64,000 nt of DNA, from the NCBI RefSeq assembly GCF_013394795.1, contig NZ_JABXYU010000001.1, forward strand, positions 1,984,001 through 2,048,000, written 5' to 3'. How positions within the stretch are numbered: position 1 is the stretch's first letter; each line of letters starts with the position of its first letter. This document shows positions 1 to 64,000 of this stretch, piece by piece. Below the pieces are notes generated by a model, which saw only the letters and a program-made list of their open reading frames with translations, ran no database searches and was not told the DNA's origin. The position numbers and the translations under genes were made by a program. This DNA comes from Leptotrichia sp. oral taxon 223. GTDB lineage: Bacteria > Fusobacteriota > Fusobacteriia > Fusobacteriales > Leptotrichiaceae.

Positions 1-2
1 TG

Positions 3-2417
3 CCTGAAAATCCCAACAGAATAAATAATTCTATAACATCAGATGCAGTAAAAAAAATTCCAAGTACAGCTGGAACACCAATAACAAAACAGGATTATGA
101 GGTTTCAGCGGGAGTTCCTATGAGCAGAAAAATATTTGTGCATAATTCCGGAACAACACAGCAAGTTACAGATTTTAGTTCAGATTTAGCTGATTCAAAC
201 AGCTATAGAGCGGCAATCGGCGCAGAGTTAATGGATGAATACATTGCAAGGGTAAATTCATATGCAGGAGATAATTTATATATCTGGCCAGCAGGTGATG
301 CTAAGGGGAACAAGAATCCATCGCTTCAGGGGGGATTGCCATATTTTGAAAATAGTTTAGAAAAATCCTGGATAAATGTTGTTGCACTTGCAAATAAACC
401 AGGAACAACAGGATTGGAATGGAAGGATCTAGAACCGCTTTCAAATGCGGGAGTGGCGAAATCTTGGACAATAACGGCGGTAAGTGAGGATGGCACATCG
501 GCAAAAGCGGCAGAAAATGTTGCAACAGTTGCAGGACAATTGTATGAAAAATTTCCTGGAATGAAAATGGGGATGATTAGAGAAATAATACTTTCAACAG
601 CTACTGACATTGGAGCAACGGGTACGGATGATATATTTGGAACAGGATTATTAAATGGTGCAAAAGCATTGGGAGGGCCAGTTTATATAAATGACAAAAT
701 TTTTGTTCCTGCTTTTACGACTTGGGAGTTTAGTAATTATATTCGAGGTGGCAGATTAGAAAAAGAAGGAGCTGGAAAATTAATTTTAAAAGGAGATGCC
801 GGTTTTTATTCTTGGCAGGATACAGAGATTAATGGAGGAATACTTGATATTAGAGGACGCCATTCATCTGGTATTAAAATAGGAAGCACTGGAACATTAA
901 TAACGAATTCAAACACAAAAATAGGGAAAGATGTAATTAATAAAGGAATACTTAAAAATGTTGGAAAAGGTGCTATTATAGAAGGAAATTATACAGCAGA
1001 ATATGGTTCGGTAACAGAAGCTGAAATTGGAACGAAATTGATAGTAAAGGGAACTGTAAAAATCGATGGAAGAGAGAGAAATCAGACTTTGGGTAGCACT
1101 TTGAGAGTCCTGAATAATAATTATGTTACAGCAGCGCCAACAACAGCGACAGTTATTGAAGCTGAAAAAGGAATAGAAGGAAAATTTGAAAAAGTGGAAA
1201 CAGGTGAACTGATTAATGGAAAAGTGGAAAATACTGAAAATTCAATTAAAGCTACAATTAGCAGAAAAAATGTGGAAGACTACGTTAATAATTTAAGTGA
1301 TAGTGATGAAATGCAAAAAAACACGGCTAAAAATGTGGAAGTTTCCTTTAAGGAACTGGATAAAAAAATTGAAGAAGGAAATGCAGATGTTTCTAAGTTT
1401 GCTTTAAGTGCGGCAAAACTGCAAAAAAATTCGTTATCTTCGAGTTCAGGTGCACTGGACAGTTTATCAGGGCAAATTTATGCTTCAGCTCAAGCTTTGA
1501 CATTTCAGCAGTCGCAAACTGTAAATAAGGATTTGTCGAATAGACTTGTAATGCTTGGAACACTCGACAACGTTGGAGATAAGTTCGGATTGTGGATTTC
1601 TGGAATTGGTGCAAGTGGAAAGTTGAAACAAGACGGGTATGCCGAAGGAAAGACTAAAGTTTATGGCGGGCAAGTTGGAATTGATAAGAAATTTGGAGAA
1701 AACTTGATTTTAGGAACGGTGTTGTCTTATTCAAAAGGAAATGTGAAATTTAATAGACATGGCGGGAAATCAGATTCAGACAATTTTGGAATTTCACTTT
1801 ATGGAAGAGCTGGAAATAATGATAATCCATTGTATGTGCAAGGAAGAATTGGAATTGGTTTTGTAAACAGTGAAGTCAAAAGAGATATTATTTTGTCTAC
1901 CAATGACATTTCAAGAGCCAAAATTGAGCATAATGATAAAGTAATTTCAGGATATTTGGAAACAGGTTACGATGTTAAAAAAGGAGATTTTGTGTTTACA
2001 CCATTTGTTGGAATTTCACACGATACAGTTCAAAGAGGTGCATTTAATGAAGAAAACAGTCAATTTGGATTAAAAGCGGACAAAAAAACTTATAATCAGA
2101 CAAGCGGGCTTGCCGGGATTAGAGCTAGCCAAAGTTTTAACTTTAAAAATGGCTCAAAAGCTACAGTGCAAGGATATGTAACTCATCAGAGAGCATTAAA
2201 AAATGAAGATTTAAGTTTTGAAGCGTCGTATTCAGGATTGCCAAATGCGAAATTTAAAGTGAAAGGAATCGGACTTTCAAAAAATCAGACTTGGGTAGGA
2301 GCTGGAGTTTTAAATGAAGTTACACCAAATTTTGCGTGGTACTTGAATTATGATGGAAAAGTTGATAAAAAAGCACGAAATAATGTGTTTACTACAGGAG
2401 TTAGAGTAAATTTTTAA
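3..2417 (+). CDS. Subtilisin-like (S8) serine protease autotransporter, 3' part
   Basis: The reading frame is already open at base 3, so this is the C-terminal ~804 residues of a larger protein cut by the window edge; the ATG at 120 is internal. The first ~210 visible residues look like the end of a peptidase S8 domain: an oxyanion-type motif WPAGDAKG, a GTS motif holding the presumed catalytic Ser (near base 495) and a typical domain end FGTGLLNGAKAL. The Asp and His of the triad lie upstream of the window. A repetitive beta-helix-like passenger follows, and the last ~280 residues form an autotransporter beta-domain ending in Phe (VRVNF), as expected for outer-membrane insertion. Known relatives are the fusobacterial serine autotransporters such as fusolisin. 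The oxyanion position reads AGD, not the usual AGN. Family call is firm; substrate is unknown. Confidence 0.88.
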   Translation, partial: PENPNRINNSITSDAVKKIPSTAGTPITKQDYEVSAGVPMSRKIFVHNSGTTQQVTDFSSDLADSNSYRAAIGAELMDEYIARVNSYAGDNLYIWPAGDAKGNKNPSLQGGLPYFENSLEKSWINVVALANKPGTTGLEWKDLEPLSNAGVAKSWTITAVSEDGTSAKAAENVATVAGQLYEKFPGMKMGMIREIILSTATDIGATGTDDIFGTGLLNGAKALGGPVYINDKIFVPAFTTWEFSNYIRGGRLEKEGAGKLILKGDAGFYSWQDTEINGGILDIRGRHSSGIKIGSTGTLITNSNTKIGKDVINKGILKNVGKGAIIEGNYTAEYGSVTEAEIGTKLIVKGTVKIDGRERNQTLGSTLRVLNNNYVTAAPTTATVIEAEKGIEGKFEKVETGELINGKVENTENSIKATISRKNVEDYVNNLSDSDEMQKNTAKNVEVSFKELDKKIEEGNADVSKFALSAAKLQKNSLSSSSGALDSLSGQIYASAQALTFQQSQTVNKDLSNRLVMLGTLDNVGDKFGLWISGIGASGKLKQDGYAEGKTKVYGGQVGIDKKFGENLILGTVLSYSKGNVKFNRHGGKSDSDNFGISLYGRAGNNDNPLYVQGRIGIGFVNSEVKRDIILSTNDISRAKIEHNDKVISGYLETGYDVKKGDFVFTPFVGISHDTVQRGAFNEENSQFGLKADKKTYNQTSGLAGIRASQSFNFKNGSKATVQGYVTHQRALKNEDLSFEASYSGLPNAKFKVKGIGLSKNQTWVGAGVLNEVTPNFAWYLNYDGKVDKKARNNVFTTGVRVNF

Positions 2418-2458
2418 CATTTTGCAAAGAAGCAAGAAATTTTAGGAGATGATTTTTT

Positions 2459-3058
2459 ATGAAAAGAAAAAAAGTTTTTTTACTGGTTCTATTGGTATTT
2501 GCAGTAATAACACAACAAGCAAAAGCCGATTTTTGGTCTAAATTAAGAGATGCTTTTATAGGCGGTAACAGTTACTCAAGTTCGAGTTCAAGCTCAAGAG
2601 ATGAAAATATTGTAGATGGAAAAGTGATAAATCCGAAAGATAAAAGAGAATACAGATTAGTAGAAAAAATGAATGATGAAAAAGCATATTCGGAAAGTTT
2701 ATATAGAAATTTTGAAAGTTCAACGAGCAAAACTTTTTATTATGAATGTACGATAAATTCAAGAGATTTTTTGTCAATAATAGGATTTAGAACATTTTAT
2801 GGATACGCTAAATTTCCTGTGTATGAAATTGGTTCAGGAGTGGAAGAGTGTTATGAAAAGAGAGAAAATGAATATAAAAGAAAAGTTTCTGGAAGAAAAA
2901 TCTATTTAGACGACAAATTAGCAAAATATATTTGGAAAAATGAAATTAATGTGCAAAAAATAGCGGTGTACAATGCAAGATTGAACAATAAGGGTTATCC
3001 CTTGTTTAGTTCAGCAAATCCAAGAATTTTTATAAATGATAGACAGGTGTCCTATTAA
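2459..3058 (+). CDS. Small exported protein of unknown function
   Basis: A 199-residue protein with a clear Sec signal peptide: basic start MKRKK, a hydrophobic run to about residue 19, and probable cleavage after QAKA (about residue 23). A Ser-rich linker follows (residues ~38-47, mostly SSSSSSS), then a charged globular region with two Cys (ECTINS and EECYEK) that could form a disulfide in the periplasm. It starts 41 bases after the autotransporter with a good Shine-Dalgarno (AGGAG), so it may be co-transcribed with it. I do not recognise the family. Periplasmic or surface location is inferred. Confidence 0.72.
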   Translation: MKRKKVFLLVLLVFAVITQQAKADFWSKLRDAFIGGNSYSSSSSSSRDENIVDGKVINPKDKREYRLVEKMNDEKAYSESLYRNFESSTSKTFYYECTINSRDFLSIIGFRTFYGYAKFPVYEIGSGVEECYEKRENEYKRKVSGRKIYLDDKLAKYIWKNEINVQKIAVYNARLNNKGYPLFSSANPRIFINDRQVSY

Positions 3059-3101
3059 TCGAAAAATGATAAATTAATAACTAGATTTGTGTTCTCTGAA
3101 A

Positions 3102-3110
3102 TGTTATAAT
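3102..3110 (+). promoter_or_regulatory. Extended -10 promoter for the GNAT gene
   Basis: TG-T-TATAAT at 3102-3110 is a perfect extended -10 element 33 bases before the ATG at 3143. No convincing -35 hexamer is seen 17 bases upstream. Confidence 0.45.
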
Positions 3111-3142
3111 TTAATAACAAAAAGTTGAAGGGAAAATAAATT

Positions 3143-3640
3143 ATGAACATTAGAAAGGCAAGAATAGAAGATTTGGATGAGATAACGGCAATAGAAGCGG
3201 TGTGTTTTCCAGCAAGTGAAGCTGCAACTAGGGAATCTTTTGAAGGCAGATTAGCTGTTTATCCTAATTATTTCTGGATCCTTGAAGAAGAAGGGAAAGA
3301 TGGAAATAAAAAAATTGTGAGTTTTGTAAATGGAATGGCGACAGATAGTCCAAATTTGTTAGATGAAATGTATGAAAATCCTAATTTACATAACGAAAAA
3401 GGAAATTGGCAAATGATTTTTGGAGTGAATACGCTCCCTGAATATAGAAAGAGAGGATATGCTGAAAAATTAATCAATGAGCTTATTTTTGAGTCAAAAA
3501 GTAAAGGCAGAAAAGGGGTAGTCTTAACTTGTAAAGATAAACTTGTTTCATATTATTCAAAATTTGGTTTTGAAAAAGAAGGAGTTTCAGAGTCTGTTCA
3601 CGGCGGTGCTGTCTGGTATGAAATGAGATTGAAATTTTAA
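3143..3640 (+). CDS. GNAT acetyltransferase, AANAT-like
   Basis: A complete 165-residue GNAT-fold protein. It opens with the typical NIRKARIEDLDEITAIE first strand and helix, carries the CFPASEAA motif seen in bacterial relatives of arylalkylamine N-acetyltransferase, and has the acetyl-CoA pyrophosphate loop as EYRKRGYAEKLI (R-x-x-G-x-A, about residues 101-112). The end SYYSKFGFEKEGVSES is the conserved motif B region. It probably acetylates a small amine with acetyl-CoA; the substrate cannot be told. It stands alone between the exported protein and a gene-free stretch and has its own probable promoter. Confidence 0.85.
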   Translation: MNIRKARIEDLDEITAIEAVCFPASEAATRESFEGRLAVYPNYFWILEEEGKDGNKKIVSFVNGMATDSPNLLDEMYENPNLHNEKGNWQMIFGVNTLPEYRKRGYAEKLINELIFESKSKGRKGVVLTCKDKLVSYYSKFGFEKEGVSESVHGGAVWYEMRLKF

Positions 3641-3699
3641 ATTTTTTAAAATGAAATAAAATTCTATAATAATTTAATTTAATAGTCTTGTTAAAAAAA

Positions 3700-3749
3700 T
3701 TAAATTTAATTCTTAAGTATCCATCTTAAAGACTTTTATAATTTTATTT
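3700..3749 (+). repeat. TTAAGTATCC-type intergenic repeat, copy 1
   Basis: TTAAATTTAAT..TTAAGTATCCA followed by GACTTTTATAATTTTATTT. The same two blocks recur at 63277-63328, and the first block recurs inverted at 4403-4434. With that inverted copy it brackets 3700-4434 like terminal repeats. Confidence 0.7.
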
Positions 3750-3760
3750 ATAAATATTAT

Positions 3761-3920
3761 GATTAATAATAATAGTTTTTCTATTTTTTTGTAACGTAAG
3801 GGCATCAGACGCCATGCCCTTACAACCCCGCTTTACGCAAAACTTTCTTATAAAGAAAAAATAAAACTCGCTTCGTAAAACTACGCTCAGACAGTTATTT
3901 TTCCTTTAACGAAATTTTGC
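3761..3920 (+). repeat. Palindromic intergenic repeat, copy A
   Basis: Bases 3793-3870 match the reverse complement of 15779-15856 with a single mismatch seen over 78 bases. The unit contains a perfect 10-bp stem, GTAAGGGCAT (3796-3805) and ATGCCCTTAC (3814-3823), with an 8-base loop. Weaker similarity extends on both sides, including a conserved block (CAGTTATTTTT..CTTTAACGAAATTTTGC) ending near 3920. It is a dispersed, structured, non-coding repeat in opposite orientation to copy B. Confidence 0.85.
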
Positions 3921-4402
3921 TCTTTAATATTTTCCAAATTTAAGAAATTAAATATATAATCTTTATAATTTAATATAGAATGTCGTGATTTTTTTGGAAT
4001 GAAAACGATTAAACACATTTATGTGTTTCTTTCGCCAAAACCTTTATAACAAATATATTTTAGAGAGTTGTTCTAATCTTTAATTTGCGAAAGTGAGCGT
4101 AAGCGAGTTTCGTTTTCGTAGTAATTCAGGTTTATCCAAACAATAAAGTTCAGACTACTTTCCCAAATAAAATTTGGGAATATTTCAAAAAAATGCTTAG
4201 ACGAGCCAGGGTTAGTGCACAGCACTTTCGCCATTATCTTTAATATGCCATTATTTAAAAATGTTAAAATAACTATTATTGCGAAATAAAGGGAAATGGC
4301 GATTGATTTCCCTTGCTTTATAAAAAGAAAAAACATAAAAACTATAGGAAAAATATTTATTAACAATAAGCAATTTCTCAAAATCTAAATAAAAATCCCT
4401 TA

Positions 4403-4434
4403 TATGGATACTTAATGATTAAATTTAATTAAAT
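4403..4434 (-). repeat. TTAAGTATCC-type intergenic repeat, copy 2 (inverted)
   Basis: Read on the minus strand this is TTTAATTAAATTTAATCATTAAGTATCCA without visible mismatch to 63275-63302, and close to copy 1 at 3700. It is the inverted partner that closes the 3700-4434 block. Confidence 0.7.
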
Positions 4435-4546
4435 GATAATTCAATAATTAATAGTATAATCTTGTAAAAAATGACTTTAATTTCATAAATTTTTTGATTT
4501 TCACTATTTAGACAGGAAATAGTATTAATAACATATCTTTTTAAAG

Positions 4547-4584
4547 AAAAAATGTAACTAACAATCAAGTTAATTACATTTTTT
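4547..4584 (-). terminator. Rho-independent terminator of the alcohol dehydrogenase gene
   Basis: AAAAAATGTAA (4547-4557) pairs with TTACATTTTTT (4574-4584), an 11-bp stem just beyond the stop codon at 4612. The A-rich left arm gives the U tract on the minus strand. The opposite arm would also serve plus-strand transcription. Confidence 0.75.
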
Positions 4585-4611
4585 TATTTATTTAGATGAA
4601 TTTAAATGAAA

Positions 4612-5655
4612 TTAGTGTTTGTGTCCACAACCACAAGAATGTGAGTGCATATCAATTACCATACGTCCTTGAATTGTTCCTTCTTCCATTTCCTTAAAGA
4701 TTTCTGGTGCTTCTTCAATAGTTCTAGTTTGAACTACAGGTACAACCAATCCTTCTGCTCCAAATTGGAATGCTTCCCTTAAGTCTTCTCTTGTTCCAAC
4801 AAGTGATCCGATTACTTCGATACCATCTAATACTGTTTTTACGATTGGCAAGTCCATAGTTTCTGATGGAAGTCCAACTGCGACAACTTTTCCAGCGGCT
4901 CTTACTGAATCAACAGCCTGGTTAAATGCAACTTTTGATACAGCAGTAACTACAGCAATATGAGCCCCAAGTCCGCTTAATTCCTTAATTTTTGCAACTG
5001 GATCTTCTTTTTTACCGTTTATAATATAATCTGCTCCAACTTCTTTTGCAAGTGTCAATTTGTCATCGTTTATGTCAACAGCGATTACGTGAGTATTAAA
5101 TACTTTTTTAGCATATTGAACTGCCAAGTTTCCTAATCCTCCAGCACCATAAATTACTACCCATTGTCCTGGTTGAGGTTTTCCAACTTTTATTGCTTTA
5201 TAAGTTGTAACTCCTGCGCAAGTGATACTGCTGGCTTGAGCTGGATCCAATCCTTCTGGAACTTTTACTGCATAATCAGCTGTAACGATACATTGTTCAG
5301 CCATTCCTCCATCGGCAGAATATCCTGCATTTATTACATCTCTACACAAAGTTTCCTGTCCATTGATACAGTATTCACATCTTCCACATCCTTCAAAGAA
5401 CCAAGCAATACTTACTCTATCTCCAGGCTTCAAAGATGTTACACCGTCTGCAACTTCTCTTACAATTCCAATTCCTTCATGTCCCAAAACTCTTCCAGGA
5501 ACTTTTCCAAAATCTCCATGAGCCACATGTAAATCAGTATGGCAAACACCGCAATATTCCACATCAACTAACGCTTCTCCCGCTTTTAACCCTCTTAATT
5601 TCTTTTCTACAACTTCTATTCCAGTTCCTTCTTTATTAACTACTACTGCTTTCAT
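4612..5655 (-). CDS. adhP: Zinc-dependent alcohol dehydrogenase (MDR family)
   Basis: A 347-residue medium-chain NAD(P)-dependent alcohol dehydrogenase. It would oxidise alcohols or, in a fermenter, reduce acetaldehyde to ethanol. Visible motifs are the catalytic zinc site CGVCHTD (C35) with GHE (H59-E60), the four structural-zinc cysteines C90, C93, C96 and C104, and the Rossmann loop GAGGLGNLA. The start has a good AGAAAGGAAAT ribosome site. Most unusual is the C-terminal tail, where the last ~11 residues are [11 protein letters not shown], a His/Cys-rich run absent from ordinary AdhP and likely to bind metal. A strong promoter and a palindromic operator-like site lie directly upstream. Similar to E. 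coli AdhP and Zymomonas AdhA class. Confidence 0.92.
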
Positions 5656-5693
5656 TATGTTATTTCCTTTCTATATTTTAATTTATAAATTTA

Positions 5694-5719
5694 ATTATGT
5701 GAATAACTGCTCACATAAT
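5694..5719. promoter_or_regulatory. Palindromic operator-like site at the adh transcription start
   Basis: ATTATGTGA (5694-5702) and TCACATAAT (5711-5719) form a perfect 9-bp inverted repeat with an 8-base spacer. It lies immediately downstream of the -10 element, where a repressor would block transcription. The half-site TGTGA resembles CRP/FNR and Rex half-sites, but the 8-base spacing fits neither exactly. Confidence 0.55.
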
Positions 5720-5750
5720 AATATATACCCCATAAAATTAAAAAAGTCAA
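5720..5750 (-). promoter_or_regulatory. Promoter of the alcohol dehydrogenase gene
   Basis: On the minus strand TTGACT (5750-5745), a 17-base spacer, then TATATA (5727-5722), about 70 bases before the ATG. The palindrome at 5694-5719 overlaps the expected start point. Confidence 0.75.
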
Positions 5751-5981
5751 ATAAATCTTAATAATTTTTTATAAAAAAGAAAAAATTGATTTTTATTAAT
5801 TTACAAGGCATAATTGAATAATTGAATAAAAGATTAAAAAAATGAAAGGGAAAGGGAATGAGAAAATTTTCTATTGGGGTTGAGGATTTTAAGTAAATTA
5901 CGAAAAGTCAGTTGTAAAGAAAAATAAAAAAATTAGTCAGTCTTATTTTTATTTACTGTAAAAAAAGAGAAATAGAAAAAT
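5751..5981. other. AT-rich intergenic gap
   Basis: With the adh promoter and operator this completes a 326-base gap between adh and the DUF1439 gene. It holds the terminator of the DUF1439 gene at its right end; I see nothing else. Confidence 0.5.
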
Positions 5982-5990
5982 CTACTTCTC
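5961..5990 (-). terminator. Terminator overlapping the stop of the DUF1439 gene
   Basis: GAGAA (5967-5971) and TAGA (5973-5976) pair with TCTA (5981-5984) and TTCTC (5986-5990). The run of six A at 5961-5966 becomes the U tract on the minus strand. The stem includes the TAG stop codon. Confidence 0.55.
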
Positions 5991-6497
5991 CCCTAAAACT
6001 TTGTTGTTTTTGATTTTAACGCTTTTTATAGAATTAAATTTTTTGTTATTTCCTAAGTAGAGTAAAGGTTTTTTGTATTGCAGTTCGTAGGATATGGTAT
6101 TTATAAGGGTAAGGGCGTATTTATCTGGCTTGATATCTTTTCCATCTTTTGTTATTAATTTTTTTAAATTAAAATTCCAAAGATAAAGATTTGAATTTTT
6201 ATATTCTAAATCGTTTTCAAATCTGGCTTTTCCAGTAGTCAGTTCGGAAGTAGCTCTGTCTTTAAATTCGTAATCAGTGTCAATTATAAGTTTGTCATTT
6301 TCAAAGTAGACTGTTGGGTTGGAAAGTTTCATATCTCCAATTATGAACATTGATTCTTCAATTGGAAAGTGTGATTTAACAGCAGAAATTATCATTTCTT
6401 TTGGAATTTCTATTTTATTTTGTGTAAATATGTAGGCACTGATGGCAATTATGGAAAGGATGGATCCTAAAATTATAAAATTAATAGATTTTTTCAT
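5982..6497 (-). CDS. DUF1439-like membrane-anchored protein
   Basis: A 171-residue protein with an N-terminal hydrophobic segment (residues ~5-25, no lipobox Cys), then a periplasmic domain. The motif IPKEMIISAVKSHFPIE followed by ..IGDMKLSNPTVYF is the start of the DUF1439 fold, as in the E. coli lipoprotein YceB. It is clearly related to the lipoprotein at 18946-19473, sharing the order I..P..I.S.....FPI, L.NP, LDKNGKD-like and Y..N motifs. Function is unknown; envelope location is inferred. It stands alone on the minus strand with its own terminator. Confidence 0.7.
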   Translation of the reverse strand: MKKSINFIILGSILSIIAISAYIFTQNKIEIPKEMIISAVKSHFPIEESMFIIGDMKLSNPTVYFENDKLIIDTDYEFKDRATSELTTGKARFENDLEYKNSNLYLWNFNLKKLITKDGKDIKPDKYALTLINTISYELQYKKPLLYLGNNKKFNSIKSVKIKNNKVLGEK

Positions 6498-6629
6498 ATT
6501 ATTTCCTCCAATTTTAAATTTAGAATAATATTATCACATAAGGCTTTTAAAGGGCTTAGAATAGGCATTTAAATAATAGATTAGAAAACAAGGTGGTAGT
6601 TGCTAAAATATTTTAAAAATAATTTATCT

Positions 6630-6652
6630 AAATGAAAAATTTATGGTATAAT
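6630..6652 (+). promoter_or_regulatory. Promoter of rapZ-uvrC
   Basis: Extended -10 TGG-TATAAT at 6644-6652, with a weak TTATCT about 17 bases upstream. It lies 40 bases before the rapZ start. Confidence 0.5.
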
Positions 6653-6691
6653 TAACAAAGAAAAATATTAAAAAAATGGGATAATAATAAA

Positions 6692-7594
6692 ATGAGAGGG
6701 AGTAAGATGATAATGGAAGATGAAGGAGAAAAAAAAGAGCTTGTTATAATAACAGGGATGAGTGGTGCAGGAAAATCAGAAACAATGAATTTTTTTGAGG
6801 ACAGGGAATACTTTTGTATTGACAATTTTCCGATAAGTTTGTTTCAGTATCTGAATGAAATATTTTTAAGCAACAAAAAACGAAATAAAGTTGCGGTTGC
6901 AATAGATATAAGAAATCAGGAATTTATAGAGCAGTTTTTAAAGCAGCTTGAATTTTTGGATAAAAATGAAATAGACTACGAAATTATATATCTTGACGCA
7001 AGAACAAATGTGCTTCTTAGCAGATATGAGCTTTCCAGAAGAAAACACCCTTTAAATTTATATGATACGCTGCTTGAAAATATAGAGGCTGAAAGGAAAA
7101 TAATTAAGGACTTTATGCTAAAGGCAGATTTGGTTATAGACACGACTAAAACGTCTGTAAAGGAACTTCAGAAAATACTGGAAAAGGAATATTCAGGGAA
7201 AAAAGCAAAATTAAGTGTAAATCTGACTTCTTTTGGATTTAAGAACGGTATACCACTGGATCTGCATTTAATGTTTGACTTGAGATTTTTGCCAAATCCT
7301 TATTACATCGAAGATTTAAAGCATAAAACAGGAAATCATAAGGACGTTATGGATTATGTAATGGGGCTTGAAGAAAGCAGGGAATTTTATAAAATGCTTC
7401 TTGATATGCTTGAATATCTGATACCAAAGTATGAGAAGGACGGAAAGTCACATTTGCGTATAGGAATAGGATGTTCAGGAGGGCAGCACAGATCTGCAAC
7501 TTTTGTAAATATGCTGCATAAAGATTTGTCCGAAAGGCTGGAATACAAGATAACAAAATTCCATAGGGAAATAGGTGATAAAACGGAGGTATAA
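6692..7594 (+). CDS. rapZ: RapZ/YvcJ-family nucleotide-binding protein
   Basis: A 300-residue member of the RapZ (YhbJ/YvcJ) family. In E. coli it is the adaptor that hands the sRNA GlmZ to RNase E and so controls GlmS; in Bacillus YvcJ is a GTPase/ATPase linked to competence. The Walker A motif is GMSGAGKS (residues 22-29). The C-terminal signature is GIGCSGGQHRS, the conserved metabolite- and RNA-binding part. The start could be any of three nearby ATGs (6692, 6707, 6713). It ends 9 bases before uvrC, so the two are co-transcribed, an order also common in Firmicutes (uvr genes next to yvcJ). Confidence 0.93.
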   Translation: MRGSKMIMEDEGEKKELVIITGMSGAGKSETMNFFEDREYFCIDNFPISLFQYLNEIFLSNKKRNKVAVAIDIRNQEFIEQFLKQLEFLDKNEIDYEIIYLDARTNVLLSRYELSRRKHPLNLYDTLLENIEAERKIIKDFMLKADLVIDTTKTSVKELQKILEKEYSGKKAKLSVNLTSFGFKNGIPLDLHLMFDLRFLPNPYYIEDLKHKTGNHKDVMDYVMGLEESREFYKMLLDMLEYLIPKYEKDGKSHLRIGIGCSGGQHRSATFVNMLHKDLSERLEYKITKFHREIGDKTEV

Positions 7595-7603
7595 AAAGGC
7601 AAA

Positions 7604-9388
7604 ATGGAAGAAGAAATAAAGTCACCAATTAAATACAAGGATATTCCCACCCATCCAGGAGTTTATCTGATGAAAAATGAGCGTGGAAAGATTATTTATG
7701 TGGGAAAGGCGAAAAATTTGCAAAATAGGGTAAAGTCTTATTTTATGAATGTAAATTCGCATAATCAGAAAACGCTGGAATTGGTTAAAAACATTAGGGA
7801 TATTGAATTTTTTATCTGTAAATCGGAAGTTGAGGCGCTTATTCTGGAAAATAATCTTATAAAGAAGAATAAGCCAAAATATAATATTTTATTAAAAGAT
7901 GAAAAAACTTATCCGTATATAAAATTTACAAAGGAAAAATTTCCTAAAGTGGAAATTGTGAGAAGCACGAAAAAATTAAATGAAAATGCAGAATATTTCG
8001 GGCCTTATCCGATGGGGATATTTTTTGCAATGAAGTCGCTTATTAAGATATTTCCCGTGCGGGACTGCAATCGAAATATGGACAAAATTACAAAACCTTG
8101 CTTAAAATATTATATGAAAACTTGTCCTGCTCCCTGTAAATACAAGGATATTGAAGATGAGTACAGTATAAATGTAAAAAATTTCAAGAATTTTTTGAAG
8201 GGGCATTCTGACAAGGTTATTGAAATGCTGGAAAGCCGAATGAAAAAGTTTAGTGATGAAATGGAATTTGAGCGTGCAATTAACGAGCGGGAAAAACTGT
8301 CTGTGATGAAAAAAATGCTGGAAACACAGATTATTGAATACAGCAAGGAAATTGATGAAGACGTGTTTGTATTTGAGGAAAAAAGGGAAAATGTGTTTTT
8401 GTGCGTGTTAAACATTCGTGAAGGAAAAGTAATTAATAAAAATCATATAATAATCTCGCTGGAGAGAAGCCAGGAGGAAAACCTGTTTGAGCGGCTAATT
8501 ACTTCGTATTATGAAAAAAGGAACATTCCAAAACATATTATTTGTGATGAACGATTTGCGCAAAGCGAACTTTTGATAAAAGAATGGGCAAAAATTGAAA
8601 AGCATAAGGAAATAAAATTTCATTTTCCAAAAATAAACAGCCGAAGATTGCAGCTTCTGGAAATGGGATATTTAAACCTGCGTGAAGAAGTGGATAAATA
8701 TTACAGAAAACGTCGTATGGTTCAGGAAGGGCTGCATAACTTGAAAAAAGAACTGCATTTAAAAAGTTTGCCTTACAGAATCGAATGTTTTGATATTTCA
8801 AATATTCAGGGAAAAGATGCGGTTGCAGCGATGACGGTGGCACTTGATGGGGAAACAACACCGAAGGAATACAGGCATTTTAAGATTACAGTAAAGGACA
8901 CACCTGATGACTTTTTAATGATGAGGGAAGCGTTGACACGAAGATATTCCAAAATGGAAAATGATAAAATGCCTAATTTAATTCTAATAGATGGTGGAAA
9001 AGGGCAGCTTGGAGTGGCTGTGGATGTATTGGAAAAACTTGGGAAAATAGAGCATACTGATGTAATTGGAATTGCAAAAAGGGAAGAGGAAATTTTTAAA
9101 AGTTATGAAAGCGAGCCTTATTTATTTGAAAAGACAGACGAAACATTGAAAATTTTGCAAAGACTGCGGGATGAAGCCCATAGATTTGGGATTACGCATC
9201 ATAGAAAATTAAGAAGTAAACGGAATGTTAAAAGTGCATTGGATGACATTGCAGGAATCGGGCCAAAGCGTAAAAAGGAATTAATAAAAAAATTTGGATT
9301 AATAAAAAATATAAGGAATGCAACACTAGCAGAACTGATGGAAATTGTGCCAGAAAATATTGCTATTTCAATAAAAGAAAATTTATAA
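7604..9388 (+). CDS. uvrC: Excinuclease ABC subunit C
   Basis: A 594-residue UvrC, full family length. It makes the 3' and 5' incisions around bulky lesions after UvrA and UvrB. Order of domains: GIY-YIG nuclease at residues ~12-95 (GVYLMKNERGKIIYVGKA), a Cys cluster CLKYYMKTCPAPC near residue 170, the UVR motif ~200-235, the RNase H-like endonuclease with the conserved CFDISNIQG stretch and LILIDGGKGQL, and a C-terminal helix-hairpin-helix (DDIAGIGPKRKKELIKKFG). It sits directly behind rapZ; uvrA is 6.6 kb downstream. Confidence 0.97.
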   Translation: MEEEIKSPIKYKDIPTHPGVYLMKNERGKIIYVGKAKNLQNRVKSYFMNVNSHNQKTLELVKNIRDIEFFICKSEVEALILENNLIKKNKPKYNILLKDEKTYPYIKFTKEKFPKVEIVRSTKKLNENAEYFGPYPMGIFFAMKSLIKIFPVRDCNRNMDKITKPCLKYYMKTCPAPCKYKDIEDEYSINVKNFKNFLKGHSDKVIEMLESRMKKFSDEMEFERAINEREKLSVMKKMLETQIIEYSKEIDEDVFVFEEKRENVFLCVLNIREGKVINKNHIIISLERSQEENLFERLITSYYEKRNIPKHIICDERFAQSELLIKEWAKIEKHKEIKFHFPKINSRRLQLLEMGYLNLREEVDKYYRKRRMVQEGLHNLKKELHLKSLPYRIECFDISNIQGKDAVAAMTVALDGETTPKEYRHFKITVKDTPDDFLMMREALTRRYSKMENDKMPNLILIDGGKGQLGVAVDVLEKLGKIEHTDVIGIAKREEEIFKSYESEPYLFEKTDETLKILQRLRDEAHRFGITHHRKLRSKRNVKSALDDIAGIGPKRKKELIKKFGLIKNIRNATLAELMEIVPENIAISIKENL

Positions 9389-9409
9389 GAATATATTAGG
9401 AGGAAAACC

Positions 9410-10426
9410 TTGAAACAGTTAATAATTTTGATGCTGCTTGGGTGCAGTATGACGAGTTTTGCTCTTTTTGATAAGATAAAAAAGGAGATAAAATGGAAGG
9501 AAGAGGAAAAGCCTCGATTTAATCAGGTAAAAGTAATGATTGACGGGAAAGAGAAAATGCGGAAAGTTATACCGGGACGTTATGAGATAAAGCTGTTTGA
9601 AATTACGTATCCGACAGATTTGTTTGGGAAAAATAGATTTTACAATGAATTTAACACTTTCTTGAAAAATATAAAAAAGGGGAAGAAGTATTCATTGCTT
9701 CTGGAAAATAGATTTTACCAGGAAATGCAGGATATAAAAATTGATCAGCTTTCAGAAGAAGAAAAAATACTGGAACTACCTGCATCTTCTTTGGATGAAT
9801 ATTATAGGCAGCAGATAGCTGCAATGTCTAACGGCGCTAATTTGACGGAATATGTAGGAACGGATCAGGAATATTTGAATAGGCAGATTTATGTACTTTA
9901 TGAACTTTTAAATAAAACCGATTTTAAGCCAACAAATGTCTATTCGGAACTGGATAAGGAATTTTTAATTGAAGAATTGAGAAATCATCGAAAGGAAGTT
10001 GTAGAAAACTTTGAAAAATCGAATGTTGAATTTTTTATAAAGGAAACTTATGAAAATTCTGGATTAAATAAATTTAAAGATGATTCTGTGTATAAATTTG
10101 ACAAGGATATTTTAATTTCTGACAAATTAGAGGATCAGGCAGTATTGCCGGAGGTTCAGAGAAATGTTTATTTAACAGGCTTTCCTAGTGAAATTATTGA
10201 AGAACTTGCTAAAAATAAATTAAAATTAAAAAGAACACCATTGCTACTTGAAAATGATGAATATACAGGGTATACTTATAATGAAAACAATACAGTTGTG
10301 TTTGTCGGGGGGAAAAATCCTAAGTATTATTACAGGGATTATAAGATAAATGTGGTTAAAAAGCCGATAGCAGTGCTGGATTTGTTAAAGACAAATTCTA
10401 ATTATTATGTATCAGATTTTTTTTAA
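9410..10426 (+). CDS. Exported or lipid-anchored protein of unknown function
   Basis: A 338-residue protein starting at TTG (9410) behind a strong AGGAGG site, 21 bases after uvrC. The N-terminus MKQLIILMLLGCSMTSFA is either a short lipoprotein signal (LLGC, Cys12) or a Sec signal cleaved after SFA. The rest is charged and soluble, rich in Glu, Lys and Tyr, with no membrane segment and no motif I recognise. It ends in a double Phe (VSDFF). It probably faces the periplasm and may be co-transcribed with rapZ and uvrC. Orthologues, if any, are likely confined to Leptotrichiaceae. Confidence 0.7.
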   Translation: MKQLIILMLLGCSMTSFALFDKIKKEIKWKEEEKPRFNQVKVMIDGKEKMRKVIPGRYEIKLFEITYPTDLFGKNRFYNEFNTFLKNIKKGKKYSLLLENRFYQEMQDIKIDQLSEEEKILELPASSLDEYYRQQIAAMSNGANLTEYVGTDQEYLNRQIYVLYELLNKTDFKPTNVYSELDKEFLIEELRNHRKEVVENFEKSNVEFFIKETYENSGLNKFKDDSVYKFDKDILISDKLEDQAVLPEVQRNVYLTGFPSEIIEELAKNKLKLKRTPLLLENDEYTGYTYNENNTVVFVGGKNPKYYYRDYKINVVKKPIAVLDLLKTNSNYYVSDFF

Positions 10427-10706
10427 AATTATATTTTTAATAATATAAATAATAAATTTGTTCAATATGAAATTTCAAATTATTCATTTATTTTTTTTAT
10501 TTTTAAATTTTAGGTTATTTTTATTAATAATAATTTTTCCTTTGTTTTTTATTTTCCCCTTTGAATATGTAAGTTATATAAAAAAGAGGAACAATAATTA
10601 TTCATAAAAATAATTCAAAAATATAAATTGCAAAAAAATTTTTAGGATGAATGGTTTAGGAATGAAAAGTATTGAACAAAATTAATCTTTAGAAGTAGGA
10701 GGAAAG
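10427..10706 (+). other. AT-rich leader of the nucleoside transporter operon
   Basis: 280 bases of very AT-rich DNA with short inverted A/T repeats. No consensus promoter or riboswitch was recognised. A good ribosome site (AGGAGG) lies at its end. Confidence 0.4.
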
Positions 10707-12224
10707 ATGAGCGAATATATTTTGGAAATGAGAAATATACGGAAAGAGTTTTTGGGCGGAAAAATCGTTGCAAATGATGATATTACGCTGAAGATTAAAA
10801 AAGGGGAGATTCATGCGATTGTTGGGGAAAATGGTGCTGGAAAGTCCACGCTTATGAAGATTTTGAATGGACTTTATTCTCCGACTTCTGGTGAAATTTT
10901 TTACAAGGGGAAAAAAGTTGACATTGACAGTCCTACAACTGCGGCAAATTTAGGAATTGGAATGGTTTATCAGCACTTTATGTTAGTTGACACGCTGACA
11001 GTTGCTGAAAATATGGTTCTAGGATTTGAGCCTAAAAAGGGCGGAGTGTTTTTTGACTTGAATACTGCGAGAAACCAGGTTAGGGAAGTTTCTGAAAAAT
11101 ATGGGCTGAATATTGATCCGGATGCGAAAGTGTCAGACTTATCAGTTGGGATTCATCAGAGAATCGAGATTTTAAAGGTATTATTTAAAGGTGCGGAATT
11201 ACTGGTATTTGATGAGCCGAGTGCGGTGCTTACGCCACAGGAAGTAAAAGAGCTGTATGAGATTATGAGAAACCTTATAAAGGAAGGAAAAACAATTATT
11301 TTTATTTCACATAAATTGCAGGAAGTGCTTGACTTGTCAGATAATATTACGGTTATTCGACGTGGAAGCGATGTTGGAGGATTGAAAACTGCAGAAGCAA
11401 CGAAGGAAAAAATTGCAAATCTTATGGTTGGGCGTGTGGTTTTGTTTGAAGTGAAACGTCCAGATGTAAAATTTGGGAATGTGGTTGTAAAAGTTGATAA
11501 TTTGAGTGTAAAAAATGGAAGCATTGAAAAAGTTAAGGGGGTTTCGTTTGAAATCCGGGAAGGTGAAGTGCTGGGAATCGCCGGAGTGGAAGGAAATGGA
11601 CAGACTGAGCTTATTGAGGCTTTGGCAGGGCTTGCAAAAGTTGACAATGGAACGTATTTTATAGGCAATGACGAACTGGAAAACAAAACGCCAAAACTTA
11701 TCAAGGAAAAAGGGCTTTCCCACATACCTGAAAACAGACATAAACGAGCTACTATTGATGATTTTACAATGGAAGAAAATATGGCCTTGGGACTTCAGGA
11801 TCAGTATTCTAAGGGAGCATTGCTTGACTACGGTGAAATTGAAAGAAAAACTAACGAATACATAAAAAAATACGATATTAGACCAACAGATGGGAAAATC
11901 AAGTTTGGCGGACTGTCTGGTGGAAATCAGCAGAAAGTCGTTGTAGCAAGAGAGCTGGAGCGTGAAAATAAATTTATCATTGCGGCACAGCCTACAAGGG
12001 GAGTCGATATTGGTGCGATTGAGATGATTCACAATACTATTCTGAATGAAAAAACTAAGAAAAAGGCGATAATGGTTGTTTCGGCAGAACTGTCAGAAAT
12101 AATGGCGTTAAGCGACAGGATTGCAGTAATGTATTCAGGAAGAATTGTAGGAATTTTGGATAGAAAAGACGCAACAACAGAAAAAATAGGAATATTAATG
12201 GCAGGAGGGAAAATAGATGATTAA
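10707..12224 (+). CDS. Nucleoside-type ABC importer, double ATPase subunit
   Basis: A 505-residue protein with two ABC ATPase domains in tandem, the architecture of the YufO/NupA class that energises BMP-family nucleoside or simple-sugar importers. The first domain has Walker A GENGAGKST (about residue 41), signature LSVGIHQRIEIL and Walker B LLVFDEPSA. The second has a degenerate Walker A (GVEGNGQTEL), signature LSGGNQQKVVVARE and a Walker B-like FIIAAQPTRG, which is typical of this family. It overlaps the next gene by 8 bases. B. subtilis NupOPQ and L. lactis NupABC are the nearest characterised systems. The usual BmpA-type binding lipoprotein is not encoded in the window. Confidence 0.92.
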   Translation: MSEYILEMRNIRKEFLGGKIVANDDITLKIKKGEIHAIVGENGAGKSTLMKILNGLYSPTSGEIFYKGKKVDIDSPTTAANLGIGMVYQHFMLVDTLTVAENMVLGFEPKKGGVFFDLNTARNQVREVSEKYGLNIDPDAKVSDLSVGIHQRIEILKVLFKGAELLVFDEPSAVLTPQEVKELYEIMRNLIKEGKTIIFISHKLQEVLDLSDNITVIRRGSDVGGLKTAEATKEKIANLMVGRVVLFEVKRPDVKFGNVVVKVDNLSVKNGSIEKVKGVSFEIREGEVLGIAGVEGNGQTELIEALAGLAKVDNGTYFIGNDELENKTPKLIKEKGLSHIPENRHKRATIDDFTMEENMALGLQDQYSKGALLDYGEIERKTNEYIKKYDIRPTDGKIKFGGLSGGNQQKVVVARELERENKFIIAAQPTRGVDIGAIEMIHNTILNEKTKKKAIMVVSAELSEIMALSDRIAVMYSGRIVGILDRKDATTEKIGILMAGGKIDD

Positions 12225-13284
12225 AAATAAGGTAAAGGATTTTCTACCATCTATAATTGCAGTATTAATCGCATTAATTATTGGTGGAATGATAATGATG
12301 ACGAAAGGTGTAAATCCGTTTACAGCCTATCTTGATATGATGAGAGCAGCTTTTTATCAGACTTCTCCAAGATCTCCATTCTTGAGCGGTCTTGCGAAAA
12401 CGTTATTTATTGCAACACCATTAATATTCTCGGCACTTGCCACAATGGTAGCCTTTAAAGCGGGATTATTTAATATCGGAATGCAGGGGCAAATGGTTGC
12501 AGGAGGGCTTGCAGCAACTTTCTGGGCAATTACATTTAGAAATTATGTTTTTGGAAATGTATTCATTGTAATAATTGTAGCTGTAATTGCAGGATTTTTA
12601 TGGGCTGGAATAGCTGGGCTGTTACGTGCAAAGTTTGGAGTGAATGAAGTAATTAGTACAATTATGTTAAATTATATTATGATTGAAATACAAAATTTCA
12701 TGTTAAACGGAATTTTAAAAGATCCAACTACACAAAATACACAATCTCCACGTGTGTTTGAAGGGGCAAGACTGCCGCTGCTTTTTGCAAAAGTTACAAA
12801 ACAAAATTTGAATTTTGGTTTCATAATTGCAGTTCTTTTGACAATAGGGTTGTTTTTCTTTTTCAAATATTTCAAAAAAGGATACGAGATAAAAGCAGTC
12901 GGGCAAAGCGACACAGTTTCTGAAAATGCAGGAATTAATCCAAAATATATTATGTTTTTGGCAATGGGAATTGCTGGAGCGTGTGCTGGACTTGGAGGAG
13001 CTGAACGTGTTTTAGGTGGAGCTTCAGAGTACACATATACAGAGCTTATTATGGGAGATTACGGATTTACAGGACTTGCGGTGGCGCTTCTTGGAAAAAA
13101 CAACCCATTTGGAATATTAGTTGCAGCAATATTTTATGCATCACTTGAGGTTGGAGGACAAATGCTGCAGCAGAGATACCAGATTGACAAGGATATTGTA
13201 TTTATTATACAAGCGTTAATCATTATTTTTGTAGCATCAGAAAATTTATTTAAATTTATGATTAATAAAAAGAAAGTGGCGTAA
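12217..13284 (+). CDS. Nucleoside-type ABC importer permease 1
   Basis: A 355-residue polytopic membrane protein of the BPD_transp_2 family, corresponding to YufP/NupP. Eight or more hydrophobic segments are visible; the conserved NIGMQGQMVAGG block (about residue 88) and the later AVGQSD/ENAGI cytoplasmic coupling loop define the family. It starts inside the end of the ATPase gene (ATGATTAA overlap), which implies translational coupling. With the next permease it forms the membrane channel of the importer. Confidence 0.92.
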   Translation: MIKNKVKDFLPSIIAVLIALIIGGMIMMTKGVNPFTAYLDMMRAAFYQTSPRSPFLSGLAKTLFIATPLIFSALATMVAFKAGLFNIGMQGQMVAGGLAATFWAITFRNYVFGNVFIVIIVAVIAGFLWAGIAGLLRAKFGVNEVISTIMLNYIMIEIQNFMLNGILKDPTTQNTQSPRVFEGARLPLLFAKVTKQNLNFGFIIAVLLTIGLFFFFKYFKKGYEIKAVGQSDTVSENAGINPKYIMFLAMGIAGACAGLGGAERVLGGASEYTYTELIMGDYGFTGLAVALLGKNNPFGILVAAIFYASLEVGGQMLQQRYQIDKDIVFIIQALIIIFVASENLFKFMINKKKVA

Positions 13285-13330
13285 ATTTAGTTATTAAATA
13301 AAAAATATTGAGTTAGAAAGGAAAGATAAA

Positions 13331-14200
13331 ATGAATATATTACAACAAATACTTAATTTATTGCAGCAAACAATAATAATAGCACCTCCAATCCTTATAA
13401 CAGCCGTAGGAGCGTGTATCTCTGAAAGAAGTGGAATTGTTAATATTGGGCTTGAAGGAATTATGCTAAGTTCAGCATTTGCAACGGCAGTTGTCAATAT
13501 TGCCACAGGGAATCCTTATTTAGGAATAGTTTTTGGAATGATAGTGGGAATTTTAATTTCGCTACTTCACGCAGTAATCAGTATCAACCTTAGAGGAAAC
13601 CAGATTATAAGCGGAGTTGCAATAAATCTATTTGCAGCCGCAATAACTTCATATTCAATAAAAACTATCTATAAAACTGCTGGAAGCACTCCGTTAGCAA
13701 AGTCATTGGCAAATCGTCCATTAATGATAATTGTAATCTATGGAATCGGCATAGCAATGTATTTCTTTTTGTATAAAACTGTTTTAGGTTTGAGAATCCG
13801 TTCAGTTGGAGAACATCCATTAGCGGCCGATACAGTTGGGATAAGTGTTTATAAGACAAGATATATCGCTGTACTTATATCAGGTGCATTAGGAGGACTT
13901 GGCGGGGCTTATCTTACAGCCGTACTGCTTCCGTCTTTTTCAAACAACATGTCAGCAGGGCGTGGATATATCGCCTTGGCAGCAATGATTTTTGGGAAAT
14001 GGAATCCAATAGGAGCAATTTTAGCAAGTTTATTATTCGCTTTTGGACAAGCATTCGCCGATGTTTCCAAAACAATAGGACTCCCAATATCTCAGCAATT
14101 TTTGACAATGATACCGTATATTTTAACATTGTTGGCGTTGGTTGGATTTGTAGGAAAATCGAAAGCACCGAAGGCATCAGGATTGCCATATGAAAAATAA
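13331..14200 (+). CDS. Nucleoside-type ABC importer permease 2
   Basis: A 289-residue BPD_transp_2 permease, partner of the preceding protein (YufQ/NupQ class). It has the family motif SERSGIVNIGLEGIML near residue 35, the SVGEHPLAADTVGI coupling loop, and about eight membrane segments. The 46-base gap contains a ribosome site (GAAAGGAAAG), so the three transporter genes make one operon. Substrate is inferred to be a nucleoside; a pentose or other sugar is not excluded. Confidence 0.92.
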   Translation: MNILQQILNLLQQTIIIAPPILITAVGACISERSGIVNIGLEGIMLSSAFATAVVNIATGNPYLGIVFGMIVGILISLLHAVISINLRGNQIISGVAINLFAAAITSYSIKTIYKTAGSTPLAKSLANRPLMIIVIYGIGIAMYFFLYKTVLGLRIRSVGEHPLAADTVGISVYKTRYIAVLISGALGGLGGAYLTAVLLPSFSNNMSAGRGYIALAAMIFGKWNPIGAILASLLFAFGQAFADVSKTIGLPISQQFLTMIPYILTLLALVGFVGKSKAPKASGLPYEK

Positions 14201-14226
14201 AATTTGATAATAAAAAAGGAATAAAA

Positions 14227-14982
14227 ATGTCAAAATCTTATCAGAAAATAAATGCAGAAACAATTGATCGATGGATTGAAGAAGGCTAGGAATGGGGAAA
14301 GCCAATTAGCCATGAAACGTATTTAAATGCCAAAAATGGTAATTGGGATGTCCTTTTGACACCAGTAAATCCTGTGCCTCACGAATGGTTTGGAAACTTA
14401 AAAGATAAAAAAATACTAGGACTGGCTTCTGGAGGAGGCCAGCAAATGCCTATATTTAGTGCTTTGGGTGCAAACTGCACTGTTTTGGATTATTCAGATA
14501 AACAGCTGAAAGCTGAAAAAATAGTTGCAGAACGTGAAAAATATGAAATAGAAATTATCAAAGCCGATATGACAAAAAAATTACCATTTTCAGATAACAG
14601 TTTTGACATAATTTTTCATCCAGTAAGCAACTGCTATATTGAAAAAGTTGAACCAGTATTTAAAGAATGTTATCGAATTTTGAAAAAAGATGGAATTTTA
14701 TTGTGTGGACTGGATATTGGAACAAATTATACTGTAGATGAAAAGGAAGAGAAAATCATAAACAGTCTTCCATTCAACCCATTAGTCAACGAAGAGCAAA
14801 GAAAACAGCTGGAAGAACAGGATTGCGGAATTCAATTTTCTCACACAATATCAGAACAGATAGGCGGGCAATTGAAAGCTGGATTTAGACTAACAGATAT
14901 TTATGATGATACAAATGGATTCGGAAGGTTGCATGAACTTAATATTGCAAGTTTTGTGGCAACAAGAGCAATAAAAGAATAA
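14227..14982 (+). pseudogene. SAM-dependent methyltransferase, interrupted by TAG
   Basis: The natural start is the ATG at 14227 (MSKSYQKINAETIDRWIEEG), but codon 21 is TAG (14287-14289) where the family has Trp (EEGWEWGKPISHE); TGG to TAG is a single base change. After the stop the frame continues with strong class I methyltransferase features: KILGLASGGGQQMP (motif I), a DxS-type motif VLDYSDKQL, and FDIIFHPVSNCYIE. A restart at the ATG at 14356 would give 208 residues including the SAM-binding core but lacking the N-terminal cap. It follows the importer genes by 26 bases. Either a recent pseudogene, a read error, or a truncated but active enzyme. Confidence 0.75.
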
Positions 14983-15004
14983 AAACACAAAAGGAATATT
15001 TAAT

Positions 15005-15403
15005 ATGAGAAAAATAGTTTTTATATTTATGGTATTTTCTTTAGTTTCTTTTCCAAAAGATTTGGAAATAAGTACAGCTAAATTTTTTAGTGCATGTGGG
15101 GAAAATGATAATGAACATTTAAAAATACTAGAAAATGAACAAAGAAAAATGAATGAAATATACAATAAATTAATTCAAAAATTTGATAAAAATAGAAGAC
15201 GTTATTCTAAATCGAAGCAGGAGTTAATTAATTCTCAAAAAATGTGGATAAAATATTCAGATGAAGAAATGAGAAATTATGGAATGTATAGAAATTGGTA
15301 TAACCTATGCGTTAGAGAAAAATCTGAAACAAGAGAACGGATTAATTTAATACAACAAAGAATACTGGAATTAACAAATAAATATAAAAAATATTTAAAT
15401 TAA
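15005..15403 (+). CDS. LprI/DUF1311-like exported protein
   Basis: A 132-residue protein with a short signal peptide (MRKIVFIFMVFSLVSFP). The body carries the LprI/DUF1311 pattern: a Cys near residue 31, the helix ELINSQKMWIKYSDEEM (the QxxWxxY core) and a second Cys in NLCVREKSE. LprI of Mycobacterium is a lysozyme inhibitor, and related domains are widespread in periplasmic proteins of unknown role. A clear terminator follows. Protection against host lysozyme is possible but only inferred. Confidence 0.7.
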   Translation: MRKIVFIFMVFSLVSFPKDLEISTAKFFSACGENDNEHLKILENEQRKMNEIYNKLIQKFDKNRRRYSKSKQELINSQKMWIKYSDEEMRNYGMYRNWYNLCVREKSETRERINLIQQRILELTNKYKKYLN

Positions 15404-15421
15404 AATAATAATTGGAAAAAT

Positions 15422-15464
15422 CTGTTTCATAGATTGTTAAAAAAATTTGTGAAACAGGCTTTTT
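15422..15464 (+). terminator. Terminator after the LprI-like gene
   Basis: CTGTTTCA (15422-15429) pairs with TGAAACAG (15450-15457), followed by GCTTTTTT. Confidence 0.8.
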
Positions 15465-15513
15465 TATCTTTAAAAATTTATTATTAATAAATAGCTTTTC
15501 TTTATTTATTTTT

Positions 15514-15629
15514 GCAGGATTGCTCATTGCCGCAAATCCTGCACCTATGGCTAGACTACGACTTTTATTTGCCCAACTCCGAAACTCCTCCTTTCAGTCG
15601 TCAGACAGTCGTAGTTGAACAAATAAAAG
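15514..15629. repeat. Structured intergenic block with crossing inverted repeats
   Basis: GCAGGATT (15514-15521) pairs with AATCCTGC (15535-15542). Next, CTACGAC (15556-15562) pairs with GTCGTAG (15608-15614), while TTTTATTTG (15563-15571) pairs with CAAATAAAA (15620-15628). The last two pairings cross, so they could form a pseudoknot or two alternative folds. No coding frame is seen. Confidence 0.5.
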
Positions 15630-15681
15630 CTCCGTCGAATTATTAAAACTAAAGAATTTTTTTAACTAAAATAAAAACGAA

Positions 15682-15897
15682 GCAAAATTTCGTTAAAGAA
15701 AAAATAACTGTTTGAGATTTTGAAATAAATTTTAAATTATATTTGACTATTTGTATTAAAATAACTTTGATTCAAAATCGAGTTTTATTTTTTCTTTATA
15801 AGAAAGTTTTGCGTAAAGCGGGGTTGTAAGGGCATGGCGTTTGATGCCCTTACGTTAAAAAAGAATAAGAATATAAAATAAAAAACTATTATTAATA
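15682..15897 (-). repeat. Palindromic intergenic repeat, copy B
   Basis: Inverted relative to copy A at 3761-3920. The 78-base core is 15779-15856, with the 10-bp stem at 15826-15835 and 15844-15853. A ~60-base insertion (15717-15778) separates the core from the AACGAAATTTTGC block, where copy A has only about 17 bases. The element is therefore modular. Confidence 0.85.
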
Positions 15898-15975
15898 AAA
15901 ATAATCTAAAGTAAAAAAATAAAAAAAGGATTGGTTTATTGAGGGGAATTTTAGGAGAGAGGAACATCGAAAAGA

Positions 15976-18804
15976 ATGAAAGACAACAAAATAAAAATTA
16001 TTGGAGCAAGGGAACATAATTTGAAGAATATTGATATTGAGATTCCTAAGAATGAGCTTGTGGTAATTACAGGGGTTTCGGGGAGTGGGAAATCCTCGCT
16101 TGCGTTTGATACGATTTATTCAGAAGGGCAGAGAAGGTATGTGGAGAGTTTGTCAGCTTATGCTAGGATGTTTATTGGGCAGATGCAGAAGCCTGAATTG
16201 GATAGTATTGAGGGGCTTTCGCCTGCGATTTCGATTGAGCAGAAAAGTGTTTCTAAGAATCCACGTTCAACTGTTGGGACAACTACCGAAATTTATGATT
16301 ATATGAGACTTTTATGGGCACACATTGGAGAGGCACATTGTCCGATTTGTCATCAGAAGGTGGAAAAGCAGTCGATTCAGGAAATTGTGGATAATCTTGT
16401 GAATGGACGAAACGAAAAGGATAAACTTATTGTATTGTCACCTGTTGTTATTGATAAAAAGGGGACTCATAAAAATCTGTTTTTGAATTTGCAAAAAAGA
16501 GGGTTTCAGAGAGTTCGGGTGAATGGAGATATTTTGGATTTGAATGACACAATTGACTTAGATAAGAATAAAAGACATAATATTGAAGTTGTTGTAGATA
16601 GGCTTGTTGTAAAAAAAGATGACAAGGAATTTTTGAGCAGAATTACAGAAGCTATCGAAACGGCAAGTGAGCTTTCCAATGGAAAAATTATTGCAAATGT
16701 GAATGGAGAAGATAACAAATATAGTGAAAATTTTTCCTGTCCAAATCATCCCGATGTGATTTTTCCAGATGTTGTGCCAAGACTGTTTTCGTTTAATGCG
16801 CCTTATGGGGCTTGTGAAGTTTGTAATGGGCTTGGTTCAAGGCTGGAAGTGGATGAGAATAAATTGATTGTAGATGAAAATTTGTCAATTAATGAAGGTG
16901 GAATTATTTTTCCGGGGGCAACGACGAAAAGGGGATGGAACTGGGATTTATTCACGGCGATGGCAAAGGCACATAAAATCGACTTGGATAAAAAGGTGTC
17001 TGAATTGACTCGGAAAGAAAAGGATATAATTTTTTATGGAAGTAATAAGAAGTTTAAGTTTTCTTGGAGCGGGGACAGTTTTAGTTATAATGGAAATAGG
17101 GATTTTGAGGGAATTGTGAATGGTATTGAGCGTAGGTATAGGGAAACTGCTTCTGAGTCTGCAAAGGAAGAAATTGAAGCAAAATATATGACGGAAAGAA
17201 CTTGTAAGACTTGTAAGGGGAAAAGGCTGAAAGATGTTGTTCTAGCGATAACTATAAATGATAAGAGCATTATTGACCTGACAGAAGTAAGTGTTGTTGA
17301 TGCATTGAAATTTTATGAAAATATTACGCTTACTGAAAAGCAGATGCAAATTGCGGCTGAAATACTGAAGGAGATAAAAGAACGACTGAAATTTATGATA
17401 AATGTGGGGCTTGACTATTTGAGCCTTGCCAGAATGACAAAAACTTTATCTGGTGGGGAATCTCAGAGAATAAGGCTGGCAACCCAGATTGGAAGCAGGC
17501 TTACAGGCGTAATTTATGTGCTGGATGAGCCTAGTATTGGACTTCATCAGAGGGATAATGATAAATTACTTGCAACATTGAAGGATTTACGTGACATTGG
17601 GAATAGTCTAATTGTCGTTGAACATGATGAGGATACGATGAGGGAAGCTGATTATCTGATTGATATAGGGCCAGGAGCTGGAATTAATGGTGGAGAAGTC
17701 GTTGCAGAAGGGACTCCAAAACAGGTTATGAAAAATAAAAAATCATTGACTGCACAATATTTGAATGGGAAAATAAAAATAGAAGTACCTGAAAAGAGAA
17801 GAAAAGCCACTAAAGAAATCGTTTTGAAAAATGCGAAAGGAAATAATCTGAAAAATGTTACAGTACACATTCCTTTGGAAGTATTTACGGTGGTTACAGG
17901 GGTTTCTGGAAGTGGAAAATCGACATTGATAAATCAGACACTTTATCCAGAACTTCATAATAGACTTAATAAAGGGAAATTGTATCCACTGGAAAATGGC
18001 GGAATAGACGGGCTTGAACATTTGGAAAAGGTTATTGACATAAATCAGTCGCCGATTGGAAGAACACCTCGTTCAAATACTGCAACTTATACAAAATTAT
18101 TTGACGATATAAGAGATTTATTTGCTCAGACAAATGATGCAAAAGTGAGAGGGTATAACAAAGGAAGATTTTCGTTCAATGTAAAAGGTGGGCGATGCGA
18201 AGCCTGTGGTGGTGCTGGAATTAATAAAATTGAGATGAATTTTTTGCCTGACGTTTATGTGGAATGTGAAGTTTGTAAAGGGAAACGTTATAATAGAGAA
18301 ACGCTGGAAGTGCATTACAAGGGGAAAAATATTTCGGATGTGCTGGATATGACGGTTGAGGAAGCATACGAATTTTTCAAGAATATTCCGACGCTTGAGA
18401 GAAAATTGCAGACATTGATTGACGTGGGAATGAACTATATTCAGTTGGGACAGCCTGCTACAACTCTTTCTGGAGGGGAAGCTCAAAGAATAAAACTTGC
18501 CACAGAACTTTCTAAAATTTCACGTGGGAAAACGATTTACGTGCTAGATGAACCGACGACGGGACTTCATTTTGAAGATATTAGAAAACTGCTGGAAGTG
18601 TTGAATCGACTTGTGGAAAAAGGGAATACGGTGCTTGTAATCGAGCATAACCTTGATGTTATAAAATATGCTGACTATATAATAGATATAGGGCCTGAAG
18701 GCGGGCATAAGGGCGGACAGATTATTGCAAAGGGAACTCCGGAGGAAATAATAAAATCACGAAAGTCGTATACGGCAAAATTTTTGAAAAAATATTTGAA
18801 GTAA
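15976..18804 (+). CDS. uvrA: Excinuclease ABC subunit A
   Basis: A 942-residue UvrA, full length. It is the damage-sensing ATPase dimer that loads UvrB in nucleotide excision repair. Visible are Walker A GVSGSGKSS (about residue 33), the Zn-binding CPNH..CEVCNG modules, the first signature LSGGESQRIRLA with VLDEPSIGLH, then the second Walker A GVSGSGKST, the zinc finger CEACGG...CEVCKG and the second signature LSGGEAQRIKLA with VLDEPTTGLH. It starts at the ATG at 15976. With uvrC this gives two of the three excinuclease subunits in the window; uvrB is absent. Confidence 0.98.
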   Translation: MKDNKIKIIGAREHNLKNIDIEIPKNELVVITGVSGSGKSSLAFDTIYSEGQRRYVESLSAYARMFIGQMQKPELDSIEGLSPAISIEQKSVSKNPRSTVGTTTEIYDYMRLLWAHIGEAHCPICHQKVEKQSIQEIVDNLVNGRNEKDKLIVLSPVVIDKKGTHKNLFLNLQKRGFQRVRVNGDILDLNDTIDLDKNKRHNIEVVVDRLVVKKDDKEFLSRITEAIETASELSNGKIIANVNGEDNKYSENFSCPNHPDVIFPDVVPRLFSFNAPYGACEVCNGLGSRLEVDENKLIVDENLSINEGGIIFPGATTKRGWNWDLFTAMAKAHKIDLDKKVSELTRKEKDIIFYGSNKKFKFSWSGDSFSYNGNRDFEGIVNGIERRYRETASESAKEEIEAKYMTERTCKTCKGKRLKDVVLAITINDKSIIDLTEVSVVDALKFYENITLTEKQMQIAAEILKEIKERLKFMINVGLDYLSLARMTKTLSGGESQRIRLATQIGSRLTGVIYVLDEPSIGLHQRDNDKLLATLKDLRDIGNSLIVVEHDEDTMREADYLIDIGPGAGINGGEVVAEGTPKQVMKNKKSLTAQYLNGKIKIEVPEKRRKATKEIVLKNAKGNNLKNVTVHIPLEVFTVVTGVSGSGKSTLINQTLYPELHNRLNKGKLYPLENGGIDGLEHLEKVIDINQSPIGRTPRSNTATYTKLFDDIRDLFAQTNDAKVRGYNKGRFSFNVKGGRCEACGGAGINKIEMNFLPDVYVECEVCKGKRYNRETLEVHYKGKNISDVLDMTVEEAYEFFKNIPTLERKLQTLIDVGMNYIQLGQPATTLSGGEAQRIKLATELSKISRGKTIYVLDEPTTGLHFEDIRKLLEVLNRLVEKGNTVLVIEHNLDVIKYADYIIDIGPEGGHKGGQIIAKGTPEEIIKSRKSYTAKFLKKYLK

Positions 18805-18945
18805 AATTTTGTAATAAAAGATAAAACTAATTTTAAAAATATGAAATAATAAATAATATTTTGTATTATTAGGACAAGCAAATACTTGATAAAACTATTT
18901 AAAAATAAAATCAGGTAAATTGTAGCAAAGAAAAGGAGAAAAAGA

Positions 18946-19473
18946 TTGGTTATGAAAAGTAAAAATTCATTTTTAAAAACGGCGTTATTAATGCTAATAA
19001 TGATGTTTGGAATAATTTCCTGCGATTTTTTGGCAAATAAGACAATTCGTGTGCCAAATTCGGTAATTGAATCAAAGATGAAGGAAAAATTTCCAATTAC
19101 AAAAAACTTTTTGGTAGGGAAAATTACTGTAAAAAATCCTAAGCTTTCATTTAAGGATAACAGAATTTATCTTACAACTGATTATGACGCTTCACTGCTG
19201 GCAGACAGATCAGAGGGAGTTATTGAACTAAATAGCGAAATTAAGTTTGATGAAAAGACGGAGCAGCTTTATCTGGTAGATATGCAAGTGGAGAGAATAC
19301 TGGATAAAAATGGAAAAGATGTTGTGACAACGCCTGCTGCGAAATCAATGAAGGCGATAATAGCAAATTATCTTGAAACAAATCCAGTTTATAAATATGA
19401 GTCAGATGGCAAGAAAAAAGTTAAAGTAAAAAATATGTTTATAAAAAATGGGAAGTTGTTTGTTCAAACTTAA
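18946..19473 (+). CDS. DUF1439 lipoprotein (YceB-like)
   Basis: A 175-residue lipoprotein. The signal peptide ends at a lipobox IISC (Cys about residue 26). The mature part has the DUF1439 layout: VPNSVIESKMKEKFPI, KITVKNPKLSF, a beta-rich middle and LDKNGKDV, ending with ..NPVYKYESDGKKKVKVK. It is a paralogue of the membrane-anchored protein at 5982-6497. The start may be TTG at 18946 (7 bases after AGGAG) or the ATG at 18952. E. coli YceB has no established function. A terminator follows at 19492. Confidence 0.78.
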   Translation: MVMKSKNSFLKTALLMLIMMFGIISCDFLANKTIRVPNSVIESKMKEKFPITKNFLVGKITVKNPKLSFKDNRIYLTTDYDASLLADRSEGVIELNSEIKFDEKTEQLYLVDMQVERILDKNGKDVVTTPAAKSMKAIIANYLETNPVYKYESDGKKKVKVKNMFIKNGKLFVQT

Positions 19474-19491
19474 TGGAAATAAGTTAAAATT

Positions 19492-19522
19492 ACAGTGGAA
19501 TTTAGATTTCGCTGTATTTTTT
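19492..19522 (+). terminator. Terminator after the DUF1439 lipoprotein gene
   Basis: ACAGTGGAAT (19492-19501), loop TTAG, then ATTTCGCTGT (19506-19515) form a 10-bp stem with two G-U pairs, followed by ATTTTTTT. Confidence 0.8.
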
Positions 19523-19598
19523 TAAAATAAAGTTGTAATTTTCAGATTTCTTTGATAAGATTGAATACAGAATACTTTTTAGGAAGGAAAATACAAAA

Positions 19599-22500
19599 TT
19601 GGAGAAATTATTTGATAAATTAAGTAAATTAACTAGCTTATCTATCGTGGATAGGGGAATTAGATATTTTAATAAGAAAAAAGCAGAATTGACAACACTT
19701 ATAAAAACTGGGGATAAAATAACGGTAGAATCACGGGTTACGGGAAATTATGGAAACGCTTATGATGTTGATATAACTTACTTTGCAGGTAATAGGCAAC
19801 AGGATGAAAGCATAGTGTATGAATGTACCTGCCCAAATTTTTCTGATACAGGGAAACCATGTAAACATATTATTGCGACTGGAATAGCGGCGGATAAGGA
19901 AATTGAGGTTGGAAATATTTATTTTAAGGAAAATAGGGAATTTAAAAGGGAGAAAGATAGAGAAAAGATTAATAGTTATGTAACAATCGCAGAAGATGAA
20001 GAGTATGATGAAATTTTTAAAGAGGCTAAAAAATCTTTTGAAAAAGAAGAAAAAAATATCTATAAGGAAATTGAAGAGGAAGAAATTAATAAGTTTAGGG
20101 AAAAGCTGATGGACTTAAAGAACAGGCTTGATAAAAATGAAATTCCAGATTCAGAAAAAAATGAGTACAGGCTGGAACTGGAAATAAATCAAGTAATACC
20201 TTCAGTATTGGCTTTGAGAATGAAGGCAGGAGAAAAAAGCTTGCATTATGTAAAAGATTTGGAATCTTTTATCAGTTCAATAGGGGAAAAAGAATCTTAT
20301 GAAGTTACACCGAGAAATATTTACAATCCAGATTTGCATTATTTTAATGAAACAGATAAAAAAATAATAAAGAATCTGGACGATTATTTTAAGAAAAAAC
20401 AGGGATTTGGAATGCATTTTAATAGTTATTATGGAAAGCCGCAAGGCGAGCCGATGAATCCATTGCTGGCAGAACAGATATTTTCAGCTGTAGAAAATAA
20501 AAAAACAATAAGATCTGAAGGCAAGACGCTTTATGTTACAGGGGAATATGAGCCGATATTTGCATTTCAAAAGGATAAACGTGGAAGAGAAAAAATAATT
20601 CTAAGGGATTTTATAGTTTTGTCATCTACAAGCCGTTATTTTAGCTTGAGAAACGGCATATCAAATATTGAGAAATTTCATAAAATGAGTGATGTGGAAT
20701 GGGAGATAATGAATACTCTTACAGATGGAACTAGGAGCGGAACAGAATATCTGAATGAAATATCAGGAAAATTTGTTAATGAAATAAAAGAAATGCTTTC
20801 AAAATATGAAATTCCAGTTGCTAAAATTACAGAAGAGTATGGAAAAGTAAATATTTTTGTAGAAGAAGGGTATGGTAAAAATAAACTTCAAGTAACGATT
20901 TCCTGCCTTGAGGAAAGCATTAAGACTGATGATGGCTATTTTATTCCGAAAAAAAATGAAAAGTTGCAAAAAGAAATTTCTGAAAATTTTCAAAAATATG
21001 CAGATGCAAAGCTTATTGAGAATCACTGGCATTGGGAACATGAATTTTATAATATGCCAAAACAACTTAAATCAGCTGATATTGTACTGGAAATTGACAA
21101 AAATGAATTTCTTGTGATGGCGGATATTATTGATGAAAAATATTCTGAAAATGTGAATATTAATGTGAATGATAAGATAAGAAAAATCCGCAGAGTTGGC
21201 GTGGAAATCAATATAAAATCTGTTGGAAATGAACTTTTTAGCGTAAATTTCAATATTGAAGGAATTGATGAAAAAGATGTGGAAACAGTTCTGGAAGCAG
21301 TGAGGAATGAAGATAAATTCATTACGCTGTCAAGCGGGGAACTTGTGAAAATTGCCAACAGGAGCGCTGAAGAGATGATTGGGATTGCTGATGCAATTTC
21401 AGATTTGAAAATTGGAGAAAATAGAATTTCCAAGATAAAAGCCTTGCAGCTGGCACAAGTTTCTAGCAGTATTAATGAGGAACTAAATGAAATGGAGGAA
21501 TTTAAGCAGCTATTTGAAAAAATAAAAAATCGTGAAAACAAGGAGCCGTCAAATATAAAGGTAAAACTATTTCCTTATCAGAAAATTGGGTTTAACTGGC
21601 TAAAAAATATGTATGATATTGGCTTTGGCGGAATTTTGGCAGATGATATGGGACTTGGGAAAACTTTACAGGCGATTTCGCTTATTTCGGAAATTCAGCT
21701 GGAAAATAAGGATTTGTTTGGAATAATTATTGTTCCAACTTCACTTCTGCACAACTGGAAGGAAGAATTTTATAAATTTTCGGATATAAAGCCAATACTT
21801 GTTGAAGGAACGGCTGAGGCAAGAAGAGAAATAGTGAAAAAAACAGAAAAAGGGATTCTAATAACGACATATCAGACTTTCAGAAATGATGTGAAAAATT
21901 ATAAAAATAAAAAATTCGATGTGGCAATACTGGATGAGGCGCAAAATATTAAAAATGTATCATCACTTGTAAAAAAAGCAACAAATAAATTAAACAGTTC
22001 CGTAAATTTCGCCCTTACAGGAACTCCAATCGAAAACAGCATAATGGAACTCTGGTCAATCTTTGACTTTATCTTGCCTGGCTATCTTGATAACATAACA
22101 AAATTCAGAAGAAAATACAGACATTCATTACACAATCCAGATTCAAAAAAAATATTTAACCTAAAAAATATAGTTTCCCCGTTTATTTTGCGAAGAACAA
22201 AAAGCGAGGTATTAACGGAACTGCCTGAAAAAGTGGAAAACAACATGATTGTCGAATTAAGCGAAGAGCAGAAGAAATTATACATGGCATACGTCAAAAA
22301 GGCAAAACAGGAACTTAGAGAATTTAACAAGGAAGAAAACAATAATTTAAAAGTGCTGGCAATTTTGACAAAATTACGTCAAATTTGTAATTCTCCACAA
22401 TTATTTGATGAAAATTACACAGGTGAGGTTGCTAAAATTGAGCTGTTAAAGGAACTAATGCCAGATATTTTGGGAAATAATCACAGAATGCTCATATTTT

Positions 22501-22967
22501 CGCAATTTTTAGGAACGCTGGAAGAAATAAAGAAAGAACTGGAAAAGGAAAATGTCAAATATTTTTATATTGACGGAAGTGTAAAATCCAAAGAACGTAT
22601 GGAAATTTCCAAAAAATTTAATTCAGGTGAAGGGCAGGCTGTTCTGATTTCGTTAAAAGCTGGAGGAACAGGATTAAATCTGGTTGGAGCGGATGTTGTA
22701 ATCCATTACGATCCATGGTGGAATTTTGCTGTGGAAAATCAAGCAAGTGATAGGGCCCACAGAATTGGACAGAAAAAAAGCGTCCAAGTCATAAAACTGA
22801 TAACAGAAGGCACAATTGAGGAAAAAATAATAAAAATTCAGGAAAAGAAACGAACCTTAAGTGAAAATATTTTGGAAAAAAACAATAAAAGTGATGATAA
22901 AGAAGCAAAAGAAATTTTTGAGATGAATGAGAAGGAATTGATGGAGCTTTTGAGTTTTGGTAAATAA
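19599..22967 (+). CDS. SWIM zinc-finger SNF2-family helicase
   Basis: A 1122-residue Swi2/Snf2 ATPase of the bacterial type (like HepA-class/YqhH). It starts at TTG behind AGGAAGGAAA. The N-terminus has a SWIM zinc finger with C76, C78, C88 and H90 (ECTCPN..GKPCKH). A long middle region follows, partly coiled-coil and Glu/Lys-rich (about 100-180), matching the SNF2 helicase-associated region. The motor occupies the last ~480 residues: LFPYQKIGFNW, Walker A DDMGLGKT, DEAQNIKN box, LTGTPIENS, then the C-terminal lobe with ISLKAGGTGLNL and SDRAHRIGQ. It translocates on double-stranded DNA; a role in transcription recycling or repair is likely but unproven. Confidence 0.92.
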   Translation: MEKLFDKLSKLTSLSIVDRGIRYFNKKKAELTTLIKTGDKITVESRVTGNYGNAYDVDITYFAGNRQQDESIVYECTCPNFSDTGKPCKHIIATGIAADKEIEVGNIYFKENREFKREKDREKINSYVTIAEDEEYDEIFKEAKKSFEKEEKNIYKEIEEEEINKFREKLMDLKNRLDKNEIPDSEKNEYRLELEINQVIPSVLALRMKAGEKSLHYVKDLESFISSIGEKESYEVTPRNIYNPDLHYFNETDKKIIKNLDDYFKKKQGFGMHFNSYYGKPQGEPMNPLLAEQIFSAVENKKTIRSEGKTLYVTGEYEPIFAFQKDKRGREKIILRDFIVLSSTSRYFSLRNGISNIEKFHKMSDVEWEIMNTLTDGTRSGTEYLNEISGKFVNEIKEMLSKYEIPVAKITEEYGKVNIFVEEGYGKNKLQVTISCLEESIKTDDGYFIPKKNEKLQKEISENFQKYADAKLIENHWHWEHEFYNMPKQLKSADIVLEIDKNEFLVMADIIDEKYSENVNINVNDKIRKIRRVGVEINIKSVGNELFSVNFNIEGIDEKDVETVLEAVRNEDKFITLSSGELVKIANRSAEEMIGIADAISDLKIGENRISKIKALQLAQVSSSINEELNEMEEFKQLFEKIKNRENKEPSNIKVKLFPYQKIGFNWLKNMYDIGFGGILADDMGLGKTLQAISLISEIQLENKDLFGIIIVPTSLLHNWKEEFYKFSDIKPILVEGTAEARREIVKKTEKGILITTYQTFRNDVKNYKNKKFDVAILDEAQNIKNVSSLVKKATNKLNSSVNFALTGTPIENSIMELWSIFDFILPGYLDNITKFRRKYRHSLHNPDSKKIFNLKNIVSPFILRRTKSEVLTELPEKVENNMIVELSEEQKKLYMAYVKKAKQELREFNKEENNNLKVLAILTKLRQICNSPQLFDENYTGEVAKIELLKELMPDILGNNHRMLIFSQFLGTLEEIKKELEKENVKYFYIDGSVKSKERMEISKKFNSGEGQAVLISLKAGGTGLNLVGADVVIHYDPWWNFAVENQASDRAHRIGQKKSVQVIKLITEGTIEEKIIKIQEKKRTLSENILEKNNKSDDKEAKEIFEMNEKELMELLSFGK

Positions 22968-23033
22968 CATATTGATTTGAAAAAATTTCAAAAATTTTAG
23001 ATCGCAACGCTTATAAAAAAAGAAGTTATAACA

Positions 23034-23062
23034 TTGACAATATTTAATAAAAATGATATACT
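23034..23062 (+). promoter_or_regulatory. Promoter of the SRP RNA
   Basis: TTGACA (23034-23039), a 17-base spacer and TATACT (23057-23062), about 8 bases before the RNA. Confidence 0.88.
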
Positions 23063-23069
23063 AGTTTAG

Positions 23070-23279
23070 TCATACTAGCCGGGGAGTTAGCGGTGCCCTG
23101 TATCTACAACCCGCTTTAGTAGAGGTGATGTCAAATTTAAGGGAAGTTCTAGTATCAACGTCTTATTTCAAAAGTGTTGAGAAAATAGTCCTGTATTGTA
23201 GAGAGTTAGCGAAATGTGTCAGGTTGGGAACGAAGCAGCACTAAGTTAGTTTCTCTAGGTTTACAGGGTAGCTGTTTTT
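23070..23279 (+). ncRNA. ffs: Signal recognition particle RNA, large bacterial type
   Basis: About 210 nucleotides. The 5' part AGCCGGGGAGTTAGCGGTGC and CCCTGTA matches the Alu domain of Bacillus/Clostridium-type SRP RNA, and CCCTGTA pairs with TACAGGG near 23262. The domain IV tip GTCAGGTTGGGAACGAAGC (23218-23236) has the GGAA tetraloop and the AGCAGC asymmetric loop that bind Ffh. It ends in a T run near 23274-23279. It guides ribosomes making membrane and secreted proteins to FtsY. Having an Alu domain, it is unlike the short 4.5S RNA of E. coli. Confidence 0.92.
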
Positions 23280-23484
23280 GAGCTTTTGGATTAAGAAACG
23301 GATGGTAGAATGTTTTCGAGAATTTGATGTATGACTTTTTATTTAATTAATTATAGTGTATTATCTTAAAATTGAAATTCCTTTTTCAAAAATTAAATTT
23401 ATTTAGTTTTGTTTTAAAAAGCTAAGAGTGGTTTAATAATTATTTTTTAGTTTAGTTTCTTTTACTACGAATGGAGGTTTCACG

Positions 23485-24732
23485 ATGAAAGTAGTTGAAT
23501 GGGATAGAAAGGAGAATATAAGTAAAATTTTAATAGATTTATTGGAGATAGATCCGAAATTTTCTTTTGATAAAGAGAAGGATGATATATTTTTTTTATA
23601 TAATAATGGAGAGTTGTGTGGATATGTAATTCTTATTTTAAACAATATTGCCCAATTGAAAAAAATATTTATTTTACCAAAATTAAGAAATAATGGATAT
23701 GGAACATTTTTTTTAAAATATATAATTAATTGGATTACAAATAAAAATTTTGATTCACTAATCATAACTAATCATAAAAAAATGAACAATTTCCTTGAAA
23801 AACAGCGATTTATAAAAACAGAGGACGGATATATATTAAATAATCTGACAGAAACTAAAAGACAGAAAAAAAATATGCTATCTATTTCCAAGTTTGCAAT
23901 TTGTGTAAATATTGTTCTTGCTTTATTAAAAATTATGGCTGGGAAAATTTTTTACAGTATGTCATTGCTTTCCGATGGATTAAATTCACTTTCTGACTTA
24001 ATTACCAATGTATTGGTTATAGTGGGGCTAAAGGTTGGAAGTAATCCCGAAGATAAGGAGCATCCGTTTGGGCATGGAAAGATAGAGCCGGTTTTTAGCG
24101 TGATAATTGGTACATTTATAATGATAACGGCTTTTGAACTTATAAAAGATAATTTTTCAAAATTAATTTCCTTTAACAGTGAAAATAATGTAAATATCAC
24201 ATTCATTCCAATAATTATAACTGTTCTGGCAATACTGATAAAAATTTTTCAGTTGGCTTTTATGCAAAAGAAAGCAAAAAAATATAATAATGCTTTGATA
24301 AATTCACTTCTTGCAGATTACAAGACAGATATTGTAATATCAACTTCTGTTTTGATTGGGCTTACTCTATCAAAGATTCATCCTGCATTTGATACAATTG
24401 TAGGATTTATTGTGTCGATGTATATTATAAAGAGCGGTTATGAACTGATAAAGGAAAATTCTTTGATATTGCTGGATTCACAAGATGATGCCCTGATTGA
24501 AAAAATTCGTTCAGAAATATTACAATTTGAAGAAATTGAAAATGCACACGATTTTCGCATGACTACTTCTGGAAAAGACATTTATATGTTTGTGGATGTA
24601 CGAATGGATAAAAATAAGACGATTGAAGAAGCACACGATATTACAAATAAAATTTCAAAAAAAATTAAGCATAAATATAAAAATATAAAAAGGCTTTTGA
24701 TTCATATAGAGCCTGTTTATGAAGATGATTAA
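23485..24732 (+). CDS. GNAT domain fused to a CDF metal exporter, probably Mn
   Basis: A 415-residue two-domain protein. Residues 1-~120 resemble a GNAT acetyltransferase (LKKIFILPKLRNNGYGTFF, with the acetyl-CoA loop RNNGYG). Residues ~130-415 are a cation diffusion facilitator: six membrane segments, the HPFGHGKIEP loop after segment 2, and a cytoplasmic C-terminal domain. Metal-site residues are N167 and D171 in segment 2 and D278 and D282 in segment 5. The N-D-D-D set is that of manganese exporters such as pneumococcal MntE, not the H/D sets of zinc CDFs. The fused GNAT may sense acetyl-CoA or be a decayed domain. Mn specificity is inference from those four residues. Confidence 0.85.
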   Translation: MKVVEWDRKENISKILIDLLEIDPKFSFDKEKDDIFFLYNNGELCGYVILILNNIAQLKKIFILPKLRNNGYGTFFLKYIINWITNKNFDSLIITNHKKMNNFLEKQRFIKTEDGYILNNLTETKRQKKNMLSISKFAICVNIVLALLKIMAGKIFYSMSLLSDGLNSLSDLITNVLVIVGLKVGSNPEDKEHPFGHGKIEPVFSVIIGTFIMITAFELIKDNFSKLISFNSENNVNITFIPIIITVLAILIKIFQLAFMQKKAKKYNNALINSLLADYKTDIVISTSVLIGLTLSKIHPAFDTIVGFIVSMYIIKSGYELIKENSLILLDSQDDALIEKIRSEILQFEEIENAHDFRMTTSGKDIYMFVDVRMDKNKTIEEAHDITNKISKKIKHKYKNIKRLLIHIEPVYEDD

Positions 24733-24795
24733 ATTTTTTGAAATAGAAATTAAATAAGTTACTAATTTATAAAAATATAAAGGAGATATAGTAAA

Positions 24796-26094
24796 ATGAT
24801 AGAAAAAATAAAACATGAGAAATACAAGATTTTAAAAAGAAATATTATTGAAGATTCTGATTTTACAAAGGAAACAATGTTTATTCTGATTTGTGCAATG
24901 ATTATAGCTTCAATAGGATTAAATACAAATTCTGTTGCAGTAATTATTGGAGCAATGTTGATTTCGCCACTAATGTCACCAATTCAGTCGCTAGGATTGG
25001 GATTATCAAATGGAAATTTAAAAAGAGTTTATGTATCACTTTTTAGATTGGGAATTTTTATATTAATAAGTGTAGTAAGTTCCACTTTTTATTTTTTAGT
25101 AAGCCCTATAAATGATGCAACACCACAGATACTAGCAAGAACTTATCCTACTTTATGGGACGTTTTAATCGCAATTTTTGGTGGAATTGCAGGAGTAATT
25201 GGAAAAACTAAAGAAGATGGTGGAAATGTAGTTCCTGGAGTAGCTATTGCAACAGCATTAATGCCTCCTTTGTGTGTAATAGGATTTGGGATTGCTCATG
25301 GGAATCTGAAAATTTTTCTTGGAGCAGGATATTTGTTTATAATAAATGTATTTTTTATAATGATAGCAACATTAGTTGGTTTGATAGTTTATTCTGGAAA
25401 TATTTTTGAAGCAAGAAATAAAGTTTCAATAAAAAAACAAGTAATATTTTATATAGGAAGTTTAATCATAATTATTCCAAGTATATATACAGCAACAACT
25501 TTAGTTCAAGATACAGCGAGAGAAAATTCATTAAAAAAATTTATTTCAAGGGAATTAAAAAATCATTATGTTTTTGATAATTCTATTAATAAAAAAGATA
25601 AAACTGTTACTTTAAAAATTGTAGGAGATGCCTTTAAAAAACAGGATATTGAGAAATTAGAAAAAAAACTGGAAAAATATAAATTGAAAAACTATAAATT
25701 AAAAATACAGCAGTTATCCAATGAAAAGTATTTAACAGCACAGGACTTATCAAAATATCTGAACGAAGAAAAAATAAAAGAAAATGCTGAAGATGTTTCA
25801 TTACCGATTGAAAATAAAAATCAAGAAATTTTGGAAAATGATTTAAAAACTGTTGAAAATATTTTATATAAAAATTTTTCAAATAATATTAGTGAAGTTA
25901 AAATTGGGAAATTGATAGATGCAAATAATAATGAGAACTTTGTTGTTTTAGTTGTTGGGAATGAAACAATGACAGATGAAATTTCTGAAAAGATAAAAAA
26001 TATTGAATTTGATACTGAGAAAAAATATCAAATTATTATTGAAAAAAATAAGCAAGAAAAAGTTAATACATTATCTGAAGAGAATCAAAAATAA
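24796..26094 (+). CDS. DUF389 integral membrane protein
   Basis: A 432-residue protein. The N-terminal half has six or so membrane segments with the DUF389 signature VAVIIGAMLISPLMSPIQ (about residues 46-63) and VVPGVAIATALMPPLCVIG (about 150-168). The C-terminal ~200 residues are soluble, charged and Lys/Glu-rich. Family function is unknown. It follows the GNAT-CDF gene by 63 bases in the same direction and could share its transcript. Confidence 0.85.
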   Translation: MIEKIKHEKYKILKRNIIEDSDFTKETMFILICAMIIASIGLNTNSVAVIIGAMLISPLMSPIQSLGLGLSNGNLKRVYVSLFRLGIFILISVVSSTFYFLVSPINDATPQILARTYPTLWDVLIAIFGGIAGVIGKTKEDGGNVVPGVAIATALMPPLCVIGFGIAHGNLKIFLGAGYLFIINVFFIMIATLVGLIVYSGNIFEARNKVSIKKQVIFYIGSLIIIIPSIYTATTLVQDTARENSLKKFISRELKNHYVFDNSINKKDKTVTLKIVGDAFKKQDIEKLEKKLEKYKLKNYKLKIQQLSNEKYLTAQDLSKYLNEEKIKENAEDVSLPIENKNQEILENDLKTVENILYKNFSNNISEVKIGKLIDANNNENFVVLVVGNETMTDEISEKIKNIEFDTEKKYQIIIEKNKQEKVNTLSEENQK

Positions 26095-26185
26095 ATTTTT
26101 GAAAAATTAAAGTAACAGAAATTCAATAAAAGTTAGAAAAAAAATAAAAAATCTTCTGAATAAATGGAAAAAATAGATTAAAGCC

Positions 26186-26214
26186 TTGACAAATGGCTTT
26201 ATATTTATTATAAT
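26186..26214 (+). promoter_or_regulatory. Full-consensus promoter of rpmF
   Basis: TTGACA (26186-26191), a 17-base spacer and TATAAT (26209-26214): an exact sigma-70 consensus, as suits a ribosomal protein. The transcript leader would be about 95 bases. Confidence 0.9.
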
Positions 26215-26315
26215 AGTTTGTATAAATGTGAAAAAATTATGATTTTCTATAATTATTTTTACAATATTAAATTGAAATATTAATGATATAAAAATTAGAA
26301 AGGAGTCGATAAATA

Positions 26316-26507
26316 ATGGCAGTACCTAAGAAAAGAACCTCTAAAGCAAAAAGAAATATGAGAAGATCGCATGATTCCATCAAAGCTCCAAATATTATTG
26401 TAGAAGCTGATGGAACAGTAAGAAGACCACACAGATTAAACTTGGAAACAGGAGTTTATAAAGGCAGACAAGTATTATCAAATAATGAAACAACTGATGC
26501 TGAATAG
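26316..26507 (+). CDS. rpmF: 50S ribosomal protein L32
   Basis: A 63-residue bL32 starting MAVPKKRTSKAKRNMRRSHD, with the conserved RPHR..NLETGVYKGRQVL. It has no cysteines, so it is the zinc-free (C-) form. Ribosome site GAAAGGAG lies 8 bases upstream. It has its own consensus promoter and a terminator follows, so it is mostly expressed separately from fabH. The DUF177/YceD gene that often precedes rpmF is missing. Confidence 0.97.
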   Translation: MAVPKKRTSKAKRNMRRSHDSIKAPNIIVEADGTVRRPHRLNLETGVYKGRQVLSNNETTDAE

Positions 26508-26514
26508 TTTGTTG

Positions 26515-26541
26515 AAGCAGGATTTATGTCTTGCTTTTTTA
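26515..26541 (+). terminator. Terminator after rpmF
   Basis: AAGCAGGA (26515-26522) pairs with TCTTGCTT (26529-26536), loop TTTATG, followed by a run of T. Confidence 0.85.
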
Positions 26542-26698
26542 TTGTTTTTATTATTTATTAATTTAAATGTTTTTTAGTTGTATTTTTAAAAATTTTATGA
26601 TAGACTTTAGTAGAATGATTTTAAACTGGAATTGGTATAAAATTATAAAAAATAAGAAATATAAATAGTAAAAAATAAAAATAAATCTGAGGTGAGAT

Positions 26699-27676
26699 AT
26701 GAAAGTTGGAATTTTAGGAACAGGATCTTATGTGCCTGAAAAGATAATGACAAATGATGATTTGGCAAAGATTGTGGATACAAATGATGAATGGATAACA
26801 GTTAGAACTGGTATCAAGGAAAGAAGAATCGTGGATGAAAATGAAGGGACGTCTGACTTGGCGTTTAGGGCGGCGCAAAGAGCAATTGAAGATGCTGGAA
26901 TAGATAAAAATGAGATTGATCTGGTTATTGTTGCGACTATGACTCCTGATTACGGGACTCCGTCAACTGCTGCACTTGTTCAGGATAAATTGGGGATAAA
27001 TGCGGCGGCATTTGACTTGAGTGCGGCTTGTACAGGATTTGTCTATGCTTATTCGGCTGGGCATAGCTTTGTTAAGGCTGGTCTTTATAAAAAAGTGCTT
27101 GTTATCGGGGCAGAAGCGATGTCGAGAGTGGTTGACTGGACAGACAGGGGTACTTGTATCCTGTTTGGAGATGGTGCAGGGGCTGTCGTGCTTGGAGAAG
27201 TGGAAAATGGAGGATATCTGGCAAGCCATCTTGTAGCTGACGGTTCTGGGGCAAGTGAGCTGCTAGTGCCTGCAGGAGGTACAAAAGAGCCTATATCTAA
27301 AGAAAAAATTGATAATAAGGATATTTACTTAAAAATGAATGGAAGGGAAATCTTTAAATTTGCAGTAAGAGTGTTCCCTGAAACTGTGGAAGATGTATTA
27401 GGGCAGGCTGGAATAACTGCTGATGACGTTGATTTATTTATTCCGCATCAGGCGAATATCAGAATTATTGAATCAATTGCAAAAAGATTTAAGCAGCCGC
27501 TAGATAAATTTTTCGTAAATTTGGATAAGTACGGAAATACTTCGGCGGGATCAATTCCGATAGCGCTTGATGAGGCGATAAAGGAAGGGAAACTTAAAAA
27601 AGGTGATAAGTTTGTTGCTACTGGATTTGGTGGTGGACTGACTTATGGTTCAATTTTGGTGGAATTATCAAAATAG
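26699..27676 (+). CDS. fabH: 3-oxoacyl-ACP synthase III (KAS III)
   Basis: A 325-residue FabH, which condenses acetyl-CoA (or a branched acyl-CoA) with malonyl-ACP to start fatty acid synthesis. The catalytic triad is visible: C111 in SAACTGFVYA, H250 in FIPHQANIRI and N280 in KYGNTSAGS. The start has a GAGGTGAG ribosome site. It leads the fabH-membrane protein-fabD group. plsX, which often sits between rpmF and fabH, is absent here. Confidence 0.97.
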   Translation: MKVGILGTGSYVPEKIMTNDDLAKIVDTNDEWITVRTGIKERRIVDENEGTSDLAFRAAQRAIEDAGIDKNEIDLVIVATMTPDYGTPSTAALVQDKLGINAAAFDLSAACTGFVYAYSAGHSFVKAGLYKKVLVIGAEAMSRVVDWTDRGTCILFGDGAGAVVLGEVENGGYLASHLVADGSGASELLVPAGGTKEPISKEKIDNKDIYLKMNGREIFKFAVRVFPETVEDVLGQAGITADDVDLFIPHQANIRIIESIAKRFKQPLDKFFVNLDKYGNTSAGSIPIALDEAIKEGKLKKGDKFVATGFGGGLTYGSILVELSK

Positions 27677-27728
27677 TTGGAAAATTGGAAAATAATTTTT
27701 TAAAATATAAATTGTAGGAGGCAAAGTT

Positions 27729-28094
27729 ATGAATTCAAAAATTTTTTGGGGACTGGTAATTGTAGTTTTAAGTTTATTTAAATTCATACCTGAGGACATT
27801 ATGAAGTATATTGTAAATTATCAGGTAGTAATGATTCTTGTGGGTGTTTATTTCTTAGTTAAAAAGAAAAAACATGGATGGATTTTTCTTGGTGTAGGAG
27901 CATACTTGTATGTTACTCATTATGTATGGGAAGATTTGCCGTTATTTATTGTCCCATTGATTTTAGGACTGGCTGTTATGGGACTTGGTATAAAGGAAAT
28001 GGCTGATAAAAAGCAACTGACTAAATTTACTGGAAAAAATACGAAAGAATCAAAAGATGAAGAAATAGTAGATGCTGAAGAAATAAAAAAATAG
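27729..28094 (+). CDS. Small membrane protein of unknown function
   Basis: A 121-residue protein with about four hydrophobic segments (residues ~5-18, 30-45, 50-67, 72-88) and a charged tail (~90-121) ending DEEIVDAEEIKK. The segment pattern resembles the small LiaI/LiaF-type transmembrane domain (DUF5668), but I am not sure of that. It lies between fabH and fabD with a TAGGAGGCAA ribosome site, so it is likely co-expressed with them. A role in lipid metabolism is only suggested by position. Confidence 0.7.
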   Translation: MNSKIFWGLVIVVLSLFKFIPEDIMKYIVNYQVVMILVGVYFLVKKKKHGWIFLGVGAYLYVTHYVWEDLPLFIVPLILGLAVMGLGIKEMADKKQLTKFTGKNTKESKDEEIVDAEEIKK

Positions 28095-28186
28095 TTATAA
28101 TTTAGTAATTTTTATTGAAATTAAAAATTATGATTATTTGCCCAATTAAAATCAAGTAAAACATGTGAGAGTAGGAGGAGAATTTT

Positions 28187-29098
28187 ATGTCAAAAATTGC
28201 TTTTGTATTTCCTGGACAAGGAACACAGTATGCTGGAATGGGGAAAAAACTATATGATGAAGTGGATGCTGAGAATAAAAAATTAATTGATAAGATTTTT
28301 GAAAATAATGAAGATGTGAAAAAAGTTGTTTTTGAAGGAACTGACGAGGAACTGAAAAATACAAAGTACGCACAGCCTGCAATTGCACTATTTTCAGTCA
28401 TTTTAACAAAATTATTGAAAGAAAAAGGTATAAATGCTGATTTTGTGGCTGGACATAGTTTGGGAGAATACAGCTCTTTATATGCAGCTGGAGTTTTAAG
28501 TGAAATTGACACATTAAAATTGATTTCAAAAAGAGGGGAAATAATGAGTAATGCCAATATTGATGGCGGAATGGCTGCAATATTAGGACTTAGTGCAGAA
28601 GATGTGGAAAATATATGTAATGAAATTGACGGAATTGTGGAAGCTGTAAATTATAATGAGCCAAAACAGACAGTTATTGCTGGAGAGAAAGAAGTAATTG
28701 AAAAAAATCTTGAACTATTTAAGGAAAAAGGAGCAAGAAGAGCATTGCCTCTAGCAGTTTCAGGACCTTTCCATTCATCATTAATGAAACCTGTTGCCCA
28801 AATTCTAAAAAAAGAATTTGAAAACTACACTTGGAATAATCCAGTAACTCCGATTGTTGCCAATACCACAGCAAATATTTTAAATTCTGCTGATGAAATT
28901 CAAAATGAACTGTACAGTCAAACATTCGGACCAGTAAAATGGGTAGACACAATAAATAAACTGGCTGAAAACAAAGTTACAAAGATTTATGAAATCGGAC
29001 CAGGAAAAGTTCTGGCAGGACTAATTAAGAAAATTAATAAGGAAATTGAAGTTATTAATATTGAAAATGTTGAAAATTTATCAGATTTAATAGACTAA
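28187..29098 (+). CDS. fabD: Malonyl CoA-acyl carrier protein transacylase
   Basis: A 303-residue FabD, which transfers malonyl from CoA to ACP. Motifs: FPGQGTQYAGM with Q11, the nucleophile S91 in GHSLGEYSSL and H196 in SGPFHSSLM. Ribosome site GTAGGAGGAG. It is the last gene of the fatty-acid group; acpP and fabF are not in the window. A probable terminator follows at 29181. Confidence 0.96.
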   Translation: MSKIAFVFPGQGTQYAGMGKKLYDEVDAENKKLIDKIFENNEDVKKVVFEGTDEELKNTKYAQPAIALFSVILTKLLKEKGINADFVAGHSLGEYSSLYAAGVLSEIDTLKLISKRGEIMSNANIDGGMAAILGLSAEDVENICNEIDGIVEAVNYNEPKQTVIAGEKEVIEKNLELFKEKGARRALPLAVSGPFHSSLMKPVAQILKKEFENYTWNNPVTPIVANTTANILNSADEIQNELYSQTFGPVKWVDTINKLAENKVTKIYEIGPGKVLAGLIKKINKEIEVINIENVENLSDLID

Positions 29099-29180
29099 TA
29101 AATATTTTTTCTTTTGGAAAAATTAATATTACTGTGCTAAAAAAATTAAAATTTTAAGAATAAGAAAAGCATGAAAAAAG

Positions 29181-29216
29181 CTGACTGGAAGTATTCTAGA
29201 GGTCAGTCTTTTTTTT
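29181..29216 (+). terminator. Terminator after fabD
   Basis: CTGAC (29181-29185) can pair with GTCAG (29202-29206), or the overlapping GACTG with CAGTC, followed by eight to nine T. Confidence 0.65.
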
Positions 29217-29277
29217 ATGCAAAAAAACTATAATTCATAAAAAATTAATAAATTTTTAAAATAATTTAATTTATATA

Positions 29278-29306
29278 TTGACTTTTATTTAAAAATATAG
29301 TATAAA
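29278..29306 (+). promoter_or_regulatory. Promoter of the pilus/secretion operon
   Basis: TTGACT (29278-29283), a 17-base spacer and TATAAA (29301-29306), 38 bases before the major pseudopilin gene. Confidence 0.8.
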
Positions 29307-29343
29307 TTATTAAATAAAAATTAATAAAAAGAGGTGGGTAATT

Positions 29344-29793
29344 ATGGATAAGGTTTCAAAAAAAGAAAAGAGTAAAATTGAAAAAATGAAAAGAAGGGAG
29401 GAAAACAAAGGATTAAAGGATAGGGAAAAAGGGTTTACGCTCGTAGAGGTGATACTGGTAGTAGCGATTATTACCATAATATCGGCAATTGCAGTGCCAC
29501 AAGTTGGGAAGTATTTGAATAAGGCTAATAGAAGCAAGGTAATTGGAGCAGTTGCGGAACTTAATAATACTACAACTTCTTGGAGTATTGATCATGGCGG
29601 AGATGCACCTAAGAATTTACAGGATATTTTAACAGAGCATGGAAATCTCAATAAACTTGGAATTGGGCTGGACAGCAACGGGAAATTTAAGATTGGAAAT
29701 ATTGAAGGAAATGTAGTTTATCAGGATGGAGAGGTTTTTGCCAAAGTATCTGCAGGAAGCAAGGCATTTGCGGGGGAAGAAATTAGGAAATAA
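29344..29793 (+). CDS. Major (pseudo)pilin, GspG/PilA-like
   Basis: A 149-residue prepilin. The class III signal is G30|FTLVEVILVVAIITIISAIA, with Glu at mature position +5 and the usual 20-residue hydrophobic helix. The leader is 30 residues, highly charged and much longer than the usual 6-8; no later in-frame ATG with a good ribosome site shortens it except Met15. The mature protein is about 119 residues with the GspG-like NRSKVIGAVAELNN helix and no cysteine pair. It would be cut and methylated by the prepilin peptidase and polymerise into a pilus or pseudopilus. Its stop overlaps the peptidase start (TAATG). Confidence 0.88.
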   Translation: MDKVSKKEKSKIEKMKRREENKGLKDREKGFTLVEVILVVAIITIISAIAVPQVGKYLNKANRSKVIGAVAELNNTTTSWSIDHGGDAPKNLQDILTEHGNLNKLGIGLDSNGKFKIGNIEGNVVYQDGEVFAKVSAGSKAFAGEEIRK

Positions 29794-30239
29794 TGAATAT
29801 TGTGCTTGAAATTGTGAAATATTGTATTCTTTTTAGAATTATCTTGATTGATTTGAAAAAAAGGATTATTCCTGAAGAAAGTTTTGTTATTTTACTTGCA
29901 TTAGGACTAGTATTAGCAATTCAAAATACTAATTTAGAAGGGTATTATTTGGGAATTTGTGCTTATTCAATGCCGATGATAGTGCTTTATATTTTAGAAG
30001 ATTATTTTGGAAAAACGCTGATAGGCTTTGGGGATGTGAAGCTGATGATGGGAATTGGTGGAATTTTGGGATATTTTGGAGTGGACAAGGTTATAAATTT
30101 TTATATGATTTTATATATTTTTTCTGGAATAATCGCTTTTCTATTTTTATTTTTGAAAAAGTGGAAAAAGTATGAATATATCCCATTTGCACCGTTTATC
30201 ATCGGAAGTTATGTTATTTTTGAGATTTTTGGTAAATAA
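29793..30239 (+). CDS. pilD: Prepilin peptidase, short A24 form
   Basis: A 148-residue aspartic peptidase of family A24. Both catalytic aspartates are visible: D20 in LIDLKKRIIP and D81 in GFGDVKLMMG (the GxGD motif). It lacks the N-terminal Cys-rich methyltransferase domain of classical PilD/GspO, so it may cleave without methylating, like archaeal and TadV/FlaK enzymes. It is made of about five membrane segments. Translation is coupled to the pilin gene by a 1-base overlap. Confidence 0.88.
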   Translation: MNIVLEIVKYCILFRIILIDLKKRIIPEESFVILLALGLVLAIQNTNLEGYYLGICAYSMPMIVLYILEDYFGKTLIGFGDVKLMMGIGGILGYFGVDKVINFYMILYIFSGIIAFLFLFLKKWKKYEYIPFAPFIIGSYVIFEIFGK

Positions 30240-30253
30240 AAGTTGGGGAAAAT

Positions 30254-30703
30254 ATGAGAAGGAATAGGGGAGAAACGTTAATTGAAAGTTTGATTTCGAT
30301 GTTTTTTGTAACAGTTATCATTGTGCCAGTTGCAAATTTATTTTTACAGACATTTAAAACGGACATTAAAGTCGATAATTTAAATGAAAAGAATGTAAAT
30401 ATTGAAAATATGGCTGAAATATTAAAGGCAAAAAAATATAATGAAATTGTGAATTTCATTGGGAAATACGAGATTTCAAAAGTGGAAGATTTTTATAATA
30501 GATTTGCAGTTGAAAAAAAATATCAAGTTTTGAAAAATTTGAAACAAAAACGGGATAAAAAGGGCAAGTTTCAGGAAGATAAAATAAATGTGGAAATAAA
30601 GAGGACGGATGGGTATTTTGTAAATGAGTTTGGGCAGAAGGAATATATTTTTGAAATAAATATTGATAAAATAAAGGATTATTATTTTCCAAATATTAAT
30701 TAA
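30254..30703 (+). CDS. Minor pseudopilin, GspI/PilV-like
   Basis: A 149-residue prepilin-like protein: short basic leader MRRNRG, cleavage site G6|ETLIESLISM with the Glu at +5, then a hydrophobic helix to about residue 29. The mature domain is Lys-rich. The G|xTLIE(S/A) pattern and position after the major pilin suit GspI or PilV. Homology beyond the N-terminus cannot be judged. Confidence 0.78.
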   Translation: MRRNRGETLIESLISMFFVTVIIVPVANLFLQTFKTDIKVDNLNEKNVNIENMAEILKAKKYNEIVNFIGKYEISKVEDFYNRFAVEKKYQVLKNLKQKRDKKGKFQEDKINVEIKRTDGYFVNEFGQKEYIFEINIDKIKDYYFPNIN

Positions 30704-30738
30704 AATAGTTAAAAAAATAATTTGCAGGAGGAAAATAA

Positions 30739-31197
30739 ATGAAAAAAAGAGAAGGATATTTATTAGTTGAAATATTGATAAGCTTGTTTATATTTTCGGT
30801 GCTTGTATTTGTGGTTTCTGTGTTCTTGAAACGTGTAGTTATTGTGGAAAAGGCAAAGAAGGATAATCAGAAAATGTACGAGAAGATGTATTTTTCGATG
30901 GATAAAATTGTTTTGGATATAAAAAATAGAGATATTCAGGGATTTTCTTATGAGGGGGAGAATAATAACATTTTTGTTAAAGAAAATCGAATAGTATTTA
31001 AGCTGGATCAAATTTTTTATAAGCTTGAATATAATAAGGGAAAATTGTATATTTCTGATGCTGAAAATTTAAGAAAGTTTGGAAGCAGGGTTGAAGTTGG
31101 GAAATTTCGTGAGGCAAAGTTTGAGAAAGTGGGAGATTTGTTGATTATTAGGCTAAATGAGGAGAAAAACGAGAGTGTTAGAGCTATAAGAATTTAA
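30739..31197 (+). CDS. Minor pseudopilin, GspJ/PilW-like
   Basis: A 152-residue prepilin-like protein with leader MKKREG and site G6|YLLVEILISLFIFSVLVF; Glu is at +5. A beta-rich C-terminal region follows. Order in the operon fits GspJ/PilW. Ribosome site CAGGAGGAAA. Confidence 0.78.
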   Translation: MKKREGYLLVEILISLFIFSVLVFVVSVFLKRVVIVEKAKKDNQKMYEKMYFSMDKIVLDIKNRDIQGFSYEGENNNIFVKENRIVFKLDQIFYKLEYNKGKLYISDAENLRKFGSRVEVGKFREAKFEKVGDLLIIRLNEEKNESVRAIRI

Positions 31198-31213
31198 ATT
31201 GAGGTTTTGGATA

Positions 31214-31813
31214 ATGGGGAATAAATATTTTAGGTTATTGAAAAGCAGGGAACTAGATAAGGAAAATAAGAATTTTAAAAAAAGAAATGCGGGGGCAAGT
31301 CTGGTTTATGTTTTGGTAATTTTGTCGATAATTTCAGCTTTTTCGATTAATTTTGTTTATTATGTTCAGCAAAAGAAGGAAATGGTTTTTTTGAAAAGTA
31401 GCAAAGAAAATAAAATTGAGAAGAAATTTTTGACGCAGAAGGAAAATCAGAATATGGAACGGATTTTGAATAAAGGGATTTTATTTGACGGGAATACAGT
31501 TTCGCTAGATAAGAAGGAGCGGTATTTTGACAGTATTTTAAAAAAGAATGGACAGATTATTGAGATGAAAAACTTAGTTTTTTTACCAAAAGAAACTGAA
31601 AGTATAGGAAATTACAGGATAAAATCTATAAAGGACAGCAATGATAATGAATATTCCTTGCCACTTGAAGAAAATAAAGTTTATAGTGAATTGAAAGTTA
31701 TTTTTGCAAGGAAAATTTTGAATGAAGAGATATTGTTTCAGGAAAAGATAGAGTTTGGGAGATTGAGTCCGCTGGAAGTAGAAATGAGAGTTTTGGAATC
31801 AGGTTTTTTATAA
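31214..31813 (+). CDS. Minor pseudopilin, GspK/PilX-like
   Basis: A ~199-residue protein. I choose the ATG at 31214, which is spaced about 9 bases from GAGG; a TTG lies at 31199. After a charged ~28-residue leader comes NAG|ASLVYVLVILSIISAFS, a prepilin-like helix lacking Glu at +5, the hallmark of GspK/PilX tip pseudopilins. The rest is hydrophilic. No family was recognised from the C-terminal part alone; the call rests on the N-terminus and gene order. Confidence 0.68.
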   Translation: MGNKYFRLLKSRELDKENKNFKKRNAGASLVYVLVILSIISAFSINFVYYVQQKKEMVFLKSSKENKIEKKFLTQKENQNMERILNKGILFDGNTVSLDKKERYFDSILKKNGQIIEMKNLVFLPKETESIGNYRIKSIKDSNDNEYSLPLEENKVYSELKVIFARKILNEEILFQEKIEFGRLSPLEVEMRVLESGFL

Positions 31814-31865
31814 AACTGTTCAAAATGGAATATTAGAAATAAAATAAAATAATAAAGGGGGAGTG

Positions 31866-33287
31866 ATGGGAGAAAAAATAAAAATATATATAAGAAGTAA
31901 AAATAAAATTTATATATATTTTAACGAAGAAATATATTTTTTTGAAAATCAGGAACTGGAAATGGCTTTAGAGTCGTTTTTTGAGGAAAATCAGGTTGAA
32001 AAAAATATGAAAGCGGCTGTGATTTTACATTTTTCATATTTTTTATTTGGCAATTTTGGAGAAAATGTGGAAAAATCTGATAAAAAGGAAAATGATGTTG
32101 AAAATTTAGGAAAAAAATCTATAAAATTGGAAGATATTTCGGAAATTTTTAAGAAAAAGATTAGTTTTGTAAATAGAAAATTGGTTATAAATCATTTGGA
32201 AAATCAGTTTTTGGATATTTATTTGGATAAAAGGGAAATTACTAAAGTAAGGAATTGTTTAAAAAAACATCAGATGGTTATTTCGGAATTAAAAATAGAT
32301 TTTGATGCTGTCTGCAGTTATTATAGGTATGGAACTTTTGAAATTAGTCAGAATGAAAACTTTGATAAAAATTTTGAAAATAATGACGATTTTTTTGAAA
32401 ATCAAGAAAATTTTCAAAATGCGACAGGAGCTGTGGAAGGTGTTCAGGAAACAGGAATTATAAAAAATTCAAATATAGATAGAAATTTTGGTGAAATAGA
32501 GGAAATTGATATAAATGAGGAGAGTAGCGATAATTGGGGATTTTTTGACAATGATGTAAAATCAGGGAATAAAGGCGATAGAATTGAGATTTTGCAGCTT
32601 GGAGAAGAGAACAGCCTTAGAATTTTGATTGAGGATGAGAAGATTGCTGAAGTAGAAAAAATTGAGTTGAAAATTGAGGATGTAGATGATGCTGAAAACT
32701 TTGATTTTGGAGATATGACGGTTGTTGGAAGTGGAGAAAACGATGTAAAAGTTATATTTATGGGGGCAGATTTTTCAGATGGTCCTGATTTTGTAAAGAA
32801 AACAGCAATTTTTGATAAGGAGAGCGTAAAAAATGTAAAATTTTCTGATGTTATTATTGCCGGAATTTTTATTATTGCGTATTTTTTGATTTATAATTCG
32901 ATTCCACTTCAGAAAAAAACTGTGGAAAATGAAATTATTCAGAAGGAGATAAAGTTGCTGGAAAAGGATTATTTGAAAAAAAAGACCGAAGAAATACCTG
33001 ATTATTCAAAGGAACTTGCAACTCTTCGTGAAATTGACGGAGCGATAAAAAGACGGGAATATTATTCAGTTATAAAATTTTTAGTTGAAAACAGTAAAAA
33101 TGGCATTGATTATACAAAAATTAATTATGAAAATGCAAAATGGACTGTTCAAGGTGAAATGGAAAATTTTAATAATTTTGAACGATTTGAAAATAATATT
33201 TTAAAAAAGTATCCAAGTTCTGAATTGGGATATTTGAAAGATAATGATACAGCGACGGTTTTTGAGTATATTTTTGAACCGCTTTAA
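31866..33287 (+). CDS. GspL/PilN-like assembly protein
   Basis: A ~473-residue single-pass membrane protein; ATG 31866 is preferred over GTG 31863. The cytoplasmic part (~1-320) is rich in Asp, Glu, Asn and Phe, with an acidic low-complexity stretch at about 160-230. One membrane segment (VIIAGIFIIAYFLIYNSI, ~330-347) is followed by a coiled-coil and a ~110-residue periplasmic domain of ferredoxin-like size. This is the layout of GspL or of a PilM-PilN fusion. It probably links the missing assembly ATPase to the GspM/PilO-like partner encoded next. Confidence 0.65.
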   Translation: MGEKIKIYIRSKNKIYIYFNEEIYFFENQELEMALESFFEENQVEKNMKAAVILHFSYFLFGNFGENVEKSDKKENDVENLGKKSIKLEDISEIFKKKISFVNRKLVINHLENQFLDIYLDKREITKVRNCLKKHQMVISELKIDFDAVCSYYRYGTFEISQNENFDKNFENNDDFFENQENFQNATGAVEGVQETGIIKNSNIDRNFGEIEEIDINEESSDNWGFFDNDVKSGNKGDRIEILQLGEENSLRILIEDEKIAEVEKIELKIEDVDDAENFDFGDMTVVGSGENDVKVIFMGADFSDGPDFVKKTAIFDKESVKNVKFSDVIIAGIFIIAYFLIYNSIPLQKKTVENEIIQKEIKLLEKDYLKKKTEEIPDYSKELATLREIDGAIKRREYYSVIKFLVENSKNGIDYTKINYENAKWTVQGEMENFNNFERFENNILKKYPSSELGYLKDNDTATVFEYIFEPL

Positions 33288-33398
33288 ATTAATAAATATA
33301 AAAAAAATAAAATACAATTTTCGTTTTTTAAATGGAGCTTAGTATTGCAGTATGAGTAAACTTTTTTAATAGAATAAAGATATATAGGAAGAAATAGG

Positions 33399-33965
33399 AT
33401 GATAAAATTAAATTTGAAGATACTGGTGCTTGCGGCTGGGGTTATTTTTATGCTGGTGAGCACTAATAAAAAGTATGGGAAATATAAGGAAATTTTAAAT
33501 AATAGGAAAATTTTGATTGAGAATAAAAGGAATCTGGAAAGTAAGATTGTGGATGTGGTAGAAGAGAAAAATTCAGAGCGTGAAAGGATTATGGGAGAAT
33601 ATAGTCAAATATTGGCATTGACGAAAAGATTGTCGTTTTTGTCGATAAAAAATGAATCTGAATTTAAAAAGATGATTTATATATTTTCTCATGACAGTGG
33701 ACTGAAAATGAAGGAAATCTCAAAGTCGGAAAATGTCTGGGAACGGAACGGATATAGGCTTAAATATATTCATTTCACAATGTACGGGAGTTTGAATAAT
33801 TTTGGAAAGTTTATTTATTTTGTGAATAAAAGCAAAAAGTATATTGATACTTCCAAAATGTTTATAGAACTTACAAGCGATGGATTTAAAATTTCGCTTG
33901 GTTTTATAGAGAAAGTTGCGGATAAAAAGAAAATTGCTGTTGAAAATAGAGGAGAAATTGCATAA
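33399..33965 (+). CDS. GspM/PilO-like inner-membrane protein
   Basis: A 188-residue protein with a membrane segment at residues ~6-22, a coiled-coil (~30-70) and a C-terminal periplasmic domain (~80-170) with the alternating pattern of the PilO/GspM ferredoxin-like fold (LKYIHFTMYGSLNNFGKFIYF). It follows the GspL-like gene and precedes the secretin, as in gspLM-D and pilNOQ orders. No motif proves the family; topology and position do the work. Confidence 0.65.
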   Translation: MIKLNLKILVLAAGVIFMLVSTNKKYGKYKEILNNRKILIENKRNLESKIVDVVEEKNSERERIMGEYSQILALTKRLSFLSIKNESEFKKMIYIFSHDSGLKMKEISKSENVWERNGYRLKYIHFTMYGSLNNFGKFIYFVNKSKKYIDTSKMFIELTSDGFKISLGFIEKVADKKKIAVENRGEIA

Positions 33966-33995
33966 ATTTCGTATTTGAAAGGAGGGATTGTAATT

Positions 33996-35174
33996 TTGAA
34001 AAAAAAGAGAAACTGTAGGCTGCCAATTGTTTTGGTTTTGGCTTTCTGGTTTGGCTGGGGTAATATTTTTGGAGCGAAAGCGGCTGACTATGTAAACAAG
34101 AGCGATATAGAAAATGCTAAAAAAATATTTATTTATGAAGTTCCAAAGAAAGTTCAAGTTGAGAAAAAGGAAAATAGTGAAAATAAGGGAAAAAGTACCA
34201 GTAAGCAGGAGAATAAAAATAATAATCTTGGAAAAAAGAAGGAGGAAAGCAAGAATCAGGGGCAGAATCAGACGCAGCAGACTGTAAAGGAAATTAAAAA
34301 GAAAACTGGAGAAGTTGATTTGGAGTACAGGAATGTGAAGGATATTACTGAGGCGCTTAATGGCTTTTTTGGATTTGAAGTGATTGGAATTGACAATAAG
34401 GTAATTTTTAGCGGAGACGAGAGTAAAGTTGAGGAAATGAGAAGGATTATAAAGTCGCTGGATAAGGAAAAGGAGCAGGTTATAATAAAAGGGACTATAA
34501 TTGACACAAGTTCAAATCTATTTGAGCGGCTTGGAATAGACTGGAGCATAAATAGTGATAATACGAATGCGACCAAGGATAATTTAGTGGCAAAATTTTT
34601 AAATGGGGAAGTTTCGATTGCATCGATTTTTTCAAGAGGTGGCAGATTTTTAGGAATAGATTTTAACTTGCTAAAGGAAAATGGGGATATACGTATAGAA
34701 GCAATGCCAACACTTATGATTATGGAAAATGAGGAAGGGGAACTTAAAGTTACAGAGGAAGTGCTGGTTGGAGAAAAGAAGACTACAAAAAATGATACTG
34801 AATATGTGGAGCCAATTTTTTCGGAAGCTGGAATTGTATTTAGAATAAACCCTGAAATCAGGAAAATTAACGGAGTAAAGAAAATATTGCTTAAAATTGA
34901 TACAGAAATAAGTAACTTTAAGCTGACTTCAAGCTATAATGCCTCTTCTGGAGCTAAACAGAAGAATCAGACTAAGACAACAATTACATTGAATAACGGC
35001 GGCTCGACATTTATTGGAGGATTAAAGCAGGATGTGAGCAAGGAAACGGTAAGAAGGGTTCCAATTTTATCAAAAATCCCTATAATTGGGCCGTTGTTTA
35101 AGTATCGTAGGACTAATAGGGAAATGCGGGATATTTATATTGAAATTGAGGCAGTAATTCAGGATAAAATGTAA
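33996..35174 (+). CDS. gspD: Secretin (GspD/PilQ-like), compact form
   Basis: A 392-residue secretin; the start is TTG 33996, because the Shine-Dalgarno AAAGGAGGG (33978-33986) lies within the longer frame opening at 33975. It has a signal peptide ending GAKA|ADY, a Lys/Asn/Gln-rich linker (~50-110), one secretin N-domain (VDLEYRNVKDITEALNGFFG) and the secretin channel domain ending in VPILSKIPIIGPLFKYR. Family members usually have 600-800 residues and three or four N-domains, so this one is minimal. It forms the outer-membrane pore for the pilus or pseudopilus. No pilotin is seen. Confidence 0.88.
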   Translation: MKKKRNCRLPIVLVLAFWFGWGNIFGAKAADYVNKSDIENAKKIFIYEVPKKVQVEKKENSENKGKSTSKQENKNNNLGKKKEESKNQGQNQTQQTVKEIKKKTGEVDLEYRNVKDITEALNGFFGFEVIGIDNKVIFSGDESKVEEMRRIIKSLDKEKEQVIIKGTIIDTSSNLFERLGIDWSINSDNTNATKDNLVAKFLNGEVSIASIFSRGGRFLGIDFNLLKENGDIRIEAMPTLMIMENEEGELKVTEEVLVGEKKTTKNDTEYVEPIFSEAGIVFRINPEIRKINGVKKILLKIDTEISNFKLTSSYNASSGAKQKNQTKTTITLNNGGSTFIGGLKQDVSKETVRRVPILSKIPIIGPLFKYRRTNREMRDIYIEIEAVIQDKM

Positions 35175-35232
35175 CTAAAAAATGATCATTTTAAACTTTT
35201 TGCAGTTCAAATGAAAAACTTTACAAATTATA

Positions 35233-35261
35233 CTGCAAATTTCAAAAATATGTAGTATAAT
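35233..35261 (+). promoter_or_regulatory. Promoter of rfaE1
   Basis: CTGCAA (35233-35238), a 17-base spacer and TATAAT (35256-35261). Confidence 0.65.
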
Positions 35262-35336
35262 ATTGAATAAAGACTAAAATTAAAAATATAATTTAAAACA
35301 GTAAATTAATGAATTTGAATTAAGGAAAGGAAAAAG

Positions 35337-36338
35337 ATGATTTCGATTCAAAGGCTTGAAGAAATAATAAAAAAATTTAGTAGTGTGAAAATAGCTGTAA
35401 TTGGCGATATGATGTTAGACGAGTATTTAATTGGAAGAGTCAACAGAATTTCACCAGAGGCGCCTGTTCCGATTGTGAATATAGAAGAAGAGAGATTTGT
35501 ATTGGGAGGAGCTTCAAATGTAGCAAATAACTTGACTTCACTTGAAGGGAAAGTTTTCGTTTACGGAGTAATTGGAAATGATGCGAGTGGAGAGAAATTT
35601 ATAAAGGAGCTTGAGGCTAAGAATGTGAATCCTGATGGAATTGTGAAGGATGGAACACGTCCAACGATTATTAAGAGCAGAGTTTTATCGCAAGGGCAGC
35701 AGCTGCTTAGGCTGGACTGGGAAAAGGATACTGATATTTCAGAAGATATTCAGAAACAGCTTTTAGAAAATTTTGAAAAAAATATCGAAAATATTGATGC
35801 GGTATTACTTTCTGATTACAATAAAGGGCTGCTTACAAAATATTTGTCAAAAAAAATTATTGAAATAACTAAAAAACATAATAAAAAGATAATGGTTGAT
35901 CCAAAACCTCAGAATTTTAAAAATTATGCGGGAGCAACTTCAATGACTCCAAATAGAAAAGAAATTTTGGATTATTTTGGAATGAAAAAATTCACAAGTG
36001 AAGAAGAAATTGCTGAAAAAATGGCACAGTTAAAGGACGAGTTAAAACTAGACAGCGTTGTGCTTACTCGAAGTGAGGAGGGAGTTTCGTTATTTAGAAC
36101 AGAACATAAGAGGATACCGACTGTGGCAAGGGAAGTTTATGATGTTACAGGAGCTGGAGACACCTTTATATCGACATTTTTACTTTCGATATGTGCTGGA
36201 GCGGATTTGTATGAGGCCGGGGTAATTGCAAATATGGCATCTGGAATTGTAGTAGCAAAAATAGGAACGGCTACTGCAACGCAGAATGAAATACTGGAAT
36301 TTTACAAAGATAATGACAATGTGTTGAAAAATATATAA
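35337..36338 (+). CDS. rfaE1: D-glycero-beta-D-manno-heptose-7-phosphate kinase
   Basis: A 333-residue PfkB-family kinase matching the N-terminal half of HldE. It phosphorylates heptose-7-phosphate to the 1,7-bisphosphate for ADP-heptose and LPS core synthesis. Motifs: GDMMLDEYLIGRVNRISPEAPVP (start signature, given here in overview), the GGASNVANN sugar-binding block and the C-terminal anion hole DVTGAGDTFIS. It ends before the cytidylyl/adenylyltransferase domain, so RfaE2 must be separate and is not in the window. This supports an LPS-bearing cell. It follows the secretin gene by 162 bases with its own promoter. Confidence 0.93.
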   Translation: MISIQRLEEIIKKFSSVKIAVIGDMMLDEYLIGRVNRISPEAPVPIVNIEEERFVLGGASNVANNLTSLEGKVFVYGVIGNDASGEKFIKELEAKNVNPDGIVKDGTRPTIIKSRVLSQGQQLLRLDWEKDTDISEDIQKQLLENFEKNIENIDAVLLSDYNKGLLTKYLSKKIIEITKKHNKKIMVDPKPQNFKNYAGATSMTPNRKEILDYFGMKKFTSEEEIAEKMAQLKDELKLDSVVLTRSEEGVSLFRTEHKRIPTVAREVYDVTGAGDTFISTFLLSICAGADLYEAGVIANMASGIVVAKIGTATATQNEILEFYKDNDNVLKNI

Positions 36339-36397
36339 AAGCAGTTATTATTAAATTTAGTAATGTTATAAAATAAAAAAGAAAAGGAAGTGAAATT

Positions 36398-37285
36398 ATG
36401 GCAATTATTGCGGCAATTGAAGCCGGGGGAACGAAATTTATCTGTGGATTGGGGACTGAAGATGGAAAAATTATCGACAGGGTAAGTATTCCAACTGCAA
36501 CTCCTGAAGAAACAATGGCACAAGTTATTGAATACTTTAAGGATAAGCAATTTGATGTAATGGGTGTTGGGAGCTTTGGACCGATTGATCCTGTAAAAGG
36601 CTCTAAAACTTATGGATACATTACAAAAACTCCAAAGCCTTACTGGAGTGACTATAACTTAATTGGGGAATTAAAAAAACATTATGATGTTCCGATGGAA
36701 TTTGATACAGATGTAAATGGCGCAGCACTTGCAGAAAGCTGGTGGGGTGCTGGAGAAAACCTGAAAAATGTTATGTACATTACGGTAGGAACTGGAATTG
36801 GGGCTGGAGCGGTTGTTGATGGAAAAATGCTTCAAGGACTGACTCACCCTGAAATGGGACATATATTCTTGAAAAGACATAAAGATGATAAATTTGAAGG
36901 AAGATGCCCTTTTCATAAGGACTGTATGGAAGGAATGGCAGCAGGGCCTGCAATAGAGGATAGATGGGGTAAAAAAGGAATTGAACTTGCCGATAGGGAT
37001 GAAGTCTGGGATATGGAAGCATATTACTTGGCTCAGGCTGTGGTAAACTATACTTTGATTTTATCGCCACAAAAAATAATTATGGGTGGCGGAGTTATGA
37101 AGCAAAAGCAGCTTTTCCCATTAATTAGAAAATATACATTGGAATTTTTAAATGGTTATGTTCAAAAGGAAGAAATTTTAGAAAAAATTGATAATTACAT
37201 TGTTTATCCAGGACTTGGAGATGAAGCGGGATTTGTTGGTGCGATTGCATTGGGGAAAATTGCGTTGGAGAACAGCAGGAAATAA
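36398..37285 (+). CDS. scrK: ROK-family fructokinase
   Basis: A 295-residue ROK kinase. It has the phosphate loop AIEAGGTKFICG (residues 4-15), catalytic Asp in FDTDVNGAALAE, the glycine-rich TVGTGIGAGAV, and the zinc motif H..GRCPFHKDCMEG typical of the GmuE/YdhR/ScrK fructokinases. It phosphorylates fructose (perhaps mannose) to the 6-phosphate. ScrB, the sucrose-6-phosphate hydrolase that yields fructose, is encoded at 48152. It sits between rfaE1 and the GspF-like gene in one direction. Confidence 0.92.
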   Translation: MAIIAAIEAGGTKFICGLGTEDGKIIDRVSIPTATPEETMAQVIEYFKDKQFDVMGVGSFGPIDPVKGSKTYGYITKTPKPYWSDYNLIGELKKHYDVPMEFDTDVNGAALAESWWGAGENLKNVMYITVGTGIGAGAVVDGKMLQGLTHPEMGHIFLKRHKDDKFEGRCPFHKDCMEGMAAGPAIEDRWGKKGIELADRDEVWDMEAYYLAQAVVNYTLILSPQKIIMGGGVMKQKQLFPLIRKYTLEFLNGYVQKEEILEKIDNYIVYPGLGDEAGFVGAIALGKIALENSRK

Positions 37286-37324
37286 TAACTAACTAACAAT
37301 TAATCAAAGGGGGGATTAATTAAA

Positions 37325-38368
37325 ATGAGAAGTATTATACGAAATGTAGAAACCGAAATAGGAGAAAAAGACTTATTATCATTTACGAAAAGTGTATATT
37401 ATTTATTAAATGGTAAAATTTCAATAATTGACACGCTTGGAATTGTTGCACAGAATTATGACGGGGATTTGAAAAGCAAGATAATGCGTGCAAAACAGCA
37501 GATTGAAAAGGGAGTTTCTCTTCATAGGGCTTTTTCAAAGATTACTGCAAATAAGGAATTTATGGAAATGGTTAAAATTGGGGAAGAAACTGGGAATCTA
37601 GAAATTGTTTTTAAAAATCTCTATGAAAAGTATGAATTTAATCAGAGAATAAAAAAAGATATAAAAAATTTGAGCATTTATCCAGTAACAGTTATAATTA
37701 CTGCACTAGTCATTGTATTTATACTGTTAAAATTTGTTGTACCTAAATTTGTCCTGATTTATTCTGACATTGGGCAGGAATTGCCAAAAGTTACACAAAT
37801 TGTGATAAATCTCAGTAAAATAACTGATAGGTATGGGATTATTTTTTTAGCAGTTATAATTTTTTTATTTTTTATATTGAAAAAATGGAAAAGGCAGAAT
37901 GAAAAGGTTTTTGAGAAAAAAATATTGGGAACAAAAATTATTGGGAAAATGTATAAAAATATTTGCATATTAAATTTTACGAGAAATATGTATTCCCTAA
38001 CAGATGCCAATGTTCCATTGATTCAATCGCTAAAGATGTGTACAAATTCCAAAAGCAATATTTTAAATAAAGAGCTGAAAAAAATTATTTTAAAAATAGA
38101 AAAAGGGGAGAGCATTCAAAAATCCTTTAAAAATACAACTTTTTTTGACAATGAATACATAAGTTTTCTTACAATTGGAGAAAAAACCGGGGAAATGAAA
38201 ATATCATTTTTTAATTTGAATGAAATTTATTATGAAAAAGTTAGTGAAAAAATAAAATGGTTTTTGAAAATGTTTGAACCGCTTTCGATAATTTTTATTG
38301 GAGTAATTATTGGGCTTATTGTGTTTTCAGTTATGTTGCCTATTTTTAAAATGGGAGAAATGTTGTAA
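37325..38368 (+). CDS. gspF: GspF/PilC-like inner-membrane platform protein
   Basis: A 347-residue T2SF-family protein with two repeated halves. In the first, F.KSVYYLLNGKISIIDTLGI and FMEMVKIGEETGNLEIVF, then a membrane pair near 115-135 and 160-180. In the second, NFTRNMYSLTDANVPLIQSL and FLTIGEKTGEMKISF, then the C-terminal membrane segment. It is the platform of type II secretion or type IV pilus machines. It lies 2.1 kb beyond the secretin gene, separated by two sugar kinases, and is preceded by GGGGGG-type ribosome site 39 bases after scrK. Confidence 0.9.
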   Translation: MRSIIRNVETEIGEKDLLSFTKSVYYLLNGKISIIDTLGIVAQNYDGDLKSKIMRAKQQIEKGVSLHRAFSKITANKEFMEMVKIGEETGNLEIVFKNLYEKYEFNQRIKKDIKNLSIYPVTVIITALVIVFILLKFVVPKFVLIYSDIGQELPKVTQIVINLSKITDRYGIIFLAVIIFLFFILKKWKRQNEKVFEKKILGTKIIGKMYKNICILNFTRNMYSLTDANVPLIQSLKMCTNSKSNILNKELKKIILKIEKGESIQKSFKNTTFFDNEYISFLTIGEKTGEMKISFFNLNEIYYEKVSEKIKWFLKMFEPLSIIFIGVIIGLIVFSVMLPIFKMGEML

Positions 38369-38539
38369 ATATTAAATGAAAAATATGAAAAATTAAAGTT
38401 GGAAATTGGAATTTTAGATTTAACACAAAAATGCTATTCTTTATTAAAATACAGGATTTATTATGAGCATGCTGCTCAAATTTTATAGATTTAATTTTAA
38501 ATGGATACCAATACACAATAAGAAAAAAAAGGAAAATTT

Positions 38540-39184
38540 ATGATAGAAAATTTTATAGAATCATCGAAATATGTACAGAATTTGTTTAAAATAGAAAATG
38601 AAATTATACAGGATATAAAAAAAGAAAGTTTAGATGAAAATGTACCGATTATTACGGATGAAGTGCTAAATTATATGATTTTTACGGCTAGAAATATAAA
38701 AGCTGGGAATATTTTGGAAATTGGAACAGCGACAGGATATTCAGGGCTTTTTTTAGCACAAATTGCCAATCAAAATGACGGATTTTTGACAACGATGGAA
38801 ATTGATGAAAATCGTTATAATAAAGCTGTGGAAAATTTTAAGAAACTTGGATTATTTGAAAAGAATAAGATGATTTTTGGAGATGCTTTGGAGGAAATTC
38901 CGAAACTTGGTAAGAATATGAAATATGATTTTATTTTTATTGATGCTTCAAAGGGGCAGTATTTGAAGTTTTTTGAAATGAGTTATGAACTTCTCAATGA
39001 AAATGGAATTATTTTTATTGATAATCTGATGTTTCGTGGACTGGTTGCGGCAGATAAGGAAGAAATTCCGAAAAGGTACAAGACGATTGTAAAAAGGCTT
39101 AAAGAATTTATAGAAAAATTGAATAAAAAGTATAATTTTGTACTGCTGCCATTTGGAGATGGAGTTGGGATAGTGAAAAAGTAA
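38540..39184 (+). CDS. Class I SAM methyltransferase (O-methyltransferase/TrmR type)
   Basis: A 214-residue protein of the COG4122 family: NILEIGTATGYSGLFLAQ (motif I), TTMEIDENRYNKA (motif II), DFIFIDASKGQYLKFFE and IFIDNLMFRG. The family includes catechol O-methyltransferase-like enzymes and TrmR/YrrM, which methylates hydroxyuridine at tRNA position 34. The tRNA role is the more likely in a bacterium but cannot be told from sequence alone. It is followed closely (27 bases) by an EEP-family gene. Confidence 0.88.
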   Translation: MIENFIESSKYVQNLFKIENEIIQDIKKESLDENVPIITDEVLNYMIFTARNIKAGNILEIGTATGYSGLFLAQIANQNDGFLTTMEIDENRYNKAVENFKKLGLFEKNKMIFGDALEEIPKLGKNMKYDFIFIDASKGQYLKFFEMSYELLNENGIIFIDNLMFRGLVAADKEEIPKRYKTIVKRLKEFIEKLNKKYNFVLLPFGDGVGIVKK

Positions 39185-39211
39185 GGACATAGGAAAGAGA
39201 AGTGAGAAAAA

Positions 39212-39964
39212 ATGAAATTTCTTTTGTATAACATTCGATATGGGACTGGAAAATATTTGAATCAGCCGTTTAAGCATATGCGGGGATATTTGGGACGTTC
39301 TATAAGGCATATTTATCGGATTGGGAAATTTATTAATAAGTACAAGCCTGATATTGTGGGACTTGTAGAAGTGGATCTTGGCTCATTTCGTATGTATAGC
39401 AGAAATCAGGCTACACTTCTTGGCAGAATTACGAGAAATAATAATGTTTATCAGTATAAATATGAGGAAGATTCTAACTATATGAAATTTCCAATGGTGA
39501 GAAAGCAGGGGAATGCCTTACTTTGTAAAAATCCAATTGTAAGAGAGGAGTTTCACTATCTGGATATTGGGATGAAAAAATTAATTATAGAGGTGGAAAC
39601 AAAGGATATAATTGTATTTCTTGTACATTTGGCACTTGGAGGAAAAACACGGCAAAAACAAATTGTGCAGCTTTATAATTTGGTGAAAAATTGTAAGAAG
39701 CCAGTTATAGTAGCTGGTGATTTTAACGTTTTTTGGGGCGAAGAGGAAATTGAGATGTTTTTGCAGGCTTCAAATCTAAAAAATGTAAATACAAGGAAAG
39801 AACCGACTTTTCCAAGTTGGAATCCTAAACGTGAACTTGACTTTATACTTTGTTCCCAAGAAATAAAAGTAAAAAATTATGAAGTCATACAAACTCAGCT
39901 TTCAGATCATTTGCCAATATTGGTTGATTTTGAAATTATGCCTAATTTTTCAAAAAGAAGCTGA
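39212..39964 (+). CDS. Endonuclease/exonuclease/phosphatase family protein
   Basis: A 250-residue EEP-fold hydrolase. Visible are the first metal motif FLLYNIRYGTG (Asn7-like), VGLVEVDLG with the metal-binding Glu, the VFLVHLALGG His motif, VIVAGDFNVFWGEEE and the terminal SDHLP with the catalytic His. Substrates in this superfamily range from DNA to phospholipids, so the function stays open. No signal peptide, so it is cytoplasmic. Confidence 0.88.
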   Translation: MKFLLYNIRYGTGKYLNQPFKHMRGYLGRSIRHIYRIGKFINKYKPDIVGLVEVDLGSFRMYSRNQATLLGRITRNNNVYQYKYEEDSNYMKFPMVRKQGNALLCKNPIVREEFHYLDIGMKKLIIEVETKDIIVFLVHLALGGKTRQKQIVQLYNLVKNCKKPVIVAGDFNVFWGEEEIEMFLQASNLKNVNTRKEPTFPSWNPKRELDFILCSQEIKVKNYEVIQTQLSDHLPILVDFEIMPNFSKRS

Positions 39965-40145
39965 ATAAAATTTTGAATTTTTTTCAATATTGCTTTACAA
40001 TTTATTAGGATATAAGTGTTATAAAAATTAGAAAAGTTACTTAGCTGGATATATAAAAATAAATCTTTAAAAATTAGGATTTAAAGATTACAAGACTATA
40101 AAAAAATTAAAAATATGGATTTATTTTTTGAATTTTTTTAGAATA

Positions 40146-40174
40146 TTGACAAATAAGGTTATATATGATATAAA
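40146..40174 (+). promoter_or_regulatory. Promoter of the small RNA
   Basis: TTGACA (40146-40151), a 17-base spacer and TATAAA (40169-40174), one base from full consensus. The expected start is about 40181. Confidence 0.85.
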
Positions 40175-40180
40175 TAACTG

Positions 40181-40256
40181 TCTAATAGAGACGCCCCATC
40201 TCTACATTTAGACTTCTTTCATACAAAAAAACGAGCACACGGCTCGTTTTTGTTTT
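40181..40256 (+). ncRNA. Putative small RNA, ~75 nt, with C-rich loop
   Basis: No coding frame is seen, but three elements line up. There is a near-consensus promoter with predicted start at 40181. A hairpin begins right there: TCTAA-TAGAGA (40181-40191) pairs with TCTCTA (40199-40204) and TTAGA (40208-40212), with a 3-base bulge and an exposed CGCCCCA loop. A perfect Rho-independent terminator follows: ACGAGC (40231-40236) pairs with GCTCGT (40242-40247), then TTTTGTTTT. C-rich loops often bind the Shine-Dalgarno of target mRNAs. Trans-acting sRNAs are known in fusobacteria (for example FoxI), but no relation was tested. Confidence 0.72.
40226..40256 (+). terminator. Terminator of the small RNA
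   Basis: Stem ACGAGC/GCTCGT, loop ACACG, extended by A-T pairs on both sides and followed by a T-rich run. Confidence 0.9.
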
Positions 40257-40418
40257 ATAAACAGGCTTTTGAACGGGGAATTAATAATATAGCAATTCTA
40301 GTTTAAAACGGGAGTAGAAGCTATCCATTGCTTTTTACATGTTTTTACTCCAATTTTTAAGTGGATTGATTATAGTTTTGAAATTTATGATAAATATTTA
40401 GGAGAACAGGATTACAGG

Positions 40419-41654
40419 ATGAAAAAAGAAATAGCGATAATTGGTGGCGGTGCATCGGGTTTTCTAACAGCGATTACTGCAAAGAAAAATGGTAAGGATG
40501 TTGTCATTCTGGAGAGAAAGGACAGAGTTTTGAAAAAGGTGCTGACTACTGGAAATGGGCGATGTAACTTGACAAATGTGAATGCTTCAAATAGAAATTA
40601 TTTTGGAATTGAGAAAATGAAGCAGCCGATTGAGAAAATTTTGGAAAGCTTTACTTCACAGGATGCAATGAATTTTTTTGAAGATGAAGTTGGGATAATT
40701 TGCGATGAAGAAAATAGTGGAAAAGTTTATCCACTTAGCGGACAGGCTGCATCAATTGTGGATGGACTCAGATTTTATGCACAAAGTCTTGGAATAGAGA
40801 TAATTACAGATTTTTATGTTACGAAAATTGAGAAGAAAATGTTTGATTTTAAGATAGTTTCTGAGGATAAAAGACAGATAGTTGCTAAAAAGGTGGTGCT
40901 TGCAACTGGTGGAAAATCATATCCTGAACTTGGTTCAAACGGAAGTGGCTATGAGCTAGCAAAGAGCTTTGGGCATACAGTTACGAAATTAACGCCTGTT
41001 ATTGTGCAGCTAAAGGCAGAAAAAGAAAAAATTAAGGGATTAAAAGGAATTAAGTTGGATGTGGAAGTTACGGCTTTTGGAGAAAATGGAAGTGGAGAGA
41101 AAATAAAGATTTGCACTTATGATGGAGAATTATTGTTTACGGATTTTGGGATTTCTGGAAATGTGGTTTTTAATATTTCGTATGTTTTTCCAATTTATAA
41201 AAATGTGGAATTTGAAATTGACTTTATGCCAAAATTTACGTACAATGAAATTTTTGAAATTCTGAAAAAACGTCGAAAAATATTAAAGGCTTTTACGATG
41301 GAACAATTTTTTAATGGAATTGTCAATAAAAAACTGGGACAATTTTTGACAAAATCGGCAGGAATAGAAAAGTTGTCAAAAAGTATAAATGAACTTACAG
41401 ACAATGAAATTCGTAAAATCTGTACAACTTTAAAAAAATACAAAATAAAAATTATTGATACAAATGGCTTTAAAGCGGCTCAAGTTACCGCTGGAGGTAT
41501 TCCTCTAAGTGAAGTGAATCTGGAAAATCTGGAATCAAAAAAAGTTAAAAATCTGTATTTCGCTGGAGAAATACTGGATGTTTACGGTGAATGTGGCGGA
41601 TTTAACTTACAATGGGCCTGGACATCTGGATATTTTTTAGGAAAAAATCTTTAA
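40419..41654 (+). CDS. HI0933-like flavoprotein (BaiN/YhiN family)
   Basis: A 411-residue FAD-binding protein. It has an N-terminal dinucleotide loop IIGGGASGFLTAI (residues 6-18), the family block TTGNGRCNLTNVN (about 45-57), VVLATGGKSYPELGSNGSGY and the C-terminal AGGIPLSEVN...YFAGEILDVYGECGGFNLQWAWTSG type ending. The family includes BaiN-like reductases; the physiological substrate is unknown. It is preceded by the small RNA and a hairpin. Confidence 0.92.
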   Translation: MKKEIAIIGGGASGFLTAITAKKNGKDVVILERKDRVLKKVLTTGNGRCNLTNVNASNRNYFGIEKMKQPIEKILESFTSQDAMNFFEDEVGIICDEENSGKVYPLSGQAASIVDGLRFYAQSLGIEIITDFYVTKIEKKMFDFKIVSEDKRQIVAKKVVLATGGKSYPELGSNGSGYELAKSFGHTVTKLTPVIVQLKAEKEKIKGLKGIKLDVEVTAFGENGSGEKIKICTYDGELLFTDFGISGNVVFNISYVFPIYKNVEFEIDFMPKFTYNEIFEILKKRRKILKAFTMEQFFNGIVNKKLGQFLTKSAGIEKLSKSINELTDNEIRKICTTLKKYKIKIIDTNGFKAAQVTAGGIPLSEVNLENLESKKVKNLYFAGEILDVYGECGGFNLQWAWTSGYFLGKNL

Positions 41655-41846
41655 AAAAGGACTGTATAATTTAAAATGTTGCTAAATTAAATACTATTAG
41701 TAATAAATTTTATAAAAATGGTATTTTATTTACTTGATAACAAAAAATTTAACTCCCTTGCTAAAATGAATTTTTAGAAAATTTACTATTTAAAATAAAA
41801 ATAATATTGCAAACTTTTAAAAACAACTAAACTAATAAGGAGAAAA

Positions 41847-43496
41847 ATGATTAGAATAAATAATATAAAAATGCCTGTAAAACACAACGGAAATGATTTA
41901 AAAAAAACAGTTTACAAACTTTACAAAATCAATGAAAATGAAGTAAAAAGTTTTGAAATTGCAGGACAGGCGATTGATGCCAGAAAAAAAGATAATGTTG
42001 TATTTGTTTATGCGGTGGATATTTCTTTTAAGTTTGACGAGGAAACGGAAAAGAAAAGATTTGAAAATGTGAAAAATGTGCGAAAAATTGAGAAAAAGCC
42101 TTATTCTACGGAAAAAATTAAGAACTTTACAGAAACTGAAAATGTAAAACGCCCTATTATTGTCGGAAGTGGTCCTGCCGGAATTTTTGCTGGACTTGTG
42201 CTTGCCGAAGCTGGATTGAAGCCTATTATTATTGAGCAGGGGAAAAATGTAGATGAGCGTGAAAAGGATGTTTATAATTTTTTCAAAACTGGAAAACTCG
42301 ATAAATATTCAAATGTGCAGTTTGGAGAAGGAGGAGCTGGAACATTTTCAGATGGAAAATTAAATACGAATACAAATAATTTTCGGATTCAGAAGGTTTA
42401 TGATGAATTAATTCTCGCTGGTGCTGATCCCAAAATAAATTATATGTCAAAACCCCACATTGGAACTGATAAATTAATCGAAATAATGCGTAAAATTAGG
42501 TATAAAATCGAAAGTCTTGGAGGAGAGTACCGTTTTAGCACAAAACTTGTAAAAATAAATTATGAAAAATACGATTCTAAAAATAACAAAATAAAAAGCA
42601 TTTTAGTTGAAAATGTGGAAAATTCTGATGAAAATAAAATTTATAAAATCTCAACAAACATTCTAGTTCTCGCAATCGGGCATAGTGCAAGGGATACTTT
42701 CTTTATGCTGAATGAAGAAAATGTTGCAATGGAACGGAAAACTTTTTCAGTAGGAGTCAGAATTGAGCATCTTCAAAGTATGATAAATTACTCGCAGTAT
42801 GGAAAATTTGCTGATAAATTACCAGCCGCAGAATATAAATTAAATGTGAAGACAAGCAATGGACGTGGAGTTTATACATTCTGCATGTGTCCTGGTGGTG
42901 TAGTTGTACCATCTTCAAGCGAGGAAGGCAGGCTTGTTGTAAATGGAATGAGTTATTCACAAAGAGATTTGGAAAATGCAAATTCAGCAATTTTGGTAAA
43001 TGTATTTCCTGAGGATTTCCCAGGAGAAAGCGTTCTGGCTGGAGTAGAATTTCAAAGAAGGCTGGAAGAAAAAGCATTTGAACTTGGCGGAAAAGATTAC
43101 AAAGCCCCTATTCAGCTATTTGGCGATTTTGTAAACAATAAAATCTCAACAAAATTAGGAAAAATAAAGCCAAGCTATCTGGCAGGCTACAAATTTGCAA
43201 ATTTAAATGAAATTTTTCCACAATTCATAAACGATTCTATAAAAGAAGGAATTACCTTAATGGATAAAAAAATAAAGGGATTTGCCAGTTATGACGCAAT
43301 TCTGTCAGGTGTCGAAAGCCGTAGTTCATCTCCGGTGAAAATTCCTAGAAATGAAAGATTTTTCTCAAATATCGAAGGGCTTATGCCTTGCGGGGAAGGT
43401 GCAGGATATGCTGGGGGGATTATGTCGGCAGCAGTTGACGGGATAAAGTGTGCAGAATATGTAATTGAATATTTTATGAAAAATTTATTAAGTTGA
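41847..43496 (+). CDS. FAD-dependent dehydrogenase-like protein (COG2509)
   Basis: A 549-residue flavoprotein. The N-terminal ~90 residues are a small alpha/beta domain. Then comes the FAD loop VGSGPAGIFAGLVLAE (about 108-123), the signature QFGEGGAGTFSDGKLNT, VLAIGHSARDTFFML and the end GLMPCGEGAGYAGGIMSAAVDG. This matches the large uncharacterised FAD-dependent dehydrogenases of COG2509. No membrane segment. Function is unknown. Confidence 0.92.
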   Translation: MIRINNIKMPVKHNGNDLKKTVYKLYKINENEVKSFEIAGQAIDARKKDNVVFVYAVDISFKFDEETEKKRFENVKNVRKIEKKPYSTEKIKNFTETENVKRPIIVGSGPAGIFAGLVLAEAGLKPIIIEQGKNVDEREKDVYNFFKTGKLDKYSNVQFGEGGAGTFSDGKLNTNTNNFRIQKVYDELILAGADPKINYMSKPHIGTDKLIEIMRKIRYKIESLGGEYRFSTKLVKINYEKYDSKNNKIKSILVENVENSDENKIYKISTNILVLAIGHSARDTFFMLNEENVAMERKTFSVGVRIEHLQSMINYSQYGKFADKLPAAEYKLNVKTSNGRGVYTFCMCPGGVVVPSSSEEGRLVVNGMSYSQRDLENANSAILVNVFPEDFPGESVLAGVEFQRRLEEKAFELGGKDYKAPIQLFGDFVNNKISTKLGKIKPSYLAGYKFANLNEIFPQFINDSIKEGITLMDKKIKGFASYDAILSGVESRSSSPVKIPRNERFFSNIEGLMPCGEGAGYAGGIMSAAVDGIKCAEYVIEYFMKNLLS

Positions 43497-43501
43497 AATT
43501 T

Positions 43502-43530
43502 TTGATTTTTGCCAATAAATATGCTATAAT
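43502..43530 (+). promoter_or_regulatory. Promoter of the carbonic anhydrase-like gene
   Basis: TTGATT (43502-43507), a 17-base spacer and TATAAT (43525-43530). Confidence 0.65.
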
Positions 43531-43613
43531 TTCAACATCTTTAAGATATATTTCAAACACTTCAAACTTGTAATAATTAAAAATATACAGTTGTTTGAAC
43601 GAGGGAGGAAATT

Positions 43614-44006
43614 ATGTTTTGTACTTTAGTATGCTGTATGGATGGAAGATTTATTCATATTTTGAATGAATATATCAGAAGTAATTATAGATATACTTTT
43701 GTTGATACCATTACTGATGCAGGAGCTGTAAATAAAATTGTTAGTGATGAGGATTATTTAAAAAAAATAGAAGATAAGGTTGTTTTAATTTCGGTTAATA
43801 AACATAAATCTGATCATATCTTTGTGGCAGGACATAGCGACTGTGCTGGTTGTCCAATTGATGATGAAACGCAGAAAGGATATATTCGCAAAGCTGCCGA
43901 GAAAATGCACAGCGATTTGCCACATGAGGCTGTTACTGGCCTTTTTGTTTATGAAAATGGAGAAATTGAAATTTTAGTGGATTACGATATAACAAATACT
44001 AATTAA
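43614..44006 (+). CDS. Carbonic anhydrase-like zinc protein
   Basis: A 130-residue protein with the beta-carbonic anhydrase metal pattern in compressed form: C8-M-D10-G-R12 (CMDGR) near the start and GHSDCAGC with the His and Cys ligands in the middle. It is much shorter than ordinary beta-CAs (~200 residues) and lacks their C-terminal region, so it belongs to the small CA-like family found in anaerobes. Hydration of CO2 is plausible but unproven. It has its own promoter and terminator. Confidence 0.75.
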   Translation: MFCTLVCCMDGRFIHILNEYIRSNYRYTFVDTITDAGAVNKIVSDEDYLKKIEDKVVLISVNKHKSDHIFVAGHSDCAGCPIDDETQKGYIRKAAEKMHSDLPHEAVTGLFVYENGEIEILVDYDITNTN

Positions 44007-44026
44007 TTAAGTTAATAAAAAAATAG

Positions 44027-44058
44027 AGGAACTGTCTTTAATTGATAGTTCCTGTTTT
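44027..44058 (+). terminator. Terminator after the carbonic anhydrase-like gene
   Basis: AGGAACTGTC (44027-44036), loop TTTAATT, then GATAGTTCCT (44044-44053): a 10-bp stem with one G-U pair, followed by GTTTTT. Confidence 0.9.
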
Positions 44059-44143
44059 TATTTAAATAATTTTTTTTAGTCTAAAAGTACGAATAAAAAG
44101 ATATCCTTTTTGAATATTTTTTCTTTAACTTTTAATTATAAAA

Positions 44144-44847
44144 TCAATAATAATGTTTAGCATTTAGCATCTTTTCAGCAATCTTGTAATTTGGCATATA
44201 CCGTTCGACATAATTGTAAAAACCTTTCCCATGATTTGGATATTTTAGATGTGTCAATTCATGTAAAACCACATATTCTATCTCAAAAGGCGTTCTTTTT
44301 ATAAGCTCCGTATTAAGATTTATATATTTTTTTACATAATTGCACGAACCCCATCTAGTTTTCATCGGCTTTATTGCCACTTTTTCCACATGCTCATCCA
44401 ATATTTTCAGCCATTTTTCCATAAATTGTGGAAATAATTTTTTTGCATTTTCAAAATACCATTTTTCCATAATTTTTTTCTTTTCATCAATATTTTCTAA
44501 AATGTTTTCATTAACTGTCAAAATTATATTTGGCTTTTTTTCATTGTTTGCTAAATTCACGCCATTAAAGTTTCCTGTTTTCACAGTTAAATTATATTCT
44601 TTTCCTAAAAATTTGTGAATTTCTCCAGTTTTGTACTCAAAGCCCTTCTGCTTTTCTTTCACATCTTCAATTTTTTCAAAACGCTTTTTATCCAACTTTC
44701 TTTAGAGCGGATAAAATTTTCAATGTAGTCACGATGTAAATTCATTGGCACAGAAATATATACTTCCATGTTTGGCTTTATCCGCAAATTTATATTTTTC
44801 ACTTTTTTCCTGTGAATTTCATAACCTAAAATTTTTTCTATTTTCAT
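44144..44847 (-). pseudogene. YgjP-family metallopeptidase (DUF45), frameshifted
   Basis: Two overlapping frames encode one YgjP/DUF45 protein. The N-terminal piece (44847-44659) gives KILGYEIHRKKVKNINLRI and IENFIRSKESWIK; the C-terminal piece (to 44144) gives KKRFEKIEDV and the metallopeptidase motif VLHELTHLKYPNHGKGF (HExxH plus a downstream His). The two join at the A5 run near 44680-44690: one extra A would read SWIKKRFEKIEDV without break. So a single base is missing in a homopolymer, either a real mutation, an assembly error, or a site of slippage. A TTG at 44695 could start the second piece alone. Confidence 0.8.
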
Positions 44848-44888
44848 TTTTTACTTTATTTTCCTCTTACATTTTTTTTATTAAAAAC

Positions 44889-46646
44889 CTAACCTGTCTT
44901 AGACTTTATAAATACTTTTTTTGCGTTTTCCAGCACATCCTTCTGCAATTTATAAGTAACCAGCTTTAAAGCCTCTTCATAAGTGCACCATTGAAAATCT
45001 TCGATTTCATGAGTATCGATCTGCACATTTTCATCTTGCGTAATTCCTGCAAAAAGTACAACTTTCTTAATTGTATTCTCATTTGGAACATATTTTATTT
45101 CCCGCTCAAAATCAGGAATTATTTTTATTTTTACATTTGTTTCTTCATGAACTTCACGAATTGCTGTTTCCTCTTTCGTTTCGTTGTTTTCAATATGTCC
45201 TTTTGGAAAGCCCCAGTTGCCATTGTGCATTTTTACAAGCAGCACTTTTTCAGTATTTTCATTAAAAACAATTGCTCCGCATGAGTTTTCATATTCGAAA
45301 TTACTATTTAGATTGTAATGCTTCACAATATATTTTAGCAATGCTTCCTTTTCATTCTCAATTTCATCTCCAAGCACAAGTTCATATAATCTATTTTTTA
45401 CTTCCCCAATCTCACGGTTGCTAAATTTAAGATTTATCAAATCAATCCCCGTTATGTCTAAATCATTAAACTGCGGTATTTTTCCCTGTTTTTTTATATT
45501 TTCAATTTTGTCCCAGAAATTTTGTAAAATTTTTTTATTTTCTTTTTTTGTTCTAAGTCCTTTAGAATTTAAGTCTGCATAAAATAAATTAAAAAGTCTT
45601 TTCAGATTTTTTTCTTCCATTTCAATAATCAATTTTTTCAACGTCTTATCCGAAACATCTTCATAAATTAACATGTGATTTCTTACAATTTTTTTCACTG
45701 AATTTATAAAATCATTTGACGCTTTAAGCTGTCTTAATTCTTCTTCTGCAATTAATGCGCTTTCCTTTTCGTGCCCGTAAAAATAAAAAATACCTTTTGC
45801 ATCAATAATTTTTACATTTATTTTCCCCAAATCGTGAAAAAGTGCGGCAAATCTGGTTACCAAATCATAATTACAAAAATGGATAACTTTTATAATGTGA
45901 TTAAATAAATCGTCTGGATGATTGGGATTATTCTGATTGAAATTGTAGGCATAACGAAATTCTGGAATTATCATTTCCAGAACCTGCAATTTTTTCATTT
46001 CAATAAGAGCCTTTTTTGCAAAATTTCCCATAAGAATTTTACTTAGCTCGTCAAAAACTCTTTCTTTAGATATTTTAGTCAGAAATTTTCTTTTTTTATA
46101 AATCGCTTCTGCAGTTTTTTTATCCAGATTGAATCCTAATTTTGAAATAAATCGAAAAGCCCTTAGAATTCTAAGAGCATCTTCTTCTATTCTTAATTTT
46201 GGCTTCCCAACAAACCTTATTACTTTTCTTCTAATATCCTGCCTTCCGCCATACAAATCAATTATTCCAGTTTTTTTGCTATATGCCAGTGAATTTATCG
46301 TAAAGTCCCGTCTTGCCAAATCCTCTTCGATTGTTTTTACAAATTTAATTTCTTTTGGATATCTGCTGTTGAAAACTCCTGTTTCCTTACGGAATTTTGC
46401 TATTTCATAACTTTTCCCATTGACTTTTATCATAAGGATTCCAAAATGAGCTCCCATTTCCTTTGGGTTATAATCAGCAAAAATTCTTTTTAACTCTGAA
46501 TATTCTATATCAGTTGCAAAATCATAATCGCCAGGATCTTTATTTAGAATTTTATCTCTAACTGCTCCGCCGACAAGAAATCCTGTTCCATTTCTATTCA
46601 GTTGTTCCAATATGAATTTCACATCATTATCCAAATTAAATTGCAT
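44889..46646 (-). CDS. cca: CCA-adding tRNA nucleotidyltransferase-HD-Nudix fusion
   Basis: A 585-residue three-part protein. Residues 1-~230 are the poly(A) polymerase/CCA-transferase head and RNA-binding region: GGAVRD (26-31), the metal pair D40-Y-D42 and RRDFTINSLAY. Residues ~240-440 hold an HD phosphohydrolase domain (H271-D272 in LFHDLGK). Residues ~453-580 are a complete Nudix domain with the box G483, E489, R497-E498, E501-E502, and the GNWGFPKGH entry typical of diadenosine tetraphosphate hydrolases. The CCA part completes or repairs tRNA 3' ends; the Nudix part may remove Ap4A or a toxic nucleotide. CCA-HD fusions are known; the added C-terminal Nudix is unusual. Confidence 0.92.
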   Translation of the reverse strand: MQFNLDNDVKFILEQLNRNGTGFLVGGAVRDKILNKDPGDYDFATDIEYSELKRIFADYNPKEMGAHFGILMIKVNGKSYEIAKFRKETGVFNSRYPKEIKFVKTIEEDLARRDFTINSLAYSKKTGIIDLYGGRQDIRRKVIRFVGKPKLRIEEDALRILRAFRFISKLGFNLDKKTAEAIYKKRKFLTKISKERVFDELSKILMGNFAKKALIEMKKLQVLEMIIPEFRYAYNFNQNNPNHPDDLFNHIIKVIHFCNYDLVTRFAALFHDLGKINVKIIDAKGIFYFYGHEKESALIAEEELRQLKASNDFINSVKKIVRNHMLIYEDVSDKTLKKLIIEMEEKNLKRLFNLFYADLNSKGLRTKKENKKILQNFWDKIENIKKQGKIPQFNDLDITGIDLINLKFSNREIGEVKNRLYELVLGDEIENEKEALLKYIVKHYNLNSNFEYENSCGAIVFNENTEKVLLVKMHNGNWGFPKGHIENNETKEETAIREVHEETNVKIKIIPDFEREIKYVPNENTIKKVVLFAGITQDENVQIDTHEIEDFQWCTYEEALKLVTYKLQKDVLENAKKVFIKSKTG

Positions 46647-46783
46647 CCCAAATATGTCCTTTCAATCATTTTTTATGTACTTTTATAGAATAATTTATTT
46701 TCAAATTTTTAAGTTTTCTTTTATAATTTTCTTTAAAATATTTAGTTTAGTTATTATTTTTAGTTTAATATACTCAAATTTTT

Positions 46784-48085
46784 TTATTTTTTTCTTAATT
46801 TTGCAATATAAAATCCGTCCAGATATTTATTTTTATACGAAATATAAACTCCCCCAAATTCATCTTTTGTAATTTCAATATTTTCAGGAATCTCTATTTC
46901 CAAAATTTCCAAATCCTCAAATTTTTCCAGGAAATACTGAATATTATTTGTATTTTCATTTTTAGAAAATGTGCAAGTGCTATAAACTATTTCCCCGCCA
47001 TTTTTTAAGCATTTATATGCACTTTCAAATATCTTTTTCTGAAGTTTTTTCAAACTTTTTATATCATTTGCAGTCAGATTATATATTTTTTCAGGCTTTT
47101 TCCGAAGGACTCCAAGCCCGCTGCAGGGCATATCTAAGAGTATTTTATCAAACATCGTATCTAAATTCTCAATTTGTGTGGCATCATTCAATTTTACTTC
47201 AAAATTGCTGTATCCATATTTATTTTTAAGTTCATTCAATATCTTTACTTTATGCTCGTAAATATCAGTAGAAATTAGCTTTTTCGGATTAAATAACTGT
47301 AAAATCGCAAGGGATTTTCCGCCAGGGGCAGCGCAGGCATCAAGCACAATATCTTCATCCTTTACATTCAAATTTTTCACAGCTAGATAAGACGAAGCAT
47401 CTTGAATCACAACATCCCCATTCTTATAAATCTCCGTATCAAAAATATTTGCATTTGATAAATAATAAATTTCACCGACGGAAAATAAGACATCTGTCTT
47501 AATATTTTTCAGCAATTCCTCAAATTTTTCCCTCGTAATTTTATTTTTATCAAATCTAACTGACAAATAACTTCTTTTTTTATAAGATTTTAGCATTTCC
47601 AAATAAGCATCAGGATAATCAATTTTCATCTTATTCACAAACCATTGCGGATACGATAAAACAATACTTTCCCTATTATCTTTTGGAATTTTCTTCTCAA
47701 ATTTTTCTTTATTTTTCAAAATCGTCTGCAAAGCCGCATTCACAAATCCAGTTTGGTGTGCATTCAAAATTTTTGCAATTTCTCCAGCCTCAAAAATCAC
47801 TCCAGCATTATCCGATTCCATAAAAAATAATTGTGCAACCGAAATTCTCAAAAGTTGCCTTATTTTCCGCTTTTTCACATTTCTAACACTTTTTCCAATC
47901 AGATAATCGATATAAATCAAATTTTTTATCACGACATTTATCACATTTGTAATAAACATTTTTTCTTTTTTTGTATAATTATTTTTAGAAAAATAGTAAT
48001 TTAACTGAATATTGCTGTATTTCCCATTCTGAATTTCATCCAGTAAATTCACCATATCTAATTTTATATTATTTTTCTTTATCAA
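46784..48085 (-). CDS. rsmB: 16S rRNA (cytosine-967-C5) methyltransferase
   Basis: A 433-residue RsmB. The N-terminal NusB-like RNA-binding domain (~1-130) is followed by the methyltransferase: VLDACAAPGGKSLAI (motif I), DMPCSGLGVLRKKP (motif IV with one catalytic Cys) and YSTCTFSKNEN (motif VI with the second Cys). It makes m5C967 in 16S rRNA. It lies between cca-Nudix and scrB on the same strand. Confidence 0.94.
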   Translation of the reverse strand: MIKKNNIKLDMVNLLDEIQNGKYSNIQLNYYFSKNNYTKKEKMFITNVINVVIKNLIYIDYLIGKSVRNVKKRKIRQLLRISVAQLFFMESDNAGVIFEAGEIAKILNAHQTGFVNAALQTILKNKEKFEKKIPKDNRESIVLSYPQWFVNKMKIDYPDAYLEMLKSYKKRSYLSVRFDKNKITREKFEELLKNIKTDVLFSVGEIYYLSNANIFDTEIYKNGDVVIQDASSYLAVKNLNVKDEDIVLDACAAPGGKSLAILQLFNPKKLISTDIYEHKVKILNELKNKYGYSNFEVKLNDATQIENLDTMFDKILLDMPCSGLGVLRKKPEKIYNLTANDIKSLKKLQKKIFESAYKCLKNGGEIVYSTCTFSKNENTNNIQYFLEKFEDLEILEIEIPENIEITKDEFGGVYISYKNKYLDGFYIAKLRKK

Positions 48086-48151
48086 TTTTTTCCTCTCTAA
48101 TTTTATAAATAATTTATTTTATAAGATTTATGTTATTTTATTAAAATAACT

Positions 48152-49612
48152 CTATTTCCATTCCCATTTTTCTATTTCCACATTTACATTCTTATCCGCA
48201 AATACGCTTATTCCATCTGCACCTTTTTCAGGGAATATTCTTGATGAAAATACTTCCTGTCCGCCATTGATAAATATTTCCACAGAAGAATTATCTACAA
48301 ACACAGTAAGTTCCAGTTCTGAAATATCTCCTAAATAAACTTTTCTTAATCTTTTATCAGACTGTTCACCTTTTGTCCTGTCTAACACAAATTTTTTATC
48401 ATTGTAATCAAATTTTAAAACTGTTTCACTATTTTTTCCAGTTCTCAATTTTAATCCGCAATCAGAATTAATATTTGTAAATTTAGCTTTTAATTCATAA
48501 GTAGTTCCTGTTCCAACTTTCACTTCCCCAGTCACTTTTCCACTAAACTCAATTTTTTCTCCACGGATACTTTCCATTTCCTTTATTGGCACTTGATAAA
48601 GTTTTCCATTTATCACTTTAAGTTCTCTTGGCAATGTTAGGCAGTGAAGCCATTCATTTTTTACAGTTGGAAAGTCTTCTTCTTCTGGAACTCCCATCCA
48701 GCCTATAAAAAGCCTTCTTCCTTTGTCATCTTCCATTGACTGCGGTGCATAAAAGTCGTGTCCTCTGTCGATTTCCACAAAGTTTGAAAAAATTTCAAAT
48801 TCAGGTTTTTCATAATCTAATTTTCCAAATAAATATCCTGTCTGATATTTGTTATTATATAAATCTCCTTCTGGCTCTAGCCCTTGCGGTGAAAATATCA
48901 ACAAATCTCTAATTTCTCCAGTTTTTTCGTCTTTTAGCTGAAAATAGTCAGGACATTCCCACATAAATCCAAAGTCTTTAATTTTTCCATGATTTGCCCC
49001 AGCAATTTCACCTTCAAACTTCCAGTCTTTTATATTTTCTGAACTGTATAATACTGCTTTTCCTTCCAAATTTTCACTTTGAATACCAATTACCGCATAA
49101 AATTTTCCATCTTTTTTCCAGATTTTTGGATCTCTTATGTGCCGAGTATATCCATCTGGCTGATTTACAATGCTTGGCTCCCATCTCTCAAAATTTTCTC
49201 CGTCGCTGGAAACTGCTAGGCATTGGTAAGATTCTCTGTTTCCATCAGCATCTTTCACATTTCCTGTATAAAATAAATAAAGTTTTTTATCATCCGCAAT
49301 CGCACTTCCAGAATAAACTCCATCCTTGGAATACCAGGTATCAGGCCGCAAAGCCGTTTTTAGCCTTTCCCAATGTAGCAAGTCATCACTTACGCTATGA
49401 GCCCAAGTCTTGTTTTTATGATTAGTTCCCAACGGATTCCATTGATAAAACATATGGTATTTACCTTTAAACTGAGAAAATCCATTCGGATCGTTAATAA
49501 GTCCCACAATTCCCTGAATATGATATTTTTGCCGCCAAAAGTCTTTTTCTACAATCTCTTTTTTTTCTAAAATTGATTTTTTCTCATTTTCTTTAACTTT
49601 TGTAAAATCCAT
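48152..49612 (-). CDS. scrB: Sucrose-6-phosphate hydrolase (GH32)
   Basis: A 486-residue GH32 enzyme. The nucleophile is D41 in LINDPNGF; the transition-state residue is in HIRDPKIW and the acid/base Glu in MWECPDYF. A C-terminal beta-sandwich follows (~340-486). It splits sucrose-6-phosphate into glucose-6-phosphate and fructose, which the fructokinase at 36398 would use; no sucrose PTS gene is in the window. The absence of a signal peptide supports the intracellular, phosphorylated substrate. Confidence 0.93.
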   Translation of the reverse strand: MDFTKVKENEKKSILEKKEIVEKDFWRQKYHIQGIVGLINDPNGFSQFKGKYHMFYQWNPLGTNHKNKTWAHSVSDDLLHWERLKTALRPDTWYSKDGVYSGSAIADDKKLYLFYTGNVKDADGNRESYQCLAVSSDGENFERWEPSIVNQPDGYTRHIRDPKIWKKDGKFYAVIGIQSENLEGKAVLYSSENIKDWKFEGEIAGANHGKIKDFGFMWECPDYFQLKDEKTGEIRDLLIFSPQGLEPEGDLYNNKYQTGYLFGKLDYEKPEFEIFSNFVEIDRGHDFYAPQSMEDDKGRRLFIGWMGVPEEEDFPTVKNEWLHCLTLPRELKVINGKLYQVPIKEMESIRGEKIEFSGKVTGEVKVGTGTTYELKAKFTNINSDCGLKLRTGKNSETVLKFDYNDKKFVLDRTKGEQSDKRLRKVYLGDISELELTVFVDNSSVEIFINGGQEVFSSRIFPEKGADGISVFADKNVNVEIEKWEWK

Positions 49613-49976
49613 ATTTTAAGCCACCTTTCATATCATTAAATTTTAATTATTGATTCTTATTTATATTCCATTATTTTTATTTTTTCACTATATATCCGAA
49701 CTTTTTTAATAATAAACTGATAGAAATTAAATAAATTTAAAGTTTAAGTAAAATAGTTATAACTTTTTAAGTTCGACTTTAAACCAATTTTACTATATTT
49801 TACCATATTTTATTATTTTTTCCAAATTTTTACAGCCCTATTTATAAATTATTATGACTTTTCAGGTGATTTTAAGAGTAAAAAAACAATTTTTGCTTTA
49901 GATTTGCACTTTATTTGAATTTATAGTATAATATTACATTACGAAAAAATTTTTATAGTATCGAGGTGAATTAAGT
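49613..49976. other. Divergent control region of scrB and gltS
   Basis: 364 bases between the divergent genes. On the scrB side are nested inverted repeats: TTTAAAGT (49736-49743) with ACTTTAAA (49776-49783), enclosing AACTT (49761-49765) and AAGTT (49769-49773). These could bind a LacI-type regulator of sucrose genes. The gltS promoter lies at 49904-49932. Confidence 0.45.
49904..49932 (+). promoter_or_regulatory. Promoter of gltS
   Basis: TTGCAC (49904-49909), a 17-base spacer and TATAAT (49927-49932). Confidence 0.75.
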
Positions 49977-51218
49977 ATGGCTAAAATTAACATGGATATG
50001 ATACAGACTATTGGGCTGGCAGTCATTTTACTGTTAATTGGGATGAAACTTAGGAAAAAAATTAAATTTTTTGAAAAATACTGCATTCCGGCACCTGTAA
50101 TTGGCGGTTTTTTATTTTCAATGTTTGTTTTTATTTTAAGACAGGCAAATATAGCTGAAATAAAGTTTACTGACACATTGCAAAAATTCTTTATGATTAT
50201 GTTTTTTACAAGTGTAGGATTTAATGCAAGTCTTAAAATATTGAAAAAAGGCGGGAAAAAAGTTGTTGTTTTCCTGTTTGTTGCATCAGGATTGTGTGTT
50301 TTACAAAATGTTGTTGCAGTTGGACTTTCAAAATTTGTAGGAATTCCGCCACTGTTGGCGTTAATGACAGGATCTACTCCAATGACTGGAGGGCATGGAA
50401 CATCAGCGGCTGTGGCTCCAACGATTGAAGCTCTTGGTTCTGCATATAAAGGGGCAAATGCTATTGCCATTGCTTCTGCAACTTTTGGGCTTATTGCAGG
50501 ATCTGCTATGGGAGGGCCTATTGCAAGCAGGCTTATTAAAAAACATAAATTATTGCCAGAGCATTTTGTAAAAGACGGAATACAGCATGGAGATGAAGAT
50601 ATTGACGAGGAAGTGTTAAAAAGACAAAAGCCTTATCTTGACGGCGAACGTTTTTCAATGGCATTTTTCTATATTTTGATTGCAATGGGGATTGGCTCAT
50701 ATTTATCAATGTTTATTGACTATCTTATGAGCTTTACAAATTTTGAGGCACATTTTCCAATTTATATTGGGCCAATGATTGTTGCGGCAATTATTAGAAA
50801 TTTGTCTGACAATGTGAAGGCAATGAATGCTCCAACTAAGGAAATAAGCATTCTTGAAGATGTGGCACTTAGCTTATTTTTGGCAATGGCACTAATGACA
50901 TTGAGATTATGGGAATTAATTGACTTGGCACTTCCTGTAATTATTTTGCTGATTGCACAAATTATTTTAGTTTATCTGTACTTAAATTTTGTAACATTTA
51001 AGGCAATGGGATCAGATTATGATGCGGCAGTAATGGTTTCAGGACATTGTGGATTCGCACTGGGAGCGACTCCAAACGGAATTTCAAACATGAAAGCAGT
51101 CACAGAAAAATACATTTACTCAAAAATGGCATTCTTTGTAATTCCAATTGTCGGTTCACTATTTATCGACTTTGCCAACATCAGTATCATTACAATATTT
51201 ACACAGTTTTTTAAATAA
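49977..51218 (+). CDS. gltS: Sodium/glutamate symporter
   Basis: A 413-residue GltS-type transporter. It has ten or more membrane segments and the two glycine-rich re-entrant motifs of the family: GSTPMTGGHGTSAAVAPT (about residues 133-150) and VSGHCGFALGATPNGISNM (about 357-375). A charged cytoplasmic loop lies at ~190-220. It takes up glutamate with sodium, in keeping with the sodium-coupled ATPase in the same window and with glutamate fermentation in fusobacteria. Confidence 0.93.
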   Translation: MAKINMDMIQTIGLAVILLLIGMKLRKKIKFFEKYCIPAPVIGGFLFSMFVFILRQANIAEIKFTDTLQKFFMIMFFTSVGFNASLKILKKGGKKVVVFLFVASGLCVLQNVVAVGLSKFVGIPPLLALMTGSTPMTGGHGTSAAVAPTIEALGSAYKGANAIAIASATFGLIAGSAMGGPIASRLIKKHKLLPEHFVKDGIQHGDEDIDEEVLKRQKPYLDGERFSMAFFYILIAMGIGSYLSMFIDYLMSFTNFEAHFPIYIGPMIVAAIIRNLSDNVKAMNAPTKEISILEDVALSLFLAMALMTLRLWELIDLALPVIILLIAQIILVYLYLNFVTFKAMGSDYDAAVMVSGHCGFALGATPNGISNMKAVTEKYIYSKMAFFVIPIVGSLFIDFANISIITIFTQFFK

Positions 51219-51257
51219 AGGATTAAAACTTTTATTAAGTAGTAAAAATAAGAGAAA

Positions 51258-51297
51258 AAGAAGAAAAGCCTGAATTAAAGTTCTTCTTCTTTTTTTA
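51258..51297 (+). terminator. Bidirectional terminator between gltS and dapB
   Basis: AAGAAGAA (51258-51265) pairs with TTCTTCTT (51281-51288), followed by CTTTTTTT. The A-rich left flank would serve dapB on the minus strand. Confidence 0.75.
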
Positions 51298-51305
51298 TTT
51301 TATTA

Positions 51306-52040
51306 TTATAAACCAAGTACATTTTTCATTGTATATAATCCTGCTTTTTTCCCGAAAAGAAACTCCACAGCCTTAACTGCACCATCTGAAAACATTTTTC
51401 TTGACAATGCTTCATGTTTTATTTCGATTATTTCATCATTTTTTGCATAAATTACGGTATGTTCTCCCACAATATTTCCACCACGTATAGCGTGAACTCC
51501 TATTTCCTTTTCAGCACGTTTACTATGCCCTTTTCTTCCGTAAACTGTTCTATAATCTTTCCCATTATCATCCAGATTTTCTTTTACAATTTCAAGTAGA
51601 GTATTTGCTGTACCGCTTGGTGCATCAATTTTTCTGTTGTGATGTTTTTCAATTATTTCAATATCAAAATCCTTTAATAATTTTGTTGCAAAAGCTACGA
51701 TTTCATTCACGATATTTACTCCAACTGAAGTATTTGTCGCCTTAATTATTGGTATTTGCTTTGCCGCTTCCTCAATTTTTGTGAGCTGCTCTTCTGAATG
51801 CCCTGTTGTGGCAATTAGAACTGGAACTTTTTTATTAATTCCCGCTTCCAGCACATCTTCCAAAAGGCTAAAGTGTGAAAAGTCTATAATCGCATCAAAA
51901 TCTACATTATTTTCCTTCAAGTTTTTAAAATCTCCATTTCCAAGCGGGTCAACAAATCCAACAAATTCATTTCCAGAATTTATTACAGATTCCTTCACAT
52001 ATTGTGCCATAACTCCAGCACCATAAACTACTATTTTCAT
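51306..52040 (-). CDS. dapB: 4-hydroxy-tetrahydrodipicolinate reductase
   Basis: A 244-residue DapB of lysine and diaminopimelate synthesis, using NAD(P)H. Motifs: IVVYGAGVMAQYV (nucleotide loop), ATTGHSEEQL, and the catalytic EKHHNRKIDAPSGTAN with the His-His pair and Lys. It is slightly shorter than the E. coli enzyme (273). dapA is not adjacent. Confidence 0.95.
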   Translation of the reverse strand: MKIVVYGAGVMAQYVKESVINSGNEFVGFVDPLGNGDFKNLKENNVDFDAIIDFSHFSLLEDVLEAGINKKVPVLIATTGHSEEQLTKIEEAAKQIPIIKATNTSVGVNIVNEIVAFATKLLKDFDIEIIEKHHNRKIDAPSGTANTLLEIVKENLDDNGKDYRTVYGRKGHSKRAEKEIGVHAIRGGNIVGEHTVIYAKNDEIIEIKHEALSRKMFSDGAVKAVEFLFGKKAGLYTMKNVLGL

Positions 52041-52088
52041 TTAATAATCTCCTTATAATTTCAAATTTAACTTTATGGTATTATTATA

Positions 52089-52113
52089 AAAGACCGAGAA
52101 TATCGGCCTTTTT
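52089..52113 (-). terminator. Terminator between gloA and dapB
   Basis: AAAAGACCGA (52089-52098), loop GAATA, TCGGCCTTTT (52104-52113): a 10-bp stem with one mismatch-free wobble on the minus strand. Works in both directions. Confidence 0.75.
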
Positions 52114-52153
52114 ATTGTTTTATCAAAATTACTATTTACTGTTATTTAATATT

Positions 52154-52537
52154 TTATTTTGAACGAATTACTTCCATACGATATCCATCTGGATCTGTCA
52201 CAAAATAATAGTGTCCTGGTTTTCCAGGTAAGCCCTTAATATCAGTTGTTTCATATCCAAGTGCCTTATGTTTTTTGTTGTCGCCTTCCAAATCATCCGA
52301 AGCAATTGCAAGATGTGAAAAACCATCACCAATCGTATATGGTCCGTGACCGTAATTGTAAGTCAATTCAATTTCAAAATGTTCACCTGGAAGAGCCAAA
52401 TAAACGATAGTAAACTTATGCTCTGGATAATCCATACGTCGATCTTCTTTAAATCCAAATGCCTTTTCATAAAATTCAATAGACGCTTCCAAATTTTCTA
52501 CACGTAAACAAGCGTGCAACATATTTAAAATAGCCAT
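52154..52537 (-). CDS. gloA: Lactoylglutathione lyase (glyoxalase I)
   Basis: A 127-residue glyoxalase I with the four metal ligands in order: His in MLHACLRV, Glu in FEIELTY, His in FSHLAIA and Glu in YRMEVI. Bacterial GloA isomerises the methylglyoxal-thiol hemithioacetal, detoxifying methylglyoxal. Length matches the short Ni-dependent bacterial class. Confidence 0.93.
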   Translation of the reverse strand: MAILNMLHACLRVENLEASIEFYEKAFGFKEDRRMDYPEHKFTIVYLALPGEHFEIELTYNYGHGPYTIGDGFSHLAIASDDLEGDNKKHKALGYETTDIKGLPGKPGHYYFVTDPDGYRMEVIRSK

Positions 52538-52578
52538 TTTATCCCTTCCTTTTCATTTTTATTCATTTTAAAAACATT

Positions 52579-53580
52579 TTAACTGCTTCTTGAACCACCC
52601 ATATCCAGTCTAAGATTTGGAAGTTTTCCTTTTATCACTTTTCTTTCAATTAATGATTCTGAAGCTCCGACTTTTGTCAATCTTTCTATAACTTCAATTA
52701 TAAATTCGTTGTTTTCATCTACATCAAGATCAGCAGGCACTCCTAAAAGTTCTCTTCCTTCTGGCGTTGAAACAGGCGAATTTATATATTTTATAAGCTG
52801 ATTTGTGTTTGGATCGTATTTCACTGTTCCCCATAATAAGTCAAAATTATCTGAAACTCTGTCATTTGGTGTTATAGTATCTACTGAATGTGCTACTTCT
52901 GAGAAGTTTCCATATTGATCTTCGTATCCGATAAATACTTCATAATCTTGGTTTACATCAATATCAGTAATATAATGTGAACCTATTCTTTCGTGTCTTA
53001 TAATTTTTCTGTATTCATGTCCATGCTTGAAAAGCTTTATAACTATATTGTCAACAACTCCATTATTTGACGCTAGTCTTTCATACGTATCGTCACGAAT
53101 TTCCCAATACATAAACAATGTTGTAGGATTTTTTGGCATTAGCACAATTTCATCGACAAAATATGCTGCTGGCAATGGAGCCTTATCGAAGTAAATATCC
53201 TCATGGTTTGAATGTCCATCATATTCAACACCTTTTGCATATTTTGAACGGTTAATTTCAGTTTCTGTGTATCTACGTTTTATTTGATCTGGTGAAATTT
53301 TTTCATAGTCAAAATTCAAAGATTTAAACATTCTTTTATATTTTTTTCCAAAATTTCCAACTAATTTTCTATTTATGAAATTTCTATAAAATGTTCTGCT
53401 TCTTTTTATTAAAAAGTATTTTACTAAAATTCTTTCAATAATTTCTTTTTCAATAACTTCAAATGAAATTATTTCCTCTATTTTTTTAAAGGTTTTTCTT
53501 CTATTTCCAGTTAATTTTTCATTCACGTAATTTCTATAATGTGTTCTTTTTCTATTTTTTCTTACTTGCTCCATTCCCAT
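52579..53580 (-). CDS. DUF4912 protein with duplicated basic N-terminus
   Basis: A 333-residue protein. The C-terminal ~200 residues are a DUF4912 domain (IVLMPKNPTTLFMYWEI near residue 145, then YEVFIGYEDQYGNFSEVA). The N-terminal ~95 residues are strongly basic and contain a direct duplication: RTHYRNYVNEKLTGN.R.TFKK and RTFYRNFINRKLVGN...YKR, about 50 residues apart. The basic repeat suggests binding to nucleic acid or membrane. It lies 75 bases beyond atpC on the same strand. No function is known for the family. Confidence 0.75.
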   Translation of the reverse strand: MGMEQVRKNRKRTHYRNYVNEKLTGNRRKTFKKIEEIISFEVIEKEIIERILVKYFLIKRSRTFYRNFINRKLVGNFGKKYKRMFKSLNFDYEKISPDQIKRRYTETEINRSKYAKGVEYDGHSNHEDIYFDKAPLPAAYFVDEIVLMPKNPTTLFMYWEIRDDTYERLASNNGVVDNIVIKLFKHGHEYRKIIRHERIGSHYITDIDVNQDYEVFIGYEDQYGNFSEVAHSVDTITPNDRVSDNFDLLWGTVKYDPNTNQLIKYINSPVSTPEGRELLGVPADLDVDENNEFIIEVIERLTKVGASESLIERKVIKGKLPNLRLDMGGSRSS

Positions 53581-53654
53581 TCCACCTTTACATTAATTAT
53601 TTATTTAATTTCTATTTACAATAATTATAACACATTTTTTAAAATTTTAAAAAT

Positions 53655-54044
53655 TTATTTTTTGCTTAAATTGCTTTGAATTCGTTTTTTTGTTCCCAAA
53701 ATATCCCGATCTTCTCTTATTTTCTGTTTTTTTGCCTTTTCAATGGCAACTTCCCTTGCCATCCGTTCTGCTTCCGCTTTTGTAGCTTCAACGATATTTA
53801 CTCCCAAAATAACGACTTTATCCTGTCGAACTTCAAGGAATCCACCTTCCAGATAATATGTAACCTCCTGATTATCTTTTTCACGGACAAGCATCTCTCC
53901 TGCACCGATTGGCGTAATGTAGTTAATATGCTTGGCAAGTATCCCAATATCTCCACCTTCTGTCCGCAATTTCACAAATTCGACGGGCTTTTCAAAAACA
54001 AGCCTTTCAGGAGTTACTGCTTCCAAAATAAACTCTGTTGCCAT
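53655..54044 (-). CDS. atpC: ATP synthase F1 epsilon subunit
   Basis: A 129-residue AtpC. I choose the ATG at 54044 (MATEFILEAVTPERLVF), because the AAAGGAGG ribosome site lies just before it, inside the longer frame that opens at 54092. The beta-sandwich (LRTEGGDIGILAKHINYITPIG) is followed by the two-helix C-terminal domain with a basic end. It couples and inhibits the rotor. Last gene of the atp operon. Confidence 0.95.
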   Translation of the reverse strand: MATEFILEAVTPERLVFEKPVEFVKLRTEGGDIGILAKHINYITPIGAGEMLVREKDNQEVTYYLEGGFLEVRQDKVVILGVNIVEATKAEAERMAREVAIEKAKKQKIREDRDILGTKKRIQSNLSKK

Positions 54045-54176
54045 AAATCCTCCTTTCTGCTTAGAATATGCCAGATTATGCAACAAGTACATTTTTAAAT
54101 TTGTTAAATTATTTATTGGAAAATAGGGGAATCTATCCCCAGATCCAATAAACTTTTTTATAATTGTTTCTTATAA

Positions 54177-55577
<1,401 letters not shown>

Positions 55578-55630
55578 TTACCTTTAACCTCCTTCTTAGT
55601 TTATGCTCGATTCTTTAGTTTGAAAATAAG

Positions 55631-56491
55631 TTACTGTACTCCTAAAGAACCACTTATAATTTCTGTTAATTCCTGTGTTATTTTTCCTTGTCTTTCACGA
55701 TTGTACTGTACTTCCAAGTTTCTTATCATTTCAGCAGCATTGTCGTTAGCCTGTTTCATTGCTGACATTCTAGCTGAATGTTCACTTGCCGAATTTTCCA
55801 GTAGCGACTGATACAATTTTATATTCAGAACTTGCGGTACAAACGAATTTAACACTTCTTCCTCTGACGGATCAAATACGTATTCCTTTGTTGGCAATCC
55901 TTCTTTTTTTTCTATCGGAAGCAATTTTTCAACTTGAATGTTATATTCAATTGCTGATACAAATTTTGAATAAATCATATAAACTTCATCATAAAAATCG
56001 TTTAAATAAAACTGTACAACATCCTCGCTGATTTTTTTTCCAGTTTCAAACATTGTTTCAGGAATCATTTGAGTATATTCACTGTCAACGTTAACGTCCC
56101 GATTTTTACAATATTCCTTCGCTTTTCTTCCAATTGTTACGACTGAAACGTCCTTTCCTTCCTTTGCAAATTGCTTTCTCATGCTTTCGAGCCTTCTAAA
56201 AGTATTTGAGTTAAAACTTCCGCATAGCCCACGATCTGATGTCATTACAATAATACCGATTTTTTTGACTTCCAGTTTTCCATCAAAAATGACAAACTTA
56301 TTTCCTTTAAGACTTGCAACCAGATTGTCAAAAGCCTCATCTACTGCATGAGCATAGTTTCTGGATTTTAAAGTCAGAACTTGAAATCTTTTAAATTTTG
56401 TGGAAGAAACAATATTCATTGCATTTGTTATTTGACTTGTGTTTTTTACACTGTCAATACGTTCTTTTATTTCTTTCATATTTGCTGCCAT
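55631..56491 (-). CDS. atpG: ATP synthase F1 gamma subunit
   Basis: A 286-residue central-stalk subunit with the conserved N-terminus MKEIKERIDSVKNTSQITNAM and C-terminus YNRERQGKITQELTEIISG, the two helices that form the rotating coiled coil, plus the SDRGLCGSFN segment. Confidence 0.97.
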   Translation of the reverse strand: MAANMKEIKERIDSVKNTSQITNAMNIVSSTKFKRFQVLTLKSRNYAHAVDEAFDNLVASLKGNKFVIFDGKLEVKKIGIIVMTSDRGLCGSFNSNTFRRLESMRKQFAKEGKDVSVVTIGRKAKEYCKNRDVNVDSEYTQMIPETMFETGKKISEDVVQFYLNDFYDEVYMIYSKFVSAIEYNIQVEKLLPIEKKEGLPTKEYVFDPSEEEVLNSFVPQVLNIKLYQSLLENSASEHSARMSAMKQANDNAAEMIRNLEVQYNRERQGKITQELTEIISGSLGVQ

Positions 56492-56506
56492 ATTATTTCA
56501 CCTGCT

Positions 56507-58012
56507 TTACCACACATATTCTTTTTTAAAGTCTGTTATAAATTTATCAAGTTTACTTTTTAGCTCGTCATCCAATACTTTTTTCTCCAAAATTTCATTT
56601 AAAATTTCTGAATCATTTTTAAGCGCTTCAATTAAGTCTTTTTCAAATGCTCTAACTTTTTCAGTTGGAACGTCGTCAAAATATCCATTTGTAACACAGT
56701 AAAATGAAATTACCTGTTCCTGAACCTTGAATGGGCTATACTGCGGCTGCTTTAACACTTCCATGATTTTAGATCCACGGTTAAGCTGATCCCTTGTAGC
56801 CTTGTCCAGATCCGATCCAAACTGTGTAAATGCCAGCAATTCATTGTATTGGGCAAGTTCCAGTTTCACTTTTGAAGCAACCTGTTTCATTGCCTTGATT
56901 TGTGCTGCTCCTCCAACCCGTGATACAGAAACTCCCGCATTTATTGCTGGTCTGAATCCTGAATTAAACAAATCTGTTTCCAGAAATATTTGTCCATCTG
57001 TTATTGAAATAACATTTGTTGGAATATATGCCGAAATATCTCCTGCACGTGTTTCTACGATTGGAAGTGCCGTAATTGAGCCTCCACCCAGTTTATCACT
57101 TAATTTTGCCGCTCTTTCAAGCAGTCTTGAGTGAAGATAGAAGACATCTCCTGGATATGCCTCCCTTCCTGGTGGACGTTTTAGCAATAATGACATTTCA
57201 CGATAAGCTACCGCATGTTTTGACAGATCATCATAAACTATCAGTACATCTTTTCCTTCATCCATAAAATATTCACCCATGGCAACTCCAGAATATGGTG
57301 CCAAATATTGAAGTGGTGCTGATTCTGAAGCAGTAGCCGCAACGATGATTGTGTATTCCAATGCACCTGCCTCTTCCAGTTTTTTATAAATTTGTGCAAC
57401 TGTCGATCTTTTTTGCCCAATTGCCACATAAATACATAAAACGTCGTTATTTTTTTGATTTATAATTGAATCAATGGCGATTGCCGTCTTACCAGTCTGT
57501 CTATCTCCAATGATTAATTCCCTTTGCCCTTTTCCAATAGGGAACATTCCATCTATTGCCTTTATTCCTGTCTGCATAGGCTGTGTAACAGGTTTTCTTG
57601 CGATAATTCCTGAAGCCTGTCGTTCAATTGGCATATGTTTGTCAGCTGTTATAGAGCCTTTTCCGTCAATAGGAGTTCCAAGTGCGTCAACTACTCTTCC
57701 AAGCAGCTCATTTCCAGCTGGAACTTCAGCTACTTTTCCCAATCCTTTTACTATGGTTCCTTCTTTTATTCCTTGTGTTTTTCCAAAAATTACTGCTCCA
57801 ATGTTACTTTCTTCCAAGTTTAGTGCCATTCCGATAGTTCCGTTTTCAAACTCTAAAAGCTCTCCTGCCATAGCGTTACTTAATCCGTAGATTCTGGCAA
57901 TTCCATCTCCTACTTCCAAAACCGTCCCAGTATTGGAAATATCCAGTGAACTTTTGTAATTTTCGATTTCGCTTCGGATTATTTTACTTATTTCTTCTGG
58001 CTTGATTCTCAA
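56507..58012 (-). CDS. atpA: ATP synthase F1 alpha subunit
   Basis: A 501-residue non-catalytic nucleotide-binding subunit: Walker [12 protein letters not shown] (about residue 169), [16 protein letters not shown] region, and the alpha signature SRVGGAAQ. It starts with [16 protein letters not shown], the segment that binds the delta subunit. Confidence 0.98.
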
Positions 58013-58030
58013 AGAAAAGCACCTCCGTTT

Positions 58031-58558
58031 CTAAAAATTTTTCTTTATTTCTTCAATTTGATTTTTTATTGAACCGTTAATAACTTCATTTCCAATTTTT
58101 AAAATTCCTCCGCCGATTATTTCCTTATCAACCTTAAGATTTAAAACGATTTTTTTACCGTATTTATTTTCAAGTTTTTTTATTAACTGTTCTCTTTGCG
58201 TTTCTGATAGCTCCTTTGCAAATATAGCAGTTATTGGAAGTTTATTGTTTTCTTCGTAGTAAAGCTTTAAAAAATATTCTTTTATATCACTGATTAACGA
58301 CAGGCGCTGTTTTTTCACAATATATTTCACTATTCCAAGCGCTTCCTTTGTCACGTGATCAAATGATTTTTCTAAAAATTTTTCCTTTTCTGGAAATTTT
58401 TTCAAAGGATCTTCCAAAATTTTTCTGAATTCTTCCTCCTCCTCATAATTTTCCATAAGAATATTCAATACTTCCCGAACTTCATTTATACTGTTAGAAG
58501 ATTTTGCTATATTGTAAATTGCCGCTGCATATCTTTTTGCAATTTCATCATTAGCCAT
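58031..58558 (-). CDS. atpH: ATP synthase F1 delta subunit
   Basis: A 175-residue OSCP/delta subunit: RYAAAIYNIAKSSN at the N-terminus and the C-terminal VDKEIIGGGILKIGNEVINGSI signature. It starts one base after the atpF stop, so it is translationally coupled. It joins the peripheral stalk to F1. Confidence 0.95.
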   Translation of the reverse strand: MANDEIAKRYAAAIYNIAKSSNSINEVREVLNILMENYEEEEEFRKILEDPLKKFPEKEKFLEKSFDHVTKEALGIVKYIVKKQRLSLISDIKEYFLKLYYEENNKLPITAIFAKELSETQREQLIKKLENKYGKKIVLNLKVDKEIIGGGILKIGNEVINGSIKNQIEEIKKNF

Positions 58559-58559
58559 T

Positions 58560-59054
58560 TTAATCTCCTATCTCATTAATAAACTTATTTATAGTCTTAT
58601 CCTGCTTTTCATCAATATTTTCCCTGATAATTTTTTCTGCAAGTTCAACTGCCATTTCTCCAACTTCCTTTTGAAGTTCAAATTTAGCGTTTTGACGCAT
58701 TTTTTCAATATCAGCTTCAGCTTTCATCATCATTCTTTCACGATTGCTCATAGCTTGTGATATAATCTGATCTTTTCTGTCATCTGCCTGTCTTTCAGCT
58801 TTTATCAGAATGTCATTAGCACGTCTTTTGGATTCTTTTTTTAGTTTTTCTATTGTTTTTTTCTGTTCTTCCAGCTTTTCCTTTTCGTTTTCAACAATTT
58901 CCATTTCAGACAAAGCTAATTTTTTCCTGTCCTCAAGCACTTTTCCGATTTTTTTTGCAAAAGCCCGTGAAAAAAAATAGACTAATACTATAAAGTTTAT
59001 TATTTGAATAGCCATCGTGAAATCGATGTTTACTAATCTTGCTCCTTCATTCAT
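58560..59054 (-). CDS. atpF: ATP synthase Fo b subunit
   Basis: A 164-residue b subunit: one membrane segment (IQIINFIVLVYFFSRAF, ~16-32) and a long charged coiled coil (~35-150) that forms the peripheral stalk. AAGGAG ribosome site 7 bases before the ATG. Confidence 0.94.
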   Translation of the reverse strand: MNEGARLVNIDFTMAIQIINFIVLVYFFSRAFAKKIGKVLEDRKKLALSEMEIVENEKEKLEEQKKTIEKLKKESKRRANDILIKAERQADDRKDQIISQAMSNRERMMMKAEADIEKMRQNAKFELQKEVGEMAVELAEKIIRENIDEKQDKTINKFINEIGD

Positions 59055-59204
59055 TTTTTCTCCTTAATTTACATTATTAATCCTATTTTTGTTTCTTTTT
59101 AATTTTTTTAAATAACTTTCATATCAAAATTATTTTATCCAAACTTCTGAATTGTTTTATTTATTTACAATTCTAAAGGGTTCGAATAGTATGCCTAATT
59201 TTTG

Positions 59205-59441
59205 CTATCCTTTTAAGAAAATCAATAAGAAAGCTATTACCAACGCATAAATTGCTGATGATTCTGTAATCGCAAGTCCAGTAATTAATGTCTGCATGAT
59301 GTCCTGCTTAGCTTCAGGCTGTCTTGAAACCGCTTCTACTGCATATCCAGTCGCAATCCCTTGTCCTAATCCTGCTCCAATTCCCCCTACTGCTGCAATT
59401 CCTGCTCCTAATAAAGCTGCTGCTTGAACTATTCCTTCCAT
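59205..59441 (-). CDS. atpE: ATP synthase Fo c subunit, sodium-type
   Basis: A 78-residue hairpin of two membrane helices. The ion-binding residues are Q27, E60, S61, S62 and Y65, which line up with Q32, E65, S66, T67 and Y70 of the sodium-binding c ring of Ilyobacter tartaricus at a constant offset of 5. Proton-type c subunits lack the Gln and the ES pair. So the enzyme most likely moves sodium. The polar loop is RQPEAKQD. Atypically a 150-base gap separates it from atpF. Confidence 0.96.
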   Translation of the reverse strand: MEGIVQAAALLGAGIAAVGGIGAGLGQGIATGYAVEAVSRQPEAKQDIMQTLITGLAITESSAIYALVIAFLLIFLKG

Positions 59442-59587
59442 TCTTTAATCCTCCTAGTTTTTATTAAATTTATTTTTTTATTTTTACTTTGATTGTTTTA
59501 AAAATTATGTTTTTTATAATTCTGTTATTTATGCAAAATTTATTAGTTTATTGACTTTGAACATATAAAAGAACTACAAATTTATTT

Positions 59588-60484
59588 TTATTCCTCTTCA
59601 CCTAACGCTTCACCAATATAGACTGATGATAGTATTGTAAATACGAATGCCTGCACTATTCCAATGAATAAATCCAGATAAAGCTGTATAATCATTGGCC
59701 ATCCGACTGAAAATGAGAAACTTCCCTTCAGCATATTATTTGTCATTGACTGTAACAGTCCACGCCCAACAAGGCTATACAGCAACCCGACAATTACAAG
59801 TCCTGCGAGCATATTCCCAAATAGCCGCATTGAAGTGTTCAGCACTTTTGAAAAAATATCCACGACGTTTAACGGAAACATAAACCACATTGGTTCAAAC
59901 AATGATTTTATGTATCCTTTTAAACCATGCTGCTTTATAGAAACTGCCAAGAAGACGACAATCACCACGAGTGATAGCCCAATTGTTGTATTTGGATCCG
60001 CTGTTGGCGTTCTAAAAAACGGTTTTACCGTTCTAATGCCATTTTCCTTGACTGCCATCATAATGAACGGGAATAGGAAAGTGCTTAAATTTGAAAACAT
60101 TATAAATGCAAACAATGCCGCAAAAAATGGTATATAAGTTTTTTTATGTTTTCCAAAAGTAGTCAAAAAGGTGTTTTCAATAAAATGATAGTATTCTTCC
60201 ATAACAATCTGCATTTTTCCAGGTTTTTCAACACTTATATTTTTTGTCCCGGCTCTTACAATAAGTATGATTATAAGCATAATTGCCCACGTATCAAGGA
60301 CTGTTTGGCTCAGTGAAAATTTAAAGTTCCCCAGAATAAAATTAAAATAGTGCGGCGCTTCTACGACAGAACTCGGTGACTCGAATTTTACTGGTAAAAA
60401 TGTTGAAATAATCGATAAAATCACATTCACAACAACCATCATAAGAAATAGAAATCCTAAAAATTTCCAAATTTTATTTTTCAT
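59588..60484 (-). CDS. atpB: ATP synthase Fo a subunit
   Basis: A 298-residue a subunit; the ATG at 60484 (MKNKIWKFLGF) is chosen because GGAGGG lies directly upstream, inside the longer TTG-opened frame. It has about six membrane segments. The essential Arg is in NTSMRLFGNMLAG (LR-x-x-GN type motif), and the C-terminal helix is QAFVFTILSSVYIGEAL. It forms the ion half-channels beside the c ring. First gene of the operon; no atpI is seen. Confidence 0.95.
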   Translation of the reverse strand: MKNKIWKFLGFLFLMMVVVNVILSIISTFLPVKFESPSSVVEAPHYFNFILGNFKFSLSQTVLDTWAIMLIIILIVRAGTKNISVEKPGKMQIVMEEYYHFIENTFLTTFGKHKKTYIPFFAALFAFIMFSNLSTFLFPFIMMAVKENGIRTVKPFFRTPTADPNTTIGLSLVVIVVFLAVSIKQHGLKGYIKSLFEPMWFMFPLNVVDIFSKVLNTSMRLFGNMLAGLVIVGLLYSLVGRGLLQSMTNNMLKGSFSFSVGWPMIIQLYLDLFIGIVQAFVFTILSSVYIGEALGEEE

Positions 60485-60544
60485 TGTTTCCCTCCTTTCT
60501 CCCAACTTTGAGTAAAGATTTAATATTCTTTGTTACATATGCTT

Positions 60545-60573
60545 ATTATACTCCAATTAAATTCATTTTGCAA
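60545..60573 (-). promoter_or_regulatory. Promoter of the atp operon
   Basis: On the minus strand TTGCAA (60573-60568), a 17-base spacer and TATAAT (60550-60545), about 60 bases before the atpB start. Confidence 0.8.
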
Positions 60574-60680
60574 ATTTTATTAGTATTTAAAGAAACCCTT
60601 TATTTAAAACTTTTCTAACTATTTTATACAAAAAATAGCAAAATATTTATATCATTTTTCATATATTTTAATTTTTTTAC

Positions 60681-60732
60681 AAAAAAATCAGTGCTATCCA
60701 AGTCATAATAACTTTAACAACACTGATTTTTT
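60681..60732 (-). terminator. Strong bidirectional terminator upstream of the atp operon
   Basis: AAAAAATCAGTG (60682-60693) and CACTGATTTTTT (60721-60732) form a perfect 12-bp stem with a 27-base loop, ending the glycoside hydrolase-like transcript. Confidence 0.85.
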
Positions 60733-60789
60733 CTTTTTTGAACTCTTTAAAATCCTAAATTTTTTTAAATTTAAAACTAAAAATTGCCA

Positions 60790-62019
60790 TTACTTGGAAT
60801 AAGGCCCTTGTGCCAGACTGTTTGTCGCATTTTTAGGGTTTGTCAGTAATGATTTGTAGCTAAAGAAGATGCTTCCTTTTACTTCCGGGTAATTTCTGTT
60901 GAAATTTACCTGATTTATTAGTTCTTTTGCATTTTGCCAATCATTAACCTTGTATGCGGCTTGTCCGATGTATAAGTCTGTCTGTGTTTGCCCTGCATAT
61001 TTGCTCCACCATTTTACAAGCGTATTGTATTCAGCGGATTTATGTCCTTGATTCCAGTAAATTTGCGGCGCTACATAATCTATCCAGCCTTTATTCATCC
61101 ATAACAGAATGTCTGCGTACAAGTCATCATAGTTTTGAACTCCTGCTTTTGTTGCAGAACCTCTCGACGGATCAGTGGAGGCATTTCGCCATACTCCGAA
61201 TGGACTTATTCCAAATTCTACGTTTTTATTTTCTTTTTTTATAGAGTTATGCAATTTTTCAACTAACTTATTTACATTGTCTCTTCTCCAGTCACCAACT
61301 GATGAAAATTTGCTTCCATATTTTTGGTACTGTGCAGAATCTGGATATTCCTGATTTTTAACTTTGTACGGATAAAAATAATCATCCATATGGACACCGT
61401 CAACGTCATAATTTTTCACAACTTCAACAATGCTGTTTACAACATAATCGTTTACTTCGGGAATTCCTGGATTTAAGTACAACTGTCCACCATAAGCCAC
61501 TGTCCATTCAGGTTTTTTACGTCCAATATTGTCTTTTGACAATTTGGCTCTTGAACTTGATGTGGAAAGTCTGTATGGGTTAAACCATGCGTGAAATTCG
61601 ATTCCTCTTTTGTGTGCTTCCTCTACCATGAACTTTAATGGATCGTATCCTGGACTTACTCCTTGCGTTCCAGTTAAGTATTCAGACCATGGTGAGTATT
61701 TAGATGGATAAAAGGCATCTGCTGTTGGCTTGATTTGTACAAATACTGCATTCATATTCCATTTTTTCACATTGTCAAGAATTGTCAAAAATTCTCTTTT
61801 TTGCTGATCTGCACTAAGCCCTTTCTTAGATGGCCAGTCAATGTTGCTTACACTCGCTACCCAGACTCCTCTTAATTCCCTGTTCTTTGTTACTTTCTGA
61901 TTATTAACTTTTGATGCATTGTGATTGTTTCCCATTATAATGTTGGAAGCATTTAATGACGCCGCTGTTAAAACTGTAATTGCTAATAATGATATTTTCT
62001 TTATAATTGATTTCACCAA
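60790..62019 (-). CDS. GHL10-family glycoside hydrolase-like exported protein (YngK-like)
   Basis: A 409-residue protein with a signal peptide (hydrophobic to about residue 22, cleavage near SLNA|SN). The body is a GHL10/DUF187 TIM barrel: RGVWVASVSNIDWPSK, FVQIKPTADAFYPSKYSPWS, HAWFNPYRLS, and DGVHMDDYFYPY with the Asp-Asp pair likely at the active site. Bacillus YngK and related proteins act on wall-linked glycans; a glucosaminidase-like activity on peptidoglycan or surface polysaccharide is likely. It lies upstream of, but separate from, the atp operon. Confidence 0.88.
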   Translation of the reverse strand: MVKSIIKKISLLAITVLTAASLNASNIIMGNNHNASKVNNQKVTKNRELRGVWVASVSNIDWPSKKGLSADQQKREFLTILDNVKKWNMNAVFVQIKPTADAFYPSKYSPWSEYLTGTQGVSPGYDPLKFMVEEAHKRGIEFHAWFNPYRLSTSSSRAKLSKDNIGRKKPEWTVAYGGQLYLNPGIPEVNDYVVNSIVEVVKNYDVDGVHMDDYFYPYKVKNQEYPDSAQYQKYGSKFSSVGDWRRDNVNKLVEKLHNSIKKENKNVEFGISPFGVWRNASTDPSRGSATKAGVQNYDDLYADILLWMNKGWIDYVAPQIYWNQGHKSAEYNTLVKWWSKYAGQTQTDLYIGQAAYKVNDWQNAKELINQVNFNRNYPEVKGSIFFSYKSLLTNPKNATNSLAQGPYSK

Positions 62020-62116
62020 TATCTCCTTTCTGAATGTTAAATCTTCAATATCATTTTAGTACATTTTTGCTAAATTTTCAATACATTATCTTTATTTTTT
62101 TCAATTTTTAATTTTT

Positions 62117-63106
62117 TTATTTTTCTCCTAGAGTTGCTGTCATAACCGCCTTTATTGTATGCATCCTGTTTTCGGCCTCATCAAACACCACGGAATTTTT
62201 GCTTTTGAACACTTCATCAGTAACTTCCATTTCCTTAATGCCATACTTCTGTTCAATTTCCTTTGCAACCTTTGTATTCAAGTCATGAAATGCAGGAAGG
62301 CAGTGCATAAACAGATAGTCATCCTTTGCATGTTTTACAAGTTCGCTATTTACCTGATAATATGAAAGCCTGTTTATTCTCTCCTTCCATACATCAGATG
62401 ATTCTCCCATTGATACCCATACATCCGTATAAATCACATCCGCATCCTTCACGCCAGCAATCCTGTCATCTGTAAATGAAACACGTCCTCCATTTTCCTC
62501 AGCCAGTCTTAATGCAGTTTCAGCCAGTTCCTTATCTGGAAAATACTCTTTCGGAGCAACAATTGTAAAATCCATTCCAAATTTTGCCGCCCCAATCATA
62601 AGTGAACTCGCCATATTATTTTTCCCGTCCCCAAGATATGCAAGCTTAATACCCTTTAAAGTCCCCTTTTTTTCTAAAATTGTCAAAAAATCCGCTAAAA
62701 CCTGTGTAGGATGAAACTCAGTCGTAAGCCCGTTCCACACAGGCACACGAGAATGCTCTGCTAATGCCTCGACCAAATCCTGCCCGTATCCACGGTATTC
62801 AATCCCGTCATAAAATCTTCCCAAAACCTTTGCAGTATCTTCAATAGATTCCTTGTCATTTATTTGCGAAGTGGAAGGCCCGATATAAGTAACATTTGCC
62901 CCCTGATCATAAGCCGCTACCTCAAATGCGCATCTAGTCCGTGTCGAAGTTTTTTCAAAAATTAGTGCAATATTTTTTCCAACTAATTTTTTCTTTTCAG
63001 TTTTATTTTTTTTATCCTCCTTCAATTTCTTTGCCAAATCCAGCAAATATTGCAATTCCTCCGTTGTAAAGTCCAGCAGTTTCAAAAATGAACGTCCTTT
63101 CAACAT
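62117..63106 (-). CDS. argF: Ornithine carbamoyltransferase
   Basis: A 329-residue OTCase; the ATG at 63106 ([14 protein letters not shown]) with GAGGT upstream is preferred to the one at 63139. Carbamoyl-phosphate motif STRTR (about residue 54), [11 protein letters not shown], and ornithine motif HCLPAFHD. It either makes citrulline for arginine or, as ArcB, splits citrulline with phosphate in arginine deiminase fermentation. No arc or arg neighbours decide between them. Confidence 0.93.
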
Positions 63107-63276
63107 AATTTTACCTCTTTTCCTAATATTGTTTTGCAATTTATATATTCTATTATATCATTTAAATCTTATAATTTATACTATTTCCTGTTTAAACAAT
63201 GAAAATCAAAAAATTAAACTCATTTTTTACAAGATCATGCTATTATATTTGCCTATTAACTATTAAAATGTCCTTT

Positions 63277-63328
63277 AATTAAATTTAATCATTAAGTATC
63301 CAACGTAAGGACTTTTATAATTTTATTT
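63277..63328 (+). repeat. TTAAGTATCC-type intergenic repeat, copy 3
   Basis: AATTAAATTTAATCATTAAG and TATCC, then GGACTTTTATAATTTTATTT. It combines the blocks of copy 1 (3700-3749) and of the inverted copy 2 (4403-4434). Confidence 0.7.
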
Positions 63329-63403
63329 CTCTTTATTTAAATGGAGTTTAATATTAAAATGCTTTTAGAAATAAGGGATTTAATTTAACTTCTTGTTTTT
63401 TTA

Positions 63404-63432
63404 TTGACTGAAAAATATTAATTTGATATACT
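63404..63432 (+). promoter_or_regulatory. Promoter of ybaK
   Basis: TTGACT (63404-63409), a 17-base spacer and TATACT (63427-63432). Confidence 0.8.
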
Positions 63433-63467
63433 GAAAATAACGAAGAATACGATTATGGGGGTATAAA

Positions 63468-63968
63468 ATGAAACATAAAAAAGAAAAAATTGTAAAGACA
63501 AATGCTTTAAGACAGCTAGATAAACAAAAGATTCCATACATTATCCATACTTATGAGTGGAGCGAAGATAAAAGCGGAGGGCTTGGTGTTGCTGAAAAGT
63601 TGCCTGAATTGGCGGAGAGAGTTTTTAAGACAATTGTGTTAAAGGGGAAAAGTAAGAATTTGTATGTTTGTGTGATTCATGGAGAGGCTCATCTGGATTT
63701 GAAGAAAGTGGCAAAGGCTTGTGAAGAGAAAAATATTGATTTATTGCCATTATCAGAATTGGAGAAGGAAACAGGATATATTCGAGGAGGATGTTCTCCT
63801 GTGGGAATGAAGAAACTGTTCAGGACTTTTTTTGACAAGGAAGTTGAAAAATTTGACAAAATAATGGTTTCAGCTGGTAGGCGAGGATTACAGATGGAAG
63901 TGGAAACAGACAAGCTGGTTGAAGTAGTGAAGGGGACTATTGTGGATTTGACGATGGAAGAAATTTAG
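63468..63968 (+). CDS. ybaK: Cys-tRNA(Pro)/Cys-tRNA(Cys) deacylase
   Basis: A 166-residue YbaK/EbsC protein. It trims mischarged Cys-tRNA(Pro) made by prolyl-tRNA synthetase. Motifs: VFKTIVLKGKSKNLYVCVI, the catalytic Lys region and GYIRGGCSPVGMKK, the family signature, near residue 107. Length and end are complete, so it is not cut by the window. Confidence 0.92.
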   Translation: MKHKKEKIVKTNALRQLDKQKIPYIIHTYEWSEDKSGGLGVAEKLPELAERVFKTIVLKGKSKNLYVCVIHGEAHLDLKKVAKACEEKNIDLLPLSELEKETGYIRGGCSPVGMKKLFRTFFDKEVEKFDKIMVSAGRRGLQMEVETDKLVEVVKGTIVDLTMEEI

Positions 63969-64000
63969 ATTGTGAAGGGATGACGTTTAAATGCTAATTT

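What the first reader, a model, noticed from the sequence alone, without database searches (positions are those of the whole stretch)
29278..38368. Compact type II secretion / type IV pilus-like locus without an assembly ATPase
The order pilin, peptidase, three minor pilins, GspL-, GspM- and secretin-like genes resembles gspG-(H)-IJKLM-D, but the secretin is minimal, the GspL-like protein has a long acidic linker, and GspE/PilB, PilT and GspC are absent. The platform gene lies beyond two sugar kinases. It is a streamlined machine in an organism not usually credited with one.
Basis: partly seen in the sequence, partly recalled or inferred. Interest (0 to 1): 0.5.

Follow-up and report, generated by a model that had tools for sequence, protein, structure and literature searches.

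The report
Stripped-down DNA-uptake pilus, replaced motor
The stretch encodes a pared-down version of the hair-like machine that many bacteria use to pull in DNA, and in this family of bacteria its original motor gene seems to have been lost and its job taken over by a second motor gene elsewhere in the chromosome.

Summary
The locus is real, intact and under purifying selection. It is not a machine without an ATPase: the genome holds one GspE/PilB-family ATPase, 1 Mb away, and no PilT. Among 98 Fusobacteriota genomes the locus is recognisable as the phylum's type IV pilus locus in reduced form. Its 'GspL' is a PilM-PilN fusion and its 'GspM' is PilO; PilP and the secretin's N-terminal domains are gone. 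A review reports that F. nucleatum needs PilQ and ComEC for DNA uptake; here comEC, a comEA-like gene and dprA are intact and a ComGD-like pilin gene abuts comEC, so DNA uptake is the likeliest role. The unexpected result is a motor swap. By tree, AU test and gene neighbourhood the Leptotrichiaceae ATPase is not the PilB that sits beside PilC in Fusobacterium-type genomes but a second, solo ATPase, found together with a locus-type PilB in other lineages. Fusobacterium-type genomes kept PilB and lack the solo copy; Leptotrichiaceae did the reverse. Function and motor use are inferred, not shown.

The parts
29278..29343 (+). possible promoter and leader of the pilin operon (TTGACT, 17 bases, TATAAA; AGAGG before the ATG)
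   Evidence: read by eye; the consensus scan demands T at the sixth place of the second hexamer and does not list it; only suggestive
29344..29793 (+). major pilin (PilA/GspG type), 149 aa, KG|FTLVE prepilin site
   Evidence: N_methyl 6e-8; relatives in family and f2 loci
29793..30239 (+). A24 prepilin peptidase, 148 aa, short form (the missing N-terminal half is the methylase part in PilD, recalled)
   Evidence: Peptidase_A24 2.2e-12; long forms of 239-247 aa in Sebaldella, Propionigenium and others
30254..30703 (+). minor pilin-like protein (I position)
   Evidence: N_methyl 0.012, ComGE 0.004, all below cut-off; conserved position
30739..31197 (+). minor pilin-like protein (J position)
   Evidence: ComGE 1.4e-5, ComGF 3e-4, GspJ 0.004, all below cut-off
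31199..31813 (+). minor pilin-like protein (K position), no family hit
   Evidence: conserved position; family profile hits K-position proteins of ancestral-type loci at 2e-7 to 3e-3
31863..33287 (+). PilM-PilN fusion ('GspL-like'), 474 aa, acidic linker about 150-320, one TM segment 324-342
   Evidence: hhalign to PilM 74% (positions 29-157) and PilN 92% (255-378); fold: GspL periplasmic domains Z 10-11.4, cyto-EpsL Z 8.6, PilM Z 7.5, PilN Z 6.6; model mean pLDDT only 53.8
33399..33965 (+). PilO ('GspM-like'), 188 aa
   Evidence: hhalign to stand-alone PilO 98.4%; AlphaFold pLDDT 87.6; PilO 2rjz Z 13.4, rmsd 2.0 over 89 residues, against GspM 8.3-8.5
33975..35174 (+). minimal secretin (PilQ), 399 aa: signal-like N-terminus, K/N/Q-rich linker, one Secretin_N domain, secretin core
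   Evidence: PF00263 3.1e-31, PF03958 4.3e-7; alignment A1
35337..36338 (+). heptose-7-phosphate kinase (rfaE1), syntenic anchor, not a machine part
   Evidence: TIGR02198 1.1e-115; also after the secretin in 9 of 11 Fusobacterium/Cetobacterium-type loci L081-L091
36398..37285 (+). ROK-family sugar kinase, neighbour only
   Evidence: ScrK 2.8e-95, below its cut-off
37325..38368 (+). platform protein PilC/GspF, 347 aa
   Evidence: T2SSF 3.3e-46; the only T2SSF protein found in the genome; tree

Best explanation
It is the Fusobacteriota type IV pilus locus in reduced form, most likely building a short, PilT-less competence pilus that brings DNA through the minimal secretin to ComEA/ComEC. Shown by sequence: intact conserved genes, PilM-PilN fusion, PilO, secretin, platform, one ATPase elsewhere, intact comEC, comEA-like and dprA genes, and a ComGD-like pilin gene abutting comEC. 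Inferred: that the unlinked ATPase powers it (it is the only family member found in the genome), that this ATPase replaced the ancestral PilB, that retraction needs no PilT, and that the job is DNA uptake.
For: One T2SSE-family ATPase and one T2SSF platform in a 99% complete genome. No match over the PilT cut-off in 33 of 33 Leptotrichiaceae genomes. Shared order pilin, A24 peptidase, minor pilins, L, M, secretin, rfaE with f2 genomes. L and M match PilM/PilN and PilO by hhalign; 20 control pairs at 6.7% or less; the M fold is nearest PilO. Motor swap: Leptotrichiaceae ATPases group with four solo paralogues, 98/93, unchanged without four long rows; the AU test rejects grouping with Fusobacterium/Cetobacterium-type locus PilB, p 0.004; small ORF and ATPase are neighbours in 29 of 33 family genomes and in 5 of 7 solo-ATPase genomes, with 2.1 kb between in a sixth (hand count); three f2 genomes have that neighbourhood without an ATPase. 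Platform tree: no paralogue on the Leptotrichiaceae side of a 100/97 branch. ComEC, ComEA-like and DprA intact in the own genome. A pilin gene lies 0-1 base before comEC in 8 of 8 Leptotrichiaceae comEC loci examined and 42 bases before it in G045. F. nucleatum pilQ and comEC deletions abolish DNA uptake (passages of PMC12940168 citing Sanders 2023, which I did not read).
Against: No experiment: no pili, transformation or protein contact is shown for any Leptotrichia. The C-terminal domain of the L model is nearer to T2SS GspL (Z up to 11.4) than to PilN (Z 6.6), and ATPase, platform and secretin score slightly higher with GspE/GspF/GspD than Pil models. The ComEA-like protein and the comEC-linked pilin are below the curated ComEA and ComGD cut-offs, and ComEC is below TIGR00361's. 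That pilin shows no G-[R/K]-x-[R/K] motif by eye (motif named in PMC12040237 passages). Some relatives keep the locus while ComEC has in-frame stops or DprA is missing. Several forks of the ATPase tree are open, the AU group was named after the tree was seen, and in the platform tree other Fusobacterium-type locus PilCs fall on the paralogues' side. PilT is also missing in some f2 genomes. One family member (G065) shows no ATPase, though its small ORF is missing too, so a gap is possible.
Confidence: 0.68

Rival explanations
1. A type II secretion system that exports proteins through the secretin.
For: GspL-like architecture and a C-terminal L domain nearest to GspL by fold; ATPase, platform and secretin score slightly higher with GspE/GspF/GspD than with Pil models; Sneathia amnii authors read the split genes as T2SS (PMC3535699 passages).
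Against: Loci in 12 f2/f6 genomes have separate PilM, PilN, PilO and PilP-position genes before the secretin, some with PilT beside PilB, and profiles link L and M to these; the M fold is nearest PilO (Z 13.4 against 8.5); no GspC-like ORF at the locus; the NCBIfam scores are far below their cut-offs.
Confidence: 0.1
2. A pilus for adhesion, aggregation or another surface job, with DNA uptake lost or secondary.
For: Pilus loci persist where ComEC carries in-frame stops (11 of 11 g13 genomes with a ComEC match) or DprA is not found (G094-G096); no PilT.
Against: In the own genome the DNA-uptake genes tested are intact and a pilin gene abuts comEC; PilT is not needed for Com pili (PMC6668835 passages).
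Confidence: 0.18
3. The distant ATPase has another job and the locus works with no motor, or is a relic.
For: The ATPase is not the paralogue that accompanies the locus in Fusobacterium-type genomes and sits among housekeeping genes.
Against: It is the only family member found in the genome; ATPase and locus genes show dN/dS of 0.04-0.27; secretin found in 31 of 33 family genomes by PF00263 and in a 32nd by our profile, a clear ATPase in 32 of 33.
Confidence: 0.06

Closest known systems
Fusobacterium nucleatum type IV pilus / natural competence locus (Sanders 2023 and Desvaux 2005, not read; seen as cited in passages of PMC12940168 and PMC11705814)
   Same: phylum; PilA, PilC, PilD, PilQ homologues; competence role of PilQ and ComEC
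   Different: F. nucleatum is reported to have PilB and PilT; the review calls PilM, PilO and PilP (in one passage PilN too) missing, while F. mortiferum and F. gastrosuis records read here carry a PilM-PilN-like fusion and a PilO-like gene before the secretin. F. nucleatum itself was not examined
Monoderm Com pilus (ComG)
   Same: one ATPase, no PilT, ComGD-like minor pilin, small machine
   Different: Com pili have no secretin or PilM-N-O (recalled); here the machine has both
Acinetobacter baylyi TfpB second extension motor (PMC8213720 passages)
   Same: an extension ATPase not encoded next to pilC and distinct from PilB; the authors note one Pseudomonas fluorescens strain with TfpB but no PilB
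   Different: here a family carries only the second motor; the TfpB model scores below GspE and PilB
Sneathia amnii 'T2SS' (PMC3535699 passages)
   Same: platform and GspD in one locus, GspE homologue in another
   Different: authors saw no pilin genes and read it as T2SS

Membership tests
type IVa pilus | secretin, platform, class III pilins, A24 peptidase | tested here: met
   the peptidase is the short form
type IVa pilus | PilM, PilN, PilO alignment complex | tested here: met
   as PilM-PilN fusion plus PilO; the fold of L alone does not tell it from GspL
type IVa pilus | PilP | tested here: inconclusive
   no ORF at the locus between PilO and secretin, while 12 other loci have a gene in that place; rest of the genome not searched
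type IVa pilus | PilT (mandatory in the initial Denise 2019 model, PMC6668835 passages) | tested here: not met
type IVa pilus | locus-type extension ATPase PilB | tested here: not met
   only a paralogue is present
type II secretion system | GspC | tested here: inconclusive
   no candidate at the locus; genome not searched for it
type II secretion system | GspM nearer to known GspM than to PilO | tested here: not met
   PilO Z 13.4, GspM 8.3-8.5
type II secretion system | GspL fold | tested here: met
   shared with PilM-PilN fusion, so not discriminating
type II secretion system | secretion of exoproteins | not testable with these tools
   needs mutants
monoderm Com pilus | no secretin (recalled) | tested here: not met
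   secretin present
natural transformation system | intact ComEC, ComEA, DprA genes | tested here: met
   DprA passes its NCBIfam cut-off, ComEC passes PF03772 and TIGR00360, the ComEA-like protein passes only HHH_3
natural transformation system | pilus-dependent DNA uptake | not testable with these tools
   needs mutants

The most novel reading that the evidence does not exclude
A whole bacterial family (Leptotrichiaceae) has swapped the motor of its competence pilus: the ancestral PilB beside PilC was lost and a second, chromosomally unlinked ATPase, which in other Fusobacteriota occurs alongside a locus-type PilB, now drives both extension and, without PilT, retraction on the old platform.
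Probability: 0.6. Interest if true: 0.7.

Novelty: new variant of a known kind. Interest (0 to 1): 0.55.

Why it matters
It makes a testable case of how interchangeable the motor of a type IV pilus is: related machines work with PilB in Fusobacterium-type genomes and apparently with a second motor in Leptotrichiaceae. It suggests that PilM and PilO, reported missing in F. nucleatum, may be unrecognised rather than absent. It offers a graded series of secretins (about 600 to 246 aa) for asking how little a working outer-membrane gate needs, and it predicts transformability in Leptotrichia, for which I saw no report in the listings.

Tried and rejected
No-ATPase machine: rejected. Relic: rejected by conservation and dN/dS. 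T2SS by model names: the ranking of GspE/GspF/GspD over Pil models was not trusted because the scores lie far below the curated cut-offs; of two f2 locus PilBs tested, one ranks GspE first and one PilB first, and both solo ATPases tested rank GspE first. The GspL model is poor (mean pLDDT 53.8), so only its C-terminal domain has weight, and that domain is nearest GspL. In the profile comparison one unplanned pair rang, Fusobacterium L against M at 67%, which fits the known likeness of PilN and PilO (recalled). In the fold search for M, Amuc_1100 (Z 10.4) ranks between PilO and GspM. The promoter scan (67 found, 48.4 expected) and terminator scan (4 found, 1.8 expected) are not used. PMC535925 and PMC4793230, seen as passages, did not bear on the question.

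Literature limits: searches listed papers that hold both Leptotrichia and the second term (22 and 14 papers); I judged these from the listing and opened none of them except those named elsewhere. The library holds open-licence papers only.

Rows dropped or chosen: dN/dS used 8 of 12 same-genus relatives for the locus (left out: L036, with short ORFs for the I gene and platform, and L037, L039, L040, more diverged or interrupted) and 9 of 12 for the ATPase. The comEC neighbour count rests on the 8 best-scoring comEC loci plus the own genome, not on a random sample. The adjacency of ATPase and small ORF was counted by hand. For tree rows from stretches L147-L166 and L173-L192 the longest ORF was taken without a profile check. 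The platform tree flags 16 rows of odd composition and long branches.
Full report
What is there. The window carries eight neighbouring + strand genes from 29344 to 35174 (pilin, A24 peptidase, three pilin-like genes, GspL-like, GspM-like, secretin), then two sugar kinases and a platform gene ending at 38368. Gaps between neighbours run from -1 to 162 bases.

The missing ATPase. A search of the own genome (2.58 Mb, 99.3% complete) with PF00437 scored all 29 candidates and found one match, E 4e-103, 405 aa, 1 Mb away, after glmU, prs, sua5 and a small ORF and before two rnf-like genes on the other strand (gene names recalled from sequence). There is one T2SSF protein, the one in the window. No match in 33 of 33 Leptotrichiaceae genomes passes the PilT cut-off, while 39 of 98 Fusobacteriota genomes have one that does and six more match at 1e-83 or better. 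PilT loss is not unique to the family: g13 and some other f2 genomes, two of them 99% complete (G023, G030), have none over the cut-off either. The list of weaker matches was cut, so for relatives this rests on the cut-off. So the locus lacks an ATPase, the genome does not, and no PilT was found in the own genome.

What kind of machine. PF00263 matches in 90 of 98 genomes of the phylum and T2SSE in 96 of 98. In f2 genomes of the Fusobacterium/Cetobacterium kind the locus reads PilB, PilC, pilin, A24 peptidase, minor pilins, L, M, secretin, with rfaE after it in 9 of 11 loci L081-L091; in Leptotrichiaceae the same core without PilB, and with the platform behind the kinases in Leptotrichia or directly after the secretin in g2, g10 and g11. 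In 12 genomes (G041-G046, G054, G055, G056, G058, G060, G097) the L position holds separate genes: PilM (PF11104 8e-16 in G044), PilN (PF05137 1.5e-5 in G044), a PilO-like gene and a PilP-position gene, then a longer secretin. Profile-profile comparison ties these together: Leptotrichiaceae L against PilM 74% and PilN 92%, M against PilO 98.4%; Fusobacterium-type L against PilM 95% and PilN 98.6%, M against PilO 99.4%; 20 control pairs gave at most 6.7%; the one unplanned hit, Fusobacterium-type L against M, was 67%. The AlphaFold model of the M protein (pLDDT 87.6) aligns best with PilO (Z 13.4, rmsd 2.0, 89 residues), then Amuc_1100 (10.4), then GspM of T2SS (8.3-8.5). The L model is weak; its C-terminal domain is nearest GspL domains (Z 10-11.4) and less near PilN (6.6), its N-terminal part nearest cyto-EpsL (8.6) and PilM (7.5). 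GspL is itself the PilM-PilN counterpart (recalled), so fold does not decide for L; synteny and profiles do. The locus is therefore read as a reduced type IV pilus locus in which a GspL-like fusion arose within the phylum. It is not filed as a canonical type IVa pilus, because PilT and locus PilB were tested and not met.

Reduction series. Secretins run from about 560-600 aa in loci with separate PilM and PilN, through 516-566 aa in most Fusobacterium-type loci, to about 400 aa in Leptotrichia, 310-333 aa in g10, g11 (Streptobacillus notomytis L121) and G065, and 246 aa in G082, which PF00263 had missed. The long forms carry an N-terminal region with weak, sub-cut-off matches to STN/FecR_C and carboxypeptidase-regulatory domains, absent from Leptotrichiaceae in alignment A1. 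The peptidase is short (about 135-172 aa) in Leptotrichia and Fusobacterium-type loci and long (239-247 aa) in Sebaldella and the loci with separate PilM and PilN.

The motor swap. A tree of 67 ATPases with two PilT rows puts all 24 Leptotrichiaceae rows (100/100) beside four solo ATPases from G063, G064, G041 and G046 (98/93), not beside the PilB of the Fusobacterium/Cetobacterium-type loci. Leaving out the PilT rows and two long rows gives the same 98/93. Holding Leptotrichiaceae with the 19 Fusobacterium/Cetobacterium-type locus PilBs costs 30.8 log units, p-AU 0.004; the group was named after the tree was seen. The solo ATPase occurs, at 67-73% identity to that of G063, in seven genomes. 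In G041, G063 and G064 a locus-type PilB is present as well, and in G045 a fragment stands beside a platform gene; in G040, G046 and G047 no second PilB was found, but there the pilus locus is missing or cut in the assembly. Neighbourhood is independent evidence. A small ORF of about 150 aa occurs in 94 of 98 genomes. By hand count the ATPase lies within about 120 bases of it in 29 of 33 Leptotrichiaceae; it is 2.3 kb away in G083, elsewhere in G082, undetermined in G089 (contig end), and both are missing in G065. Of the seven solo-ATPase genomes, it is directly beside the small ORF in G040, G041, G045, G047 and G064, 2.1 kb away in G063, and the small ORF was not found in G046. The whole run glmU, prs, sua5, small ORF, ATPase was seen in the own genome, G040, G041 and G047 and, with two genes inserted, in G083. 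In three f2 genomes looked at (G020, G031, G009) glmU, prs, sua5 and the small ORF stand without an ATPase, and one search finds one PilB-type match in each of these, at the pilus locus. The platform tree has Leptotrichiaceae with the locus PilC of g16, g12 and g13 on one side of a 100/97 branch with no paralogue there; other Fusobacterium-type locus PilCs fall on the other side with the paralogues, and many rows have long branches or odd composition. The simplest reading is at least two ancestral motors, of which each family kept a different one, with the old platform retained. A precedent for unlinked second motors is TfpB of Acinetobacter baylyi, and that paper notes one Pseudomonas strain with TfpB but no PilB (passages of PMC8213720).

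Function. In F. nucleatum, deletion of pilQ or comEC abolishes DNA uptake (PMC12940168 passages citing Sanders 2023). The own genome has ComEC of 537 aa (PF03772 3e-53), a 193 aa protein of ComEA type (HHH_3 4e-11; N-terminal membrane segment by eye) and DprA (TIGR00732 4e-64). A pilin gene whose best model is ComGD (3e-10, below its cut-off; FimT/GspH type) ends at the base before comEC starts. The same pair, 0-1 base apart, stands in all 8 Leptotrichiaceae comEC loci examined, and 42 bases apart in G045. This could fill the GspH/FimT place missing from the main locus and links pilus and ComEC. Retraction without PilT is described for other systems (passages of PMC6668835). DNA uptake is the best inference; relatives with interrupted ComEC but a kept pilus locus (g13) warn that other uses are possible.

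Selection. dN/dS against 8 relatives is 0.04-0.11 for the pilin, 0.07-0.12 for the secretin, 0.08-0.16 for platform and PilO, 0.10-0.27 for the other locus genes, and 0.04-0.10 for the ATPase against 9 relatives. One congener (G077) has its secretin cut by a TnpB-type element, so loss is possible at species level.

Novelty. Parts were known: the F. nucleatum locus, and the split PilC/GspD and GspE loci of Sneathia amnii, read there as a T2SS with no pilins. I saw no report of a Leptotrichia pilus or transformation, of the PilM-PilN fusion in this phylum, or of a motor replacement, in the listings of all ten paper searches, which cover open-licence papers only; most listed papers were not opened.

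Noticed in passing
G004-G014 (genus g13): ComEC carries in-frame stops in 11 of 11 genomes with a match and no PilT passes the cut-off, yet PilB, platform and secretin frames are open in the three loci read (L081, L086, L090); the PilO frame was not seen in L081.
   Followed up: partly
L193:7618-8358 (G082): A 246 aa secretin-like protein in an otherwise recognisable locus, too divergent for PF00263.
   Followed up: partly
L137, L138 (G049, G050): PilB, pilin, peptidase and secretin sit together with no minor pilins or PilMNO beside them.
   Followed up: no
L040:6225-7472 (G077): A TnpB gene (NF040570 2e-60) lies between two pieces of the secretin gene in one Leptotrichia genome.
   Followed up: partly
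L002:8595-9068 and 94 of 98 genomes: A conserved Fusobacteriota protein of about 150 aa with a GKGKRK stretch and no Pfam family over its cut-off, next to sua5 and the solo ATPase.
   Followed up: partly
L127, L128, L129, L131, L136, L093: Three genes, one of them an ABC-type ATP-binding protein by eye and two membrane proteins, stand between PilC and the pilin.
   Followed up: no
L036 / L102 (L. hongkongensis): The I-position pilin ORF is only 68 aa and the platform ORF 297 aa; frameshift or sequencing error.
   Followed up: no
G065: Secretin, pilin and platform kept but no clear ATPase, DprA or small ORF found in a genome given as 99% complete; gap or a real relic.
   Followed up: no

What the first reader, a model, noticed from the sequence alone, without database searches (positions are those of the whole stretch)
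40146..40256. A probable undescribed small RNA with a C-rich loop
A near-consensus promoter, a hairpin that begins exactly at the predicted start with an exposed CGCCCCA loop, and a perfect Rho-independent terminator define a ~75-nt transcription unit with no coding frame. A C-rich loop is a typical seed for pairing with Shine-Dalgarno regions, so this looks like a trans-acting regulator.
Basis: partly seen in the sequence, partly recalled or inferred. Interest (0 to 1): 0.6.

Follow-up and report, generated by a model that had tools for sequence, protein, structure and literature searches.

The report
Invariant small RNA gene of Leptotrichia
A roughly 75-nucleotide non-coding RNA gene with its own promoter and terminator is kept almost letter for letter across Leptotrichia and four neighbouring genera, while the DNA around it has drifted to random, so it is very probably a real, undescribed small RNA; what it regulates is still unknown.

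Summary
A TTGACA-17-TATAAA promoter with an extended -10 (TG), a 5' hairpin with loop CGCCCCA beginning at the predicted start, a 13-nt unpaired linker and an intrinsic terminator define a 72-77-nt unit at 40180-40256 (fold z = -6.8; no start codon). All 13 genomes of the genus and 6 genomes of four related genera carry exactly one copy. The RNA is 96-100% identical to the window's in the 11 genomes measured, while flanking DNA is at the level of shuffled sequence. The -35, spacer length and TG are kept in all 19. The next-best covariance hit in 98 Fusobacteriota genomes is 15 orders of magnitude weaker. In three species it lies between other genes, and in two others different genes separate it from its usual neighbour, so it is an independent gene, not a leader. 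No Rfam family, viral copy or paper on it was found. A trans-acting base-pairing regulator is the best reading, by analogy with FoxJ of Fusobacterium, but no target could be shown: envelope-type genes are not enriched, and the two candidates followed (ilvN, lon) failed conservation checks. Hfq is absent. New member of a known kind.

The parts
40146..40174 (+). Promoter: -35 TTGACA 40146-40151, 17-nt spacer, extended TG 40166-40167, -10 TATAAA 40169-40174
   Evidence: Sequence; TTGACA, spacer 17 and TG in 19/19 genomes, TATAA[AC] in 18/19
40180..40256 (+). Small RNA gene, 72-77 nt, predicted start G40180
   Evidence: Fold z -6.84; 19 genomes at E <= 5e-18, next hit 0.01; 62 invariant columns
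40180..40213 (+). 5' hairpin: GUCUAA/UUAGAC and AGAGA/UCUCU stems
   Evidence: 100% of cells paired; only A-U to G-U changes occur in the stems
40192..40198 (+). C-rich loop CGCCCCA, putative seed GCCCCAU
   Evidence: Invariant except first C to U in three genomes
40214..40226 (+). Unpaired linker UUCUUUCAUACAA, putative second contact region
   Evidence: Invariant in all 19 genomes
40227..40251 (+). Intrinsic terminator AAAAACGAGC-ACACG-GCUCGUUUUU
   Evidence: Scan; stem kept in all sequences, T-run of 5-8
40419..41654 (+). Downstream neighbour: 411-aa FAD-dependent oxidoreductase-like protein; nearest downstream gene in most genomes, not part of the RNA gene
   Evidence: Within the region downstream in 16 of 19 genomes, absent beside the sRNA in 3; the name rests on the dinucleotide-binding motif and own knowledge, not on a family search

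Best explanation
It is an independent small RNA gene transcribed by the housekeeping RNA polymerase from an extended -10 promoter and ended by its own terminator (inferred from conserved sequence). The 5' hairpin seals the 5' end and presents the GCCCCAU loop; the loop, perhaps with the unpaired UUCUUUCAUACAA linker, pairs with G-rich stretches of mRNAs, most simply at Shine-Dalgarno sites, and blocks ribosome binding or changes mRNA stability (inferred, by analogy with FoxJ and with C-rich seeds of low-GC bacteria). It would act without Hfq. Near-total invariance implies several targets or a bound protein besides. That the gene is a real small RNA I hold at about 0.95; the pairing mechanism at the confidence given.
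For: One copy in each of 19 genomes from five genera and no good match in the other 79; RNA 96-100% identical against flanks at the shuffled background of about 0.50; promoter geometry fixed; terminator and stems kept with only pair-preserving changes; single-base indels before the terminator stem and no start codon argue against coding; location changes in three species and intervening genes in others argue against a cis leader; F. nucleatum sRNAs FoxI and FoxJ use cytosine stretches to repress mRNAs, FoxJ's in a hairpin loop (PMC11005410).
Against: No transcript data. No target conserved across genomes was shown: loop energies in G000 equal shuffled loops, long complementarity elsewhere in the genome equals shuffles, ilvN site not conserved, lon site behaves like a Shine-Dalgarno variant. 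Invariance of stems and terminator loop is more than base-pairing by the loop needs.
Confidence: 0.6

Rival explanations
1. A protein-binding RNA (decoy or scaffold, in the manner of 6S RNA): the hairpin as a whole is recognised by a protein and the loop does not search for mRNAs.
For: Stem, bulge, linker and terminator loop are all nearly invariant although compensatory changes would be allowed; no conserved mRNA target found.
Against: No resemblance to a known RNA family; the C-rich loop and single-stranded linker fit pairing; many validated sRNAs are also highly conserved (own knowledge).
Confidence: 0.17
2. A cis-acting leader or attenuator of the downstream oxidoreductase gene.
For: The gene follows within a few hundred bases in most of the 19 genomes.
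Against: In three species the RNA lies between a TetR-like gene and genes on the opposite strand; in two others different genes lie between. The terminator is followed by unconserved DNA, and the 5' hairpin and the terminator do not overlap, so no switch between them is evident.
Confidence: 0.06
3. A sponge or antisense partner of another small RNA.
For: Exposed C-rich loop could capture G-rich RNAs; short.
Against: No site in G000 complements it better than shuffled controls.
Confidence: 0.1
4. A short coding gene or a relic of a mobile element.
For: One reading frame is open through the unit.
Against: No usable start codon or ribosome site, single-base indels before the terminator stem, no codon-position pattern; single copy per genome and no viral match.
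Confidence: 0.03

Closest known systems
FoxJ and FoxI small RNAs of Fusobacterium nucleatum
   Same: Fusobacteriota; small RNAs with a cytosine stretch as seed; in FoxJ the stretch lies in a hairpin loop; act in bacteria without Hfq (PMC11005410)
   Different: FoxJ is about 156 nt, lies upstream of ylmH and has a sigma-E promoter; the RNA here is about 75 nt, has a housekeeping-type extended -10 promoter, another location, and no homologue outside one family by covariance search
C-rich-seed small RNAs of low-GC Gram-positives (RsaE, FsrA, LhrC; from own knowledge)
   Same: C-rich single-stranded stretches that pair with Shine-Dalgarno regions
   Different: No match to an Rfam family; no target known here
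STnc370 (Rfam RF02064)
   Same: Short RNA of 5' hairpin plus terminator; best sub-threshold Rfam match
   Different: 27.9 bits against a gathering score of 54, E = 0.075: chance-level

Membership tests
Bacterial intergenic small RNA gene (general class) | Own promoter, own intrinsic terminator, no coding frame | tested here: met
Bacterial intergenic small RNA gene (general class) | Conserved as RNA beyond flanking DNA | tested here: met
Bacterial intergenic small RNA gene (general class) | Detected transcript | not testable with these tools
   No RNA data held
Trans-acting base-pairing small RNA | Encoded apart from its targets | tested here: inconclusive
   Location independent of neighbours in several genomes, but targets unknown
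Trans-acting base-pairing small RNA | Conserved complementary site in an mRNA | tested here: inconclusive
   ilvN site not conserved; lon site partly conserved but G to A in G007; whole-genome scan at chance level
Hfq-dependent small RNA | Hfq in the genome | tested here: not met
   No match to PF17209 in 7 genomes; control genomes ring
FoxI/FoxJ sigma-E small RNAs | Homologous RNA in Fusobacterium and sigma-E promoter | tested here: not met
   No homologue outside five genera of one family; promoter is of TTGACA/TATAAA type; the FoxI and FoxJ sequences themselves were not aligned
Any Rfam 15 family | Score above gathering threshold | tested here: not met

The most novel reading that the evidence does not exclude
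A housekeeping-grade RNA of the Leptotrichia clade, invariant over its whole length because it is held by a protein as well as pairing with RNA: a core regulator in bacteria without Hfq.
Probability: 0.15. Interest if true: 0.7.

Novelty: new member of a known kind. Interest (0 to 1): 0.42.

Why it matters
Post-transcriptional control in Fusobacteriota is known almost only from Fusobacterium nucleatum; I found no paper describing a small RNA of Leptotrichia. A single-copy RNA kept at 96-100% identity across five genera, with a fixed promoter and an exposed C-rich loop, is a good first handle on RNA regulation in this lineage, which lacks Hfq. The strength of constraint on stems and linker, not only on the loop, asks for a partner that has not been identified.

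Tried and rejected
Leader of the downstream gene: rejected by synteny. Coding: rejected. Rfam member: none. Phage-borne: no exact match to a 21-nt core in IMG/VR. CRISPR-related RNA (the string ATTTAGACT also occurs, from memory, in Cas13a repeats): no repeat ending GGGGACTAAAAC in the 94% of this genome read, and the string is common there. Target search: loop and linker duplex energies over about 2,300 predicted genes of G000, not better than shuffled loops; genome-wide complementarity at shuffled level; secreted-like genes not enriched; the ilvN site lies in the end of the upstream coding region and is lost in relatives; the lon leader TGAAAGGGG is kept in 9 of the 16 sRNA-bearing genomes in which lon was placed, plus AAAGGGG in G002, but is GAAAGGAG in G007, which fits a drifting Shine-Dalgarno site. 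Search for sibling C-loop RNAs in G000: none. A first pair count used a wrong register for the terminator and was replaced.

Full report
Reading the window: TTGACA at 40146-40151, a 17-base spacer, TG at 40166-40167, TATAAA at 40169-40174, five bases, then GUCUAAUAGAGA-CGCCCCA-UCUCUACAUUUAGAC (40180-40213), UUCUUUCAUACAA (40214-40226), and AAAAACGAGC-ACACG-GCUCGUUUUU (40227-40251). The folded unit has -22.7 kcal/mol against -7.7 for shuffles, z = -6.84. The terminator is one of two found by the scan in 2.5 kb, where 0.8 are expected by chance. There is no ATG or GTG and a single TTG in the tail.

Whether this is more than chance is settled by comparison. A DNA search of the 33 genomes of the family finds a match below 1e-26 in 19 of them: all 13 of the genus (named records found by a core pattern include Leptotrichia hongkongensis and Leptotrichia sp. 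oral taxon 879) and six from four other genera. A covariance model built from these 19 finds them at E 1e-20 to 5e-18 and nothing else better than 0.01 in 98 genomes of the phylum. A 15-base core pattern occurs exactly once in each of the 19.

Conservation follows the RNA and its promoter, not the region. Compared with the window, the RNA is 96-100% identical in the 11 genomes measured, while 100 bases upstream of the promoter and 100 bases downstream score 0.45-0.65, against 0.50 for shuffled sequence of the same make-up. The neighbouring oxidoreductase-like protein is only 65-69% identical between genera. TTGACA, spacer of 17 and TG are present in 19 of 19, and the -10 is TATAAA or TATAAC in 18. 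In the alignment 62 columns are invariant. All 19 modelled pairs are intact in every sequence; the few changes in stems are A-U to G-U, and there are no compensatory changes because there is almost no change at all. So conservation shows selection on the RNA; covariation can neither prove nor disprove the fold.

The gene is independent. In most genomes it lies upstream of the oxidoreductase gene, and in the four other genera downstream of an aminotransferase-like gene that I read as ilvE from its sequence. In G010, G012 and G013 it lies between a TetR-like gene and genes on the opposite strand, and in G021 and G022 other genes separate it from the usual neighbour. A cis-acting leader would not survive this.

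Function is inferred. The loop GCCCCAU is exposed and invariant apart from the first loop base. In F. nucleatum, FoxI and FoxJ use cytosine stretches as seeds to repress mRNAs, and FoxJ holds its stretch in a hairpin loop; the authors note that such stretches are frequent in bacterial sRNAs and may be a hallmark of low-GC genomes (PMC11005410). Like F. nucleatum, the genomes here have no recognisable Hfq. I therefore favour pairing with G-rich Shine-Dalgarno sites.

The target evidence is weak and I report it as such. About 94% of the window's genome was read. ilvN has a good site in this genome but not in relatives. lon has TATGAAAGGGG before its start here; TGAAAGGGG is kept at the same distance in G003, G005, G006, G010-G013 and G015 and AAAGGGG in G002, but G007 has GAAAGGAG and several others show no match. 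A Shine-Dalgarno role explains this as well as pairing does.

Against known families: no Rfam family reaches threshold, the nearest being STnc370 at E = 0.075. There is no exact match in viral contigs. I found no paper on it, in a library that lacks most subscription journals. I file it as a new member of a known kind, a conserved intergenic small RNA, with the mode of action open.

Noticed in passing
G000:C1:1943165-1944629 (minus strand; locus L194 about 3165-4629), outside the window: Tandem array of about five units of roughly 292 bp: TTGACAATTTTGTAAAATATGATATAAT promoter, about 80-nt RNA with hairpin AACCCTAAGGGT and terminator, then a second -10-like TTGTTATAAT, GGAGG and a 21-aa hydrophobic frame such as MNNDDIIRLLIILYIIYRITR. 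It looks like a type I toxin-antitoxin or small-peptide array; similar DNA in 11 of 13 genomes of the genus and two of another genus; no Rfam match.
   Followed up: partly
G000:C1:1959170 (+) and 1406457 (-), outside the window: Further promoter-hairpin-terminator RNAs, the first similar to the array's RNA and upstream of a GTPase gene that resembles typA.
   Followed up: no
window 3713-4008, 4289-4318, 15543-15816, 63271-63302: Members of repeat families present at least five times in the genome, including a hairpin-like AAGGGAAATGGCGATTGATTTCCCTTGC.
   Followed up: no
window 23070-23334: Large bacterial signal recognition particle RNA (RF01854, 145 bits).
   Followed up: no
G000:C4:218749-220209, outside the window: Dense run of repeated 28-mers, possibly a CRISPR array or other repeat.
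   Followed up: no
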